DNA of 64,000 bases from the NCBI RefSeq assembly GCF_018413465.1, contig NZ_JAHCDK010000002.1:310001-374000 (forward strand), given 5' to 3'. The translations under genes and the position numbers were made by a program. Of the stretch, positions 1 to 64,000 are shown in pieces. This DNA is from Flavobacterium sp. CYK-55 (lineage in GTDB: Bacteria; Bacteroidota; Bacteroidia; Flavobacteriales; Flavobacteriaceae). Within the stretch, counting starts at the first letter, position 1. Each line of letters begins with the position of its first letter. The notes beneath the pieces were generated by a model that did not search any database, was not told the DNA's origin, and was given only the letters and a program-made list of their open reading frames with translations.

Positions 1-926
1 TTATAAAATTCGGTTTTGATGCCGATACTGCAACCAATACTTTCTTTAAATTCACACAAACCGTGGTTCGGAATTGAATTCTCGGTGGACGGCCCAATAT
101 CAATGAGGCGAATACCTTGTTTTTGGTAGTATTCAAACAAATGATAGGATAAGAAATTCATGGTTTTACATTCGGCATAAGCCGGTAAATCGCCCCAATA
201 AACTACTTGAACAATGCCATCGGCCACGTGAAAAACAACCGCTGCGGCTATATCATCTCTTTCTTTTTTGACCAAGAAAAAATCAACTTGAACCGCCGTC
301 ATGGTTTCTTGAACTTGCACCCAAGTCATTCTGAGCGGAAAACCTCTTTGTTGTCGGTTGAGCGCAATGATATCATAAGCTTGCTGACCATCTTGTGCAG
401 AAAGCGGAATAAATTCAAGACCGGCTTGCAAGGAACGTTTGTAGTTTTTTCGGGCATTATACCAAAGAACTTTCATCACATAATCTTCGGTAAATTTTGC
501 AGTTTCAAACTGATAATTGAGTTCAATATTTTGGCTGACAAAGCCGCTTCGGTACAAACAATTGTGGAATTTATTGAGTAAATCTGAACCGTAAATAAAC
601 GGCGGTTGTACGATGCGAATGCCGATATAGTTTTTAGATTTTGCCCAAGCGGTTAAAGCTTCAAGCGCCAAATCAATGGTTTGCAGCCGAACATCAACCG
701 AGGTTGCTTCAAATCCGCCGAAGGGCGCAGAAAAAGGCGAAATTAATTTGCCTTCGCGAACGCCTAAAATCAATCCTAATCGGACTTTGGAATCTTTGAA
801 AATCAAATAATAAACTTGCTCACATTTGTAGGCATTGAGCGCATTAAAAGCCGCCGAATTAAACACATGCGACGGTTGAGCAAAATTTTGCCCGTATAAT
901 TGATCGTTTACTTCGATGATTTCCAT
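1..926 (-). CDS. FemAB/GNAT-like acyl- or aminoacyltransferase, partial at its 3' end
   Basis: The reading frame is open from an ATG at 926 to the window edge (308 codons), so only the extreme C-terminus is missing. A basic stretch near residues 155-170 (YNARKNYKRSLQAG) resembles the RKNI-K-A--G segment of FemAB/MprF-like GNAT proteins. A C-terminal G-FK motif (CEFKESIGC) follows an aromatic-rich fold segment. Such proteins in polysaccharide clusters transfer an acyl or aminoacyl group to a sugar nucleotide or lipid-linked sugar. The start overlaps the end of the upstream cupin gene by 19 bases, which suggests translational coupling. Substrate unknown. The family assignment is by motif reading only and is moderately sure. 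Confidence 0.65.
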   Translation of the reverse strand, partial: MEIIEVNDQLYGQNFAQPSHVFNSAAFNALNAYKCEQVYYLIFKDSKVRLGLILGVREGKLISPFSAPFGGFEATSVDVRLQTIDLALEALTAWAKSKNYIGIRIVQPPFIYGSDLLNKFHNCLYRSGFVSQNIELNYQFETAKFTEDYVMKVLWYNARKNYKRSLQAGLEFIPLSAQDGQQAYDIIALNRQQRGFPLRMTWVQVQETMTAVQVDFFLVKKERDDIAAAVVFHVADGIVQVVYWGDLPAYAECKTMNFLSYHLFEYYQKQGIRLIDIGPSTENSIPNHGLCEFKESIGCSIGIKTEFY

Positions 927-1327
927 TGCGTAAACTGATTGTAATCTCTAAAATAATCGGCCTCATCATATTTGTGTGAAGCCAAAACAAAACAAATTGA
1001 GCCGCTCGAAAAATTGTCTAATTCGCGCCACAATCCCGAAGGCATATACACGCCCATATTCGGTCTTGAAAGGTGAAAGGTGCGCTTGACTTTTCCGTCA
1101 TCGACAATCAAATCAAAACTACCGCTCAGAGCAACGATAAGCTGTTGTAACTCAGCGTGCCCGTGTCCGCCACGACTAAAACCACCCGGAACATCATATA
1201 AATAATACACCCGCTGCACATCAAACGGTACTTCTTGGCTGTTGCTCACGGCCGTTAGGTTTCCGTTGGCTTGATGATTAATGGGCAAAGTAACCATCGT
1301 GCAATCATAAACGGTTGATTTTTTCAT
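908..1327 (-). CDS. FdtA/QdtA-type cupin, dTDP-4-keto-6-deoxyhexose 3,4-ketoisomerase
   Basis: A 139-residue single-domain cupin of the FdtA/WxcM-C family. These enzymes move the keto group of dTDP-4-keto-6-deoxyglucose from C4 to C3, ahead of 3-amino sugars such as Fuc3NAc or Qui3NAc. The metal-free active-site loop is seen as RGGHGHAELQQ, with both histidines of the HxH pair present. The preceding FDVQRVYYLYDVPGG and the C-terminal FRDYNQF are also family-typical. It lies 4 bp behind a paralogue and downstream of rfbB, which makes its substrate. No aminotransferase is inside the window; one is expected beyond the left edge. FdtA versus QdtA stereochemistry cannot be told from sequence alone. 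Confidence 0.85.
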   Translation of the reverse strand: MKKSTVYDCTMVTLPINHQANGNLTAVSNSQEVPFDVQRVYYLYDVPGGFSRGGHGHAELQQLIVALSGSFDLIVDDGKVKRTFHLSRPNMGVYMPSGLWRELDNFSSGSICFVLASHKYDEADYFRDYNQFTQWKSSK

Positions 1328-1331
1328 AGCC

Positions 1332-1742
1332 TTAAGAAATCAAAAATTGAGGATAATCGCGGATGTAGTCTTCTTCAGAAAAATCGGCACTTGACAAATG
1401 AACCGAAACCGAATTAGTAGAAAAATTCTCTAAATGGCGCCAATGCATTGGTGGAATATACAACGCTGAATACGATCGATTTAAAACAAAACGCTTGGTT
1501 TCACCTTGTTGATTCACCACCACAATATCAATACTTCCGCTGATGACAATGATGATTTCTTCTTGTGTTTTGTATGCGTGACCACCTCTGGTTTCTCCGC
1601 CCGGAACGTCATAAATCCAAAAAACACGCTTGATGTCAAATGGAATATGTTCTGGATTTTGCATAAAAGACAAGTTCCCTCGCGCATCGGCGATTTTGGG
1701 CAACTCAATAATATGCGGTGTTGTGAAGTTTTCAGTGTTCAT
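1332..1742 (-). CDS. second FdtA/WxcM-type cupin paralogue with altered HxH motif
   Basis: A 136-residue cupin homologous to its downstream neighbour (shared FDIKRVFWIYDVPGG, RGGHA, YIPPMHWRHLENFS, YIRDYPQF). I place the start at the ATG at 1742; an in-frame TTG two codons earlier is less likely. In the active-site loop the sequence is RGGHAYKTQEE, so the second histidine of the HxH pair is tyrosine. In characterised FdtA/QdtA enzymes these histidines act in proton transfer, so this copy may have different specificity, form a heteromer with its partner, or be non-catalytic. It lies 9 bp behind rfbB and 4 bp ahead of the paralogue, clearly in one operon. Confidence 0.8.
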   Translation of the reverse strand: MNTENFTTPHIIELPKIADARGNLSFMQNPEHIPFDIKRVFWIYDVPGGETRGGHAYKTQEEIIIVISGSIDIVVVNQQGETKRFVLNRSYSALYIPPMHWRHLENFSTNSVSVHLSSADFSEEDYIRDYPQFLIS

Positions 1743-1751
1743 ATCCAACGG

Positions 1752-2798
1752 TTATTGATATTGTTGGTCGTAGTATTTTTGGTAATTTCCGCTGGTAACA
1801 CTCTCGAGCCAATCTGTATTTTGCAAATACCAATCAATGGTTTGGCTCAAGCCTTCTTCAAAAGTAACCGATGGTTTCCAGCCAAGTTCTTTGTTGATTT
1901 TGTTCGCATCAATCGCATAGCGCAAATCGTGGCCCGGTCGGTCTTTAACATAAGTAATCAATTGAGCAGAAGTGCCTTCTGGTCGACCGAGTTTTTCATC
2001 CATTTTTTGACAAAGCAAATGAACCAAATCTATATTTTGCCATTCGTTGAAGCCGCCAATATTATATGTTTCATGATTTTTTCCTTCGTGAAAAACCAAA
2101 TCAATGGCTACGGCATGATCAATGACGTAGAGCCAATCACGCGTATATTTTCCGTCACCATACACCGGAAGCGGTTTGTTGTTGATGATGTTATTGATCA
2201 TGAGCGGAATGAGTTTCTCCGGAAAATGGTTCGGCCCATAATTGTTTGAACAATTGGTAATAACATACGGCAAACCATAAGTTTCACCATAAGCACGAAC
2301 AAAGTGATCTGATGCTGCTTTTGAAGCAGAATAAGGTGAATTCGGACTATAAGGCGTGGTTTCGGTAAACAATCCTTCGGCGCCTAAAGTTCCGTAAACT
2401 TCATCTGTGCTGATGTGGTAGAAACGTTTGCCTTGTTTATTGTCTTTCCAGATTTCGCGAACCGCATTGAGCAAATTCATAGTTCCGATGACATTGGTTC
2501 TGACAAAAGCGAGCGGATCGGTAATAGAACGATCAACATGAGATTCTGCGGCCAAATGCAAGACACCGTCAAACTGATGCTTAACAAACAAATCATTGAC
2601 AAAATCAGCATCAGTGATGTCACCTTTTATGAATTCGTAGTTGGCTGATGACTCGATATCGGCAATATTCTCAAGATTTCCGGCATAAGTAAGTGCGTCG
2701 AGATTGTAGATTTTATATTCCGGATATCGATTTACAAATCGTCTGACTACATGCGAACCGATAAATCCTGCGCCACCGGTAATGAGTATTTTTTTCAT
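1752..2798 (-). CDS. rfbB: dTDP-glucose 4,6-dehydratase
   Basis: 348 residues, the normal length for RmlB/RfbB. It is an extended short-chain dehydrogenase with the NAD-binding GGAGFIGSHVVRRF at residues 8-21, the catalytic STDEVYG segment, and YSASKAASD containing the Tyr-x-x-x-Lys pair. It converts dTDP-glucose to dTDP-4-keto-6-deoxyglucose in the cytoplasm. Two 3,4-ketoisomerase-like cupins follow directly, so the product probably goes to a 3-keto and then 3-amino-6-deoxyhexose rather than to rhamnose; no rmlC or rmlD is visible. A 132-nt leader separates it from the NusG paralogue upstream and no TANNTTTG box is visible there, so it is probably read through from that gene. Confidence 0.95.
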   Translation of the reverse strand: MKKILITGGAGFIGSHVVRRFVNRYPEYKIYNLDALTYAGNLENIADIESSANYEFIKGDITDADFVNDLFVKHQFDGVLHLAAESHVDRSITDPLAFVRTNVIGTMNLLNAVREIWKDNKQGKRFYHISTDEVYGTLGAEGLFTETTPYSPNSPYSASKAASDHFVRAYGETYGLPYVITNCSNNYGPNHFPEKLIPLMINNIINNKPLPVYGDGKYTRDWLYVIDHAVAIDLVFHEGKNHETYNIGGFNEWQNIDLVHLLCQKMDEKLGRPEGTSAQLITYVKDRPGHDLRYAIDANKINKELGWKPSVTFEEGLSQTIDWYLQNTDWLESVTSGNYQKYYDQQYQ

Positions 2799-2930
2799 GA
2801 TGTTAAAAACTGAAAACGCTTAAACAATGATTTTAGGCGTAAGGTTTGGATTTATTTTGTTTTTTAGGAATGGCTCCGCCCCATCAGTCCCATTTTTGGC
2901 ACTAACGAGGTAATTTATTTATTTGTTTTT
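2799..2930 (-). promoter_or_regulatory. leader between NusG paralogue and rfbB with an ops-like GGCGGAGC motif
   Basis: This 132-nt gap is the only sizeable spacer in the polysaccharide transcript downstream of the antiterminator gene. Read on the minus strand it contains GGGGCGGAGCCATTCC. The GGCGGAGC core is at 2873-2880 and differs from the RfaH ops core GGCGGTAGC by one missing T. The patch is GC-rich in an otherwise AT-rich spacer. I saw no clear sigma promoter. A recruiting site for the UpxY/NusG paralogue is an inference, since the target sites of Bacteroidota UpxY proteins are not something I can read from sequence. Confidence 0.3.
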
Positions 2931-3398
2931 TTACAGTTCTTCTCGATGAAGTGTAATCAATACACCCAGCTCACTCAGAACTAACTGCAAACTATTTTTA
3001 TTCAGTTGGCGAATCATTCCTTCTTTGCCTTGGAATGGTCCAGCAGGAATCGATATCACATCCCCTATTTTATAAGCGCTAACCTCATACGAAGCTAATG
3101 CATTTTGAAGATGCTCTTGGAGCGCTTCAATTTCTTCATCGCGAACTACCGCAGGTCTTCCGAGCCAATAAACATAGCGAACCACTCCGCTGACTTGAAA
3201 AACCAAGTTCCTCTCTTTCTCATCCAATCGAACAAAAACATAAGAACTCAATAAAGGTTCTTGTATCTTTTTTTTTCGGTCAGACCATTGCTTGATGGTA
3301 GTTACCAAAGGGCAATAAACTTCAACACCCATTTGCGCCAACCGTTCGGCTACTTTTTTTTCTGTTCGGGGTTTAGTATAGAGCACAAACCAATTCAT
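2931..3398 (-). CDS. UpxY/RfaH-type NusG paralogue, transcription antiterminator
   Basis: 155 residues starting MNWFVLYTKPRTEKKVAERL, the conserved NusG N-terminal (NGN) start. I therefore use the ATG at 3398 rather than an upstream in-frame start that would overlap the preceding gene. The NGN domain covers about residues 1-100 (LLSSYVFVRLDEKERN), and a C-terminal KOW segment follows (IGDVISIPAGPFQGKEGMI). Short NusG paralogues of this kind promote elongation of long capsule or O-antigen operons in cis. It sits 10 bp after the HTH gene and directly ahead of the rfbB-led genes. UpxY assignment is by family and context. Confidence 0.88.
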   Translation of the reverse strand: MNWFVLYTKPRTEKKVAERLAQMGVEVYCPLVTTIKQWSDRKKKIQEPLLSSYVFVRLDEKERNLVFQVSGVVRYVYWLGRPAVVRDEEIEALQEHLQNALASYEVSAYKIGDVISIPAGPFQGKEGMIRQLNKNSLQLVLSELGVLITLHREEL

Positions 3399-3408
3399 CG
3401 CAATATGC

Positions 3409-3915
3409 TTAAGCTGATTCGTAGATAACCAAACCGTCTCCGACATAGGTTTCTGCTAGATTAAACTGAACCTTGCGCTTGATTTCTTTTTCTACTTTGG
3501 CCCTGAGTTGTTCAATGTATTTCGAATCTAATTGTTCTCCAACTAAAATCACTTGAATTAATCCGCTGTCAATGCCTTTAGCATAGTCGCCAATAACGAC
3601 TACTTTTTGCACTCGTCCCATACGCTGCAAAACAAGTTCAACCAGCGCATCTAAACCGATATGCTGGCGAACAATTTGCTGTAAAACACTAAATAATGGG
3701 TGTTTGGTATTGGCCTTGTATAAGACCTTATTTTGAAGGGATTCCTTTTTTAGATAACCTGCCTCCTGAAGATTATTGAGCTCTTTTCGGATGGCATTGG
3801 TAGATTCGTTGAGTTCTTCTGCTAAACCTCTAAGATATCCGTCGTTGGCTACATTGATAAAAAATTTAACAAGTATGCGCAGCCGAGTCTTGGAAGTGAT
3901 TAAAGTTTCGAGCAT
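3409..3915 (-). CDS. winged-helix regulator with nucleotidyltransferase-like C-terminal domain
   Basis: 168 residues. Residues 1-65 form an ArsR/MarR-like winged helix (YLRGLAEELNESTNAIRKEL is a clear recognition helix region). Residues about 95-165 resemble a minimal nucleotidyltransferase fold (VVVIGDYAKGIDSGLIQVILVG). The catalytic signature expected there is GS followed by DxD; here the serine is Asp and the DxD position reads GLIQ, so it is probably a ligand-binding relic and not an enzyme. It forms a two-gene unit with the NusG paralogue. An inverted repeat covers its promoter, suggesting autoregulation. The likely role is controlling the downstream polysaccharide genes; ligand unknown. 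Confidence 0.7.
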   Translation of the reverse strand: MLETLITSKTRLRILVKFFINVANDGYLRGLAEELNESTNAIRKELNNLQEAGYLKKESLQNKVLYKANTKHPLFSVLQQIVRQHIGLDALVELVLQRMGRVQKVVVIGDYAKGIDSGLIQVILVGEQLDSKYIEQLRAKVEKEIKRKVQFNLAETYVGDGLVIYESA

Positions 3916-3932
3916 TAAATTCGAATTAAAAA

Positions 3933-3953
3933 TCGAGTAACAAAAGTACTCGA
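3933..3953 (-). promoter_or_regulatory. promoter -7 box inside a 7-bp-arm inverted repeat, candidate operator
   Basis: TCGAGTA (3933-3939) and TACTCGA (3947-3953) form a perfect inverted repeat with a 7-nt spacer. On the minus strand the repeat contains TACTTTTG (3941-3948), a match to the Bacteroidota -7 element TANNTTTG, about 25 bp before the start at 3915. No good TTG was found at the -33 position. A second perfect palindrome, AATTCGAATT, lies at 3918-3927, just before the start codon. The layout fits repression by the winged-helix protein it precedes; this is inference. Confidence 0.5.
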
Positions 3954-3970
3954 ATTATTTCAATCACTAA

Positions 3971-3991
3971 AATTAAAATAAAATTTTAATT
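3971..3991 (-). terminator. AT-only hairpin between ugd and the HTH gene
   Basis: AATTAAAAT (3971-3979) and ATTTTAATT (3983-3991) are perfect 9-bp arms with a 3-nt loop. They lie between the end of the wza-ugd operon and the promoter of the regulator gene. No GC pairs and no clean U-tract are present, so termination would be weak. It may instead be an AT-rich upstream promoter region or part of a protein-binding site. Confidence 0.25.
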
Positions 3992-4025
3992 AAGCCAAGA
4001 AAGGTTGATAAATCTTAAAAAAATC

Positions 4026-5411
4026 TTAATATGCGCTTCCTACTGAGCTAAAAACGAAACCAATTTCTTTCATTTTCTTAGCGTCTAAAATATTTCTACC
4101 GTCAAAAACAAAGGCAGGCTTATGCATGCTGTCAAAAATTCGTTTCCAATCATAGTTCTTAAATTCATCCCACTCGGTGAGAACAGCTATGGCGTGCGAA
4201 CCTTTGCATGCTTCATACGGATCTTGATAAACAGTGACATTTTTATCAATATTTGAAAGCTCATTTGTTGCAGAATATGCTAAGTCATATCGGACTTGTT
4301 TTTCACCAACCTTTGGGTCAAATACTGCTACTTTGGCCTGCTCAAGCAATAAATAATCTGCTACATCAATAGCTGCGGATTCACGAGTATCATTGGTGTC
4401 TTTCTTGAAAGCCCAGCCTAAAAAGGCGATTTTTTTTCCTGAAACGGTATTATATAACGTTTGTACAATTTTGTGGGCAAATCTTCTTTTTTGATGATCA
4501 TTCATAATAACCACTTGCTCCCAATAATCAGCTACTTCGTCTAGTCCGTATGATTTTGCAATGTATACCAAGTTTAGAATATCTTTTTGAAAACATGAAC
4601 CGCCAAATCCTACAGATGCCTTTAAGAATTTTGAACCTATACGACTGTCCATTCCAATAGCTCTGGCTACTTCATTGACATCAGCGCCTGTTTTTTCACA
4701 TACTTCAGAAAGCGCATTTATAGAAGATACGCGCTGCGCTAAAAAGGCATTAGCAGTTAACTTGGACAATTCAGAAGACCATAAATTTGTAGTTAATATT
4801 TTGTCTCTTGATACCCAATTGGCATATATTTCAACCAAAGATTCTATAGCTTGAGCATCATTGCCGCCAATGAGCACGCGATCAGGGTTTAATAAATCTT
4901 CAACAGCAGTGCCTTCAGCAAGAAATTCAGGATTTGACAAAATCTGAAATTGTACTCCATTACCAGTATTGTCTAAAATATTCTTAACTGCCTCAGCTGT
5001 CCTAACCGGAAGCGTTGACTTTTCAACAACAATTTTATTATCCTTCGCAACAGAGGCAATCTGTCGAGCACACAATTCAATATACTTCAAATCAGCAGCC
5101 ATGCCTTTTCCCAATCCGTACGTTTTGGTTGGCGTATTAACTGATATGAAAATCATTTGCGCCTCATCAATACCCTTTTCAACTTCGGTAGTAAAAAATA
5201 AATTTCTACCGCGGGCTTCACCAACCATATCACTTAAACCAGGCTCAAAAATCGGAATATTATTTACATCCGGATCGTTCCATGCAGCGATTCTCTCTTC
5301 ATTTAAATCAACAACAGTAACTTTGATATGAGGGCATTTTTGGGCAATAATGGCCATTGTTGGGCCTCCAACATAACCGGCTCCGATACAACAAATTGAA
5401 GTAATTTTCAT
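4026..5411 (-). CDS. ugd: UDP-glucose 6-dehydrogenase, long eukaryote-like type
   Basis: 461 residues. The N-terminal Rossmann motif is [11 protein letters not shown] (residues 8-18). The substrate region carries [11 protein letters not shown] and [12 protein letters not shown], and the catalytic cysteine is in [10 protein letters not shown] near residue 270. It oxidises UDP-glucose to UDP-glucuronate with two NAD+. The [11 protein letters not shown] start and the 461-aa length match the longer UGDH type known from animals and plants rather than the roughly 390-aa enterobacterial type. Last gene of the wza-led operon, 9 bp behind the tviB-like dehydrogenase; it ends about 110 bp before the next gene. 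Confidence 0.95.
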
Positions 5412-5420
5412 AGTTCTAAA

Positions 5421-6698
5421 TTATAGTTTACCATCAGCTACATTACCTAAAATTCCTTTTACATCATATAAAACAGCATTTTCTTTTTTAATTTTTTTAT
5501 AGTCTAAGTTGGCAAATACATCGTGTGCCACACCCAAAACAACGGCATCAAACTGATCTTTTGGACACTCTGAATTGGTGATCAAACCATATTCGTGCTT
5601 GACTTCATCTGGGCTTGCCCATGGATCGTAAATACTTACTTGAATTCCGTAATCAGCTAATGAAGAAATAACATCAACTATCTTGGTGTTGCGAACATCA
5701 GGACAGTTTTCTTTAAAAGTAATTCCCAACATTAAAAGCTTTGCGCCATTGACAACAACACCTTTTTTAATCATGAGTTTAACCACTTGTGAAGCTACAT
5801 ATTCACCCATACTATCATTGAGCCTACGACCTGCCAAAATAATCTCAGGATGATAACCAACCTCTTGTGCTTTTTGTGCTAAATAATAAGGATCTACTCC
5901 GATACAATGTCCACCCACAAGCCCCGGTTTAAACGGAAGAAAATTCCATTTGGTTCCTGCCGCTTGTAGTACTGCATGGGTGTCAATTCCGAGCAAATTA
6001 AATATTTTTGAAAGCTCATTCACAAAAGCAATATTGATATCTCTTTGAGAATTTTCAATAACCTTAGCAGCTTCGGCTACTTTAATGGTTGGTGCCAAAT
6101 GAGTTCCGGCAGTGATAACCGATTTATATAAGTCATTAACTTTTTTACCAACCTCAGGAGTTGAACCCGCTGTTACTTTGAGAATTTTTTCAACTGTATG
6201 TTGTTTATCACCAGGATTAATGCGCTCCGGAGAATAACCTGCAAAAAAATCAACGTTAAACTTGAGCCCGCTTACACGTTCTAGCACAGGTACACATTCT
6301 TCTTCGGTAACGCCAGGATAAACCGTTGATTCATAAATAACGATATCACCTTTTTTAAGCACCTTTCCAACTGTTTCACTCGATTTGTACAATGGAGTTA
6401 AATCAGGACGATTGTTTTTGTCAACCGGTGTCGGCACAGTCACTATATAGTAAGTACAATCCCGAATATCATCTAAAGAAGTACTGCACAACAAACCTAA
6501 AGCAAGTGCATCATCTGATTTTTGTTTAAGCACCGATTGTAATAATTCGGCTTCAACTTCAAGTGTACTATCAACACCAAGATTGAGCTCGTCAACCCTA
6601 CTTTGATTGATGTCAAAACCTACTACCGAATATTGGGTAGCAAACAATCTTGCTAGCGGCAAGCCTACATAGCCTAATCCAATTACTGCTATTTTCAT
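5421..6698 (-). CDS. tviB: UDP-N-acetylhexosamine 6-dehydrogenase (TviB/WbpO type)
   Basis: 425 residues. The Rossmann motif is [14 protein letters not shown] (residues 5-18), the central domain has [13 protein letters not shown] and [13 protein letters not shown], and the catalytic cysteine is in [13 protein letters not shown]. These are hallmarks of the TviB/WbpO/WbpA branch, which makes UDP-GalNAcA or UDP-GlcNAcA. The neighbouring TviC-like 4-epimerase favours a Vi-antigen-like UDP-GalNAcA route. Gene symbol is by family; GlcNAc versus GalNAc preference is not readable. Operon spacing is 23 bp from the epimerase and 9 bp to ugd. Confidence 0.88.
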
Positions 6699-6721
6699 TT
6701 ATATAATTGTTATAATCTGTA

Positions 6722-7705
6722 TTATTTTAAATTTTCCCAATACCATTGAACTGCTTGGTTTACGCCTTCTTGTAAGGAGAACTTAGGATCATAACCCAAT
6801 AGTTCTTTGGCTTTGTCAATACTAGCCAACGAATGCGGGATATCACCTGCTCGATTAGGTCCGTAAACAACTTCAACCTCAGCAATTTTAGCATCAAAGC
6901 TTGACAAAGCTGATTTCAAGTATCCAACCAAATCATTAAGTGTTGTTCTATCGCCAAAAGCGGCATTAAAAACGGTATTGACAGCCTGCGGATTTTGTGT
7001 TAACATAGCCCGTTCATTGATTTGCACTATGTTATCAATATAGGTAAAATCACGAGAATAATTCCCATCACCATTAATAATAGGGCTTTCGTGTTTCATG
7101 AATTGCATCACAAATTTTGGTATCACAGCCGCATAGGCTCCGTTTGGGTCTTGCTTTCGTCCAAAAACGTTAAAATATCTCAATCCGATGGTTTCTAAAC
7201 CATATACTTTATAAAAAATATCAGCATATAATTCGTTTACATATTTGGTGATGGCATAAGGAGATAAAGGCTTTCCAATAACATGCTCAACTTTAGGCAA
7301 GGATTCAGAATCACCATATGTTGAAGAACTCGCTGCGTAAATAAATCTTTCCACTTGAGCATCACGGGCCGCTACAAGCATATTCAAAAAACCTGAGACA
7401 TTTACCTCATTTGAAGTAATAGGATCATTAATAGAACGCGGAACCGATCCTAATGCTGCTTGGTGCAATACATAATCTGCATTTTGAACTGCCTTTTTAC
7501 AGTCGTTTAAATTTCTAATATCCCCTTCAATTAAAGTAAAATTTGGATGTTGGATTACTGCGTTTAGATTATGTCGATGACCTGTTGCGAAGTTATCTAA
7601 ACAAACTACCTGATGCCCTTTTGCAATAAAATGCTCACAAAGATTTGATCCGATAAATCCGGCACCACCGGTAATAGTTATTTTGTAGACTTCTTTGGTT
7701 GACAT
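6722..7705 (-). CDS. tviC: UDP-N-acetylhexosamine 4-epimerase (TviC/WbpP type)
   Basis: 327 residues of an extended SDR epimerase. The NAD motif is GGAGFIGSNLCEHF, the family signature QAALGSVPRSINDP is near residue 85, and SSSTYGD is followed by YAITKYVNE with the catalytic Tyr-x-x-x-Lys. The ALGSVPRS loop is typical of WbpP/TviC, which interconvert UDP-GlcNAc/GalNAc and their uronates. It lies 6 bp after wzc and ahead of the matching dehydrogenase. Together the pair should supply an N-acetylhexosaminuronic acid to the polymer exported by Wza-Wzc. Confidence 0.88.
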   Translation of the reverse strand: MSTKEVYKITITGGAGFIGSNLCEHFIAKGHQVVCLDNFATGHRHNLNAVIQHPNFTLIEGDIRNLNDCKKAVQNADYVLHQAALGSVPRSINDPITSNEVNVSGFLNMLVAARDAQVERFIYAASSSTYGDSESLPKVEHVIGKPLSPYAITKYVNELYADIFYKVYGLETIGLRYFNVFGRKQDPNGAYAAVIPKFVMQFMKHESPIINGDGNYSRDFTYIDNIVQINERAMLTQNPQAVNTVFNAAFGDRTTLNDLVGYLKSALSSFDAKIAEVEVVYGPNRAGDIPHSLASIDKAKELLGYDPKFSLQEGVNQAVQWYWENLK

Positions 7706-7711
7706 GATCGC

Positions 7712-10183
7712 TTATTGTTTTTTTCGTCTAAAAATGGACAAAATTTTCTCAAAAATATTCTTTGGCTTATCATCTTCATGATAACCGTTTCCGTAGTTTC
7801 CGTAACCATAACCATAACCGTAACCGTAACCATAGCCATAACCTGTTCCATATTTGGCTTTGTTTTCAAAACCGTTCAGAATGATACTGATATTTTCAAG
7901 CTCACCCCGTTTAAATCGGTTGTTAAGCAAAGTAACCATGTCTTTCTTGGTATAATTCTGACGCATGATATACAGCGTTAAATCGGCATATTCAGCCAGC
8001 TCAATTGCATCAGAAACCAAACCAACAGGCGGTGTATCAAGAATAATGTAATCGTAACGCGATTTGAGCTCTTGCATAAAATCACGCATACTTTGCCCGA
8101 TGATTAACTCTGAAGGATTAGGCGGAATTGGCCCAGAGGTAACCACATCCAAATATGGAATATGTGTTTTTTGAATAACCTCATCAATGTTTTTTTGGCC
8201 GATGAGATAATTGACCACACCTACATCATTCTTAATATTGAAATCTTCAAAGATTTTTGGTTTACGCAAATCAAGACCAACTATAACGGTATTGCGCTCA
8301 CTCATGGCAAAAACCGTGGCCAAATTTAACGAACAGAAAGTTTTACCTTCACCACTGATGGACGAGGTGAGCATCAAAGTTTTTGAACCGGATATGTCTT
8401 TCTTTTTATACATGAACTGCAAAGAAGAACGAACTGCTCTAAACGATTCTGACAAAGCCGATTTTGGTTTTTCAAAAACCGAAAGATTTGAACTGGTATA
8501 TTTTAGCCCAACTACACCAATAAGTGGGATATTGGTTAGTCGACTAATATCTTCTGTATTGAGAATTGAATTTTCTAAAAAGAAAATAACAAAAACAATA
8601 AGCAAAGGAATCAACAACCCGAGAAAAGTTGCCAAAACATAATTTACACTGGTATTCGGACCAATAAGCCCTCCGCCAGTATCTTTGGCGGTATCAATAA
8701 AATGAATATCTGATAAATTGGCCGCTTTGACAATTTCGGCCTCGTTTCGTTTTTGTAAAAAATTATTGTAAATATTGTCGCTCAAATCATATTTGCGCAA
8801 TATCTTGAGGTATTCTTGTTTGTCTTCAGGCAGTTTTTTGATATCACCCTCAATCTTACCGATTTTGTTGTTCACCAAACTCAAATCGTATTTTAAAGAA
8901 CTTGTTAATGAAGCAATATTTTCAAGCAAAACAGATTTCATAGATTCCATCTGCATGTCAAAGTCTTTAAAAATGCGCTCACTTTTAACCGAGTAGGCCA
9001 ATTGTGATCGCTGAATTGATAATTCAATCAACTTTGAAACGTTGGCCAAAATATTCGGATCTTCAATACCCGCAACAGTTGGTGCCGGAAGTTTTGAATA
9101 ATCTGCATTGTTCCTGAGGTAACTCTTGAGTGTATTGCAATAGGCAATTTTACGAGCAATTAAATCTTTTTCTACATCATAATTCATGAGTTGACCCGAC
9201 ATACTTGAGCCTTCTTCTTGAATAGCCAAAATGTTTTTGTTGCTGTTAAAAGATTTGAGTTGATCACCGGTAACTTTGAGTTGATCTCCTAATGAAACCA
9301 ATGTACTGTCAATAAATTCAATCGTATTGGTGGCAAATTGATTCTTGCGATCTAATTGAACTTTGATGAGCATTTTGACGGTCTCATTGAGATAATCTTC
9401 CATGCGTTTTTTGTTCGTTCCTTGTAGGGAAAGCCTCAAAATTGAAGGTGCCTTCTGATCAATATCAACTTTGATTCCTTGGTAACGAGCCACTGTTTCA
9501 TCAAAGTCTTTGAATCGAATATAGTATTCATTGCCTTTATAAAATCCGGGATTGTCTTTAATTTCAAGAACAAAATTCATGAAAGGCAAATTCACGCGTT
9601 GACCTGTGCGATAACGCTTTTTAAATTCACCGGGAACTACTGCTGTTTGACTTTTAGAGTTATCTGTATAATTGACCAAGTTTACGCTTTTTCCTTCAAA
9701 GGGAATGTCAATATAATATTCTGATTCTGTGATGAATTTAATTTTCATCAAAGTTTCATACAACTGTGGTTTGCTTGGATCAACGGTTACATAAAACGGA
9801 ACTCTTCCGTAAGCGTCTTGGTAGTTGTATTTTCCTTTTTCAAGATAATCCACGTAATAATGTAACTTATTCACCACCAATTCATTATGCGAACGAGAAC
9901 GCATAGTATTGGATATATTCTGAACTTGGTCTGAAGTTCCTCCCCAATTAAAAACCAAACTCGTATTGGTGGTAAAAAACGGATTATTTTCTTCTTTGAT
10001 GGCAATAGAAGTTTCCATTTGATACACTTTTTCTTTGCGAATATTGACCTGATGTGCAATAGTAAAAGTGATGATTAATGACAATATAAACCATTTCCAG
10101 TAGCTGGTGATTTTGATTAAAAAGCCTTTGAAGTCAAAGCTATTCTGACTCTCAAAAAACGAAAAATCTTTGGTATCAATCAT
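7712..10183 (-). CDS. wzc: polysaccharide co-polymerase with fused BY-kinase (Wzc)
   Basis: 823 residues in the inner membrane. The first transmembrane segment is at about residues 32-50, a Wzz/GNVR periplasmic domain with coiled-coil stretches follows, and the second membrane segment is at about 511-535. The cytoplasmic tyrosine kinase has Walker A (SSISGEGKTF, about 607), Walker A' (VGLDLRKPK, about 633) and Walker B (IILDTPPVG, about 709). The tail has seven Gly-Tyr repeats plus further tyrosines (about 775-801), the autophosphorylation cluster. It sets chain length and drives capsule export with Wza, 3 bp upstream. It is the fused form usual in Gram-negatives. Confidence 0.95.
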   Translation of the reverse strand: MIDTKDFSFFESQNSFDFKGFLIKITSYWKWFILSLIITFTIAHQVNIRKEKVYQMETSIAIKEENNPFFTTNTSLVFNWGGTSDQVQNISNTMRSRSHNELVVNKLHYYVDYLEKGKYNYQDAYGRVPFYVTVDPSKPQLYETLMKIKFITESEYYIDIPFEGKSVNLVNYTDNSKSQTAVVPGEFKKRYRTGQRVNLPFMNFVLEIKDNPGFYKGNEYYIRFKDFDETVARYQGIKVDIDQKAPSILRLSLQGTNKKRMEDYLNETVKMLIKVQLDRKNQFATNTIEFIDSTLVSLGDQLKVTGDQLKSFNSNKNILAIQEEGSSMSGQLMNYDVEKDLIARKIAYCNTLKSYLRNNADYSKLPAPTVAGIEDPNILANVSKLIELSIQRSQLAYSVKSERIFKDFDMQMESMKSVLLENIASLTSSLKYDLSLVNNKIGKIEGDIKKLPEDKQEYLKILRKYDLSDNIYNNFLQKRNEAEIVKAANLSDIHFIDTAKDTGGGLIGPNTSVNYVLATFLGLLIPLLIVFVIFFLENSILNTEDISRLTNIPLIGVVGLKYTSSNLSVFEKPKSALSESFRAVRSSLQFMYKKKDISGSKTLMLTSSISGEGKTFCSLNLATVFAMSERNTVIVGLDLRKPKIFEDFNIKNDVGVVNYLIGQKNIDEVIQKTHIPYLDVVTSGPIPPNPSELIIGQSMRDFMQELKSRYDYIILDTPPVGLVSDAIELAEYADLTLYIMRQNYTKKDMVTLLNNRFKRGELENISIILNGFENKAKYGTGYGYGYGYGYGYGYGNYGNGYHEDDKPKNIFEKILSIFRRKKQ
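7800..7843 (-). repeat. degenerate hexamer repeat encoding the (Gly-Tyr)7 tail of Wzc
   Basis: Seven consecutive hexamers of the form CCRTAR on the plus strand (GGTTAY-type on the coding strand) encode alternating Gly and Tyr. Since the unit is six bases, slippage would add or remove Gly-Tyr pairs without a frameshift. Confidence 0.85.
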
Positions 10184-10186
10184 GGT

Positions 10187-10981
10187 TTAGTTGCTTCTTA
10201 AAAGGATCAATGATGTGGTAATCAACGTAAGAACTGACAAAACGGTTGAAAGTGATTCTATACCCGTTTTTCCGGTGCCCCAAGATTTTTGTTTGAGTGG
10301 TTTAATATAAATATAATCATTGGGTTTGATGTAATAATAAGGCGATTTCATGGCAGTCACATCAGTCAGATCTAAATCGTGCATTTCATATCCTGATGGC
10401 GTTTGACGAATCACTGTTACGTTGTGTCGGTCACCGGTCATGGTGATATCACCAGCATTGGCAATGGCTTCCATGATGTTAAGCTTATCAACATACAAAA
10501 CTTTACTCCCCGGAGCATTTACCTCGCCGTTGATGGTATATCTAAAACCAGATAATTTAACCGTAACAAAAATATTAGCTTCTTTATTAAAGTATTCTTT
10601 GAGCAATCGGTCTTCAATATGCAAACGCACTTCATCAAGAGTTTTACCTAAAACATTAACTTCCTCAAGTATGGGCATTCGGATATTTCCGTGATCATCA
10701 ACCGAAAAGCCATCGTAATACAAGGCTGTTTCTGTTCGGTTGCCTTCCAAAACTTGATTCTTAGGCGAAAAAATCTCAACCAATTTAGGATCGTTAGCTT
10801 TGATTGAAATTGTAATAATATCAGAGATTTGCAATCGATATGGTTTCGAAGCTATCTGATTAACCTCTGTACTTTCTTGTTGTGATCCCTTTTTTTGAAG
10901 ATATATTAAATCTTTAGTCGGTACACATGAGGAGAGTAATAACCCAAAACCAATAAGTACCAACAATAAGCGCTTGTTCAT
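10187..10981 (-). CDS. wza: polysaccharide export outer membrane lipoprotein (Wza/BexD type)
   Basis: 264 residues from the ATG at 10981. The longer upstream reading is rejected because the promoter lies inside it. The lipoprotein signal peptide ends in LLLSSC, with Cys at about residue 19. A Poly_export domain follows (YRLQISDIITISIKANDP, at about 48) and then an SLBB segment (FRYTINGEVNAPGSKVL). The C-terminus has a hydrophobic helix (LSTVLSVLTLITTSLILL), compatible with the outer-membrane helix of Wza. It forms the export channel for the polymer handled by Wzc, whose gene begins 3 bp downstream. First gene of the operon. Confidence 0.93.
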   Translation of the reverse strand: MNKRLLLVLIGFGLLLSSCVPTKDLIYLQKKGSQQESTEVNQIASKPYRLQISDIITISIKANDPKLVEIFSPKNQVLEGNRTETALYYDGFSVDDHGNIRMPILEEVNVLGKTLDEVRLHIEDRLLKEYFNKEANIFVTVKLSGFRYTINGEVNAPGSKVLYVDKLNIMEAIANAGDITMTGDRHNVTVIRQTPSGYEMHDLDLTDVTAMKSPYYYIKPNDYIYIKPLKQKSWGTGKTGIESLSTVLSVLTLITTSLILLRSN

Positions 10982-11003
10982 GCTGTTGTAAAAATTTAGC
11001 CAA

Positions 11004-11036
11004 CAAAGATAATTTTTATGGCGGAATAACAAAAAA
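11004..11036 (-). promoter_or_regulatory. promoter of the wza-wzc-tviC-tviB-ugd operon
   Basis: On the minus strand TTTTTTG (11030-11036) is followed after 18 nt by TATCTTTG (11004-11011). This matches the Bacteroidota primary sigma consensus (TTTG, about 19 nt, TANNTTTG). Transcription should start about 15-20 nt before the wza ATG at 10981, which also decides that start. Confidence 0.8.
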
Positions 11037-11054
11037 GAACCCACTGAATATTAC

Positions 11055-11675
11055 CTAATTATTTTTGAAAGAAATTTCAAGCGGAATTCTTTGTCTAATG
11101 CTTCTACCCAAGGTGATCTCATCAGCATACTCAAGCTCATCTCCAACTGAAATTCCTCGGGCAATAGTTGTTGTAATTACATCAGTATCTTTGATTTGTT
11201 TGTAGATGAAAAAATTGGTTGTATCACCTTCCATAGTTGAGCTCAAAGCAAAAACAAGCTCTTTAACCGACCCTGATTTTACTTTGTCAACCAATGAAGA
11301 AATTTTGAGTTGGCTAGGGCCTACACCATCAATAGGTGAAATTTTTCCGCCCAAAACATGATAGATTCCACCAAACTGACGCGTATTTTCAATAGCCATA
11401 ACATCACGCACATCTTCAACCACACAAATCAGTGCATGATCACGGCTTGAATTAGCGCAAATATCACAAAGTTCTGTATCTGAAATATTGTGACAGCTCT
11501 GACAAAACCTAATATCCTCACGTAAAGCTGTAAGTGCTTGGGTTAAAAAAGCCGTTTGCTCTTGAGGTTGACGCAACAAATGCAGGACCAAACGCAAGGC
11601 AGTTCGCTTGCCGATTCCAGGCAATTGTGCCATTTCGTCGACGGCTTTTTCTAGTAATTTTGATGAAAATTCCAT
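11055..11675 (-). CDS. recR: recombination mediator RecR
   Basis: 206 residues from the ATG at 11675, the usual RecR length; the upstream in-frame extension of 37 codons is not conserved-looking and overlaps the divergent promoter region. It has a helix-hairpin-helix ([17 protein letters not shown], residues 17-33), a four-cysteine zinc finger ([16 protein letters not shown], about 57-72), and a Toprim domain starting [14 protein letters not shown]. It works with RecO and RecF to load RecA on gapped DNA. Divergent from the symporter gene, with 88 bp between the starts; monocistronic in appearance. Confidence 0.95.
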
Positions 11676-11763
11676 AGTCGCGAAGGTACATATTTTGACT
11701 TTGTAATGGTTGCAATTTTTGAAGATAATTTGTGTAATTTGGCCGCAACTAAAAAAACTTCGC

Positions 11764-13263
11764 ATGACGCCAACGTCCATTCTCACCTTGATTATTTGTT
11801 ATTTCGGGATGTTATTTTTCATCTCGTATTATACCAGCCGAAAAAACTCCGGAAACGACGCTTTTTTTAAAGCCAACAAAAATTCAAAATGGTATTTGGT
11901 AGCCTTCGGGATGATTGGAACCGCGCTGTCAGGCGTTACTTTTATCTCGGTGCCCGGCGAGGTCGGAAACCCCGACAATCAGTTCAAGTATTTTCAGTTT
12001 GTGCTGGGCAATGCCATTGGTTTTCTGATTATTGCCAAGTTGCTTTTGCCGCTCTATTACCGTATGAATTTAACCTCAATTTACGGTTATATCGAGAAGC
12101 GTTTAGGAACAGTCAGCTACAAAACCGCAGCTTTTATTTTCTTGCTCAGCCGAACCATTGGCTCTGCTTTTAGATTGTACTTGGTGGTGATTGTTTTGCA
12201 GCGTTATGTATTTGATTTTTACGGAATTCCGTTTGCCGCAACGGTGCTCATTTCACTCGGGTTGATTTTTGCCTACACCTATCGCGGCGGGCTCAAAACC
12301 ATTATCATCACCGATACTTTGCAAACATTTTTCTTGGTATCCTCGGTGTTTTTGACCATTTATTTTGTGTGCGACAGTTTGCATTTGTCTTTTTTTCAAG
12401 CCTTTGAACAAGTCAAAAACAGCGGTTACTCAAAAATCTTTTTTTATGAAGATTACCTCAAAGGAACCTACTTTTTAAAACAAATCCTCGGCGGAATTTT
12501 TGTAACCATTGCCATGGTTGGGCTCGATCAAGATTTGATGCAAAAAAACCTCAGTTGTGCCACCATTGGCGAGGCGCAAAAAAACATGTTCACTTTTACC
12601 GGGATTTTTGTGGTGATCAATTTGTTCTTTTTGAGCGTAGGTGCTTTGTTGTATATGTATGCCGCGCAAAACCACATTGAGGTTCCTACAGATTTGATGA
12701 CCGGAAAACCGCGAACTGATTTGCTCTTTCCGGAGATTGCATTTCACCATTTGAGTTTGATACCGTCGGTAGTGTTTTTGCTGGGCTTGACGGCCGCCAC
12801 TTTTGCCACAACCGATAGCGCGCTCACAGCATTGACCACTTCATTCTGCGTTGATTTTCTCGGGATGGATAAAACCGAAAACGCGCACAAACACTCCGTT
12901 AAAACGCGTCATATGGTGCACATTGGGTTTTCAATATTGATGTTTTTGGTGATTGTGATTTTTAACGCGATCAACGATGCCTCGGTGGTGAGTATGATTT
13001 TTAAAATTGCCTCTTATACCTACGGACCGCTTTTGGGCTTGTATGCCTTTGGTTTGTTTGTCAAAACCAAAACGGTTCACGATAAATTTGTGCCTTTGAT
13101 TTGTGTGATATCGCCGGCCATTTGCTTTTTGATCAGCAAGAATTCGGCATTGCTTTTTGGCGATTATGTTTTTGACAACGAACTCATCATCGTCAACGGA
13201 CTGCTCACATTTATCGGATTGTATGCCATCAGCAAACCGGCCGAATCGCAAACGCAGTTTTAA
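11764..13263 (+). CDS. sodium:solute symporter (SSS family)
   Basis: 499 residues from the ATG at 11764. A 5' extension by 18 codons is possible but would overlap the divergent recR promoter region. About 13 hydrophobic segments are seen. Family features include [20 protein letters not shown] near the N-terminus, [19 protein letters not shown], the [16 protein letters not shown] loop, and [19 protein letters not shown] late in the chain (the Na+-site S/T-rich helix). It imports a small solute with Na+ across the inner membrane. Substrate cannot be assigned. Possible -7 boxes (TAATTTG) lie at 11726-11741. The gene is followed by the convergent intergenic element. Confidence 0.9.
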
Positions 13264-13272
13264 GCCACACGA

Positions 13273-13371
13273 CTGCCCTAGCCCGGATGGCAGCGGCATC
13301 CTTTTGAACCTGCGAGGTTTTGAAAACCTTGTAGGTTTAAAAGATAAAGCGAACAGCCGGACCGAGCTCCT
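13273..13371 (+). repeat. structured intergenic element, copy A
   Basis: It lies between convergent genes. The left part is TAGCCCGGATGGCAGCGGC, then ATCCTTTT pairs with AAAAGAT around a bulged C. The inner hairpin has AACCT/AGGTT and AGGTTTT/AAAACCT arms. The right part is AAGCGAACAGCCGGACC. Two more copies with the same outer frame but different inner hairpins are at 15557-15641 and 20793-20890. I recall similar sequences from other flavobacterial intergenic regions, but cannot name a described family. Confidence 0.65.
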
Positions 13372-13382
13372 AAAAAGGTATT

Positions 13383-13748
13383 TTAATACTGATTTGTAGC
13401 CAACAAAACCAACGTACAAGCTTCTTCTACGCCAATGCTATTGCTTTTGAGCAACTGGTAAAACTCAGGGTTTTCGGTACCCGGATTAAAAATCACGCGC
13501 TTGGGTTGTGACTCAATGATGTAATTGTAGTATTCGCGTTGGTTGCGCGGATTGAGATACAGCGTGACGGTGTCAATGTTTTTAACGGGAACCATTTTGG
13601 TCTGGATTTTCACACCAGCCACCTCACCTGATAGCTGCCCAATGGCCACCACAGGATGGTTGTGATTGATGAGTGAATGAATGGCACGATTGGCGTAACG
13701 GTCTTCTTTGGTGGTAGCACCCAGCACTAATGTTTTTTTCTTTTCCAT
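13383..13748 (-). CDS. CoA-binding domain protein
   Basis: 121 residues, a single CoA_binding_2 Rossmann-type domain. It starts KKKTLVLGATTKEDRYANRA with the nucleotide-binding loop, followed by HPVVAIGQLSGEVAG and the late motif VIFNPGTENPEF. Small proteins of this family (YccU-like) bind CoA or a related nucleotide; physiological role unknown. Divergent from marC, about 107 bp between starts. It converges with the symporter gene around intergenic element A. Confidence 0.88.
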   Translation of the reverse strand: MEKKKTLVLGATTKEDRYANRAIHSLINHNHPVVAIGQLSGEVAGVKIQTKMVPVKNIDTVTLYLNPRNQREYYNYIIESQPKRVIFNPGTENPEFYQLLKSNSIGVEEACTLVLLATNQY

Positions 13749-13813
13749 GGCGCGAAGTTACGAAGATGAAGGCTTTTGACGCGCTAAAATTAACTTTAGA
13801 TTAATTTATAGTT

Positions 13814-13821
13814 TAACTTTG
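13814..13821 (+). promoter_or_regulatory. -7 promoter box of marC
   Basis: TAACTTTG matches TANNTTTG and lies 35 bp before the marC ATG. No clear TTG was seen at the -33 position, so only the -7 half is supported. Confidence 0.5.
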
Positions 13822-13855
13822 CGGGCATCGATGGCGGTAACTTTACCCAAAAAAT

Positions 13856-14479
13856 ATGGAAATTTTTGTTTACCTTTTTTTCGCATTGTTCTCGGTATTA
13901 AACCCAATCGGAACGGTTCCGATTTTTGTGGGGCTCACACAAGATGACACGCAAAAAGAACGTTCGCGCATTTCGCTCTGGACTTCGATTGATGTTTTTA
14001 TTATTTTGTTGATTTCGTTTTTTGTTGGGAAATATGTACTTGATTTCTTCGGAATCACCATTACTGCACTGCGTATTACCGGAGGAATCATCATTGCGAG
14101 TTCTGGTTTTTCGTTGCTCAACGGCCGATTCAACAAAAACAAAGGAATCAACAAAAAAGTAGAAGAAGAAATTCAGGTGCGCAACGATATTGCTTTAACA
14201 CCACTCGCCATGCCCATGTTGGCCGGTCCGGGCTCAATGTCTTTGCTGATTACTTATTATCAGGAACACCATTCTACTGAAGAAATTATAGCGTCATGTT
14301 TGGCGATAATGGCGACTTCGTTGGTGATTTTTATTATTCTCAGAAGTGCGCATTATCTTTCTAAAATGTTGGGCACTTCAGGAATTGTAGCGATTTCGCG
14401 AATTGTCGGTTTCTTGACTATTGCCATTGGTGTTCAATACATCATCAGCGCGATTTTGAGTATTATTCGCGGGATATAA
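13856..14479 (+). CDS. marC: MarC/UPF0056 family membrane protein
   Basis: 207 residues with six predicted membrane helices: the N-terminal FVYLFFALFSVLNPIGTVPI, the GITITALRITGGIIIASSGF region, LTPLAMPMLAGPGSMSLLI, and the last helix near the C-terminus. NPIGTVPIF and MPMLAGPG are the two symmetric family motifs. MarC proteins are inner-membrane proteins of uncertain transport function; the old link to multiple antibiotic resistance was not upheld for E. coli MarC. The gene ends in a terminator shared with the convergent ctlX gene. Confidence 0.9.
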   Translation: MEIFVYLFFALFSVLNPIGTVPIFVGLTQDDTQKERSRISLWTSIDVFIILLISFFVGKYVLDFFGITITALRITGGIIIASSGFSLLNGRFNKNKGINKKVEEEIQVRNDIALTPLAMPMLAGPGSMSLLITYYQEHHSTEEIIASCLAIMATSLVIFIILRSAHYLSKMLGTSGIVAISRIVGFLTIAIGVQYIISAILSIIRGI

Positions 14480-14488
14480 AACAAAAAA

Positions 14489-14514
14489 TCCGATGAAATC
14501 TACATCTCATCGGA
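14489..14514. terminator. bidirectional terminator between marC and ctlX
   Basis: TCCGATGA (14489-14496) and TCATCGGA (14507-14514) are perfect 8-bp arms, with an A-run on the left and ATTTATT on the right. It can serve both convergent genes. Confidence 0.75.
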
Positions 14515-14537
14515 ATTTATTATTTCACTTTTGTTGA

Positions 14538-15473
14538 TTACTGCTTTGGCAGAAAAACCTCGGCCATCATGCAACGCGCGCTTCCGCCGCCGCAAGCTTC
14601 AATGGTGTCTAAACTTGAACTCAAGATGGTGGCGTGTTTTTCGAGCTGGGTAATTTGTGCCGGTGTTAAACTTTTGTGTGCCGATTGGCTCATGACCAAA
14701 TAACGACGGTTGTCGCTGCCGCGCACTTCAAGCATATTTCCTGCAAAATTATTGACTTGATCTTCGGTAATGAGGATGATTTCTTTGCCGTCTTCGCGCA
14801 GGTTGTCGAGCACCATTTTGCGCTCTTGCTTGTCGTCAATGCAATCCGCACAAATTACAGCAAAGGTTTCGCCCAAACACATCATCACGTTAGTGTGATA
14901 AATGAGTTTGCGCACACCGTCAACGGTTTGATAGGCTTCAAAAATAATAGGATTATATTCAAAATCTTCACAGAATTCGATGAATAATTCTTCATCGGCA
15001 CGCGGTGAAAGCGCACAATAAGCCTTGCCGTTTTGTCGGTCTAAAAGCAAACTTCCGGTGCCTTCGAGAAAAATATCATCGTCTTCAGCCGAAGTGTAAT
15101 CCATGATTTCATTGATAGCAAAACCGCGCTCTTCAAGCAAATCAAGAATGTCTTCACGGCGCTCATGACGGCGGTTTTCGGCAAACATCGGATAAAGCAC
15201 TACATCGCCGTTTTCGTGAAACGATATCCAGTTGTTCGGAAAAATCGAATCAGGCGTATCGGGATGCAAGGTGTCTTCAACCACCACCACATCAACACCC
15301 ACCATGCGCAGTTTGTTGACAAAAGCGTCAAATTCTTCGCGGGCACGGGCATTGACCGTCTCAGGTGTAAGTCCGTCGAGTACTTTTTGGTAGTAATTAT
15401 TTACGGCCGTTTGCTCGTTCATTCTAAAAGCTACCGGTCGAATCATCAAAATGGCGTTGGCAGTCTGTTTCAT
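14538..15473 (-). CDS. ctlX: citrulline hydrolase-like protein, CtlX family
   Basis: 311 residues of the guanidino-modifying (arginine deiminase/amidinotransferase) superfamily. Visible motifs are DSIFPNNWISF (substrate-binding Asn-rich loop), LEGTGSLLLDR, YHTNVMMCLG with the catalytic His, and ACGGGSARCMMAE with the nucleophilic Cys near the C-terminus. This motif set fits CtlX, which hydrolyses citrulline to ornithine. It lies downstream of a second superfamily member on the same strand, so together they may take arginine to ornithine. The 179-bp gap between them holds intergenic element B, so co-transcription is likely but not certain. Confidence 0.82.
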   Translation of the reverse strand: MKQTANAILMIRPVAFRMNEQTAVNNYYQKVLDGLTPETVNARAREEFDAFVNKLRMVGVDVVVVEDTLHPDTPDSIFPNNWISFHENGDVVLYPMFAENRRHERREDILDLLEERGFAINEIMDYTSAEDDDIFLEGTGSLLLDRQNGKAYCALSPRADEELFIEFCEDFEYNPIIFEAYQTVDGVRKLIYHTNVMMCLGETFAVICADCIDDKQERKMVLDNLREDGKEIILITEDQVNNFAGNMLEVRGSDNRRYLVMSQSAHKSLTPAQITQLEKHATILSSSLDTIEACGGGSARCMMAEVFLPKQ

Positions 15474-15556
15474 TTTGTAAACTTCAATATTCGTTATTCG
15501 TTAATCAAATTTCTGAGTTATTCTTTCATTTTTTTTTGAACGCGAGGTTGATTTTG

Positions 15557-15641
15557 ACGCTAAGCCCGCGTTAGGGATTGTAGCAAAAAGCCCGCAGCGC
15601 AGCGAGGACTTGAAGCGAAAGCCCGGCCGAAGGCAACGCCC
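15557..15641 (-). repeat. structured intergenic element, copy B (divergent, short)
   Basis: Plus-strand reading: TAAGCCCGCGTTAGGGATTG, then GTAGC, a small inner hairpin region rich in GC (AAGCCC.. GGACTT), then GAAGCGAAAGCCCGGCCG. The ends align with copies A and C (TAGCCC-, AAGCGAA-AGCC), but the ATCCTTTT/AAAAGAT stem is missing. The strand given is the direction of the flanking genes; true orientation is unknown. Confidence 0.5.
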
Positions 15642-15652
15642 AAAACAACCTA

Positions 15653-16573
15653 TTAGTCGCGAATGAGCGGCAAGGTTGAACAGCGCAAAAGGCCTTCTTG
15701 CTTGGCGATTTCGGCATACGGAATTTCTTCGACGGTAAAGCCTTGGCTGCGCAACCAGTTGTTGAGACGCGTGAAATTCTTTTCTGAAACTACCACATCA
15801 GGCGCAATGGAGAATACGTTGGAGTTCATATCGTACATTTCATCGCGGGTGATGTGAAATAAATTTTCTGGACCGAACAAATCAACGAGTTGTTGGTATT
15901 CGCGCTCATCGCGGAATCCGCCTTTGTAAATGATGGCTTTGTTGGTTCCGACGGGCTGAAAACAGCAATCAAGATGCAAGGCGTTGTCGCGCGCATCGCT
16001 CCAAGATTTGACCAAATCAAAGGTGAGCACTTTTTTGTGCGGAAAATGTTCTTTGATCAAATCAATACCGGCTTGGTTGGTGCGAGCGGTTTTTACATCT
16101 TTATAATCGGCGCCGCGATAGGTTCCGATAAAAATATATTCGTTCCAAAGCAAGACGTCGCCGCCTTCAATGTGGATGTTTTCTTTGTCGTGAATGCGGA
16201 TGACTTTGGCCGGATCAACTTGATCGATGATGTATTGAATGGCCGGGAATTCTTTGTCGCGCTCGGGCAAAATGCCGGCTTCGATGATCTTATCATCAAT
16301 AACAAAAGCGATGTCGCGCGAGAAGATTTGGTTTTCGTTCGGGACGAGTTCGGGGCGGTAAACTTGTACGCCGTATTTTTGGAACACTTGGTTAAACGCT
16401 TCCATTTCTTGAATCATATCGGCTTCTTGCGGGTAAGTTCCGGCCAATAGGTGTTCTAATGATTTAGGATCGTAGGCATCTTGGGCTTTGGGTGTCGGTC
16501 CGTTGCTCACGGCAGTTCCGAGCACCACGGCCCTCAGTCGGGAAGTTTCGTTGGTTACGTGTAAGGATAACAT
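15653..16573 (-). CDS. arginine deiminase-family hydrolase (amidinotransferase fold)
   Basis: 306 residues of the guanidino-modifying superfamily. Motifs are FSRDIAFVID (substrate Asp), HIEGGDVLLWNEYIFIG (Glu and catalytic-core Gly-Gly-Asp), LHLDCCFQPV with the catalytic His, and a C-terminal LLRCSTLPLIRD with the nucleophilic Cys about 10 residues from the end. It probably hydrolyses a guanidino compound (arginine to citrulline, or a methylarginine as in DDAH). The length (306) is shorter than classical ArcA (about 410). A strong promoter precedes it. Pairing with CtlX suggests citrulline as product; the exact substrate is inference. Confidence 0.8.
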   Translation of the reverse strand: MLSLHVTNETSRLRAVVLGTAVSNGPTPKAQDAYDPKSLEHLLAGTYPQEADMIQEMEAFNQVFQKYGVQVYRPELVPNENQIFSRDIAFVIDDKIIEAGILPERDKEFPAIQYIIDQVDPAKVIRIHDKENIHIEGGDVLLWNEYIFIGTYRGADYKDVKTARTNQAGIDLIKEHFPHKKVLTFDLVKSWSDARDNALHLDCCFQPVGTNKAIIYKGGFRDEREYQQLVDLFGPENLFHITRDEMYDMNSNVFSIAPDVVVSEKNFTRLNNWLRSQGFTVEEIPYAEIAKQEGLLRCSTLPLIRD

Positions 16574-16593
16574 AAAGTGTTTTTGTATAAAAG

Positions 16594-16624
16594 CAAATAT
16601 AAAGAAAGTGGCGTGATGGCAAAA
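16594..16624 (-). promoter_or_regulatory. promoter of the arginine/citrulline hydrolase pair
   Basis: On the minus strand TTTTG (16620-16624), an 18-nt spacer, then TATATTTG (16594-16601). About 20 bp before the ATG at 16573. Confidence 0.75.
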
Positions 16625-16662
16625 TTTCGAAGCAAGTTTCGTTGATAAATATTTTTGGGATG

Positions 16663-16689
16663 AAAAAAGCCACTCGTTGGAGTGGCTTT
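16663..16689 (-). terminator. rho-independent terminator of gltA
   Basis: Arms AAAGCCACTC (16666-16675) and GAGTGGCTTT (16680-16689) form a perfect 10-bp stem with a 4-nt loop. It is followed on the minus strand by a run of six T. It lies 20 bp past the gltA stop. Confidence 0.9.
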
Positions 16690-16708
16690 CTCTGTAACTG
16701 AAATTTGA

Positions 16709-17992
16709 TTATCGCTGATTCATCGGTTTGAAATCACGCAACGGATGTCCGGTGTAAATTTGACGCGGACGGCCAATAGGTTCTTTGTTGATACGCATTT
16801 CTTTCCATTGAGCAATCCAGCCCGGAAGACGGCCAATGGCAAACATCACCGTAAACATATCGGTTGGAATTCCTAAAGCTCTGTAGATGATTCCCGAATA
16901 GAAATCTACGTTTGGATACAATTTTCTTGAAACGAAATAATCGTCAACCAAGGCAGCTTCTTCGAGTTTTTTGGCAATGTCCAAGATCGGATCATTCACT
17001 CCTAAAGTTTGTAATACTTCATCCGCCGCTTTTTTGATGATGCGCGCACGTGGATCAAAGTTTTTGTATACGCGATGTCCGAAGCCCATCAATCTAAACG
17101 GATCGTCTTTATCTTTGGCTTTGGCCATGTACTTATCGCAATCACCACCGTTTTTGTGAATTTCTTCGAGCATTTCTAAAACCGCTTGATTGGCTCCGCC
17201 GTGTAATGGCCCCCACAAAGCAGAAACACCTGCAGAAATTGAGGCAAACAATCCGGCATGTGATGAACCCACAATTCTAACGGTTGAAGTCGAGCAGTTT
17301 TGTTCGTGATCAGCATGCAAGATGAACAATTTATCTAAAGCGTCAATCACGACCGGATTAGCGCTGTACGGCCCTGTGGGTAAAGCAAACATCAAATGCA
17401 TGAAATTCTCAACGTAACCTTTGGTGTTATCGTAATAGTTGAGTGGATAACCCATCATTTTGCGGTACGTCCAGGTAGCAATCACCAAGAATTTACCCAT
17501 GGTTTTGCAAACGGCCTCATACATTTCTTTTTCATTGTCAACATTGACTACTTTCGGGTTAAAAGCCGTAAGCGCACTGGTTAATGAAGAAAGAACACCC
17601 ATAGGATGCGCAGTTTTCGGGAAACCGTCGATGATGTTTTTCATCTCTTCATTGACCAAAGTATACTTGCGAATATCGTTTTCAAATTGTGTCAATTGCT
17701 GTTTTGTTGGCAATTCACCGAAGATGATTAGGAAAGCTACTTCTAGGAAATCAGCTTTGTCAGCCAGATCTTCAATGGCGTATCCGCGGTAACGCAAAAT
17801 ACCTTCTTCACCGTCGAGGAAAGTAATTTCGCTGGTACAAGAACCTGAATTTTTGTAACCCGGATCCATAGTAATGGCTCCAGATAAGTCGCGCAATTTG
17901 TTGATGTCGATACCGACTTCGTTTTCGCTTCCGACAATAACCGGAAACTCATACTTTTTGCCGTCTAACTCGAGTGTAGCAATTTTTGACAT
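16709..17992 (-). CDS. gltA: citrate synthase (type II, hexameric class)
   Basis: 427 residues, the length of the Gram-negative GltA type. The N-terminal domain has SGAITMDPGYKNSGSC, followed by GEEGILRYRGYAIEDLA. Catalytic residues lie in LHADHEQNCST (His), MGFGHRVYKNFDPR (His) and the Asp of the late PNVDFYSGI. It condenses oxaloacetate with acetyl-CoA in the TCA cycle. It has its own -7 box at 18030 and a strong terminator, so it is monocistronic, although it follows eno on the same strand. Confidence 0.97.
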   Translation of the reverse strand: MSKIATLELDGKKYEFPVIVGSENEVGIDINKLRDLSGAITMDPGYKNSGSCTSEITFLDGEEGILRYRGYAIEDLADKADFLEVAFLIIFGELPTKQQLTQFENDIRKYTLVNEEMKNIIDGFPKTAHPMGVLSSLTSALTAFNPKVVNVDNEKEMYEAVCKTMGKFLVIATWTYRKMMGYPLNYYDNTKGYVENFMHLMFALPTGPYSANPVVIDALDKLFILHADHEQNCSTSTVRIVGSSHAGLFASISAGVSALWGPLHGGANQAVLEMLEEIHKNGGDCDKYMAKAKDKDDPFRLMGFGHRVYKNFDPRARIIKKAADEVLQTLGVNDPILDIAKKLEEAALVDDYFVSRKLYPNVDFYSGIIYRALGIPTDMFTVMFAIGRLPGWIAQWKEMRINKEPIGRPRQIYTGHPLRDFKPMNQR

Positions 17993-18029
17993 AATATTTA
18001 AGGAAATTTTTATTGGAATAATAATTTAA

Positions 18030-18037
18030 CAAAACTA
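18030..18037 (-). promoter_or_regulatory. -7 promoter box of gltA
   Basis: TAGTTTTG on the minus strand matches TANNTTTG, 38 bp before the gltA ATG. No convincing -33 TTG at 17-23 nt. Confidence 0.5.
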
Positions 18038-18131
18038 GGGAATTCAAAATGAAATAGAAAAAGAATTTGACAACGATTTCGTTAATAATATTATAAAAAT
18101 TGCAAGATTAGTATATACTGATTGGTAAAAC

Positions 18132-18156
18132 AAAAAACCCGCCATGAAGACGGGTT
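18132..18156 (-). terminator. rho-independent terminator of eno
   Basis: On the minus strand AACCCGTC pairs with GGCGGGTT (8 bp with one G-U, 5-nt loop), followed by T-rich sequence. It lies 20 bp past the eno stop. Confidence 0.85.
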
Positions 18157-18175
18157 ATATTTATGAATTGATTAA

Positions 18176-19468
<1,293 letters not shown>

Positions 19469-19511
19469 CTATTTTAAATTTTAAATAATCAATTTTGGTG
19501 TTGTTGTTTTA

Positions 19512-19540
19512 CAAATATATCGCATCTGATATTTTATCAA
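19512..19540 (-). promoter_or_regulatory. promoter of eno
   Basis: TTG (19538-19540), 18-nt spacer, TATATTTG (19512-19519) on the minus strand. The leader is about 45 nt. Confidence 0.8.
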
Positions 19541-19574
19541 GCCTATTTTTCTGAATCTTATCAACGATAACGAT

Positions 19575-20684
19575 TTAGTGCACTACAGTTTTGAGTAAGC
19601 CTACAAAATCGTCGAACAAATAGCTCGAATCATGTGGGCCGGGACTGGCTTCAGGATGGTATTGCACTGAAAAAACAGGTTTTGATTTCATGCGCATTCC
19701 CGCCACCGTTTGATCATTGAGATGATAATGCGTGATTTCTAAATCAGGATGTGCTTCTAGTTGCTCTCTGTTGACGGCAAATCCGTGGTTTTGCGAAGTA
19801 ATTTCGCCTTTGCCCGTGAGCAAATTCATGACCGGATGATTGATTCCGCGGTGACCGTTGAACATTTTATAGGTAGAAACGCCATTGGCCAAAGCTAAAA
19901 TCTGATGCCCAAGGCAGATGCCAAAAACAGGTTGGTTAGAAGCCATCATTTGCTGCGCAGTAGCAATCACCTCAGTGAGTGGTTCGGGATCACCGGGCCC
20001 ATTGGATAAGAAATAACCATCAGGCTCAAAAGCTTGCAATTCTGAAAACGGCGTGTTGTACGGAAAGACTTTTATATAACAATCACGCTGAGCCAAATGA
20101 CGCAAAATGTTGGTTTTAATACCCAAATCAAGCGCAGAAATTTTGTGTGTGGCTGATGGATTTCCGAAAAAATAAGGCTCACGAACCGAAACTTTTGAAG
20201 CCAATTCCAAGCCTTTCATATTCGGAACTTGGGCTAATTGTTTTTTGAGTTCTTCAATCGGAGTTCCATCAGTGCAAATAACCGCATTCATGGCACCGTT
20301 GTCGCGGATGTAACTGACCAGTGCGCGCGTATCAACATCTGAAATTACAACCAGGTTTTGTTTTTCAAAGTAATCATACAAAGAGCCTTCTGAATCCGGG
20401 CGGGAATGATTAAAACTAAAATTGCGGCAAACCAGGCCGGAGATTTTGACCGAATCAGATTCGATTTCTTCTGCATTGACGCCGTAGTTTCCGATGTGGA
20501 CATTGGCCGCCACCATGATTTGTCCGAAATACGACGGATCGGTAAAAATTTCTTGATAGCCGGTCATTCCGGTGTTGAAGCAAACTTCGCCAAAAGTGGT
20601 TCCGGAAACACCAATGGATTTACCGTAAAAAACAGTGCCATCGGCCAAAAGTAAAATAGCTTGAGGTCGGGTTGTGTATGTCAT
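19575..20684 (-). CDS. carA: carbamoyl-phosphate synthase small subunit (glutaminase)
   Basis: 369 residues from the ATG at 20684. An in-frame TTG seven codons upstream lies within the -7 promoter box and is rejected. The N-terminal CarA domain has LLLADGTVFYGKSIG and FNTGMTGYQEIFTDPSY. The class I glutaminase has the nucleophilic Cys in VFGICLGHQILALA and His/Glu in VQYHPEASPGPHDS. It delivers ammonia to CarB for pyrimidine and arginine synthesis. carB is not adjacent. It is separated from rplQ by a terminator and intergenic element C, so it is not part of the ribosomal transcript. Confidence 0.96.
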   Translation of the reverse strand: MTYTTRPQAILLLADGTVFYGKSIGVSGTTFGEVCFNTGMTGYQEIFTDPSYFGQIMVAANVHIGNYGVNAEEIESDSVKISGLVCRNFSFNHSRPDSEGSLYDYFEKQNLVVISDVDTRALVSYIRDNGAMNAVICTDGTPIEELKKQLAQVPNMKGLELASKVSVREPYFFGNPSATHKISALDLGIKTNILRHLAQRDCYIKVFPYNTPFSELQAFEPDGYFLSNGPGDPEPLTEVIATAQQMMASNQPVFGICLGHQILALANGVSTYKMFNGHRGINHPVMNLLTGKGEITSQNHGFAVNREQLEAHPDLEITHYHLNDQTVAGMRMKSKPVFSVQYHPEASPGPHDSSYLFDDFVGLLKTVVH

Positions 20685-20702
20685 GAGTTGTGTGTTGTTG
20701 CG

Positions 20703-20733
20703 CAAATTTAATGGTATCGCTTTAGGTTACAAA
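20703..20733 (-). promoter_or_regulatory. promoter of carA with very short leader
   Basis: TTTG (20730-20733), 19-nt spacer, TAAATTTG (20703-20710) on the minus strand. The ATG at 20684 lies only about 18 nt past the -7 box, so the leader is about 10-13 nt. The box overlaps the alternative TTG start and excludes it. Confidence 0.8.
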
Positions 20734-20792
20734 GTCAAGAGATTGCTTTTTTATGAGCGTTTATGAACATGTTTTGAAAAAGAGATTTTATG

Positions 20793-20890
20793 GATAGCCC
20801 CGATTGACGTGGAAATCCTTTTAAAATGGGCTTCCGGTGTGAAGCAGCGGGAAGCGATTTTAAAAGATTGCAACGCAAAGCGGGACAGGT
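20793..20890 (-). repeat. structured intergenic element, copy C
   Basis: It lies in the 318-bp gap between carA and rplQ, which otherwise holds only the carA promoter and the rplQ terminator. Plus-strand reading: TAGCCCCGATTGACGTGGAA, then ATCCTTTTAAAA pairing with TTTTAAAAGAT around the same bulged C as in copy A. The inner hairpin is GCTTCC/GGAAGC, and AACGCAAAGCGGGAC follows. Strand follows the flanking genes; true orientation unknown. Confidence 0.6.
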
Positions 20891-20947
20891 GTTGGTGGTG
20901 AAACATGATGTTTCGCTTCTGATTTTTAGAATGGTTTGAAAAGACAT

Positions 20948-20980
20948 AAAAAAAGGGACAAAACTAATGTCTTGTCCCTT
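20948..20980 (-). terminator. terminator at the end of the ribosomal supercluster
   Basis: On the minus strand AAGGGACAA (from 20980 down to 20972) and TTGTCCCTT form a perfect 9-bp stem with a 10-nt loop, followed by a T-run of about seven. It lies 22 bp after rplQ. Confidence 0.9.
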
Positions 20981-21002
20981 GATATTTAGAATTCTGAATT
21001 CA

Positions 21003-21560
21003 TTACTCAGCGTTCTCTTCGTTGGTTTCTTCAGCAGCAGCTTCTGGAGCTTCAGGAGCTTGCTCTGTAGTTTCAACAATTGGCTCTTCAGCTTTAGGCT
21101 CTTCAACTTTTGGAGCTTCTGCTTTGGTTTCAGCTGCTTTAGCTTTACCTCCACGACGGCTTTTAGTTTTCTTAACCTCTTTTTTGCCTCCGTTGTACAA
21201 TTCGTTGAAGTCAACTAATTCGATCATCGCCATATCAGCGTTATCTCCTAGACGATTCCCCAACTTGATGATACGAGTGTAACCACCCGGACGATCTCCT
21301 ACTTTAGCTGCTACATCGCGGAACAAATCTGTTACCGCATATTTGCTTTTCAAGTAAGAGAACACGATACGACGATTGTGCGTAGTATCTTCTTTTGATT
21401 TTGTAATCAAAGGCTCAACATATTGTTTTAAGGCCTTAGCTTTAGCAACAGTCGTATTGATGCGCTTGTGCTCGATCAATGAACAAGCCATATTAGCCAA
21501 CATAGCTTTTCTGTGTCCAGACTGTCTGCTTAAGTGATTTATTTTCTTTCCGTGTCTCAT
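21003..21560 (-). CDS. rplQ: 50S ribosomal protein L17 with acidic/Ala-rich tail
   Basis: 185 residues. The core L17 domain (about 1-120) starts [20 protein letters not shown] and includes [16 protein letters not shown] long C-terminal extension (about 125-185) is rich in Lys then Ala/Glu/Pro ([19 protein letters not shown]). Tails of this kind are common on Bacteroidota L17 and are probably disordered. Last gene of the alpha operon, 32 bp after rpoA and followed by a strong terminator. Confidence 0.97.
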
Positions 21561-21592
21561 TTCTGTAAAATTTAAACCTCAGTGGGCTTAGA

Positions 21593-22585
21593 TTAATCTT
21601 TGTCTAATTTGTATTTTGATAAGTCCATTCCGAAAGTTAAATTCTTCACAGCAACTAATTCATCCAGTTCTGTCAAAGATTTTTTACCGAAGTTGCGGAA
21701 CTTCATCAAGTCATTTTTGTTGAACGATACCAAGTCACCTAAAGTCTCTACTTCAGCTGCTTTCAAACAGTTCAAGGCACGCACTGACAAGTCCATATCA
21801 ACCAATTTGGTTTTGAGCAATTGTCTCATGTGCAATGATTCTTCATCATATGATTCTGTTTGTGCGATTTCATCAGCCTCAAGGGTAATGCGCTCATCAG
21901 AGAACAACATGAAGTGGTGAATCAATACTTTGGCAGCTTCTGTCAAGGCGTCTTTCGGATTGATCGAACCGTCGGTCTTGATTTCGAAAATCAGTTTTTC
22001 GTAATCCGTTTTTTGCTCCACACGGAAGTTTTCGATCGCGTACTTCACATTGATTACCGGAGTATAGATTGAATCGGTAAAGATAGTACCAATAGCAGCA
22101 TTTTGCTTTTTGTTCTCTTCTGCAGATACATAACCGCGCCCTTTTTCAATCGTCAATTCGATGTTGAGCTTGATTTTGCTATCCATGTTGCAGATCACCA
22201 ATTCAGGATTCAATACTTGGAAACCAGAAATGAATTTTTGGAAATCGCCCGCTGTTAGTTGGTCTTTTCCTGTAACCGAAATAGTCACAGATTCGTTATC
22301 GACATCTTCGATTTGACGTTTGAAACGAACTTGTTTCAAATTCAAGATGATTTCGGTAACATCTTCAACAACTCCAGAAATTGTAGAGAACTCATGGTCA
22401 ACGCCTTCAATACGAACAGAAGTAATTGCATAGCCTTCTAAAGCAGAAAGCATAACTCTTCTGAGTGCGTTGCCCACAGTCAATCCGTAACCAGGTTCTA
22501 AAGGTCTGAATTCAAATTTACCTTCAAAATCGGTAGAATCGATCATGATCACTTTATCGGGCTTCTGAAAATTAAATAATGCCAT
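21593..22585 (-). CDS. rpoA: RNA polymerase alpha subunit
   Basis: 330 residues. The N-terminal dimerisation domain contains [20 protein letters not shown] and [17 protein letters not shown]. The C-terminal domain (about 255-330) contains [20 protein letters not shown] and [13 protein letters not shown], the DNA- and activator-binding helices. It sits between rpsD and rplQ as in the classical alpha operon, 16 bp behind rpsD. Confidence 0.98.
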
Positions 22586-22601
22586 AGTTACGTCTTAGTT
22601 A

Positions 22602-23207
22602 TTATTTGTTGTACAATTCGACGATGAGTTGTTCCTTGATATTTTCAGGAATCTGCAATCTAGCAGGAACAGAAACGAATGTTCCTTCTTTGGTGTCATT
22701 GTTCCAAGTAATCCACTCATATACATGTGCAGAATTTGACAATGAACGCTCAATTGATTCCAATGATTTTGATTTTTCACGAACGGCAACTTTATCGCCA
22801 GGTTTCAATTGGTATGAAGGGATGTTGACCACTTCACCATTTACCGTAATGTGACGGTGAGAAACGATTTGACGGGCAGCTCTTCTTGAAGAAGCAATAC
22901 CCATTCTGAATACTACGTTGTCTAAACGGCTTTCGCAAAGTTGAATCAAAACTTCACCAGTTACTCCACGAGCAGCTGATGCTTTTTCGAACAATCCACG
23001 GAATTGTTTTTCAAGGATTCCGTAGGTATATTTTGCTTTTTGCTTCTCCATCAATTGGACAGCGTACTCAGATTTTTTACCTCTCTTTTTAGCCAAACCG
23101 TGTTGTCCTGGAGGGTAATTTCTTTTTTCGAAGGCTTTGTCATCTCCGAAAATAGCTTCGCCAAACTTACGGGCGATTTTTGTTTTTGGACCAGTATATC
23201 TTGCCAT
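22602..23207 (-). CDS. rpsD: 30S ribosomal protein S4
   Basis: 201 residues. [16 protein letters not shown] at the N-terminus has no zinc-binding cysteines. An S4 RNA-binding domain follows ([30 protein letters not shown]). It is a primary 16S binder and, in several bacteria, the translational regulator of its own operon. It is preceded by an 89-nt gap with a strongly structured leader (23221-23272), unlike most of its neighbours in the cluster, which fits autoregulation by S4. Confidence 0.97.
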
Positions 23208-23220
23208 TTTAAATTGTTTA

Positions 23221-23272
23221 AGGCAGCGATTATGAATTCAGGTCTTATCCTTCGATAATCGAGAACCTGCCT
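23221..23272 (-). ncRNA. structured leader of rpsD, candidate S4 autoregulatory element
   Basis: On the mRNA, AGGCAG pairs with CTGCCT and CGATTAT with ATAATCG, a 13-bp stem with a 5-nt 5' bulge (GTTCT) and a 21-nt loop. The 5' CAGGT, which spans stem and bulge, can alternatively pair with ACCTG in the loop, so a pseudoknot or switch is possible. The stem ends 13 nt before the rpsD AUG. Regulation by S4 is inferred from position. Confidence 0.55.
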
Positions 23273-23296
23273 AGGTTATACTATAAATTTTGAGTA

Positions 23297-23680
23297 TTAA
23301 ACTCTACGTCTTTTAGGAGGACGACATCCGTTGTGCGGCATAGGTGTAACGTCAATGATTTCAGTTACTTCAATACCACCGTTGTGAATTGAACGAATCG
23401 CAGACTCACGTCCGTTACCCGGTCCTTTCACATACACTTTTACTTTCTTAAGTCCAGCCTCAAGAGCTACTTTGCTGCAATCTTCAGCAGCCATTTGCGC
23501 AGCATAAGGAGTGTTCTTTTTAGAACCTCTGAATCCCATTTTACCGGCAGAAGACCAAGAAATCACTTCACCTTTTTTGTTGGTGAGTGAAATAATGATG
23601 TTGTTGAAAGTGGCACTAATATGAGCTTCACCCGTTGACTCAACGATAACTTTACGCTTTTTTGTAGTTGCTTTAGCCAT
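23297..23680 (-). CDS. rpsK: 30S ribosomal protein S11
   Basis: 127 residues. [19 protein letters not shown] and the basic C-terminus [18 protein letters not shown] are diagnostic. It binds 16S rRNA in the platform. Located 11 bp after rpsM in the alpha operon and followed by the 89-nt structured spacer before rpsD. Confidence 0.98.
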
Positions 23681-23691
23681 ATTATTACTTA

Positions 23692-24066
23692 TTATTTAGT
23701 TGCTTTTTTCTTGTTAGCAACAGTTTTTCTCTTACCTTTTCTCGTTCTAGAGTTGTTTTTGGTTCTTTGACCTCTAAGCGGAAGACCAGATCTGTGACGG
23801 ATTCCTCTGTAACATCCGATGTCCATGAGACGTTTGATGTTTAATGAAGTTTCTGAGCGCAATTCACCTTCAATTTTGAATTGTGAAACTGCATCACGGA
23901 TAGCACCGATTTGCTCATCATTCCATTCTTGAACTTTGATGTCTTCGCTAACGTTAGCTTGAGCCAAAATTTCGCTAGCACGGCTTTTTCCAATTCCGAA
24001 GATATAGGTCAAAGCGATAACTCCTCTTTTGTTTTTTGGGATGTCTACCCCTGCTATTCTTGCCAT
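23692..24066 (-). CDS. rpsM: 30S ribosomal protein S13
   Basis: 124 residues. [25 protein letters not shown] at the N-terminus and [19 protein letters not shown] near the basic tail are diagnostic. It lies at the head of the 30S and contacts the 50S subunit. It follows rpmJ by 2 bp. Confidence 0.98.
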
Positions 24067-24068
24067 AA

Positions 24069-24185
24069 TTATCCTTGTCTTTGTTTGAATCTAGGATTCT
24101 TTTTGTTGATTACGTATAATCTTCCTTTTCTACGAACGATGATGCACTCGGCACTACGTTTCTTTACTGATGCTCTTACTTTCAT
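24069..24185 (-). CDS. rpmJ: 50S ribosomal protein L36, zinc-free type
   Basis: 38 residues, [20 protein letters not shown]... ending RFKQRQG. The 3' end lies 2 bp before rpsM and the start lies 13 bp after infA, the usual infA-rpmJ-rpsM order. Only one cysteine remains of the CxxC...C/H zinc ribbon, so this is the C-minus form that does not bind zinc. Confidence 0.95.
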
Positions 24186-24198
24186 CTTTTTTAATATT

Positions 24199-24414
24199 TT
24201 AGTATCTGTAAGTAATTCTTGCTTTTGACAAATCGTAAGGGCTCATTTCAAGTTTAACTTTGTCGCCTGGAAGCAACTTGATATAATGCATACGCATTTT
24301 ACCTGAAATGTGCGCAATTACAACGTGTCCATTTTCTAATTCTACGCGAAACATTGCATTGGACAATGCTTCAATGATTGATCCGTCTTGTTCTATTGCT
24401 GATTGCTTTGCCAT
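24199..24414 (-). CDS. infA: translation initiation factor IF-1
   Basis: 71 residues, a single S1-like OB fold. [25 protein letters not shown], then [28 protein letters not shown]. It occupies the A site of the 30S subunit during initiation. One base separates it from secY; it sits in its usual place between secY and rpmJ. Confidence 0.98.
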
Positions 24415-24415
24415 A

Positions 24416-25759
24416 TTAAGCTACTGCTTTTCTGTTTTTACCGCTCTTCATCAAACCATCATAATGCTTGTTCAACAAATATGAATTGATCTGTTGGATG
24501 GTATCAATCGCAACACCAACCATAATAATCAAAGACGTGCCTCCGAAGAACATAGCCCATGATTGTTGTACACCCAAACCAACTATAATAGCTGGGAACA
24601 CAGCAATTAAAGCAAGGAATAATGAACCAGGGAATGTAATTAAGGACATAATGTGATCTAGATAATCAGAGGTTTCAACTCCGGGACGAATTCCGGGAAT
24701 AAATCCACCGCTTCTTTTTAAATCATCGGCCATTTTATTGGTAGGAACTGTAATTGCAGTGTAAAAGAATGTAAAGATTACAATCAATGAAGCAAAAACA
24801 AAATTATACCAAAAACCAAACATATCACTAAACGCAGCCGCAACTGATTGAGATGTCTCAGTTTGAGACAAACCAGCAAGAGCTGCAGGAATGAACATAA
24901 TGGCTTGAGCAAAGATGATTGGCATAACACCGGCAGCATTCAATTTCAATGGAATCCATTGTCTGTTTCCGCCCATCATATCTTGTTCAAAATCACCTGT
25001 AGTTGTACGACGTGCGTATTGAACCGGAATTCTTCGAACAGCCATAACCAACAATACACAGGCAATAATGACCAACAACCAAATAATAACTTCAAGCACC
25101 AACAACATTGGTCCACCGTTATTATTAGTAATAGTTGAAGTAAACTCTTGGATAAATGCTTGTGGAAGGCGAGCCAAAATACCCACCATAATCAAAAGCG
25201 AAATACCATTTCCGATTCCTTTATCTGTAATTTTCTCACCCAACCACATCGCGAAAATAGTTCCGGTGGTCAAGATCAATACCGATGAGAACAAGAAACT
25301 GAATGAGTCAAAACCTAACAAGAATGCACTTGAAGGAATGGTTCTGTACAAATTGTAAATGTAACCAGGGCCTTGAACCAATGTAATTACAATGGTCAAC
25401 CAACGGGTAATTTGGTTGAGTTTTTTTCTACCGCTCTCTCCGTCCTTTTGAAGTTTTTGCAAATATGGAATCGCAATTCCCATAAGCTGAACTACAATCG
25501 AAGCAGAAATATACGGCATGATACCCAAGGCAAATACTGAAGCTTTTGAGAAAGCTCCCCCGGTAAACATGTCCAAAATTGAACCAATACCATTTTTGGT
25601 TTGACCTGCCAGACTGTGCAATTGTGATGCATCAATACCCGGAAGGGTAACGTGCGCACCAAAACGGTACACCAACAAAAGTCCTAAAGTGAAAAGGATT
25701 CTGTTTTTCAGCTCCTCGATTTTCCAAACATTGGCTAATGATTCAAAAAACTTCTTCAT
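24416..25759 (-). CDS. secY: protein translocase subunit SecY
   Basis: 447 residues with ten membrane helices. Family motifs include [11 protein letters not shown] near residue 35, [16 protein letters not shown] (TM2), [10 protein letters not shown] in the cytoplasmic loop, and [15 protein letters not shown]. It forms the Sec channel of the inner membrane. It lies in the spc operon, 10 bp after rplO and 1 bp before infA. Confidence 0.98.
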
Positions 25760-25769
25760 CGTAAGAAAA

Positions 25770-26222
25770 TTATAGGGTTACAGCTTCTCCACCAGCAGCT
25801 TCAATAGCAGCTTTTGCAGTGGCAGTAAACTTGTGAGCAGATACTTTTAATTTAGCTTTCAATTCACCTCTACCCAAAATTTTTACAACTTCGTTTTTGG
25901 TAGCTAAGCGATTGGTCACAAATACAGACATATCTACTGTATCGGTAACCATTCCGTTGTCAACTAAAGCTTGTAATGTATCTAGATTAACACCTTGATA
26001 TTCTACACGATTGATGTTTTTGAATCCAAACTTAGGAACACGTCTTTGAAGCGGCATTTGACCACCTTCAAAACCAATCTTTTTAGAATAACCCGAACGA
26101 GACTTAGCTCCTTTGTGACCTCTTGCAGCAGTGCCCCCTTTTCCAGAACCTTCTCCGCGTCCTACTCTTTTATTCTGATTGTGCGTTGAACCTTCAGCTG
26201 GTTGTAAGTTACTTAAATTCAT
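25770..26222 (-). CDS. rplO: 50S ribosomal protein L15
   Basis: 150 residues. MNLSNLQPAEGSTHNQNKRVGRG, the glycine/arginine-rich GSGKGGTAARGHKGAKSR, and FEGGQMPLQRRVPKFGF are family signatures. Located between rpmD and secY. Confidence 0.98.
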   Translation of the reverse strand: MNLSNLQPAEGSTHNQNKRVGRGEGSGKGGTAARGHKGAKSRSGYSKKIGFEGGQMPLQRRVPKFGFKNINRVEYQGVNLDTLQALVDNGMVTDTVDMSVFVTNRLATKNEVVKILGRGELKAKLKVSAHKFTATAKAAIEAAGGEAVTL

Positions 26223-26233
26223 AACTATGATTT

Positions 26234-26416
26234 TTATTTAACTTCCTCAACGGAAACTAAGTGTTTAACTTTATTTATCATTCCAAGGATGGCAGGATTT
26301 GAATCGTGTTCAACTACCTGACCCATTTTGCGCAATCCTAATGCTTCCAAACCTCTTTTTTGAGTCAATGGGCAGTTGATTTTGCTTCTGATTTGTTTTA
26401 CTAATAATTTAGCCAT
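26234..26416 (-). CDS. rpmD: 50S ribosomal protein L30
   Basis: 60 residues, [29 protein letters not shown]. Present between rpsE and rplO as in other spc operons. Unlike the other genes of the cluster it has a clear Shine-Dalgarno sequence (AAGGAG) six bases before its ATG. Confidence 0.97.
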
Positions 26417-26421
26417 AATTT

Positions 26422-26427
26422 CTCCTT
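26422..26427 (-). promoter_or_regulatory. unusual strong Shine-Dalgarno sequence of rpmD
   Basis: AAGGAG, spacer AAATT, then ATG at 26416. Starts elsewhere in this cluster are preceded by A/U-rich sequence without GGAG, as expected for Flavobacteriia, whose ribosomes largely ignore the anti-SD. This site is the clear exception I noticed. Confidence 0.7.
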
Positions 26428-26432
26428 GTGAA

Positions 26433-26957
26433 TTAACCTTTAAATACTTTCTCTAAAGAAACACCTCTTTGTTTGGCAACCGTATGAGCGCTTCTCATTT
26501 GCATCAAAGCATCAAACGTAGCTTTTACCACGTTGTGTGGATTAGATGATCCTTGTGATTTTGACAATACATCGTGAATACCCACTGACTCAAGTACGGC
26601 ACGAACTGCACCACCGGCAATTACTCCGGTACCGTGAGAAGCTGGCATCAAAAATACACGTGCTCCGCCAAATTTACCTTTTTGTTCGTGTGGAACTGAT
26701 TGACCAGCAAGTGGAATACGCACCAAGTTTTTCTTAGCATCTTCAACTGCTTTAGCAATCGCCTCAGAAACGTCTTTAGATTTACCTAAACCGTGACCTA
26801 CTACACCGTGCTCATCGCCTACTACAACAATAGCAGAAAAGCCAAATGCTCTACCACCTTTAGTTACTTTAGTAACACGATTTACCGCTACCAAACGATC
26901 TTTTAATTCAAGACCGATGGGTTTTACTATTTCTATGTTTTTATACTTATTAGACAT
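26433..26957 (-). CDS. rpsE: 30S ribosomal protein S5
   Basis: 174 residues. The N-terminal double-stranded RNA-binding fold has [20 protein letters not shown], and the C-terminal domain has [19 protein letters not shown]. Position between rplR and rpmD is standard. It is 16 bp from rpmD, and that gap contains the rpmD Shine-Dalgarno sequence. Confidence 0.98.
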
Positions 26958-26964
26958 GATAATA

Positions 26965-27315
26965 TTAGAATTTAAGCCCGGCTTCTCTTGCGCCTTCAGC
27001 TAGTGATTTAATACGGCCGTGGTATAAATAACCTCCTCTATCGAAAGTAACTGTATCAACCCCAGCTTTCAACGCTTTCTCTGCGATGAGTTTTCCAACT
27101 GCACCTGCAACTTCAACGTTAGTTCCTTTATTTACTCCTTTTTCTCTTGAAGAGGCAGCTGCCAAAGTAACTCCATTCACATCGTCGATAAGTTGTGCAT
27201 AGATCTCTTTATTGCTTCTGAACACAGAAAGTCTTGGTTTAGCAGCAGTACCGCTAACTATCTTTCTAATTCTGAATCTAATTCTCTGTCTTCTATCAGA
27301 TTTTGTTAATGACAT
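26965..27315 (-). CDS. rplR: 50S ribosomal protein L18
   Basis: 116 residues. [29 protein letters not shown] at the N-terminus and [24 protein letters not shown] at the C-terminus. It binds 5S rRNA with L5. It lies 13 bp after rplF. Confidence 0.98.
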
Positions 27316-27328
27316 AATGTTATCTTTT

Positions 27329-27871
27329 TTAAGCTGATTTACCTGCTTTTCTTCTTAATACTTCGTCTACAAACTTAACTCCTTTTCCTTTGTATGGCTC
27401 CGGTTTACGGAAGCTTCTGATTTTAGCAGAAACTTGACCCAACAATTGTCTATCGTGAGAAGTTAGTTTTACAATTGGGTTTTTACCTTTTTCAGAAATG
27501 GTTTCCAATTTTACTTCTGGAGCGATTTCTAAAACAATGTTGTGTGAAAAACCTAAAGCCAAATCCAATTTCTGTCCTTGGTTTGAAGCTCTATAACCTA
27601 CTCCAACCAATTCAAGTTCTTTGGTGAAACCAACAGATACACCGGTAATCATGTTGTTGATTAGCGCACGGTACAAACCGTGTTTTGCTCTTTGATCTTT
27701 GTGGTCAGAAGAACGCTCAACGAGAACGCTACCTTCTTCAACTTTTACAGTTACATCTGAGTAATCTTGTGATAGTTGACCTAATTTCCCTTTTACGGTT
27801 ACGTTTGAATCAGTAACCTCTACAGTAACACCTGCAGGGATTGTGATGGGGTTTTTACCTATTCTTGACAT
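27329..27871 (-). CDS. rplF: 50S ribosomal protein L6
   Basis: 180 residues with two repeated L6 folds. [19 protein letters not shown] and the late [25 protein letters not shown] are diagnostic. It lies near the sarcin-ricin loop. Located between rpsH and rplR. Confidence 0.98.
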
Positions 27872-27890
27872 CTTTCTTCGTCTTTAAATA

Positions 27891-28289
27891 TTAGTATACG
27901 TAGCAAATTAACTCACCACCCACGTTCAATTGTTTCGCTTGCTTTCCGGTCATCAAACCTTTAGAAGTTGAAACGATTGCTATACCTAATCCATTAAGGA
28001 TTCTAGGCAATTTGGCAGCGCCAGCATACTTACGTAAACCCGGTTTACTAATTCTTTGAATATCTTTGATTACAGGCTCTTTAGTATCTTTATCATACTT
28101 CAAAGCAATTTTGATAGAACCCTGAACGGTATTCTGTTCAAACTTGTAACTTAAGATGTAACCTTGATCAAACAAGATTTTTGTGATTTCTTTTTTCAGA
28201 TTAGAAGCAGGAATCTCAACAACTTTGTGGTTTGCTGCCACAGCGTTTCTGATTCTTGTCAAATAATCCGCAATTGGATCTGTATACAT
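27891..28289 (-). CDS. rpsH: 30S ribosomal protein S8
   Basis: 132 residues. [21 protein letters not shown] at the N-terminus and [24 protein letters not shown] at the C-terminus. S8 is a primary 16S binder and the regulator of the spc operon in E. coli. Here a 107-nt gap with a nested hairpin lies directly before it, in a cluster where most gaps are under 20 bp. Confidence 0.98.
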
Positions 28290-28303
28290 GTTTATTGATT
28301 TGC

Positions 28304-28346
28304 GGTAGTGGTTTTCAATAGAAACTATTTCTTCGAACCTGCTACC
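28304..28346 (-). ncRNA. three-tier hairpin before rpsH, candidate S8 target
   Basis: In the rpsN-rpsH gap three nested helices are seen. The outer is GGTAG/CTACC (28304-28308 with 28342-28346), the middle GGTT/AACC (28310-28313 with 28336-28339), the inner AATAG/CTATT (28317-28321 with 28325-28329). Internal loops separate them. It ends 14 nt before the rpsH start. A role as S8-binding regulatory RNA is inferred from its place and shape. Confidence 0.45.
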
Positions 28347-28396
28347 AATTATACTCTGTTATTTACTTTACCTTTATCAAAAGGCAATGCCAACTG

Positions 28397-28666
28397 TTAC
28401 CAGCTGGCTTTTTTTACTCCTGGAATTAACCCTTGATTGGCCATTTCACGGAACGTTACACGCGAGATACCAAACTGACGCATATAACCTCTTGGTCTAC
28501 CGGTAAGTTTGCAACGATTGTGCATACGAACTGGCGAAGCGTTTTTAGGTAACTTTTGTAAGCCTTCATAATCTCCGGCTTCAATTAAAGCTTTTCTTTT
28601 CTCAGCGTATTTAGCAACCGTTTTAGCTCTTTTTACCTCACGGGCTTTCATTGATTCTTTAGCCAT
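28397..28666 (-). CDS. rpsN: 30S ribosomal protein S14, long zinc-free type
   Basis: 89 residues. [19 protein letters not shown] and [23 protein letters not shown] are seen; the four cysteines of the short zinc-binding S14 type are absent. It lies 3 bp after rplE and is followed by the 107-nt structured gap. Confidence 0.98.
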
Positions 28667-28669
28667 ATC

Positions 28670-29221
28670 TTAATTCTTTTTAAAAGGTAATCCTAGTTCA
28701 GCTAATAATGATTTTGCTTCTTTGTCTGTTTGAGCATTGGTTACAAAAGTAATATCCATACCTGAGATTTTGTTCACTTTATCAATGTCAATTTCAGGGA
28801 AGATAATTTGCTCCAATACACCCAAGTTGTAGTTACCTCTTCCGTCAAAACCAGTAGCTTTGATTCCGCCGAAGTCACGTACACGTGGCAAAGCTGAAGT
28901 AATCAAACGATCAAGGAATTCATACATTCTATCGCCGCGCAAAGTAACTTTGGCACCAATTGGCATTCCTTTTCTCAATTTGAAAGAAGCAACGTCTTTT
29001 TTAGAAATCGTAGCTACCGCTTTTTGACCTGTGATTTTTGTCAACTCGTCAACAGCATAATCAATCAATTTCTTGTCAGAAACCGCTGCACCAACTCCTT
29101 TGCTTACAACAATTTTCTCTAATCTAGGAACCTGCATTACATTTTTGTATGCGAATTCTTCTTTAAGAGCAGCGACTACGCGACTCTTATATTCTTCTCT
29201 AAGTCTTGGTGTATAAGCCAT
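28670..29221 (-). CDS. rplE: 50S ribosomal protein L5
   Basis: 183 residues. The pattern [14 protein letters not shown] and the [14 protein letters not shown] / RDFGGI segment are family signatures, as is [16 protein letters not shown]. It binds 5S rRNA and contacts the P-site tRNA. Two bases separate it from rplX. Confidence 0.98.
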
Positions 29222-29223
29222 AA

Positions 29224-29538
29224 CTATAATACTTGATTAGATTTTTTAGAAACTCTTACTTTTTTGTCTCCTTCTACTTTGATTCCAACACGGGTTGCTT
29301 TTTTAGATTTTGGATCAATCAAAGCAATGTTTGAAATATGGATAGGAGCTTCTTTCTTAACGATTCCGCCTTGTGGGTTTTTAGCACTTGGCTTAGTGTG
29401 TTTAGACACCATGTTTACCCCTTCAACAATCGCTTTGTTTTTCTCACGGTCTACTTTAAGAACTTTGCCTTCAGCACCTTTATGGTCACCGGCAATTACT
29501 TTTACAGTATCGCCCGATTTGATTTTTAGCTTTGTCAT
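29224..29538 (-). CDS. rplX: 50S ribosomal protein L24
   Basis: 104 residues from the ATG at 29538; an in-frame TTG three codons earlier is less likely. The KOW motif is in [21 protein letters not shown], followed by [20 protein letters not shown]. An early assembly protein of the 50S subunit. Located 11 bp after rplN. Confidence 0.97.
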
Positions 29539-29549
29539 ATTCTTCAATA

Positions 29550-29918
29550 TTAAAGCACTTCAGGTGCTAGTGATACAATTTTCATGAATTGTTTCTCGCG
29601 CAATTCTCTCGCAACCGGACCAAAAACACGTGTACCTCTCATTTCACCTGCAGCGTTCAAAAGAACACATGCATTGTCATCGAAACGGATGTAAGAACCA
29701 TCGGCTCTTCTCACTTCTTTTTTGGTACGTACAACTACTGCAGTTGAAACCGCTCCTTTTTTAACGTTTCCGTTTGGAGTAGCGTCTTTAATAGATACTA
29801 CAATCTTGTCACCAACAGAGGCATAACGACGTTTCGTTCCTCCTAAAACACGGATGGTAAGAACTTCTTTTGCTCCCGTGTTGTCTGCTACTTTTAGTCT
29901 TGATTCCTGTTGTACCAT
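29550..29918 (-). CDS. rplN: 50S ribosomal protein L14
   Basis: 122 residues, [19 protein letters not shown] and the C-terminal [24 protein letters not shown]. It forms an intersubunit bridge and is the docking site of the silencing factor RsfS. Two bases separate it from rpsQ. Confidence 0.98.
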
Positions 29919-29920
29919 AA

Positions 29921-30178
29921 TTATTTCGCTCTTTCAATGATTTCAACTAATCTCCAACATTTTGATTTACTGAGTGGACGCGTTTCGCTGATTCTCACAG
30001 TATCGCCAATGTTGCAGTCATTTGTTTCGTCGTGTGCTACGTATTTTTTCGTTTTCAATACGAATTTACCGTATAACGGGTGCTTTACTTTAGTTACTTG
30101 TGCAACAACAATAGACTTGTCCATTTTGTTTGAAGTAACCACACCGATTCTCTCTTTTCTTAAATTTCTTTTTTCCAT
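29921..30178 (-). CDS. rpsQ: 30S ribosomal protein S17
   Basis: 85 residues, [22 protein letters not shown] and the OB-fold segment [24 protein letters not shown] primary 16S-binding protein. It lies 15 bp after rpmC. Confidence 0.98.
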
Positions 30179-30193
30179 TTTCAGCTACTTTAA

Positions 30194-30385
30194 TTATTGT
30201 AACTCTCTTTTGGTAAGCTCAGTTGCTAATCTGGCAACAGTTCTGCGAACTGATCTGATTTGCATAGGATTCTCAATAGGAGAAATCGCATGAGCCATTT
30301 TGAGATCGTTATAGGTTTTTTTTGTCTGAGTCAATTTTTCCTGTAACTCTGCTACGGAAAGATCTTTAATTTCTTTTTGTTTCAT
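30194..30385 (-). CDS. rpmC: 50S ribosomal protein L29
   Basis: 63 residues, an alpha-helical hairpin (KQKEIKDLSVAELQEKLTQT, then RRTVARLATELTKREL). It sits at the polypeptide exit. Located between rplP and rpsQ as usual. Confidence 0.97.
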   Translation of the reverse strand: MKQKEIKDLSVAELQEKLTQTKKTYNDLKMAHAISPIENPMQIRSVRRTVARLATELTKRELQ

Positions 30386-30396
30386 AATGCTTAATA

Positions 30397-30822
30397 TTAT
30401 GCTTCGAAATCTCTGGCTACAACGAATTTAGTTTTTACAGGTAGTTTTTGAGCGGCCAAACGCAATGCTTCTTTTGCAACTGCTAATGGCACCCCACCTA
30501 CTTCAAACATCATTCTTCCTGGTTTAACAACAGCTGCCCAATATTCAACGGCACCTTTACCTTTACCCATACGAACCTCTAGAGGCTTTTTGGTAATAGG
30601 CTTATCTGGGAAGATTTTAATCCATAACTGACCTTCACGTTTCATGTAACGAGTTGCAGCAATACGAGCAGCTTCAATTTGACGTGAGGTTAGGAACATA
30701 CCTGTTTCGTGTACTGATTTAATTCCGAACATACCGTTAGAAAGTTCATGACCACGATTGGCATTTCCTTTCATTCTACCTTTTTGTACCTTGCGGTATT
30801 TTGTTCTTTTAGGCTGTAACAT
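30397..30822 (-). CDS. rplP: 50S ribosomal protein L16
   Basis: 141 residues, [22 protein letters not shown] at the N-terminus and [22 protein letters not shown] centrally. It helps place the A-site tRNA. It lies 18 bp after rpsC. Confidence 0.98.
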
Positions 30823-30840
30823 TTTTCTTTAATTTAAAAA

Positions 30841-31590
30841 TTACTTTCTCTTACGAGCTTCACCTTTTCCGCCTTTAACAGATTTGCGTTCTCCTCTAGG
30901 AGCATCGCCTTTTCCGCCAGCAGCTTGTTTTTTGTCCATTCCTACAAGCGGAGAAAGATCTCTCTTGCCGTAAACTTCACCTTTCATGATCCATACTTTG
31001 ATACCCATACGACCATAAGTAGTATGCGCTTCAGCCAAAGCATAATCGATGTCAGCTCTGAAAGTTGATAGAGGAATACGTCCTTCTTTGAAATTCTCTG
31101 AACGAGCCATCTCAGCACCGTTTAAACGACCAGAAATCATAACTTTGATTCCTTCTGCATTCATACGCATTGAAGCAGCAATGGCCATTTTAATTGCTCT
31201 TCTGTATGAAATACGGCTTTCGATTTGACGAGCGATGCTTGACGCAACTAGAAAAGCATCTAATTCAGGTCTTTTGATTTCAAAGATGTTGATTTGAACC
31301 TCTTTGTCTGTAATCTTTTTCAATTCTTCTTTGAGCTTGTCTACCTCTTGACCGCCTTTACCAATGATGATACCTGGACGAGCCGTAGTGATAGTAACGG
31401 TTACAAGTTTCAAAGTTCTTTCAATGATTACTTTTGATACACTAGCTTTTGATAAACGAGCGTGGATGTACTTTCTGATTTTGTAATCCTCAGCGATTTT
31501 GTCGCCGTAGTCATTACCGCCAAACCAGTTAGAATCCCAACCTCTGATGATACCAAGTCTGTTTCCGATTGGATTTGTCTTTTGTCCCAT
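30841..31590 (-). CDS. rpsC: 30S ribosomal protein S3
   Basis: 249 residues. [20 protein letters not shown], then the KH domain with [18 protein letters not shown], and the C-terminal domain with [21 protein letters not shown] Lys/Gly-rich tail (about 225-249) extends beyond the E. coli protein. It forms part of the mRNA entry and helicase centre. Confidence 0.98.
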
Positions 31591-31598
31591 ACTGTTTA

Positions 31599-32009
31599 TT
31601 AATTGCTTTGTGTGTTATCTAATTGTCCTAATACGATCGTTACGTGGTTAGAACGTTTTCTAATTCTGTGTGCTCTTCCTTGTGGAGCCGGACGAAGTCT
31701 TTTCAACATCATACCACCATCAACACGGATTTCTTTCACGATTAAGCCTGCTTCAGCTACGTTTCCGCCTTCATTCTTCTGCTCCCAGTTATTGATCGCA
31801 GACAACAAAAGTTTTTCTAATTTGCGTGAAGCTTCTTTAGTGCTGAATCTTAAAATATTCAACGCTCTTTCTACCTTCTGACCTCTTACCAAGTCTGCTA
31901 CTAAGCGCATTTTTCTAGGTGAAGTAGGGCAGTTATTCAATTTTGCAAAAGCAATCGATTTGTTCGATTCTTTTCTTGCATTTGCTGTTTCTCTTTTACG
32001 AACTCCCAT
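31599..32009 (-). CDS. rplV: 50S ribosomal protein L22
   Basis: 136 residues, with a basic N-terminal extension before the core ([20 protein letters not shown]) and the late beta-hairpin ([20 protein letters not shown]) that lines the exit tunnel. It lies between rpsS (6 bp) and rpsC (8 bp). Confidence 0.98.
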
Positions 32010-32015
32010 GACTTC

Positions 32016-32294
32016 TTATTTTTTACCTTTATTTTTTGCTCCAGCATGACCTCTAAAAGATCTAGTTGGTGAAAACTCTCCTAATTTGTGCCCAACCATG
32101 TTTTCAGTCACATACACAGGAACGAATTGACGTCCGTTGTGTACAGCGATGGTTTGCCCAACAAAGTCTGGAGTAATCATAGAAGCTCTTGACCAGGTTT
32201 TCACCACGCCTTTGTTTCCATTTTCAACATTATCCAGAACTTTTTTCTCTAATTTATAGTGAACGTAAGGTCCTTTCTTTAATGAACGTGCCAT
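32016..32294 (-). CDS. rpsS: 30S ribosomal protein S19
   Basis: 92 residues, [20 protein letters not shown] and [20 protein letters not shown]-like core (seen as [20 protein letters not shown]), ending in a basic tail. It binds the 16S head next to S13. Six bases after rplB. Confidence 0.98.
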
Positions 32295-32300
32295 ATCTTA

Positions 32301-33125
32301 TTATTTCTTTCTGCGTTCTACAATATACTTATTGCTCGGATTAGCCAAGGCACGTGTTCTGTAACCTTTAGCCGGAAGACCTTTTCTTGAACGTGGGTGA
32401 CCTCCAGATGAACGTCCTTCACCACCACCCATTGGGTGATCAACAGGGTTCATTGCTACCGGTCTTGTTCTTGGTCTTCTGCCCAACCATCTTGATCTAC
32501 CTGCTTTACCTGAAACGATTAATTGGTGATCAGAGTTAGACACTGCTCCAATCGTAGCCGAACAAGTTAACAAGATCAATCTTGTCTCACCTGAAGGCAT
32601 TTTGATGGTAGCATATTTTCCGTCTCTCGCCATCAATTGCGCAAATGTTCCAGCCGAACGAGCAATAACAGCTCCTTGACCAGGACGCAATTCGATGCAT
32701 GAAATAACAGTTCCCAAAGGAATTTTGCTTAATGGCATGCTGTTGCCGATTTCTGGTTGTGCACCTTCACCAGACACTACTGTCTGACCCACTTGCAAAC
32801 CATTTTGGGCAATTACATACGTTTTCTCTCCATCAGCATAAGCCAACAAAGCGATGAACGCCGTTCTGTTTGGATCGTATTCAATTGATTTAACTGTAGC
32901 AGGGATTCCAGCTTTAGTTCTTTTAAAATCAATAACACGATAACGTTTTTTGTGACCACCGCCTGTGTAACGCATGGTCATCTTTCCTTGACTATTTCTA
33001 CCTCCAGAGCTTTTTATCGGCGCTAACAATGAGCGTTCCGGCTTATCAGTCGTGATAGCGTCAAAACTATTCACAACTCTAAAACGCTGGCCCGGGGTAA
33101 TAGGTTTTAGTTTTCTAACTGACAT
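32301..33125 (-). CDS. rplB: 50S ribosomal protein L2
   Basis: 274 residues. [38 protein letters not shown] and [21 protein letters not shown], the last carrying the conserved histidine implicated in peptidyl transfer. It is essential for subunit association. Located between rplW and rpsS. Confidence 0.98.
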
Positions 33126-33139
33126 AATGCTGCCTCTTA

Positions 33140-33430
33140 TTAGATGTTGTTATAAAAATCAATTGTTTCTCCTTCTTGTACTTGAACAATCGCTTTTTTG
33201 AAAGCGTTCGTCTTTCCGCTGATCAGTCCGCTCTTAGTGTATTTAACTGAACGATCTGGTCTTACATTCATAGTATTAACAGAAACCACAGAAACCCCAT
33301 AAGCAGCTTCAACCGCTTTCTTAATCTCTACTTTGTTGGCTTTCTTGTTTACCACAAAACCAAATTGATTCAGCACCTCACCTTGTTTGGTTACTTTCTC
33401 AGTTACGATAGGTTTAATTATGATGCTCAT
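33140..33430 (-). CDS. rplW: 50S ribosomal protein L23
   Basis: 96 residues, [20 protein letters not shown] and the [20 protein letters not shown] segment. It lies at the tunnel exit and docks trigger factor and SRP. Five bases after rplD. Confidence 0.97.
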
Positions 33431-33435
33431 CCTAA

Positions 33436-34065
33436 TTATTTACTTAAATTTTCTTCAATTCCTTCTAAAGAACTCTCTAAAAGTACTAAATTATTAGCGT
33501 TTAAAACAGCATAAGTGTTTAATTCTGAGCTAGTTACAACGCTAGACGCCTTTAAATTGCGTGAGGACAAATATACATTTTTATTTGTATCACCCAACAC
33601 GAACAAAGATTTTTTGTTATCTAAGCCCAAAGCTTTCAATACAGTAAGGAAATTTTTGGTGCTTGGCGCTTCAAAATCAAAGTCTTCAACTACGATTAAG
33701 TTTGACTCTTTAGCTTTTAATGTCAAAGCTGATTTTCTAGCCAAACGCTTCAAAGTTTTGTTCAATTTGAATGAGTAGCTGCGCGGACGTGGTCCGAATA
33801 CAGTACCTCCACCTTTGAACAATGGACTTTTTTTACTTCCTGCACGAGCCGTACCAGTACCTTTTTGCTTTTTGATTTTGCGGGTACTTCCGATTACTTC
33901 AGCACGTTCTTTAGCTTTATGCGTTCCTTGTCTTTGGTTAGCCAAGTATTGTTTAACATCTAAATAAATCGCGTGGTTGTTAGGCTCAATAGCGAAAACA
34001 GAGTCAGAAAGTTGTACTTTTCTACCTGTTTCTTTTCCGGTTTTATCTAAAACTTTTACTTCCAT
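33436..34065 (-). CDS. rplD: 50S ribosomal protein L4
   Basis: 209 residues. The extended loop segment [20 protein letters not shown] and [20 protein letters not shown] are family signatures. In E. coli L4 represses the S10 operon through its leader. The start overlaps the rplC stop by one base, so the two are translationally coupled. Confidence 0.98.
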
Positions 34066-34682
34066 TACTTCTGAATGATTACATAAGAGTTATTGTGTCC
34101 TGGAATACACCCTTTAACAAGTAAAAGGTTTTTGTCAGCTACCACTTTTAAAACTCTAAGGTTTTGAACTTTAACATTATCAGCTCCCATTCTTCCAGCC
34201 ATTCGCATTCCTTTGAATACACGTGAAGGATAAGAGGATGCACCCACAGATCCAGGCGCTCTCAAACGGTTGTGCTGACCGTGAGTTGATTGTCCAACAC
34301 CACCAAAACCGTGACGTTTAACAACACCTTGGAAACCTTTTCCTTTAGATACTCCTTGAATATCTACAAATTCACCTTCTTCAAAAATAGTTACGTCGAT
34401 AACGTCACCTAATTTTTGTTCTGTTGCGAAATCTTTGAATTCAACGACTTTTTTCTTAGCTACAGTTCCAGCTTTTTTAAAGTGACCAACAGCCGCTTTA
34501 GTGGAATGTTTCTCATCTTTGTCATCGAAACCAAGTTGCAACGCTTCATACCCGTCAACCTCATTGGTTCTGACTTGGGTAACAACACATGGTCCAGCTT
34601 CGATTACAGTACAAGGAATGTTTTTCCCGTTCTCATCGAAAATGCTGGTCATGCCGATTTTTCTACCAATTAACCCAGACAT
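34065..34682 (-). CDS. rplC: 50S ribosomal protein L3
   Basis: 205 residues, [20 protein letters not shown] and the late [18 protein letters not shown]. An early 50S assembly protein; its loop near [17 protein letters not shown] reaches the peptidyl transferase centre. It is separated from rpsJ by 96 bp containing a 9-bp hairpin. Confidence 0.98.
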
Positions 34683-34729
34683 ATAAAATAATTAATAATT
34701 AATAAATTCTTTTTGATTTAGACATAAGT

Positions 34730-34759
34730 AAAGTACCGAGACCGAAATCCCGGTACTTT
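34730..34759 (-). promoter_or_regulatory. hairpin in the rpsJ-rplC spacer, candidate attenuator or r-protein target
   Basis: AAAGTACCG (34730-34738) and CGGTACTTT (34751-34759) are perfect 9-bp arms with a 12-nt loop. On the mRNA no U-run follows, so it is not a standard terminator; it may be a processing site or a regulatory hairpin for L3 or L4. Confidence 0.45.
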
Positions 34760-34778
34760 TACCTAGATGTTTTTATGA

Positions 34779-35084
34779 TCACACTTTGATTTCAACTTCA
34801 ACACCACTTGGCAACTCTAATTTCATAAGCGCATCAATGGTTTTTGAAGATGATGAATAAATATCAATCAATCTTTTGTATGACATTACTTCGAATTGCT
34901 CTCTCGCTTTTTTGTTTACGTGCGGAGAACGCAATACGGTGAAAAGTTTTTTATGCGTAGGCAACGGAATAGGACCTGTCACTACAGCACCAGTACTTTT
35001 TACTGTTTTTACGATCTTCTCTGATGATTTGTCCACCAACATATGATCGTAAGACTTCAATTTTATTCTGATTTTTTGACTCAT
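34779..35084 (-). CDS. rpsJ: 30S ribosomal protein S10
   Basis: 101 residues, [24 protein letters not shown] and [20 protein letters not shown]. It is also the NusE partner of NusB and NusG in antitermination. It lies 11 bp after fusA where tuf would often be found. Confidence 0.98.
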
Positions 35085-35095
35085 CTTGTTAAGAA

Positions 35096-37252
35096 TTAAG
35101 CGTTACCTTTTGCTTTTTTAATTACTTCTTCTGAAATATTAGAAGGAGTTTGTTCGTAGTGAGAGAACTCCATAGTTGAAGTTGCTCTACCAGAAGAAAG
35201 TGTTCTCAAAGTAGTTACATAACCGAACATTTCTGACAAAGGAACGTGTGCTTTAATAGTTTTAGCACCAGCTCTGTCTCCCATGTCGTTTACTTGACCT
35301 CTTCTTCTGTTCAAGTCACCAACGATATCACCCATATTTTCTTCTGGAGTAATTACTTCGATTTTCATGATTGGCTCAAGAATTACAGCTCCAGCAGCTT
35401 TTGCTACTTCTTTGTAACCCATTTTAGCAGCCAATTCAAAAGAAAGCGCATCAGAATCTACCGGGTGATATGAACCGTCCAAAAGAGTAACTTTTAAACT
35501 ATCAACCACATAACCAGCTAAAGGACCTTGCTTCATAGCTTCGCGGAAACCTTTTTCTACAGCCGGAATAAATTCTTTAGGAACGTTACCTCCTTTTACT
35601 TCGTTCACAAATTGCAAACCTACAGGAACTTTACCATCTACTTCATCAGCAGGTTGTAAACGGAATACGATGTCACCGAATTTACCACGACCACCCGATT
35701 GTTTTTTGTAAACCTCGCGATGTTGCGCTGATTTTGTAAAGGCTTCTTTGTACTCAACTTGTGGCTCTCCTTGATTTACTTCAACTTTGAACTCACGTTT
35801 CATACGGTCTACCAAGATATCTAAGTGAAGCTCACCCATACCAGAAATAATGGTTTGACCTGAAGCCTCATCAGTTCTAACTGTAAACGTTGGATCTTCT
35901 TCAGCCAATTTAGCCAAAGCCATACCCATTTTATCAACGTCTGCTTTAGTTTTAGGCTCGATAGCGATACCAATTACCGGATCAGGGAATTTCATTGACT
36001 CAAGGATGATTGGGTGTTTTTCATCACACATAGTATCACCTGTCTTGATGTCTTTGAAACCTACAGCAGCTCCGATATCACCCGCCTCGATATATTCGAT
36101 TGGGTTTTGTTTGTTCGCGTGCATTTGGTAAATACGAGAAATACGCTCTTTGTTACCTGAACGTGTGTTCAAGATATAAGAACCTGCATCTAAACGACCT
36201 GAATAAGCACGGAAGAACGCCAAACGACCAACATATGGATCGGTAGCAATTTTAAATGCCAAAGCAGCAAATGGCTCGTTTACATCTGGACGACGTAAAA
36301 TTTTAGTTTGATCTTCTTCTAACAAATCAGCATCATCAGGGTGAATACCTTGAATACCTTCTTTGTCAAGTGGAGATGGTAAATATTTACATACAGCATC
36401 CAACATAAATTGAACACCTTTGTTTTTAAATGATGAACCAGCAATCATCGGAATGATCGCCATATCAATGGTAGCAGCTCTTAACGCATTGTTGATTTCT
36501 TCCTCAGTGATTGAGTTTTCATCTTCCATGTATTTATCAAGCAAGTTCTCATCGTACTCAGCAACTGCTTCAATCAAAATTGAACGGTATTCTTTTACCT
36601 CAGCAACCATATCAGCAGGAATATCTACAATATCAAAAGTAGCTCCTTGCGTTTCATCATGCCATACAATAGCTTGGTTCTTAACCAAATCAACCACACC
36701 TTTGAAATCAGCTTCTTCACCAATTGGCAAAGTAATCGCTACTGCATTTGATTTCAACATATCGCGAACTTGTTGACAAACTCCTAAGAAGTTTGAACCT
36801 TGACGGTCCATTTTATTAACAAATCCCATACGAGGAACGCGGTATTGGTCAGCCAAACGCCAGTTGGTTTCTGATTGCGGCTCAACACCGTCAACCGCAG
36901 AAAACAAGAATACCAATCCATCTAATACACGCAATGAACGGTTTACCTCAACGGTAAAATCAACGTGTCCTGGAGTATCAATAATATTGAAGTGATATGG
37001 TTTTGATTCTGGAATTAATTTACCTTGAACAGTTGGAAAACTCCACTCACAAGTTGTAGCAGCAGAAGTAATGGTAATACCACGCTCTTGCTCCTGAGCC
37101 ATCCAGTCCATAGTAGCCGCACCATCGTGCACCTCACCAATTTTGTGAGACTTACCCGTATAGAACAAAATACGCTCTGTAGTAGTTGTTTTACCGGCAT
37201 CAATATGCGCGGCAATTCCGATATTTCTAGTGAATTTTAAATCTCTTGCCAT
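35096..37252 (-). CDS. fusA: elongation factor G
   Basis: 718 residues. The GTPase domain has [19 protein letters not shown] (P-loop), [13 protein letters not shown] (switch I), [12 protein letters not shown] (G3) and [10 protein letters not shown] (G4). Domains II to V follow, ending [19 protein letters not shown]. It drives translocation of tRNA and mRNA. Five bases after rpsG. Confidence 0.98.
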
Positions 37253-37257
37253 CTTAA

Positions 37258-37734
37258 TTAAAATCTAAAGTGAGAGAATGCTTTATTAGCTTCTGCCATT
37301 TTGTGGGTATCCATTCTCTTTTTAACAGCAGCTCCTTCTTCTCTGGCAGCAGCCAAAACTTCTGAAGCAAGTCTTTGAGCCATAGATTTCTCGTTTCTTT
37401 TACGAGCATAGAGAATCAACCATTTCATCGCAACTGAAATTTTGCGATCTGGTCTGATTTGCATTGGAATTTGGAAAGTAGCTCCACCTACACGACGCGA
37501 ACGAACTTCTACGTGCGGCATTACATTAGTCAATGCATCTTTCCAGATTTCAAGCGCTGACTTCTCAGCATCCTGCTTTTTAGATTCAACGATATCAATA
37601 GCATCGTAGAACACTTTGAAAGCAGTTGATTTTTTACCATCCCACATCAAGTTGTTTACGAAACGCGTAACCAATTGATCGTTAAATTTAGGATCTGGTA
37701 AAAGAGGTCTTTTTTTAGCCTGTCTTTTTCTCAT
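37258..37734 (-). CDS. rpsG: 30S ribosomal protein S7
   Basis: 158 residues, [22 protein letters not shown] and the [20 protein letters not shown] segment. It nucleates assembly of the 30S head. It lies 24 bp after rpsL. Confidence 0.98.
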
Positions 37735-37758
37735 GTCTTTTCTTTAAAAGTTTTTAGA

Positions 37759-38139
37759 TTACTTTTTGTCTTTAGGGCGTTTAGCTCCGTATTTAGATCT
37801 TCTTTGCGTTCTTCCGGCAACACCTGATGTATCAAGCGCTCCACGAACGATGTGGTATCTAACTCCCGGTAAATCTTTTACCCTTCCTCCCCTAACTAAT
37901 ACTATCGAGTGCTCTTGTAAGTTGTGACCTTCTCCTGGGATGTAAGCATTCACCTCGTTACCGTTTGTCAAACGCACACGCGCAACTTTACGCATCGCTG
38001 AGTTTGGCTTTTTAGGTGTCGTGGTGTAAACACGCGTACATACGCCTCTTCTTTGTGGACAAGAATCTAAAGCAACCGATTTACTCTTCTTAGTTATCTG
38101 GGTTCTTCCAGTTCTTACTAATTGTTGAATTGTTGGCAT
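37759..38139 (-). CDS. rpsL: 30S ribosomal protein S12
   Basis: 126 residues, [38 protein letters not shown] and [17 protein letters not shown]. The lysines of KKPNS and GGRVKDLPG, where streptomycin-resistance changes occur, are the wild-type residues. First gene of the supercluster, behind a strong promoter. Confidence 0.98.
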
Positions 38140-38191
38140 AATTAATACTAAAAAAATATTATGTTATAAATTCCCGCTTTTTACGGGGTTG

Positions 38192-38222
38192 CAAATGTAG
38201 AAATATTTTTTTTCAAAACAAA
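38192..38222 (-). promoter_or_regulatory. main promoter of the ribosomal supercluster (rpsL)
   Basis: TTTG (38219-38222), 19-nt spacer, TACATTTG (38192-38199) on the minus strand, an exact match to the Bacteroidota consensus. The leader to the rpsL ATG is about 47 nt and contains a small CCCG/CGGG stem at 38173-38187. Confidence 0.85.
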
Positions 38223-38318
38223 TCTTAATTCATTAATTTTCAAACGTATTCTTCAACATTTTACATCATACGATAAAGTGTGGTTTTTTGCGTTACATTT
38301 GACCTAAGGAAATTGATT

Positions 38319-39986
38319 TTGAAAAAGTTTTTTTACTTTTTGATTATGTTGCTTTTATCCGGAAATGCTCTGGCTCAAAAACAATATCTAAAAATTATAG
38401 CCGAAAACAGAGTAGAACAAAAACGCATCGACTCAATCGGATACAATGCAAAATTTGAAAGCCTGAAAAGCATTATTGATGAATTCAACTTGTTCCATAA
38501 AAAACTTCAAACTATTGGGTACATAGAATCTGAAGTTATCAGGCAAGAAAAAGTGAATGACTCGGTTTTTGCTTTCAGAATAAAACTTGGAAATCAAGTA
38601 AAGGAGTTGCATATATATATAGGTAAAGATTCACCCCTTAAAAAACTCGAAATAATTGACACTAAAACAGACACCGTCAAAGTCACTTATTCTGAGACAG
38701 AAAAATATTTACAACAAATCTTAAATCTTCTTGAAAAGAAAGGTTGGGCTTTATCACAAGTCAAACTCACCAATATCACACGCAACCACCAAAAACTATT
38801 TGCTAACCTCGAGATAAAAACTGAAAGCGAAAGACATTTTGACGATATTGTTATTAAAGGTGACGTAAATTTTCCGGCAAGTCATTTAAAACAACTCAAA
38901 AAAAATTACAGAAAAAGAATCTTTAGTCAACAAAATTTAAAAAGTTTCGCCTCAGAGATTGACAAATTCAGATTTATCAGACAAACCAGATATCCGGAAA
39001 TTCTTTTCAAACCAGATTCAACCAAAATTTATTGTTATCTAGAAAAAGCAAAGGCCAATAACTTTGAAGGCTTCGTAGGTTTTACCAACAGCGAAACCAA
39101 AAAACTAACCGTAAACGGATACCTTGATTTGACACTGAACAATCTTTTAAAATCAGGCGAAACTTTTTCACTGTATTGGAAGAGCGACGGAAAAGACCAA
39201 AAAACATTTAACACCAACATCAATTTGCCTTATATCTTTAAAAGTCCATTGGGCATTAAAGCGCAGTTGAATATCTTCAAACAAGACAGTACTTTTCAAA
39301 ACACCAAAACCAATCTTGACCTGGGATATTTTTTCAATTATAGCACACGCTTATATTTAGGATACCAATCAACGGAATCTAGCGACATTCAAAATCAAAA
39401 CACCCAAATACTCAATGATTACAGTAATCAATTTGTAACTTCAGAATTTGAGTTTACAGATTGGAAGCCCGACAATTACTTGTTTGCCGAAAAAACCAAA
39501 ATCGATTTAAAAATCGGAGCTGGATCAAGAAGCTCAAAGACCAACCAAGACCAACAGTTTTTTGGACAATTAACCACAAGCCACATTATATACCTAAATT
39601 CAAAAAACAACATCTCACTTAAGAGTGAAAACTTTTACCTAAACAGCAATAATTATATAACCAATGAGCTTTATAGATTTGGCGGAATCAATTCAATTCG
39701 CGGATTTAACGAAAACAGCCTTCAAGCAAATCTTTTTAACTCAATTTTGAGTGAGTACAGATATATTCCATCACCCAACTTTTATTTATACACAATTATC
39801 GACTACGGCTACTTTCAAGACAAAACTATTGACAAAAGCGGAAATTTAATCGGTTTAGGAATCGGATTGGGTGTAATTACAAAAAATGGTTTATTGAACT
39901 TGATTTATGCCAACGGAAGCAATCAAACTACAGACATTAAAGCTTCTAACGCATTAATTCATCTTAGTTTCAAAACTATTTTTTAA
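38319..39986 (+). CDS. Omp85/BamA-like outer membrane barrel protein
   Basis: 555 residues from a TTG at 38319, giving KKFFYFLIMLLLSGNALAQ as signal peptide. A longer GTG start at 38280 is rejected because a TACATTTG promoter box lies at about 38298-38305, inside that extension. The N-terminal half (about 20-240) has POTRA-like alpha/beta segments. The C-terminal half is a beta-barrel with the Omp85 loop-6 signature GGINSIRGFNENS and an aromatic C-terminus (HLSFKTIF). Omp85 proteins insert or secrete outer-membrane proteins. It is shorter than BamA (about 800) and has no lipoprotein partner nearby. A role in polypeptide export is inferred. Confidence 0.75.
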   Translation: MKKFFYFLIMLLLSGNALAQKQYLKIIAENRVEQKRIDSIGYNAKFESLKSIIDEFNLFHKKLQTIGYIESEVIRQEKVNDSVFAFRIKLGNQVKELHIYIGKDSPLKKLEIIDTKTDTVKVTYSETEKYLQQILNLLEKKGWALSQVKLTNITRNHQKLFANLEIKTESERHFDDIVIKGDVNFPASHLKQLKKNYRKRIFSQQNLKSFASEIDKFRFIRQTRYPEILFKPDSTKIYCYLEKAKANNFEGFVGFTNSETKKLTVNGYLDLTLNNLLKSGETFSLYWKSDGKDQKTFNTNINLPYIFKSPLGIKAQLNIFKQDSTFQNTKTNLDLGYFFNYSTRLYLGYQSTESSDIQNQNTQILNDYSNQFVTSEFEFTDWKPDNYLFAEKTKIDLKIGAGSRSSKTNQDQQFFGQLTTSHIIYLNSKNNISLKSENFYLNSNNYITNELYRFGGINSIRGFNENSLQANLFNSILSEYRYIPSPNFYLYTIIDYGYFQDKTIDKSGNLIGLGIGLGVITKNGLLNLIYANGSNQTTDIKASNALIHLSFKTIF

Positions 39987-40082
39987 CCTTTTTTTAAAGT
40001 TGTGGATAAAAAATATGCACGCATATTAGGTTATTTAACAGGAATTTTAGAATTTTATCGGGCTAATTCAAAATTACCCACA

Positions 40083-43000
40083 ATGAAACTTAAGTTTAAT
40101 CGAATTTTAACACTACTTATGGTGTTAATGGTGCAAATAACATTTGCACAAGACATGGCCGTTAGCGGTACTGTCACGGATCAGGCCGGAATGCCTCTTC
40201 CAGGCGTTAATGTTTTGGTTAAAGGAACCAAAGACGGTATTCAAACCGACTTCGACGGAAAGTTTAAACTTTCTGCCAAAGAAGGGCAAGTACTTGTTTT
40301 TAGTTTCTTAGGATTCAAAACACAGGAGATGAAGGCCGCGGCCAACATGAAAGTAAAAATGAGTGATGAATCACTTCAATTAGAAGGAGTGGTTGTTACC
40401 GCACTCGGCATTAAAAAACAAAAACGTGAGTTGGGTTATGCCACAGCTACAGTAAGTTCAAAAGACTTAACTGAAGTCAACAACACCAACGTTTTTGAAT
40501 CATTATCCGGGAAACTTGCCGGTGTTGACATTACTGCACCTGCACAAGTAGGAGCATCAACAAAAGTTGTAATTCGCGGGTACAACTCGTTAACTATTGG
40601 TGGAAGCAGTCCTCTTTACGTAATAGACGGAACACCAATCAACAATGACACATCAAGTAGAACCGGCAACACCCGTAGTTTCGATGGTGGTAATGGGCTA
40701 AGCGATTTAGATCCGAACAACATTGAGAGCATGACGGTACTCAAAGGAGCCGCCGCATCTGCCTTATATGGTTCGAGAGCCGGAGCCGGGGTAATTGTTA
40801 TTACAACAAAATCTGCCAAAAACAAATCAAAAATTGGGGTTGAAATCATCACTTCATCTGAATATTCTGAAGTTGCCAGAGTTCCTCACTTACAAAATGA
40901 TTTCGGACAAGGCTGGTCAGGTTTTTCATGGTCAAACTGGGCCGGAAGCTCAAATACTGCCAGTAATGAAAATGGTTCATGGGGGCCTGCATTTAATGGT
41001 GAAATTCGCCCTTGGGGTGCCATCATCAACAATGCACAACAAATCAAGCCTTATGTTGCTTTAAAAGACAACATCCGTGATTTTTACGAAATTGGCCAAA
41101 CCTTCTCAAACAGTATTCGTTTGAGTGGTGGTGGTGAAAACAGTAATTTTTCAATCAACTATTCTGATGTAACTTCAGATGGTGTTATTCCGACCAACAA
41201 TGATTCATTTAAAAGAAAGTCATTCTCTGCCAACGGTGGAGTATCAAATGACAAATGGAACGTTAAGGCCAATTTTACTTATGTAAAAAAAGATCAAAAT
41301 GCGGTTAATACCGGACAAGGAAACGATGCCGGCGAAGGAAATACACTTACCCAGGAAATGCTACAAATTCCGCGTGATGTTAGTGTTGTTGATTTAGAAG
41401 ACTATACCAACAACCCATACAACACCAACAGCAATTACTTCACGCCATATGCATCTAACCCATATTGGGTAGTTAATGAAAACGGAACCAAAATTACGGG
41501 GAATAGAATCTACGGAAACACCACGGTTGGATATACTTTTAACAAAAACTTCTCGGTAAGTTATAGAGCCGGTGGCGATTACAGAACCGAAAAAGTAAAA
41601 TCTTACGGAGCCATTGTTAAATATGAACCGGGTTCTGCACAAGCTTTAGCGGGTACAAATCCGGTTGTGGGAGGTGTTACTGAAACCACCAATGAATTTG
41701 TTGAGTTTGATGCGACTTTGATGTTGAATTATAACACTGCGTTAACTGATTACATCAATTTAAACGCAATGTTAGGTTACAATTCAAACGAAAGAAGAAG
41801 TTCATTCTTAACTGCTTCAATAACCAATTTAGATATTCCAAACTTTTACGAACTTTCGAATTCATCGGTAAAACCCAATGTACTTCAAAACGATAACTTA
41901 AGAAAAGCATTCGGCGTATTTGGTTCACTTGAAGCTTCGTACAAGAACAAATTGTTCGTCACAGTTACTGGCCGTAATGACTGGACTTCAACCTTACCTC
42001 AAAATGCCAATTCATATTTTTATCCTGCGGTTAGTTTGAGTTATGTTGCCCTAGACAGCAATGATTATTTCTTGAAGTTAAGAGGCTCCGCTTCAACTAT
42101 TGGAAACGATACCGATTTATACAGAACTGAATCTGCTTTAGCTCAAGGAAATGCTGTATTGGGATTTGGAAACATTCTCTTACCAGTGGGTGGAGTAAAC
42201 GGGTATGAGTTCGCCGGAAACCTAGGAAACGGCAATTTAAAACCTGAGAGAACAACAGAATTTGAATTAGGTTTTGAGACTCGATTGTTCACAAGCAGAT
42301 TAAATCTTGACGCGTCTTTTTATTCAAAGAAAACAACTGATCTACTTTTCCCTAGACCTCTACCTACATCAACTGGTTATACATCACAAACAGGGAATAT
42401 TTTGGATATCGCAAACAAAGGTGTAGAATTGGTTTTGAATGCAGTACCTGTTAAAACCGAAAATTTCCAATGGGATTTTACCACAACCTTTACCAAAAAC
42501 ATGTCAGAAGTAACTGATATTGCTGGCGGAGTAGATAAAATTCAATTAGCCTCTAACTATGGTATTACTTTCAATGCGGTAAAAGGAGAACCTTTGGGAG
42601 TATTCAGCACCTTTGTTCCAAAAACCAATGCTGCAGGTCAATACATTGTTGACCCTGCTACAGGCTACTACAAGGTTACAGACGATGAGCAAAATGTTGG
42701 AAATGCGCAAAGAGATTTTGTTTTGGGTATTAAAAACCGTCTTACCTACAAAAACTTTGTCTTATCATTTGGTATTGATTGGAAACAAGGAGGTGAAATG
42801 TACTCTTACACCAAACAATTGTCTCACTTTACCGGAAACGGTATTGAAACTACCTACAACGGAAGAAATCCATTCATCATTCCTAATTCTGTTGTAGAAG
42901 TTGTTGATGGTGCCGGTAATGTTACCTATGAAGAAAACACAACTGCGGTAAGCTTTGATCGTATCACAGATTTCTGGAACCAAAACAACAATCCGGGTGT

Positions 43001-43274
43001 TGAGCAAACGCACATCATTGACAAAACATTTGTTCGTTTGAGAGACTTATCACTTACCTATAACGTTCCTTCAAAATTGGTTAAAAAAATAGGTTTGGTA
43101 AATGCATCATTTAGTATTTATGGCAAAAACTTGGCGTTGTGGACACCGGATGACAATTCATATGTTGACCCAGAGTTGTCTACATTTGGAGACGGCTTAC
43201 TAAGTGAGCAAGGAGAGTTTGGTGCTAATATGTCACAAAGAGCTTATGGCGCTAGCCTTAAATTAACCTTCTAA
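40083..43274 (+). CDS. SusC/RagA-type TonB-dependent outer membrane receptor
   Basis: 1063 residues from the ATG at 40083. A longer GTG start at 40002 lacks a signal-like beginning. The signal peptide is MKLKFNRILTLLMVLMVQITFA. It is followed by a CarboxypepD-regulatory-like domain (SGTVTDQAGMPLPGVNVLVKG, about 28-105). The plug domain has SLSGKLAGVDI, the SusC signature PLYVIDGTPI, and LKGAAASALYGSRAGAGVI. A 22-strand barrel ends in GASLKLTF. It imports an oligomeric nutrient with the SusD partner, using TonB energy. No glycoside hydrolase or peptidase is in this locus, so the substrate is unknown. Confidence 0.95.
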   Translation: MKLKFNRILTLLMVLMVQITFAQDMAVSGTVTDQAGMPLPGVNVLVKGTKDGIQTDFDGKFKLSAKEGQVLVFSFLGFKTQEMKAAANMKVKMSDESLQLEGVVVTALGIKKQKRELGYATATVSSKDLTEVNNTNVFESLSGKLAGVDITAPAQVGASTKVVIRGYNSLTIGGSSPLYVIDGTPINNDTSSRTGNTRSFDGGNGLSDLDPNNIESMTVLKGAAASALYGSRAGAGVIVITTKSAKNKSKIGVEIITSSEYSEVARVPHLQNDFGQGWSGFSWSNWAGSSNTASNENGSWGPAFNGEIRPWGAIINNAQQIKPYVALKDNIRDFYEIGQTFSNSIRLSGGGENSNFSINYSDVTSDGVIPTNNDSFKRKSFSANGGVSNDKWNVKANFTYVKKDQNAVNTGQGNDAGEGNTLTQEMLQIPRDVSVVDLEDYTNNPYNTNSNYFTPYASNPYWVVNENGTKITGNRIYGNTTVGYTFNKNFSVSYRAGGDYRTEKVKSYGAIVKYEPGSAQALAGTNPVVGGVTETTNEFVEFDATLMLNYNTALTDYINLNAMLGYNSNERRSSFLTASITNLDIPNFYELSNSSVKPNVLQNDNLRKAFGVFGSLEASYKNKLFVTVTGRNDWTSTLPQNANSYFYPAVSLSYVALDSNDYFLKLRGSASTIGNDTDLYRTESALAQGNAVLGFGNILLPVGGVNGYEFAGNLGNGNLKPERTTEFELGFETRLFTSRLNLDASFYSKKTTDLLFPRPLPTSTGYTSQTGNILDIANKGVELVLNAVPVKTENFQWDFTTTFTKNMSEVTDIAGGVDKIQLASNYGITFNAVKGEPLGVFSTFVPKTNAAGQYIVDPATGYYKVTDDEQNVGNAQRDFVLGIKNRLTYKNFVLSFGIDWKQGGEMYSYTKQLSHFTGNGIETTYNGRNPFIIPNSVVEVVDGAGNVTYEENTTAVSFDRITDFWNQNNNPGVEQTHIIDKTFVRLRDLSLTYNVPSKLVKKIGLVNASFSIYGKNLALWTPDDNSYVDPELSTFGDGLLSEQGEFGANMSQRAYGASLKLTF

Positions 43275-43286
43275 AAATTGTTACAA

Positions 43287-44726
43287 ATGAAAAAATATAT
43301 AACCAGTATTTTAGCTTTATCCATGGTATTTACAGCATGTAGTACCGACACGGATATCAATCGTGACCCAGATTTATTAAACCCAGATAATGCACCTTTA
43401 TCAGCTCAATTACCTGCGGGAATTTCTGGTTTAGCCGGTTCTGAAGGCGCTGCTATGGCCATTATCGGCGGTATGTGGGCGCAATATTGGACGCAAAGTA
43501 ATGCGGCCAACCAATATAAAGATATTGACAATTATAACTTAGGTACCGCTGATTACAATTATGTATGGGACGGTATGTATGATGCATTGGGCGATATCAG
43601 AAATGTAAAAAGAAAAGCAGCCGCTAGTGGCAATTGGAAGTATTACCTTATTGCAACCACACTTGAAGCGCAAGCATCACAAATTCTGACCGATTGGTAT
43701 GGAAGCGTTCCATATGAAGAAGCAAACAACAAAGACATTCTTGCTCCTAGATTTAATACAGGAGAGGAAATTTATGACTTGATGATTGCAGATTTAGATG
43801 ATGCATTATCAAAAGATTTAAGTGCGTCACAAGGAACAAACCCGGGAACTGATGATTTCATTTTTGGTGGAGACATGACCAAATGGACTCAGTTTGCCAA
43901 CACTATGAAACTCAAAATTTACATGAGACAAACCAATAGCAGTAGAGCTGCTGCTGCTGGTACAGCTATCACAGCTATGTTAAATTCTGGGGTAACATTC
44001 TTGAGTACAGATGCAGCTATGACACAATTCACAGATGCAATCAATCAAAGTAATCCGCTTTATGAGTTCAACAACCGTCGTTTGAATGTGGCTACCAACT
44101 TAAGAATGAGCACAACGCTTGCTTCATATTTTGCAGCAAATTCAGACCCAAGAAGAGGGGCTTACTATTTAGCAGGAAACTCACTTAATCAAGGTTTTTA
44201 CAATAGTACTGTTGGAGCTGGAACAATCGCTGTAGTTAAATTAGCAGCAACAACTCCGGTTTTATTTATGAGTAAAGAAGAAAGCTTATTTTTACAAGCT
44301 GAAGCTGCTGCTCGTTACAACGGCGGTACTGGTGCAAAAGCTTTATACGATGCTGCTGTGAATGCAAACTTTGCAAGATACTCGTTAGCTGAAGGAGGCT
44401 TGTTGGCTGGTGCTTACGCATACCCTTCTGCTGGAACAGTTGACCAACAAATTGAAGCTATTATAGTTCAAAAATGGATTGCAAGTTTCCCTGGAAATGG
44501 TTTTGAAGGTTTCTTCGAAAAAAACAGAACCGGTTATCCAAGAACATCAGCCGTTCCACAATCAGACCCTTCTTATGTTCCGGGTCAAATCACCTACTCT
44601 GTTAATGGAGCTACCGGAGGTTTATTCCCTAAAAGAATGCCTTATCCATTAACCGAGAGAAACGCAAATCCAAATGCTCCTACTTTAGTTCCAATCACCA
44701 CTCCTGTTTGGTGGGCAAATAATTAA
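43287..44726 (+). CDS. SusD/RagB-like nutrient-binding lipoprotein
   Basis: 479 residues from the ATG at 43287; the upstream TTG is rejected. Lipoprotein signal MKKYITSILALSMVFTAC with the lipidated Cys at 18. Similar to the SusD-like_2 subgroup: QYWTQSNAANQYKDIDNYN near the N-terminus, ATTLEAQASQILTDWYGSVP, and the late IIVQKWIASFPGNGFEGFFE. TPR-like helices are expected. It binds the substrate on the cell surface and caps the SusC-type channel encoded 12 bp upstream. Ligand unknown. Confidence 0.93.
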   Translation: MKKYITSILALSMVFTACSTDTDINRDPDLLNPDNAPLSAQLPAGISGLAGSEGAAMAIIGGMWAQYWTQSNAANQYKDIDNYNLGTADYNYVWDGMYDALGDIRNVKRKAAASGNWKYYLIATTLEAQASQILTDWYGSVPYEEANNKDILAPRFNTGEEIYDLMIADLDDALSKDLSASQGTNPGTDDFIFGGDMTKWTQFANTMKLKIYMRQTNSSRAAAAGTAITAMLNSGVTFLSTDAAMTQFTDAINQSNPLYEFNNRRLNVATNLRMSTTLASYFAANSDPRRGAYYLAGNSLNQGFYNSTVGAGTIAVVKLAATTPVLFMSKEESLFLQAEAAARYNGGTGAKALYDAAVNANFARYSLAEGGLLAGAYAYPSAGTVDQQIEAIIVQKWIASFPGNGFEGFFEKNRTGYPRTSAVPQSDPSYVPGQITYSVNGATGGLFPKRMPYPLTERNANPNAPTLVPITTPVWWANN

Positions 44727-45469
44727 TGATTATGAAAAGAATATTTCTAACACTCATAATTGCAAGCTCATTTATTGCTTGTGATGACAAGGATGACACA
44801 GCGAGTGTGTCAAGAATCACCAACTATCCAATTATAACGGTTTTAGGAGACGATCCAATCTACATTGAAAAAGGTGGAGAATATGTTGATCCAGGAGCCA
44901 TCGCTATGGAAGGTGAAAACGAAATTGAATACACCACATCTTCAACAGGAAAATACAGAGGCGGAAGTCTTGACGCTAATGTTGTTGATGAGTACAATGT
45001 AACCTATACTGCTACCAACAAAGACGGTTTTGACGGAAGCGCTACAAGAAAAGTGATTGTATATAAAAACGGTGATTTAGTAAACAGTATTGAAGGTTTG
45101 TACAAATGTACAATTAGCCGTAATGGAGTAATTCCAAGTAATGCCTACAGAGATATTGAGTACATCTACATCTGGAAAAATGATGATGGCACCTATGGTA
45201 TTTCAGATGCATTTGGCGGTTGGTATGAATACGGACGTGCTTTAGGTCTGGCTTATATCACACCAGGTGGAATTATCAATGCTGTAGACATTGCAACAAA
45301 CTCATTCACTTTCCCGGGCAATCCACTTTCAAATGATGGATTTGGCGGGGTTGCTAACATCACAGATGTGAATGTTGACGCTGCAACCAAAAAAATAGTA
45401 CTTACTTGTACTTGGGCTGCTCCAACAGCTTACACGTTTGTAGCTACCTTAACACAAGTTCAACCTTAA
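44726..45469 (+). CDS. surface lipoprotein with DUF5011/Ig-like domain
   Basis: 247 residues. The start ATG overlaps the SusD stop by one base (TAATG); a second ATG two codons on gives MKRIFLTLIIASSFIACDD, a lipoprotein signal with Cys at about 19. An Ig-like domain of the DUF5011 type follows: YPIITVLGDDPIYIEKGGEY, VDPGAIAMEGE, then NVTYTATNKDGFDGSATRKVIVY. The C-terminal half (about 120-247) is unassigned, rich in aromatic and Gly residues (AFGGWYEYGRALGLAYI). Such proteins are frequent third genes of SusCD loci and are thought to be surface glycan- or protein-binding accessory lipoproteins. Confidence 0.75.
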   Translation: MIMKRIFLTLIIASSFIACDDKDDTASVSRITNYPIITVLGDDPIYIEKGGEYVDPGAIAMEGENEIEYTTSSTGKYRGGSLDANVVDEYNVTYTATNKDGFDGSATRKVIVYKNGDLVNSIEGLYKCTISRNGVIPSNAYRDIEYIYIWKNDDGTYGISDAFGGWYEYGRALGLAYITPGGIINAVDIATNSFTFPGNPLSNDGFGGVANITDVNVDAATKKIVLTCTWAAPTAYTFVATLTQVQP

Positions 45470-45479
45470 TACCTTCAAA

Positions 45480-45977
45480 ATGAATAAGATTAAAAATAAT
45501 ATTGTAAGAGCACTTTTTGCAGTTCTTTTATTTACTGCTTTCTCATGCGATGAAGGTGGTGATCCAAATCCTGGCGGAACCAACACAGGACAATTTGCAG
45601 GTGATTGGTTTATTGACTTAACTGATAGTGATGGTCATGCAATTGTATCGCATGCATTACATTCAACATACAATACAGCGGCCAATGATAACACAATGTG
45701 GATTGATGATTATGAAAATGGTTATTGGATTAAATGTAAAATAACTATTAACTCAAATGGAACTTTCACCGCGACCAATGCTGATAATATTATCGCAGCA
45801 GATCAAGGCACAGTTACCATTACGGAAGGAAAAATTGAAAAAGGGGCCGGTTTATCAAAAGCGGGGCACAGAGTAGACAAAATTTCTTTCAGAGCACATT
45901 TTAGTTATGATGCTGATGGATATGACATCATCTATACCGGTCATAAAAGAACAGGTTTCTTAGAAGATGAATATTAA
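45480..45977 (+). CDS. small surface lipoprotein, Lipid_bd-like family
   Basis: 165 residues with a lipoprotein signal (NIVRALFAVLLFTAFSC, Cys at about 23). A Gly/Pro/Asn linker and a single beta-rich domain beginning FAGDWFIDLTDSDG follow, ending in YTGHKRTGFLEDEY. The layout and C-terminal TGFLEDEY recall the lipid-binding putative hydrolase family found beside SusCD pairs. Function unproven. Last gene of the locus, 10 bp after its neighbour and followed by a terminator. Confidence 0.6.
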   Translation: MNKIKNNIVRALFAVLLFTAFSCDEGGDPNPGGTNTGQFAGDWFIDLTDSDGHAIVSHALHSTYNTAANDNTMWIDDYENGYWIKCKITINSNGTFTATNADNIIAADQGTVTITEGKIEKGAGLSKAGHRVDKISFRAHFSYDADGYDIIYTGHKRTGFLEDEY

Positions 45978-45997
45978 TGTTCATTGACTTTAAAATA

Positions 45998-46027
45998 AAA
46001 CCACCCTACAAAAGGGTGGTTTTTTTA
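45998..46027 (+). terminator. terminator of the SusCD locus
   Basis: AAACCACCCT (45998-46007) and AGGGTGGTTT (46013-46022) are perfect 10-bp arms with a 5-nt loop, followed by T's to 46026. Its T-run touches the -7 box of rlmB at 46028. Confidence 0.9.
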
Positions 46028-46035
46028 TATCTTTG
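46028..46035 (+). promoter_or_regulatory. -7 box of rlmB, possibly giving a leaderless mRNA
   Basis: TATCTTTG matches TANNTTTG and lies only 4 bp before the rlmB ATG at 46040. The start of transcription would then be at or just inside the ATG. The -33 region would fall within the terminator stem and shows no clear TTG. Confidence 0.5.
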
Positions 46036-46039
46036 GGCC

Positions 46040-46774
46040 ATGAAAAATGAACATCAGATATTTGGTATCCGTGCTATTATGGAAGCCGTTCAATCAGGTA
46101 AACCGGTTGACAAAGTTTTTATTCAAAAAGACGCTTCTGGCGAACTCATGAAAGAACTCATCAAAACGCTCAAACGTGCGAATATTAATTTTACCTATGT
46201 TCCCACTGAAAAACTTCATCGATTAACCAATCAAAACCACCAAGGGGCTGTAGCCAGTATTTCACCGGTTGAATTTGTCGACATAGAATTTTTGGTCGAG
46301 CAAGCACAAAATTCAGATAGACCGCCTTTTTTGTTGATTCTCGATCAAATTTCAGACGCCCGTAATTTTGGCGCCATCATCCGAACAGCCGAATGTACTG
46401 GCGTTCATGGCATCATTGTTCCAAAAAACGGTTCAGCACCGGTCAATGGCGATACGGTAAAAACTTCTGCCGGAGCCGTTTTTAATGTTCCAATATGCAA
46501 AGTCGAGCACATCAAAGATGCCTTGTTTTACCTTCAAGGTTGCGGAATCAAATCCGTAGCGGCAACCGAAAAAACTGATCAATCTATTTACGATATTGAT
46601 TTAAAAGAACCCGTGGCTATTGTTATGGGAAGTGAAGACCGCGGAATCAATCCATCGGTTTTAAAAATCATTGACGAAAAAGGAAAACTACCTATGTTTG
46701 GCAACATTGGTTCACTGAATGTATCAGTAGCGTGTGGTGCTTTTCTGTATGAAACCGTTCGTCAACGCGCTTAA
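46040..46774 (+). CDS. rlmB: 23S rRNA (guanosine-2'-O)-methyltransferase RlmB/TrmH family
   Basis: 244 residues from the ATG at 46040 (MKNEHQIFGIRAIMEAV), the usual start; the longer reading runs back through the terminator. The N-terminal SpoU-substrate-binding domain covers about 1-80. The SPOUT domain has motif 1 (DQISDARNFGAIIRTAE), motif 2 (AIVMGSEDRGI) and motif 3 (GSLNVSVACGAFLYE), which form the SAM-binding knot. It methylates a 23S rRNA guanosine. Its stop codon is directly next to the stop of the convergent rhomboid gene. Confidence 0.9.
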   Translation: MKNEHQIFGIRAIMEAVQSGKPVDKVFIQKDASGELMKELIKTLKRANINFTYVPTEKLHRLTNQNHQGAVASISPVEFVDIEFLVEQAQNSDRPPFLLILDQISDARNFGAIIRTAECTGVHGIIVPKNGSAPVNGDTVKTSAGAVFNVPICKVEHIKDALFYLQGCGIKSVAATEKTDQSIYDIDLKEPVAIVMGSEDRGINPSVLKIIDEKGKLPMFGNIGSLNVSVACGAFLYETVRQRA

Positions 46775-47578
46775 TTATTCTTTTTTTGGCTGAATAACAT
46801 ATACATTTCGTTGAGCATCATAATAGACCTCATGGTAAGCCGAAGTTGATTGCAAGCTTCTTTGGGGTTCTATTTCAACCATAGGCTCCGGTGGTGGTGG
46901 ATTGACAAAATTGCCGTTTTCATCAAAGCGTTGCATAAATTTATCTCGCGAAGAATCGTAATCAGGTTTCTCCCAATCATACCGATATTCTTTGACAAAA
47001 TCAGGTGTTTTAACGGTATAGGCAAATACCAACCCGACGAGCATTCCCGCTAAATGACCTTCCCAAGAAATTCCTTCTTTTACATTCGGAAAAATATACC
47101 AAACCAAACTTCCGTAGGTCAAAACAACCAAAAATGATAAAGCAGCCAAGCGATAATACCCTGTGAGTATTCCTTTAAAAAAGATAAAACTCACGAGTAA
47201 ATAAACCAAACTACTCGCCCCAATATGATAGGATTCGCGACCAATGACCCAAGTAATAAAACCACTAAGCAACCAACCATAGCCCAAAACCAAAAAAGTT
47301 TGATCGCGATAAAAATAACGCATAGCTGCCAAAAGCATCAAAAGCGGAATCGAATTATTGTATAGATGTTCAATATTACCGTGAACAAGCGGACTCAAAA
47401 AGACACCTTTAAAACCGTCTAAGGCACGCGGATAAATACCCAAGGTTTCTAAATCTAAATGAAATCGCACTCCAACCCAAAAAACAATCCACAAACTCAG
47501 CACCGTTAAAAACGGAAACCAAATGACTGAAGTTGAAAATTTAAAAGGTTGTTCTTGCATATTATTGGTTTGAGCCAC
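46775..47578 (-). CDS. rhomboid-family intramembrane serine protease
   Basis: 267 residues with about six membrane helices. The catalytic Ser is in HIGASSLVYLL (GxSx motif, with Ser instead of the more common Gly after it) and the His in WEGHLAGMLVGLVFA. The helix-2 HGNIEHLYNN segment is the conserved H-x-x-x-N-x-x-H-type region. A soluble tail from about 195 is Pro- and Tyr-rich (NPPPPEPMVEIE). It cleaves membrane proteins within the bilayer; substrates unknown. Start at 47578; a second ATG six codons in is possible. Confidence 0.88.
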   Translation of the reverse strand: MAQTNNMQEQPFKFSTSVIWFPFLTVLSLWIVFWVGVRFHLDLETLGIYPRALDGFKGVFLSPLVHGNIEHLYNNSIPLLMLLAAMRYFYRDQTFLVLGYGWLLSGFITWVIGRESYHIGASSLVYLLVSFIFFKGILTGYYRLAALSFLVVLTYGSLVWYIFPNVKEGISWEGHLAGMLVGLVFAYTVKTPDFVKEYRYDWEKPDYDSSRDKFMQRFDENGNFVNPPPPEPMVEIEPQRSLQSTSAYHEVYYDAQRNVYVIQPKKE

Positions 47579-47645
47579 GGAATTGTCAAATATACCACCA
47601 AAGAACTTTTTATGCTATATTGTCAGCAACTTGTCAGGCAAACCT

Positions 47646-47677
47646 TTTGAATAAAGCCTCTCAAAACATTACCTTTG
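47646..47677 (+). promoter_or_regulatory. promoter of rarA
   Basis: TTTG (47646-47649), 20-nt spacer, TACCTTTG (47670-47677), 29 bp before the ATG at 47707. It lies inside the longer potential reading frame and so supports the shorter start. Confidence 0.75.
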
Positions 47678-47706
47678 AGCATCATTTTTTTTCAGATTTA
47701 AATCAG

Positions 47707-48984
47707 ATGTCAACACCGCTTGCCGAACGCATTCGCCCTCAAAAACTTGCCGACTATGTAAGCCAAACACATTTGGTCGGACCCCAGGGCTCATTAACCT
47801 TGCAGATGCAAAACGGGTTGATTTCATCGATGATTTTCTGGGGTCCACCCGGCACCGGAAAAACCACTTTGGCCAACATCATTGCGCGCGAATCCGGGCG
47901 GCCTTTTTATGAGCTCAGCGCTATTAATGCCGGAGTAAAAGACGTGCGCGAAGTGATTGACAAAGCCCGCCAAAGTGGCGGATTGTTCAGCGGCAAAAAC
48001 CCAATTCTATTTATTGATGAGATTCATCGCTTTAGCAAATCACAACAAGATTCACTTTTGGCAGCTGTTGAAAAAGGCTGGGTAACACTCATTGGTGCCA
48101 CTACTGAAAATCCCAGTTTTGAAGTGATTCCTGCCCTACTCTCGCGTTGTCAGGTATATGTACTCAATGCTTTTACCAGAGCAGATTTAGAAGCTTTACT
48201 CTACAGAGCTATTGCATTAGACACCGAACTTCATAAGAAAAAAATTGATCTGAAAGAAACCGAAGCGCTGATTAGGTTATCGGGCGGTGATGGACGAAAA
48301 TTGCTCAATATTTTTGAGCTTGTGGTAAGTGCCATCAGCGGTAATGACATTCAAATTACCAATGACAAAGTTTTAGAACTCGTCCAGCAAAATACCGTAC
48401 TGTATGACAAAACGGGTGAACAACATTACGATATTGTTTCAGCGTTTATCAAATCTATCCGCGGAAGCGACCCAAATGCAGCTGTGTATTGGTTGGCGCG
48501 TATGATTGAAGGCGGTGAAGATTTAAAATTCATTGCCCGTCGCATGCTGATTCTGGCTAGTGAAGACATTGGTAACGCCAACCCTACAGCGCTCATTATG
48601 GCCAACAACACCTTTCAGGCCGTTTCAACTATTGGCTATCCCGAAAGCAGAATTATCTTGAGTCAATGTGCCGTTTATTTAGCCAGTTCAGCCAAAAGCA
48701 ATGCAAGTTATATGGCTATTGGCCAGGCGCAAGCCATTGTCAAACAAACCGGCGATTTACCTGTTCCGATTCATCTGCGCAATGCCCCCACCAAACTCAT
48801 GAAAGAACTCGGTTATGGAGAAGAATATCAATATGCACATGATTTTGCCAACAATTTTATTGATCAAGAATATTTACCTGAAGCTTTGCAGAACACCAAA
48901 CTCTACGAACCAGGTAACAATGCCCGAGAGAACGAATTGCGAGCCTTTTTGAAAAATCGTTGGAAAGATAAATACGGCTACTAA
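47707..48984 (+). CDS. rarA: replication-associated recombination protein RarA (MgsA), AAA+ ATPase
   Basis: 425 residues from the ATG at 47707 ([18 protein letters not shown]), the usual family start; an upstream TTG start is rejected by the promoter position. Walker A is [12 protein letters not shown] (about 45), Walker [11 protein letters not shown], and sensor 1 [10 protein letters not shown]. The C-terminal tetramerisation domain has [21 protein letters not shown]. It acts at stalled replication forks. Its last four bases overlap the end of the convergent hypothetical gene. Confidence 0.95.
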
Positions 48985-49697
48985 TTCGGCATCACAACAT
49001 CTATAGGTTCTGAAACAAAGTTTTCACCTTGATAATATTCAAAAAACCAAGTGTTTTCTTTGAAAATCAGCGCTCCTTGCTGGCTAGATTTAAGAGCCGT
49101 AAACATATCAACTCGTGAAGTTTTGAGCAATTTCATAACAACTTTCTTTTCGGTATCAAGTAATTCATAGCCATTGGCCGTTGCACGAGCAGTATATAAA
49201 TGCTCAGAAAGTTGTTTTTTAGGCTCTGAAATTGTCGATGTAGCATTATCAGTAGTCAGCTCATTTTCTTTTGGTTCATAATGGTAATTGAGTTTTTCAA
49301 ATGAGTTTAAAGCTTGACGAAGTGCCAAATTATAGCTAACATTAAAATCTTTTTCTTTACTGGTTCCGACATCTGACTTATAAATAGTATCTTTTTTACA
49401 ATCAAGTAAAAAAACCTGCATTTTGGTTTTCATGAAATTGCCTTTTTCAACAACTGAAGCATACATGGCATCACAAGGATTTGCTGCAAGTTCAGATGGA
49501 ACTTCTGAATTCAAATAAACTTGAAATCCGGATTTTTCAAAAAACAATTTGGTCAAAACATTCAAGTTGTATTGATTTTCTTTTTTGACGAAATTAAACT
49601 TGTTCGGAACAATAATTTTTTGGTAGTTGTTAATACTTTTTTGTGCAATTAACGCAAGAGGCAATAAAAAGCAAATAATCAAATAAGAATTTCTCAT
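48981..49697 (-). CDS. hypothetical secreted protein
   Basis: 238 residues, not recognised. A signal peptide is clear (MRNSYLIICFLLPLALIAQ). The mature part begins KSINNYQKIIVPNKFNFV, with a lysine-rich, mixed alpha/beta composition and two cysteines (NPCDAM, LLDCKKD). It then has a Thr/Ser-rich linker (about 165-180) before a C-terminal beta segment ending [11 protein letters not shown]. Its start overlaps the stop of the YjjG-type gene by one base, so the two are co-transcribed. No function is proposed; periplasmic or lipid-free outer-surface location is likely. Confidence 0.75.
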   Translation of the reverse strand: MRNSYLIICFLLPLALIAQKSINNYQKIIVPNKFNFVKKENQYNLNVLTKLFFEKSGFQVYLNSEVPSELAANPCDAMYASVVEKGNFMKTKMQVFLLDCKKDTIYKSDVGTSKEKDFNVSYNLALRQALNSFEKLNYHYEPKENELTTDNATSTISEPKKQLSEHLYTARATANGYELLDTEKKVVMKLLKTSRVDMFTALKSSQQGALIFKENTWFFEYYQGENFVSEPIDVVMPN

Positions 49698-50380
49698 TAA
49701 AAAAGTTTTTTGAGTTCGGCTAAATTAGTTATTTGAACAACATCAAATTCTAATGGGATTTGATTCGGATTAAAAAAAACCGCTTGCATTCCAAAATCTA
49801 GCGCGCCAAGAATATCAGCTTCAATGCTATCGCCTACCATAATACTTTGTTGCTTATCAGCTTTGGCTACTTTTAAAGCATGTTCAAAGATAATCGGATT
49901 GGGCTTTTTCGCACCGGCTTGCTCCGAATTGGTAATGGTTTTAAAATAGGGCGACAAATGAGATCGAGTCATTTTTTTGAACTGAACCTCGGCAAAACCA
50001 TTAGTAATGATATGCAAATCATAGCGCTGCTGCAGATAACCCAGCGTTTCATGAGTATGCTCAAATAAGTGATTAAACTCAGGCAAAAGTGCGATATAAG
50101 CTTCTGAAATATAATCAATTTGAGCATCGGTAACAGGCAGTTTGAGCGCGTCAAATGATTGCTTGAGCCGCTCATAACGCAAGGTTTCGTGCGTAATTTT
50201 GTCAACTTGATAGAGTTTCCAACACGCTTGATTAATCGGAATATAATGCATTAAAAAAGCATTGATATTCAACTCAGGAAACAAGTCTTGAAATATAACT
50301 TCGAAGGCTTTTTCTGAATTGGTATCAAAATCCCAAAGCGTGTGATCTAAATCAAAAAATATGTGCTGAATGTTGTTCAA
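49697..50380 (-). CDS. HAD-superfamily nucleotidase, YjjG type
   Basis: 227 residues. Motif I is FFDLDHTLWDF with the nucleophilic Asp and the Trp typical of YjjG. The cap domain follows, then motif II (IITNGF), motif III (KKPNPIIF) and motif IV (MVGDSIEADI). YjjG enzymes dephosphorylate non-canonical pyrimidine nucleoside monophosphates and clean the nucleotide pool. The symbol yjjG would be reasonable, but substrate choice in this superfamily is broad. Confidence 0.88.
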   Translation of the reverse strand: MNNIQHIFFDLDHTLWDFDTNSEKAFEVIFQDLFPELNINAFLMHYIPINQACWKLYQVDKITHETLRYERLKQSFDALKLPVTDAQIDYISEAYIALLPEFNHLFEHTHETLGYLQQRYDLHIITNGFAEVQFKKMTRSHLSPYFKTITNSEQAGAKKPNPIIFEHALKVAKADKQQSIMVGDSIEADILGALDFGMQAVFFNPNQIPLEFDVVQITNLAELKKLF

Positions 50381-50434
50381 TTTGATTCAATAAAGGCACA
50401 AAAATCGGGAAGTTTTTTCAGGCAACCATGCATG

Positions 50435-51130
50435 CTATAAAATTCCTTCATCGGCAAAACTAAAATAACCATGCTCTGTGATGATGAGATGATCTAAAAC
50501 TTTGATATCGAGTTGCTCTCCGGCTAATTTGAGTTTTTTGGTAATTTGCTTATCAGACTCACTCGGACGCAAAGTACCCGACGGATGGTTGTGCGTTAGG
50601 ATGATGCCCACTGCGCTGAGTTCTAAAGCCGCTTTATAAACCAAACGAACATCCACCAAAGTACCGGTAATTCCGCCTTTGCTGAGCTGTGCTTTGAGGA
50701 TGATTTTATGCGCATTGTTCAAATATAATATCCAAAATTCTTCATGCGGAAGCTCGCCTATAACCGGTTGCATCAGCTCAAAAACACTCATGCTTGACGA
50801 AACAGTTTGCCATTGCGGAAGTTCGGCAGCACGGCGTCTTTTTCCGAGTTCAAGAGCAGCCTGAACCGACACGGCTTTGGCATCGCCCATACCTTTAAAA
50901 GCAGTTAATTGTGCAATAGATAATTTGCCCAGTGTGTTTAAATTGTGTGACACACTCGCCAAAATGCGCTGGCTCAAAGCAACGGCTGATTCATTTTTAG
51001 AACCCGAACCAATAATAATGGCTAAAAGCTCGGCATCGCTAAGGGTAGCTTTGCCTTTTAAAAGCAATTTTTCGCGCGGTTTATCATCATCAGACCAACT
51101 GCTGATGGGAAAGAAAGTTTTCTCAGACAT
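50435..51130 (-). CDS. radC: RadC/JAB-domain DNA-repair-associated protein
   Basis: 231 residues. The N-terminal helix-hairpin-helix region has PREKLLLKGKATLSDAELLAI and LTAFKGMGDAKAVSVQAALE. The JAMM metalloprotease-like domain has the zinc motif ILTHNHPSGTLRPSESD. Full length for chromosomal RadC; despite the name its biochemical role is unsettled. It lies between mpl and the YjjG-type gene on the same strand, with a terminator between it and mpl. Confidence 0.93.
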   Translation of the reverse strand: MSEKTFFPISSWSDDDKPREKLLLKGKATLSDAELLAIIIGSGSKNESAVALSQRILASVSHNLNTLGKLSIAQLTAFKGMGDAKAVSVQAALELGKRRRAAELPQWQTVSSSMSVFELMQPVIGELPHEEFWILYLNNAHKIILKAQLSKGGITGTLVDVRLVYKAALELSAVGIILTHNHPSGTLRPSESDKQITKKLKLAGEQLDIKVLDHLIITEHGYFSFADEGIL

Positions 51131-51185
51131 AATTTGTATGGCGTTTAAAATGAGCTCCTAAGGTAACAGAATTTATAATTAAAAC

Positions 51186-51211
51186 AAAAAAGCCGCTCAA
51201 AAATGGCGGCT
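51186..51211 (-). terminator. terminator of mpl
   Basis: On the minus strand AGCCGC (51211 to 51206) and GCGGCT (51196 to 51191) form a 6-bp GC-rich stem, with a T-run of six following. It lies 22 bp after the mpl stop. Confidence 0.8.
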
Positions 51212-51233
51212 CTTATTTACAATACAATTTGAT

Positions 51234-52589
51234 TTATTGAATCAAATTCTTGACTTCATCAAAATTCAAACCTCCGTAGTTTCCGGAGCTCATGAGTAAT
51301 AAGGCCGAGTTATCTAGATTCAACCCAAACAAATATGCTTTAAAATCTTGCGGACTGGTATAAATAATCAAATCATCACGCTTGAAACTTTGGGCAATTT
51401 GCTCATAGGTTACTTCTTCAAGACGTTTGATTTTGACCGCATCTGGCGAATAAAACACCACAGCTACATCAGCAGCATCAAGCGCGCCTTGATATTCTTT
51501 CAGAAATTCGGCGTTCAAACTACTGTAGGTATGCAATTCTAAACAAGCCACCAGAGTTCTATCCGGATATTGTTCTTTGACTGCTTTGGTCGTTGCGGCT
51601 ACTTTACTGGGCGAATGTGCAAAATCTTTGTAAGCCACTTTATTTGAACTCTCGGCTATTTTTTCTAACCTTTTTGAGGCGCCTTTGAACGATGCAATAG
51701 CTTCATAAAAATCAGCCTCATCTACACCCATGTTTTGGCAAATCCATTTGGCACCAGCCAAATTGTTTAGGTTGTGCGCGCCAAAAACCTCGATGGGCAT
51801 ATAACCTTCGGGTGTGCTGAGCATGGTTTTTCCGTTTTCAACTTTATAATCGGGTGTTGCGTATGACAATTTTCGGATCGGATTGGTAGCTGCTTCTGCA
51901 ATTCTTTTGACTTCAGAATCATTTTCGTTGTATACCAAAATGCCGCCGGGAGTAATTTTTTGGATGAAAATCTCAAATTGTTCTACATAGTTTTCATAGG
52001 TCGGAAAAACGTTGATATGATCCCAAGCAATTCCAGAAATCAAAGCTATATTAGGTTGATATAAATGAAATTTCGGACGAAGATCAGTAGGTGATGATAA
52101 GTATTCATCTCCCTCAAGCACCATGAAATCATTTTCTTCGGTAAGATGCACCATCGTGTCGAAGCCTTCGAGTTGCGCACCTACCATATAATCAACCTCA
52201 ATATTGTGGTAATGCATGACATGCAAAATCATCGAAGTGATCGTGGTTTTGCCGTGCGAACCACCAATCACTACTCGGGTTTTGTTTTTGGATTGTTCAT
52301 ATAAAAATTCCGGATACGAGTATATTTTCAAACCCAATTCTTGAGCGCACATGAGTTCTGGATTGTCAGATTTGGCGTGCATTCCCAAAATAACAGCATC
52401 AATATCCGGCGTTATTTTCTCGGCAAACCATCCCATTTGGGCAGGTAGCAAACCTTTTTTTTCTAATCGAGTTTTAGAAGGCTCAAAAATAGCATCGTCG
52501 CTGCCGGTAATTTGATAGCCTTTTTGATGAAGTGCCAAGGCTAAGTTGTGCATCGCGCTTCCGCCAATGGCAATAAAATGTATACGCAT
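51234..52589 (-). CDS. mpl: UDP-N-acetylmuramate:L-Ala-gamma-D-Glu-meso-DAP ligase
   Basis: 451 residues of the Mur ligase fold. The N-terminal Rossmann segment is MRIHFIAIGGSAMHNLALAL. The ATP loop is VVIGGSHGKTTITSMIL (about 107-123), the central region has LEGDEYLSSPTDLRPKF (the D-E-Y motif typical of Mpl) and ALISGIAWDHINVFPT. The C-terminal domain has KDFAHSPSKVAATTKAV. It reuses the murein tripeptide released in cell wall turnover. The start is one base after the end of the TPR gene. Confidence 0.93.
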   Translation of the reverse strand: MRIHFIAIGGSAMHNLALALHQKGYQITGSDDAIFEPSKTRLEKKGLLPAQMGWFAEKITPDIDAVILGMHAKSDNPELMCAQELGLKIYSYPEFLYEQSKNKTRVVIGGSHGKTTITSMILHVMHYHNIEVDYMVGAQLEGFDTMVHLTEENDFMVLEGDEYLSSPTDLRPKFHLYQPNIALISGIAWDHINVFPTYENYVEQFEIFIQKITPGGILVYNENDSEVKRIAEAATNPIRKLSYATPDYKVENGKTMLSTPEGYMPIEVFGAHNLNNLAGAKWICQNMGVDEADFYEAIASFKGASKRLEKIAESSNKVAYKDFAHSPSKVAATTKAVKEQYPDRTLVACLELHTYSSLNAEFLKEYQGALDAADVAVVFYSPDAVKIKRLEEVTYEQIAQSFKRDDLIIYTSPQDFKAYLFGLNLDNSALLLMSSGNYGGLNFDEVKNLIQ

Positions 52590-53288
52590 TTATGATTTAT
52601 TTTTTTCTGAATATGCTCTGAGTATTTCGTTGGCCTTTTCCGGCTGATGTAACTTTTGTTTATAGAGTTGGGCTAAACGTTCGTAGGTGTTTTTAGAACC
52701 GCCCACTTGAATGGCAAATTTATAGTTTTTTTCGGCGCTCAAATATCTTTTAAAATATTCATCGATATGTGCTTTTGAAAGATAACCATCTACAGGAGAT
52801 AATTTCATGAGTTCGTTGGCATAAACTTGAGCTTTTTTCTCGCTACCGCCCACAAATGCAGGGAGTTGTAAGTAATATTCTATCATGGCCCATCGGGCTT
52901 CAATGTGCTTGGGATTAAGCTGTATGGCTCGTTCAAAGGCAGCACGCATATCGCCAACAAGCCTGATAGCTACCCATTTACCGCCCACCTTTGCTTTCAT
53001 GCCTAGTGCACCACCGTATTTATAATAATAATTAGCCTCTGACGGTTTGAGTGTCTTAAGCTTTTCGTAGTAAAATATTGATTTATCCCAATCGTCTTGA
53101 TGACTTGATATATCGCCCAAATATTCAATGATTTTCAGATTGTTGGGCTCTTGCTTCAAAAGCGAAAGAAACAAGGGTTTGGCTTGTACATAATTTTCTT
53201 GATCAAACAGCTTAACCGCCTTTTCATAGTTTGATTGTCCGAGCATTGGCATCGAAATCAACAATAAGACAAACATCCATTTTTTCAT
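52590..53288 (-). CDS. secreted tetratricopeptide repeat protein
   Basis: 232 residues from the ATG at 53288, which gives a signal peptide (MKKWMFVLLLISMPMLGQ); the 44-codon upstream extension carries a promoter box and is rejected. At least five TPR units follow: YEKAVKLFDQENYVQAKPLF, NNLKIIEYLGDISSHQDDWD, then MRAAFERAIQLNPKHIEARW, and a last pair near the end. Probably a periplasmic scaffold; partner unknown. It forms a two-gene unit with mpl, with no intergenic bases. Confidence 0.85.
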   Translation of the reverse strand: MKKWMFVLLLISMPMLGQSNYEKAVKLFDQENYVQAKPLFLSLLKQEPNNLKIIEYLGDISSHQDDWDKSIFYYEKLKTLKPSEANYYYKYGGALGMKAKVGGKWVAIRLVGDMRAAFERAIQLNPKHIEARWAMIEYYLQLPAFVGGSEKKAQVYANELMKLSPVDGYLSKAHIDEYFKRYLSAEKNYKFAIQVGGSKNTYERLAQLYKQKLHQPEKANEILRAYSEKNKS

Positions 53289-53305
53289 GAGCGAAGATTG
53301 GTTTT

Positions 53306-53313
53306 CAAAATTA
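53306..53313 (-). promoter_or_regulatory. -7 box of the TPR-mpl unit
   Basis: TAATTTTG on the minus strand matches TANNTTTG and lies 17 bp before the ATG at 53288. No clear -33 TTG. Confidence 0.5.
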
Positions 53314-53510
53314 GAAAAATAAACACAGACGAATTCAGTTCGCTGTTTTTCTTTATAAAAAAGAGTTGAAAATAGTGTAAAAAACAGATTAATTCCTTTA
53401 CAGAAAAAATTCGCAAACACTTATTTAACAATGGTTTGCAAGCTGTTATCAACAATCGTTGTGAAAAACGACACTTCATCGATTTTAATGGTTAGTCACC
53501 CGATAAATTA

Positions 53511-53539
53511 TTTTGCTCTGATGGTTCAAAATAAATTTG
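53511..53539 (+). promoter_or_regulatory. promoter of the first giant secreted protein
   Basis: TTTTG (53511-53515), 16-nt spacer, TAAATTTG (53532-53539), 28 bp before the ATG at 53568. The spacer is a little short of the usual 17-23. Confidence 0.55.
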
Positions 53540-53567
53540 TTATGCCAAATCAATAGTCTTAAGCCAT

Positions 53568-56500
53568 ATGAAGAAGAATTTTTACAATTCTAAGTTTCCT
53601 TTTTGGAATAAAACATCCATTGTAAAAGAGTTTTTTTTAACCCTTTTATTCACGGTTAGTTTCTTAGTATCGAACTCAGCCCAAGGTCAAATTGCCTTGA
53701 GAGGCGCTGCAACAACATCAACCACCAACAATACTAATATTACCATAAACAAGCCCACCGGAGTAGTTGCTGGCGATGTTATGTTGGTGAATATTGCCAA
53801 AGCCGGAAACAATACTAATGCTCCTACTTTAGCCGGCTGGACCTTGATTAGCGGAGTTGCTATTGGCGGCGGCGGAACCCAACGATACGGTGCAGTTTTA
53901 TACAAAGTGGCCGGAGCTACTGAACCGGCGAATTACACTTTTGCCCTCGGAGCGGGCACCAATACAGGATCAGGTGGTATCGTAGCATTTTCTGGTGTTG
54001 ACGGAACCACACCCTTTGATGTGACTCCCGGAACTATTTCAGTTCAAGCAAGTCAAACCGGTGTAGTTGCAACGGGTTTAACAACAGTTACGGCAAATAC
54101 TGCAATCATCATGTTCGGACAAGCTGGCGGAAACGATCCAACGTATAACAATGGAGCATGGAGTACAACATCGCCAGGTGCATTGACAGAACTATTTGAT
54201 GTAGGACACGCAGCCGGAAATCAATCATCTGCCGGTGCGGCATGGGCCACAAAAGCAACTGTGGGTGCCACCGGAAATGGCGCCGCTACCCTATCGGTTG
54301 CCGAGCGCAACGGAGGAATTCTAATAGCCCTTAGACCCAGTTGCACAGTTCCTTCTGCACCAAGCCAACCTACTGCTTTTACACTTGGAACAGCTACTTC
54401 TAGCTCTTTACCGGCAAGCTTTACAGGTTCGGCTTCAGGTTATTTGGTAATTCAATCCCTTACAAATTCTTTGCCTGCACAACCTGTTGATGGAACTACG
54501 TATAATGCCGCAAATATTTCAAGTTTAGGAGCTGGCTTAAGTTTTATACAAAGCAGTAATTCAACCAGTATTCCCGGAACAGGTTTAAACGGAAACACGC
54601 GCTATTATTATTTCGTTTTTGCATATAATACGCCCCCGTGTTCGGGCGGACCAATATACAGCACTGCAGCTCCACTTACGGGCAATGGAACAACATGTCC
54701 GGCAATACCTAATTCAGTTAGCATAAACAGTTTAACCCACAATGGTTTTACGGTTGATTGGGCAACTCCAACCGGCGGAAATGCACTGCCGATTACATAT
54801 ACTTTGCAAGTTTGTACCAATGCAGCATATACCGTAAACGTTGCAGGGTCACCTTTTACAATTAATGACCCAACAGTAACAAGAGTTATTACGGGTTTAA
54901 ACCCAAATACAATTTACTATTACAGAATATTGGCTAGCAATGGCTGTACAAGTGCTTATGCATCCGGAAACGTCACCACACTCCAACCCCCTTGTGTGGC
55001 ACCGGTAGCACAGGCTTCGGCATTAGTTATTGGGACGAGAACTTCAACTTCGGTTCCGGCAAGTTTTTCAGGTTCAGCCAACGGTTATTTGGTTATTCAA
55101 TCACAAAACAGTACACCGCCTAGTCAACCCGCTAATGGAACAACCTATAATGCAGGTAATATAGCCACTCTAGGTAGTGGCCTAACTTTTATTCAAAGCA
55201 ACAACACTACCAACATTGCCGGAACCGGTTTGATCGGAAATACCACCTATTATTACTTTGTATACGCTTATAACAATTCCGCTTGTTCTGGCGGGCCTGT
55301 GTACAACACATCCGGACCATTAACAGGCAATGGAACTACCTGTCCGGCGGTTCCGAATTCGGTTACCATCAACAATCTAAGTCATAACGGATTTACGGTT
55401 GATTGGGCAACACCCACCGGTGGAAATGCACTGCCGATTACCTATACTTTGCAGATTACAACCAATGCAGCCTATACTGCAAATATTCCCGGATCTCCAT
55501 TTACTATTGCCGCACCGACCAACACAAGAATCATTACAGGCTTAAATCCAAACACAGTATATTATTACAGAATCTTGGCAAACAACGGATGCAGTAGCAC
55601 TTATGTAACCGGAAATACGACTACATTACAAACGCCTTGCCTTGCACCAGTAAATCAAGCATCTGCATTGACTTTTGGCACGGCTACCAACACGACTTTA
55701 CCGGCCAGTTTTACAGGAACAGCCAATGGCTTTTTGGTGATCAGATCGCTGAGCAATATACCGCCAAGTCAACCTGTTAATGGAACCATTTACAACGCAG
55801 GAAACATCAACACTTTAGGAAGCGGGCTTACTTTTATTCAAAGCAGCAACGCAACTACCATAGCTGGAACCGGGCTTACCGGAAACACTCGTTATTATTA
55901 TTATATATATGCCTACAACAACACCGCTTGTTCAGCAGGACCAGCATACAATACATCCGGCCCTTTATCTGGCAGCGGAGTAACTTGTGTAAACACACCT
56001 AATTCTCTGACTGTTACAGGCTTGAGCCACAACGGATTTACACTTAATTGGATTTATCCTACCGGTGGAAATGCCTTGGCGGTTACATATACAGTACAAA
56101 TCACTACGAATGCGGCTTATACGGCCAATATCCCTGGATCACCATTTACAATTGCTGACCCTACGGTAACCAAAGTGGTCACAGGACTCAATCCGAACAC
56201 CCAGTATTACTACAGAATATTAGCTAGTAATGGCTGTAATAGCGCCTATGTTACCGGTAATACAACCACCCTGCAAACTCCGTGTGTAGCGCCGGTGGCT
56301 CAAGCCTCTGCTTTTGTAGTTGGCACAAACACATCAACCTCGACGGCGGCATCTTTTAGCGGTACGGCAAATGGCTTTTTAGTGATTCGCTCGTTGAGCA
56401 ACACACCCCCTAGCGCACCTGCAAACGGCACTCTGTACAATGCCGGAAATATTGGGACATTAGGCAGTGGTTTAACTTTTATACAAAGTAGTGCCGCCAC

Positions 56501-59500
56501 GACCATTGCCGAAACAGGACTCATCGGAAACACGCGTTATTATTATTTTGTATATGCTTACAACAATACGGCATGTTCCGGAGGGCCTGTCTATAATTCT
56601 GCTGCACCTTTGAGCGGCAGCAGTGTGACTTGCCCTGATATTCCATATTCGGTGGCCAATACAGTAACTACCAGCAGCAGCTTTACTCTGAATTGGTCAA
56701 CGCCTTCAGGCGGATCGGCAGCTGCAATCACGTATGTTTTACAAATTACCACAGATGCGGGCTACACGGCAAATATTGCTGGGTCACCATTTAGCATTGC
56801 CGACCCAACAAACACCAAAACAGTTACCGGTTTAGCAGCCAATACAACATATTACTATCGAATTTTAGCCAATAACGGTTGTAATAGTGCTTATGTTACT
56901 GGAACTTGTTATACCGGATATTGTCCTGCCACTGGTAGTACTGCGGGTTACTTCATCAATAACTTTTCAACTACAGGCGGAACTTTAAACATTACCAATA
57001 ACGGTTCAGGATTATCAGCCGGCGGGTATGGAAATTTCACTGGCTTGACTGTGAGCCAACAATATTACGGAACAGTTAACTTTTCATCAGCATATACCGG
57101 AGGAACATTTGGGTTTAATATTTGGGTTGATTGGAACAATGATTTAGACTTTGATGATTCAGGCGAAAAAGTTTATGGTTCAGGAAGCTTCAACAACGCC
57201 AACACAGGGAGCTTTACGATTCCTGCTTCGGCTACTTTAGGAAATCACCGTATGCGTATTAGAGCCGATTATTGGGCCACCAATCCGAATCAATGCGGAA
57301 CAATTACTACCGGAGAAACAGAAGATTATACACTGACTGTTTTGGCTTTAGCTTGCAGCAGCAACCCTTCAAATCTCTCGGCTAGTTCGGTAAGTTTTAC
57401 AACAGCCACTTTAAACTGGACAGCTGCTAGCCCGGCACCAGCTAGTGGATATCAGTATTATTATTCGGTTTCGGGAACTCCTCCGAATCTGGCAACTGCG
57501 CCTTCAGGTTCAGTAGCAGCCGGAATAACAACAGCATCTCTTTCAGGTCTAAGTAGCGGAACTTTTTACAATGTATGGATTCGCTCTAATTGCGGCGGAA
57601 CCAGAGGTCTTTGGATTGGGCCAATTAATTTTACAACACTCAATGCTCCGCCGGTGACTACGGGAACTACTTTTTGTCAAGGCGGAAGCGGAACCGTATC
57701 AGCTACAGCCTCGTGTACAAACCTAGTCAACATGGGTACGACCATCAATGGAGGTTGGGATGCATCAAATGACCCAAGAGCAATCAGACCAATAGTCTTT
57801 ATGGCCAACTCTACGACTTGTGCTTTTGATCCGGGCAACAATACCGCGAATTATGCTGCCATGGATTTTCAGGTAAGTGTGACCGGCACTTATACTTTTA
57901 CAATGGCTCCGACTACTGCTTATGACAGTATGGGTTATATAGTTATAAATCCATTTAATCCGGGTGTTTGCGGAAGCGGAACTTGGGTGGTTGGTGATGA
58001 CGACAGCGGGCCTACAACCTTTGAACCACAGATGTCAGCAACCCTTACCGCAGGAGTTACTTATACATTAATTTCAACCTTGTATGGCGCTTCAAGTTTA
58101 TTGGTTACCAATTCATTTCAGTGGAATGTTACTGCACCTCCGGGAGGTTTTATTGCCGGTGTAGCTTCGGGCTCAATTGAATGGTATACAGCTGCTTCGG
58201 GTGGAACGCCAATCGGAACAGGAAGTCCATTTAACCCTGTAGGTGTTTCAGGCTCAGGATTAACCGACACCAATACACCGGGCACTTACACGTTTTATGC
58301 TGCTTGTCCAAACAATCCATCGGTCAGAACTGCTGTTGACTATGTCATTAATGGTCCAACGGCAACTATTTCAGGAACAGGAAGCGTTTGTCAAGCCAAT
58401 ACAGATATTTCTATTGCCCTAACCGGAACCGCCCCTTGGACAGTAACCTATACTGATGGAACTACACCAGTAACGGTAAGCGGAATCAACTCCAGTCCGT
58501 ATATTTTTAATGTGAATCCTTCATCGGCAACCAATTATACCCTTGTTTCTGCCAACGACGCAAATTGCAACGCTTTGGCTGCTAATTTGACCGGAACTGC
58601 TACCGTTAGTGGTGCATTTCAATGGCAAGGAACAGTTGATAATGATTGGAGTAATGCAAGCAACTGGTCAACCGGACTGGTTCCGACAGCAACCGATTGT
58701 GTGATTATTCCAGCAGCCGCAAATTCACCTGTGATTACGGGCACCGGATATCATGCTTTTGCTTTTAATTTAACAATTCTCAATGGCGGAATTTTATCAA
58801 TAGACTCATCCAATGATATTACCGTAACCCATTGGGTACATGTTTTATCAGGTGGACAATTTTACATCAAAGACAGCGCAAGTTTAATTCAGATCAACAA
58901 TGTGCCCAACACCGGAAACATCAATATGGAGCGTATTACCCAACCCATGTATCGATTTGATTATACTTATTGGGGATGTCCGGTAACATTGGCATCAAAC
59001 TTTACCCTGGGCATGCTGTCACCCAACACACTTTCTGACAAGTTCTTTAGTTGGATACCCACCACCGGTGCAAATCAATTTGGAACTTGGAATTTTGAAA
59101 CTTCATCCTCGGTTATGAATCCTATAAAAGGATACATTGTTCGGGCTCCGCAAACATTTTCTAGTTCCCCGAGTGTAAAAGTTCCTTATACGGCTAATTT
59201 TATAGGAACACCAAACAACGGAGATATTGCGTGTCCAATCTACCACGGAACTTTGGTCGGAAACAACAATGACAAATACAATTTACTCGGAAACCCTTAT
59301 CCGTCAGCAGTTGATGCACAAGCCTTTTTAACAGATCCAGCCAATGCCGCTGTGATTGATGGAACCATTTATTTCTGGACACACAATTCTGCTCCATCAA
59401 CTACTTATGTTGATCCGTTCTATGGCGATTACGTCATTAACTATAATGCCAGTGATTATGCTTCATGGAATAGTTTAGGAGCCGTGGGTTCTAGAGGTTC

Positions 59501-60368
59501 AGCAGCACTTTCAGGAGGTATGGTTCCGAATGGTTATATAGCTGCTGGCCAAGGTTTCTTTACCAGAAGTACCGCAACAGCACCGAGCGGAGATCCGGTT
59601 GTGTTCAAAAACACAATGCGTTCATCAGTGAATAATCAATTTTATAGAAACGCATCGATTGTGAGCAGTGCTCAAAAACTAATGACCGATACCACTGAGA
59701 AACACCGCATTTGGCTCAACTTGATCTCGAACAGCGGAGTATTTAATCAAATCTTGGTTGGTTATGTTTCGGGAGCTTCTAGCGGTTGGGACAGAACTTA
59801 TGATGGTGTGCGTTTTACTGATGGCATCAGCAGTACTTTTTATTCAATTATTCCTGAACAAAATCTGGTAATTCAGGGCAGACCATTGCCTTTTGATGTG
59901 ACAGATCAAGTTCAACTTGGATTCAAGACTACTACTGCCGATACTTTCTCGGTGCGCCTAGACCAATTTGATGGATTGTTTGACACACAAGATATTTTTA
60001 TTGAAGACAAATTACTCGGAATTGTACACAACCTTAAACAAAGCCCGTATTCATTTAGCTCTGGAGCCGGAACTTTTAATGATCGCTTTGTACTTAGATA
60101 CAATAATAATCTACTCAATATTACTCATCCGCAAATGGAATCGAATATTTGGGCGCAAATTCATAACGGTATTTTAAAATTAGATTCTAAAAAATTTATG
60201 CAACAAATTGAGTTATTTGACTTAACCGGAAAATTGATTATATCTCAAAAATTTGATGTTCCTATACTTGAACATCATGAGTCATTTACCTATGCGGATG
60301 GAATTTATTTGTTAAAAGTTCACCTGAATGACGGAAATATCCAAACCAAAAAACTGATTACAAAATAG
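53568..60368 (+). CDS. giant secreted FN3-repeat protein with GEVED domain and T9SS type A sorting tail
   Basis: 2266 residues. An N-terminal signal (hydrophobic core FFLTLLFTVSFLVSNSAQG, about 22-40) is followed by a Gly/Thr-rich beta domain (about 41-255). Four tandem repeats of about 215 residues come next (about 259-1113), each a pair of FN3-like folds. A GEVED domain (FNIWVDWNNDLDFDDSGE) and an FN3 domain follow, then an Ig/PKD-like stretch and a long beta domain with LLGNPYPSAVDAQAFL. The tail resembles a T9SS type A sorting domain (LTGKLIISQKF, ADGIYLLKVHL). It is probably secreted through the T9SS and attached to or released from the surface; adhesion is plausible but unproven. Confidence 0.85.
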   Translation: MKKNFYNSKFPFWNKTSIVKEFFLTLLFTVSFLVSNSAQGQIALRGAATTSTTNNTNITINKPTGVVAGDVMLVNIAKAGNNTNAPTLAGWTLISGVAIGGGGTQRYGAVLYKVAGATEPANYTFALGAGTNTGSGGIVAFSGVDGTTPFDVTPGTISVQASQTGVVATGLTTVTANTAIIMFGQAGGNDPTYNNGAWSTTSPGALTELFDVGHAAGNQSSAGAAWATKATVGATGNGAATLSVAERNGGILIALRPSCTVPSAPSQPTAFTLGTATSSSLPASFTGSASGYLVIQSLTNSLPAQPVDGTTYNAANISSLGAGLSFIQSSNSTSIPGTGLNGNTRYYYFVFAYNTPPCSGGPIYSTAAPLTGNGTTCPAIPNSVSINSLTHNGFTVDWATPTGGNALPITYTLQVCTNAAYTVNVAGSPFTINDPTVTRVITGLNPNTIYYYRILASNGCTSAYASGNVTTLQPPCVAPVAQASALVIGTRTSTSVPASFSGSANGYLVIQSQNSTPPSQPANGTTYNAGNIATLGSGLTFIQSNNTTNIAGTGLIGNTTYYYFVYAYNNSACSGGPVYNTSGPLTGNGTTCPAVPNSVTINNLSHNGFTVDWATPTGGNALPITYTLQITTNAAYTANIPGSPFTIAAPTNTRIITGLNPNTVYYYRILANNGCSSTYVTGNTTTLQTPCLAPVNQASALTFGTATNTTLPASFTGTANGFLVIRSLSNIPPSQPVNGTIYNAGNINTLGSGLTFIQSSNATTIAGTGLTGNTRYYYYIYAYNNTACSAGPAYNTSGPLSGSGVTCVNTPNSLTVTGLSHNGFTLNWIYPTGGNALAVTYTVQITTNAAYTANIPGSPFTIADPTVTKVVTGLNPNTQYYYRILASNGCNSAYVTGNTTTLQTPCVAPVAQASAFVVGTNTSTSTAASFSGTANGFLVIRSLSNTPPSAPANGTLYNAGNIGTLGSGLTFIQSSAATTIAETGLIGNTRYYYFVYAYNNTACSGGPVYNSAAPLSGSSVTCPDIPYSVANTVTTSSSFTLNWSTPSGGSAAAITYVLQITTDAGYTANIAGSPFSIADPTNTKTVTGLAANTTYYYRILANNGCNSAYVTGTCYTGYCPATGSTAGYFINNFSTTGGTLNITNNGSGLSAGGYGNFTGLTVSQQYYGTVNFSSAYTGGTFGFNIWVDWNNDLDFDDSGEKVYGSGSFNNANTGSFTIPASATLGNHRMRIRADYWATNPNQCGTITTGETEDYTLTVLALACSSNPSNLSASSVSFTTATLNWTAASPAPASGYQYYYSVSGTPPNLATAPSGSVAAGITTASLSGLSSGTFYNVWIRSNCGGTRGLWIGPINFTTLNAPPVTTGTTFCQGGSGTVSATASCTNLVNMGTTINGGWDASNDPRAIRPIVFMANSTTCAFDPGNNTANYAAMDFQVSVTGTYTFTMAPTTAYDSMGYIVINPFNPGVCGSGTWVVGDDDSGPTTFEPQMSATLTAGVTYTLISTLYGASSLLVTNSFQWNVTAPPGGFIAGVASGSIEWYTAASGGTPIGTGSPFNPVGVSGSGLTDTNTPGTYTFYAACPNNPSVRTAVDYVINGPTATISGTGSVCQANTDISIALTGTAPWTVTYTDGTTPVTVSGINSSPYIFNVNPSSATNYTLVSANDANCNALAANLTGTATVSGAFQWQGTVDNDWSNASNWSTGLVPTATDCVIIPAAANSPVITGTGYHAFAFNLTILNGGILSIDSSNDITVTHWVHVLSGGQFYIKDSASLIQINNVPNTGNINMERITQPMYRFDYTYWGCPVTLASNFTLGMLSPNTLSDKFFSWIPTTGANQFGTWNFETSSSVMNPIKGYIVRAPQTFSSSPSVKVPYTANFIGTPNNGDIACPIYHGTLVGNNNDKYNLLGNPYPSAVDAQAFLTDPANAAVIDGTIYFWTHNSAPSTTYVDPFYGDYVINYNASDYASWNSLGAVGSRGSAALSGGMVPNGYIAAGQGFFTRSTATAPSGDPVVFKNTMRSSVNNQFYRNASIVSSAQKLMTDTTEKHRIWLNLISNSGVFNQILVGYVSGASSGWDRTYDGVRFTDGISSTFYSIIPEQNLVIQGRPLPFDVTDQVQLGFKTTTADTFSVRLDQFDGLFDTQDIFIEDKLLGIVHNLKQSPYSFSSGAGTFNDRFVLRYNNNLLNITHPQMESNIWAQIHNGILKLDSKKFMQQIELFDLTGKLIISQKFDVPILEHHESFTYADGIYLLKVHLNDGNIQTKKLITK
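54342..56907 (+). repeat. four tandem coding repeats of about 645 bp
   Basis: Units start at 54342, 54993, 55638 and 56283, 651, 645 and 645 bp apart. Each encodes a module A (GYLVIQS... NGTTYNAGNI... GLTFIQS... YYYFVYAYNN... GGPVYN) and a module B (NGFTVDWATPTGGNALPITY... ANIPGSPF... YYYRILASNGC). Some stretches are nearly identical between units at DNA level, for example GGAAATGCACTGCCGATTAC in units 1 and 2. Confidence 0.9.
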
Positions 60369-60376
60369 CATACAAG

Positions 60377-60399
60377 GCCCCTTAAGTGGGGCTTTTTTT
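60377..60399 (+). terminator. terminator after the first giant gene
   Basis: GCCCC (60377-60381), 6-nt loop, GGGGC (60388-60392), then seven T. Nine bases after the stop codon. Confidence 0.85.
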
Positions 60400-60587
60400 A
60401 TGAATGCTTGAAAAAAAGTGTGATTCTGAGTGCCGCCCAAACACCAAAAGCAGATTTATATTTTAAACATGCATTTGGTCGGATTTTTAAATAGTTTTCA
60501 ACAATTTTGATTTTTATAAAGATATCCTTCTGATAAATAGAAAAAAGACTATAAATTTACCAACCCTTTTTTCAATTTATCTCAAAC

Positions 60588-63500
60588 ATGATACAACTAG
60601 AGCAGCTCAGAGGCTTTCTCTGCGTACGTCCTATACGCACAGAAAAACCAATTCTAAAAAGCGCTTCTACAACTGTGAAGTTTCTTTTGTCAATATTCTT
60701 TTTTATTAGTTTTAGTAAAATTTCGGCTCAATGTACTGCTTATCAAAACTTTGAAAGTTTTGGCACAAGCATACCAAGCTCGGGAGGCACTTGGCTAGAT
60801 AACTCAATGACTTATGCCACAACTGTACCGCCAACTTATTCTTATTCAGGTTTAAATCAATTGCAATTTGATGCCGTTGGAGATTACATCATTACTCCTA
60901 AAATTGTTACTCCGGGCATATTTTCATTTTATCACCGCAGAGGGGGCGTTGCCACAGGTACTCCAAAATTTACCGTTAGAACCTCACCAGATTTAATCAC
61001 TTGGACTACAAGAGGTTCGGTAACACCAGGTTTGTTATGGACTCAAATGTCGATTAACTTGGGGGCTTTGGGACTAACTAATGTTTATGTCCAGATTATT
61101 GACGAAAGGGTTAGCGGGACTGATTTTCGTTGGATTGACGACATTGCTTGGACCTCAACCAACGCAGCCGAAAACACCATTATTCCTGCAATAGGTAATT
61201 GTAGCCAAACAATTCAATGCGGAACAACCTACAATTTTATGGACCAAGGCGGTATCAATGATGCATACAACATTACAAAAGATTACACCATCACTTTTAC
61301 CCCTTCGGTAGGAACCAGTAAAGTTGAATTGGTTTTTAACAATTTTAGCACTGAATCTGGTGAAGACGGTATGGTAATTTACGATGGTCCAAACACAAGT
61401 TCACCACAAATTTCATCTGGTTTACCTGCTGGGACAAATGCCACAAACTGCCCAGCAGGAGCATTTTATGGAGTTATTAGTCCGGGAACTGTCACTTCAT
61501 CTGATCCAACGGGGGCCATTACCATAAGATGGAGGTCAAGCAGCGCAAACAATTTTCCGGGTTGGCTTGCTAGCGTTAGTTGCGTTTCGCCTAGTTCTTG
61601 TCAAAAGCCGGTGCTAACGGCAACTAATTCAATTACCACAACTACAGCAACTATCAATTGGAATGCACCCAGTACCCCTCCTGCTAATGGCTATGAATAT
61701 GTGGTTACAACATCAAGCCTAACACCTTCAGGGAGCGGAACCTTTACTGCCGGAACTACTGTTAATCTAACAAGTCTGGCTCCCAATACCACCTATTATA
61801 TTTTTGTTAGAAGCGATTGTGGTTCCGGAAATTTTAGCAGTTGGACTTCGCCGGGTACTTTCACAACTTTATTACCTTCATGCGTAGCGCCTGTAAGCCA
61901 AGCCTCAGCCTTAGCTCTTAGCAGTATTACCAGCACTTCAATAGCGGGCACATTTTCAGGATCTGCTCAAGGTTATTTGGTTATACAATCAACTAGTGCT
62001 ACACCTCCCACCCAACCCAGTAACGGCACGATTTACAGCAGTGCCAATGTTTCAACTCTTGGATCCGGTTTAACGTTTATTCAAACCGGAGCTACCACCA
62101 CATTCACTTCTGGTTCTTTATTGGGCAATACTCAATATTACTATTATATTTATGCCTATAACAACACAAGCTGTTTGGGCGGACCTGCATATAACTTATC
62201 AGGGGCACTGACTAGCTCTGCAAATACTTGTCCGGCTGTTCCAAACTCAGTAACAACCTCAGGAATTACCTCATCTGGATTTTCAATCAATTGGACAGTA
62301 CCCAGCGGAGGTTCGGCTGCAAGCATTACTTATTTAATTCAGGTAACCACCGACGCTGGTTTTACAACAAACATTAGTGGATCACCATTTACAACATCTT
62401 CTACAACTATAAATATCAGCAGCTTAAACAGCAATACTACATATTATTATAGAATATTAGCACAAAATGGCTGTTCAAGTTCTTATGTAACCGGATCAGC
62501 TACAACACTACTCCCAAATTGTAATGCACCAACTCTTCAAGCTAGTGGTTTTACTTTAGGGGTAATTACCGCGTCGTCAATTGCAGCTAATTACTCAGGT
62601 TCAGCTAATGGCTATTTAGTGATTAGATCTTTGTCAAGTACTTTTCCAAGTCAGCCCATTAACGGAACAACCTACAGCGCAGCAAACATCGGAACTTTGG
62701 GAGCTGGTTTGACTTTTGTTCAATCGACAAGTGCTTTGTCTTACACTGATACGGGCCTTAATTCGAGTACTACTTATTATTATTTCATTTTTGCCTACAA
62801 CAACACTTCATGTTTGGGTGGTCCGGTTTATAATTCGTCTGGGGCTCTTACAGGCTCAGCAACCACACTTGCAGCATTTAATGACAATTGCAACACTGCA
62901 TATCCGTTGACTGTCAATACCACCTTAACTTGTACCACTTCAAGTTCAGGAACCACAGTAGGCGCAACACAAACGCAAGCGGGTTGTGCCGGAACTGCTG
63001 ATGACGATGTTTGGTATAAATTTACAGCAACAGCCAATACCCATGTTCTTACTGTTACCCCTGGCACTTTGACCGATGCCGTTCTTCAAGTTTTTTCAGG
63101 AACTTGTGCAGGAACATTAACCAACCTTGGTTGTATTGACAACACCTCAGGAACGGGTATTGAGACTAATTCATTTTCAGGATTAACTCCGGGAACCCAG
63201 TATTTTGTTCGAGTATATAGTTTTGGAAATGCCACCGGACAAGGCACTTTTTCATTGTGTGTTACAACTACTCCTGCGTGTACCACTCCAAGTCCTGCAA
63301 CAAGTTTGTCATTCTTAACACCAACAGCCACAACAATTTCGGCAAATTATACAGGTTTGGCCAACGGTTATTTGGTCATTCAGTCAACCAGTAGCACTCC
63401 GCCATCAACACCTGTCAACGGAACAACATACAACGCTCTTAACATCAATACATTAGGAGCAGGATTAACCTTTATTCAAAGCAGCACATCTACAACCATT

Positions 63501-64000
63501 TCGGCAACAGCTCTTACAGGTAATACACGTTACTATTATTACATTTATGCATACAATAACACTTCGTGTTCGGGTGGTCCGATGTATAATTCAACCGTAT
63601 TGAGCGGAAACAATATAACGTGTGCAGCAGCACCAAGTTCAGTAAACATAAGCAATGTCAATACTTCAAACTTTACAATCAATTGGGGTTCATCAGCAGG
63701 CGGAAATGCTAATGGTGTTACTTATACATTACAGGTTACAACAGATGCAGGTTTTACAGCAAATATTGCAGGCTCTCCTTTTTCTGTTGCCGCGCCTAAT
63801 ACCTCATATAATGTTTCCGGCTTAAGCTCAAGTACACTTTACTACTACAGAATTCTAGCCAGTAATGGCTGTCTGAGTTCTTATGTAAACGGAAGCATTA
63901 GCACCACCTGTACAGCCACAAACGTACCTTATTTTCAGAATTTTGACAGTGTAACACAACCAGCTCTTCCGACTTGTGTAAGTGTCCAAAACAACAACAG
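60588..64000 (+). CDS. second giant secreted repeat protein with CUB domain, partial at its 3' end
   Basis: The frame is open from the ATG at 60588 to the window edge (1137 codons), so it runs beyond 64000. A 29-residue leader precedes a hydrophobic core (KFLLSIFFFISFSKISAQ); a GTG at 60675 would give a more normal signal peptide. Then come a beta domain (about 48-195), a CUB-like domain (NYNFMDQGG-type start, GEDGMVIYDGPN, about 205-340) and an FN3 domain. One full A+B repeat unit and a lone A module of the same type as in the neighbour follow. A pre-peptidase-like domain (DDDVWYKFTATANTH), another A+B unit and the start of a further domain (VPYFQNFDSVTQPALP) come last. Type IX secretion is inferred from similarity, as the C-terminus is outside the window. 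Confidence 0.8.
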   Translation, partial: MIQLEQLRGFLCVRPIRTEKPILKSASTTVKFLLSIFFFISFSKISAQCTAYQNFESFGTSIPSSGGTWLDNSMTYATTVPPTYSYSGLNQLQFDAVGDYIITPKIVTPGIFSFYHRRGGVATGTPKFTVRTSPDLITWTTRGSVTPGLLWTQMSINLGALGLTNVYVQIIDERVSGTDFRWIDDIAWTSTNAAENTIIPAIGNCSQTIQCGTTYNFMDQGGINDAYNITKDYTITFTPSVGTSKVELVFNNFSTESGEDGMVIYDGPNTSSPQISSGLPAGTNATNCPAGAFYGVISPGTVTSSDPTGAITIRWRSSSANNFPGWLASVSCVSPSSCQKPVLTATNSITTTTATINWNAPSTPPANGYEYVVTTSSLTPSGSGTFTAGTTVNLTSLAPNTTYYIFVRSDCGSGNFSSWTSPGTFTTLLPSCVAPVSQASALALSSITSTSIAGTFSGSAQGYLVIQSTSATPPTQPSNGTIYSSANVSTLGSGLTFIQTGATTTFTSGSLLGNTQYYYYIYAYNNTSCLGGPAYNLSGALTSSANTCPAVPNSVTTSGITSSGFSINWTVPSGGSAASITYLIQVTTDAGFTTNISGSPFTTSSTTINISSLNSNTTYYYRILAQNGCSSSYVTGSATTLLPNCNAPTLQASGFTLGVITASSIAANYSGSANGYLVIRSLSSTFPSQPINGTTYSAANIGTLGAGLTFVQSTSALSYTDTGLNSSTTYYYFIFAYNNTSCLGGPVYNSSGALTGSATTLAAFNDNCNTAYPLTVNTTLTCTTSSSGTTVGATQTQAGCAGTADDDVWYKFTATANTHVLTVTPGTLTDAVLQVFSGTCAGTLTNLGCIDNTSGTGIETNSFSGLTPGTQYFVRVYSFGNATGQGTFSLCVTTTPACTTPSPATSLSFLTPTATTISANYTGLANGYLVIQSTSSTPPSTPVNGTTYNALNINTLGAGLTFIQSSTSTTISATALTGNTRYYYYIYAYNNTSCSGGPMYNSTVLSGNNITCAAAPSSVNISNVNTSNFTINWGSSAGGNANGVTYTLQVTTDAGFTANIAGSPFSVAAPNTSYNVSGLSSSTLYYYRILASNGCLSSYVNGSISTTCTATNVPYFQNFDSVTQPALPTCVSVQNNN

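Follow-up and report, generated by a model that had tools for sequence, protein, structure and literature searches.

Does the message in front of rpsD in Flavobacterium sp. CYK-55 fold into a leader through which ribosomal protein S4 controls its own synthesis, and is that leader a pseudoknot? A preliminary description of the window (the whole 64,000-nt stretch of DNA analysed here) had suggested as much. The S4 protein encoded in the window is at most 94% identical to its nearest relatives in a homologue search, which are S4 proteins of Flavobacterium, and the genes of the surrounding ribosomal protein cluster carry names (rpsK, rpoA, rplQ and so on) that we presumed from recognising their sequences. 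According to the ORF ends, the rpsK stop and the rpsD start are separated by 89 nt on the minus strand. This is indeed one of the few long gaps in the cluster, as had been remarked: only three exceed 80 nt (rpsK-rpsD, 89; rpsN-rpsH, 107; rpsJ-rplC, 96), a count that excludes 24067-24198, where a short rpmJ was seen by eye.

A hairpin upstream of rpsD belongs to a named leader family

The gap had been described as holding a 13-bp stem (6 + 7 pairs) with a 5-nt bulge, ending 13 nt before the rpsD AUG, and it reads exactly so on the minus strand. Above the outer stem and the bulge GUUCU stands the upper stem of that description, CGAUUAU/AUAAUCG, of which GAUUAU/AUAAUC forms the inner stem of our structure; the tip contains a helix AGG/CCU with an asymmetric AAUU bulge. 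From the foot of the hairpin (23221), 13 nt (UAAACAAUUUAAA) lead to the AUG at 23207. The folding energy of the 52 nt (-14.9 kcal/mol, z -1.97) is a weak argument for the hairpin, because 8 of 200 shuffles fold as well or better.

Table 1. Positions of the features discussed in the text, numbered within the window
Feature	Positions	Strand	Basis
Whole leader hairpin: outer stem, 5-nt bulge, inner stem, tip	23221..23272	-	sequence and covariation, 45 sequences
Outer stem AGGCAG/CUGCCU	5′ strand 23267..23272, 3′ strand 23226-23221	-	5 of 6 pairs changed on both sides in relatives
Core: RF03141, 'S4-Flavobacteria ribosomal protein leader', positions 1-33 of 33	23260-23228	-	cmscan
5′ box AGUAUAAC, outside the Rfam model, conserved in the window's branch	23275..23282	-	AGUAU in 145 of 276 loci
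AUACU, rpsD codons 4-5, complementary to AGUAU, speculative partner	23193..23197	-	codon counts
rpsD, ribosomal protein S4, 201 aa; presumed ligand and regulated gene	22602..23207	-	ORF
rpoA, 3′ of rpsD	21593..22585	-	ORF
rplQ (L17), 3′ of rpoA	21003..21560	-	ORF
rpsK (S11), 5′ neighbour of rpsD	23297..23680	-	ORF
Candidate S8 leader hairpin directly before rpsH, rpsN-rpsH gap	28290-28355	-	predicted fold and covariation
Flavo-1 RNA (RF01705), 67.3 bits	13276-13367	+	cmscan
Flavo-1 RNA (RF01705), 63.3 bits	20792-20891	+	cmscan
Terminator-like hairpin GUAAAGUACCGGGA...UCUCGGUACUUUAC, rpsJ-rplC gap	34683-34778	-	

The whole window was scanned with cmscan for 4227 Rfam families and gave three matches, one of them RF03141. 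A scan for ribosomal protein leader families had been suggested as a check, and it identifies the hairpin: the core aligns with the full length of the RF03141 model and scores 52.5 bits (gathering cut-off 35.2; E 6.1e-8), and no other of the 4227 families reaches E 1 on the leader stretch. It is the single RF03141 match in the whole genome. The core ends 20 nt 5′ of the rpsD AUG and is followed by rpsD, rpoA and rplQ.

The family was predicted in 2020 by Eckert and Weinberg as a Flavobacteria r-leader located before rpsD, rpoA and rplQ (PMC7247131). In the accessible part of that paper, the motif is graded as a likely candidate with S4 assigned as ligand by analogy ('Prior'), it is said to bear no meaningful likeness to the S4 site in 16S rRNA or to other S4 leaders, and the word 'pseudoknot' is absent from the main text. 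The window agrees with the family in sequence, structure and score, in its position 5′ of rpsD-rpoA-rplQ, in its Flavobacteria lineage and in its covarying hairpin, and nothing excludes its membership. The hairpin is hence an already known element, the Flavobacteria S4 r-leader RF03141, of which S4 binding is a prediction. The 33-position model covers neither the outer stem nor the 5′ AGUAU box, both of which may be drawn in a figure or in the supplementary alignments of PMC7247131. What is gained here beyond the model is a covariation-backed outer stem, a conserved 5′ box and divergent cores in genomes that the model leaves unmatched.

The hairpin covaries among Flavobacteriaceae

We aligned the window with 44 of 80 fetched rpsD loci, chosen by eye against near-copies (alignment A1, 45 rows). 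For the 17-pair structure, 96.2% of the 765 cells are paired, compared with 89.5% in shuffles, and 61 cells are changed on both sides, compared with 16.2. Double-sided changes were found in 8 of the 17 pairs, a count equalled by 3 of 500 shuffles, and they affect six of the seven outer-stem pairs, the inner stem and tip being largely invariant. When partners were slid by 1 to 3 columns the paired cells fell to 32-48%, and RNAalifold, run unaided, returned the same structure with one extra pair.

The 13-pair stem of the preliminary description keeps 92.8% of its cells (84.3% in shuffles), with 57 double-sided changes (14.2 in shuffles). The lowest pair of the upper stem, a C-G (columns 30/68), is broken in 19 of the 45 rows; the consensus instead extends the outer stem (columns 23/68) and includes the AGG/CCU tip helix. 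In the wide leader set, which comprises the 217 of 276 loci that could be parsed (the other 59 being without the strict hairpin pattern), the longest outer helix averages 6.6 pairs when formed with the 3′ strand of the same leader and 4.7 pairs with the 3′ strands of other leaders. An alignment of all classes (A2) gave no pair counts, because the outer stems differ in length between classes and fail to line up. Across the gaps of Flavobacteriaceae the hairpin thus covaries, which the preliminary description had named as a check, with a score of 0.236 (0.113 in shuffles) that none of 500 shuffles reached. It is, with hardly any room for doubt, a structured RNA element.

Distribution of the leader

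At E <= 0.001, RF03141 has a match in 234 of 299 genomes sampled from the window's family, 225 of them scoring above the cut-off; the 14 control genomes have none. Each of the 130 loci that were fetched by an RF03141 match (L001, L082-L110 and L111-L210) has its core within 75 nt of rpsD, a position before rpsD that agrees with Table 1 in the accessible part of PMC7247131.

S4 was searched in 30 genomes, 20 of the 65 without an RF03141 match and 10 with a weak one, and rpsD was found in 27. All 10 weak-match genomes have the core, as expected. Among the 17 no-match genomes with rpsD, a divergent core, AGGA ... GACCUUAAU, precedes this gene in 12, and the RF03141 model hence understates the range of the leader within the family; four have a short rpsD gap with no leader. 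In one no-match genome (L215) the core is, by eye, apparently split by an inserted hairpin. Outside the family but in the same order, the leader was found in 1 of 37 loci (L244). Because it is kept in most genomes of the family and in one of these 37 loci, the leader is mainly a Flavobacteriaceae trait.

A side observation concerns L211, L213, L214, L216, L217, L221, L226 and L228, where the S4 leaders are divergent, with an unlike upper stem on which RF03141 is silent. The divergent cores of these RF03141-negative genomes read AGAGGA or AAAGGA ... GACCUUAAUUU.

Leader classes, the AGUAU box and the first codons of rpsD

The 276 loci comprise 164 with a GACC loop (class A), 71 with a GCCU loop (class B) and 41 with neither. 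Among class A loci, 146 were assigned an AGUAU box, 7 carry AAUAUCAA and 11 have neither; the box of L212 proved to be misassigned, and in the remaining 145 loci it lies 27-34 nt before the AGGA core. No AGUAU box was found in the gaps of 70 class B loci, the 71st (L209) being left out. Boxes were counted after the rpsK stop, the rpsK end AGA GTA TAA mimicking the box in some loci.

The third base of rpsD codons 2, 3, 4 and 6 never changes in the box class, and 143 of its 145-146 loci have ACT as codon 5. Elsewhere in rpsD, conserved Tyr, Thr and Gly positions use their commonest codon at a frequency of 0.36-0.95. Codon 6 is GGU in 164 of 164 class A loci, and codon 29 (AGA) is also fully fixed in this class. 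The 71 class B loci use TAT (44), TAC (27), ACA (61 of 71) and GGA (58 of 71), and their codons 2-3 are fixed too, with the exception of one locus. On a FastTree tree of 221 rows, which includes 25 of the 80 fetched rpsD loci drawn at random, the contrast between class A and class B provides 2 supported independent pairs (5 on all branches).

Pairing of the loop GACC with GGUC in codons 6-7 has a predicted probability of 0.02 and 2 supported contrasts. Neither this pairing nor that of AGUAU with AUACU is claimed here, because predicted pairing is weak and independent contrasts are few.

The tree set has 93 box-class loci, and in 40 of them the sequence TAnnTTTG, which we take to be the promoter motif of Bacteroidota, stands upstream in the gap; the same holds for 2 of the 17 class A loci outside the box class and for none of 70 class B loci. 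These are all raw counts with no control for chance. Where TAnnTTTG is present, the AGUAU box and the hairpin would make up the 5′ untranslated region of a separate rpsD transcript. The AGUAUAAC box is also kept where a promoter-like box stands further upstream in the gap.

Other elements in the window

The rpsN-rpsH gap contains a second hairpin of the form AGGUUC-variable stem-GAAAACC within an outer stem, and 11 of its 18 predicted pairs show double-sided changes among 14 sequences of the genus. The search of this stretch against Rfam gave only sub-threshold matches, the best being RF00516 (23.2 bits for a cut-off of 50, E 0.0024 for the stretch), and a literature search found no publication on a Flavobacteria rpsH leader. 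In at least 18 of 60 genomes of the family, that of the window included, the exact pattern is found on the same strand as rpsD or its leader and roughly 5 kb upstream; the pattern and its reversed control both match elsewhere too. We regard this hairpin as a candidate S8 leader, which may be more novel than the S4 leader.

The hairpin in the rpsJ-rplC gap was also seen by eye in L295 and L296. The corresponding gaps of most other relatives differ, often containing TTTG-type boxes, and have in common an AU-rich stretch before rplC (by eye).

Mode of control and alternative readings

The best explanation, to which we give a probability of about 0.85, is that the hairpin is the Flavobacteria S4 r-leader, and that S4 represses the initiation of rpsD through it with no need of a pseudoknot. 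Free S4 exceeding 16S rRNA would bind the hairpin, probably at the invariant bulged tip AGGA ... CCU(U/G)AAUU, whose invariant loop letters suggest a contact with the protein. The bound hairpin, with its base 13 nt from the AUG, would exclude the 30S subunit from the start site, and synthesis of S4 would fall, as would that of rpoA and rplQ through coupling or message decay. Going by how S4 acts in E. coli and B. subtilis, it is most likely that excess S4 binds and represses initiation. S4 is the probable ligand of the hairpin, and control is likely to be translational rather than transcriptional. By eye, no TAnnTTTG promoter-like box is present in the rpsK-rpsD gap of the window and no U-run follows the hairpin, which is most simply read as pointing to an effect on initiation. 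A literature search on the RF03141 family and the F. johnsoniae rpsD leader found no S4 binding or reporter test in the accessible parts of the sources; the rpsD′-gfp fusion that appears in the accessible part of PMC9976891 was used there only in tests of bS21.

With S4 assigned as ligand by analogy, and with the hairpin being internal to a ribosomal protein operon in the window, the element might instead serve the processing or stability of the operon message, or be a site for S11 or L17. We consider this unlikely, since the hairpin stands directly before rpsD in every one of the 130 RF03141-fetched loci, and S4 regulates this operon in E. coli and rpsD in B. subtilis (PMC10931766, accessible part). 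Far less probable still is the conformational switch proposed in the preliminary description, in which CAGGU from the stem and bulge would pair with ACCUG from the loop and be trapped by S4. All five pairs are possible in the window, and in the 45-row alignment the loop ACCU is invariant and the next G nearly so. Five contiguous pairs with the loop piece can form in 40 of 217 leaders (11 of 217 once the 5′ region is shuffled) and, in the genus set, in 19 of 81. However, no pair shows a double-sided change, and the 65.2% of paired cells is the same as in shuffles; its excess over slid partners (8.9-49.6%) is weak evidence, because a structure read off one row tends to show such an excess anyway. 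The last two pairs, on the bulge side, cannot form in 27 of 45 and 37 of 44 rows, and 35 of the 81 genus leaders allow at most three contiguous pairs in any register. Exact CAGGU is present in 4 of 217 parsed leaders and falls in the fast-changing outer stem and bulge, overlapping a stem which itself covaries, and the loop of the wider family is mostly ACCUU or GCCUU. Chance matches and the slid-partner excess arise because many outer strands carry AGGU (AAGGUAG), which the stem uses; ACCU is conserved because it is part of the tip and probably contacted, and the CAGGU side tracks the outer stem. The pseudoknot was thus rejected on the pair counts of this alignment. The pairing can be drawn in the window, as had been stated, but it is neither conserved nor covarying in relatives, and of the earlier interpretation it is the structured S4 leader that stands. 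The element is a named Rfam family, and its reading as a pseudoknot is best dropped.

A larger S4 switch, with the 33-nt hairpin as its middle, can also be imagined for the Flavobacterium branch, although we think it improbable. The AGUAU box would pair with AUACU across hairpin and start codon, enclosing the hairpin and the AUG in one closed loop, and binding of S4 to the hairpin would stabilise the closure. Such a helix would fit the retention of the box in 145 loci, where codon 5 is nearly always ACT and codons 2, 3, 4 and 6 are fixed unlike other Tyr, Thr and Gly codons, as well as class B, in which the box is absent (0 of 70) and the codons are mostly ACA and GGA. On the other hand, no compensatory change was found among the loci, and the seven leaders with AAUAUCAA keep ACT and therefore lose one pair. 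Of two box leaders with an Ile codon, the one with AUU retains a G-U and the one with AUC breaks the end pair. The predicted pairing probability is low (mean 0.20, median 0.12), and on the tree the link between box and codons comes down to 2 supported independent contrasts, too small a number for a test. A preference for early codons may suffice, given that class B codons 2-3 and class A codon 29 are fixed and that the first codons of rpoA are biased. If the larger switch were real, S4 would close off the start site directly, as it does in E. coli though with an unrelated structure, and class B, with its GCCU loop and ACA GGA codons, would have a lock of another kind.

Comparison with other S4 leaders

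According to the accessible part of PMC7247131, the S4 r-leader of the related Bacteroidia is likewise a hairpin before rpsD, rpoA and rplQ, but has no meaningful similarity to that of Flavobacteria. The alpha-operon leader of E. coli is likewise a target of S4 in an operon containing rpsD. Its site, however, is a pseudoknot that covers the ribosome binding site of rpsM, whereas that of the window is a hairpin before rpsD (PMC10931766, accessible part). The pseudoknot pairing proposed for the window had no conservation support in the 45-row alignment, and no match to the E. coli leader was found in the window among the 4227 Rfam models. In B. subtilis, the leader also precedes rpsD but is not a pseudoknot (PMC10931766, accessible part), so that the statement that S4 recognises pseudoknot leaders holds for the E. 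coli site and not for this one. The Firmicutes motif mimics rRNA with a GUAA element, and the Flavobacteria motif shows no such mimicry in the accessible part of PMC7247131; apart from RF03141, none of the 4227 families gave a match that would fit the B. subtilis rpsD leader. This S4 leader overturns no view, but S4 control arose separately in several bacterial lineages, and a testable target in the laboratory species F. johnsoniae therefore has comparative value.
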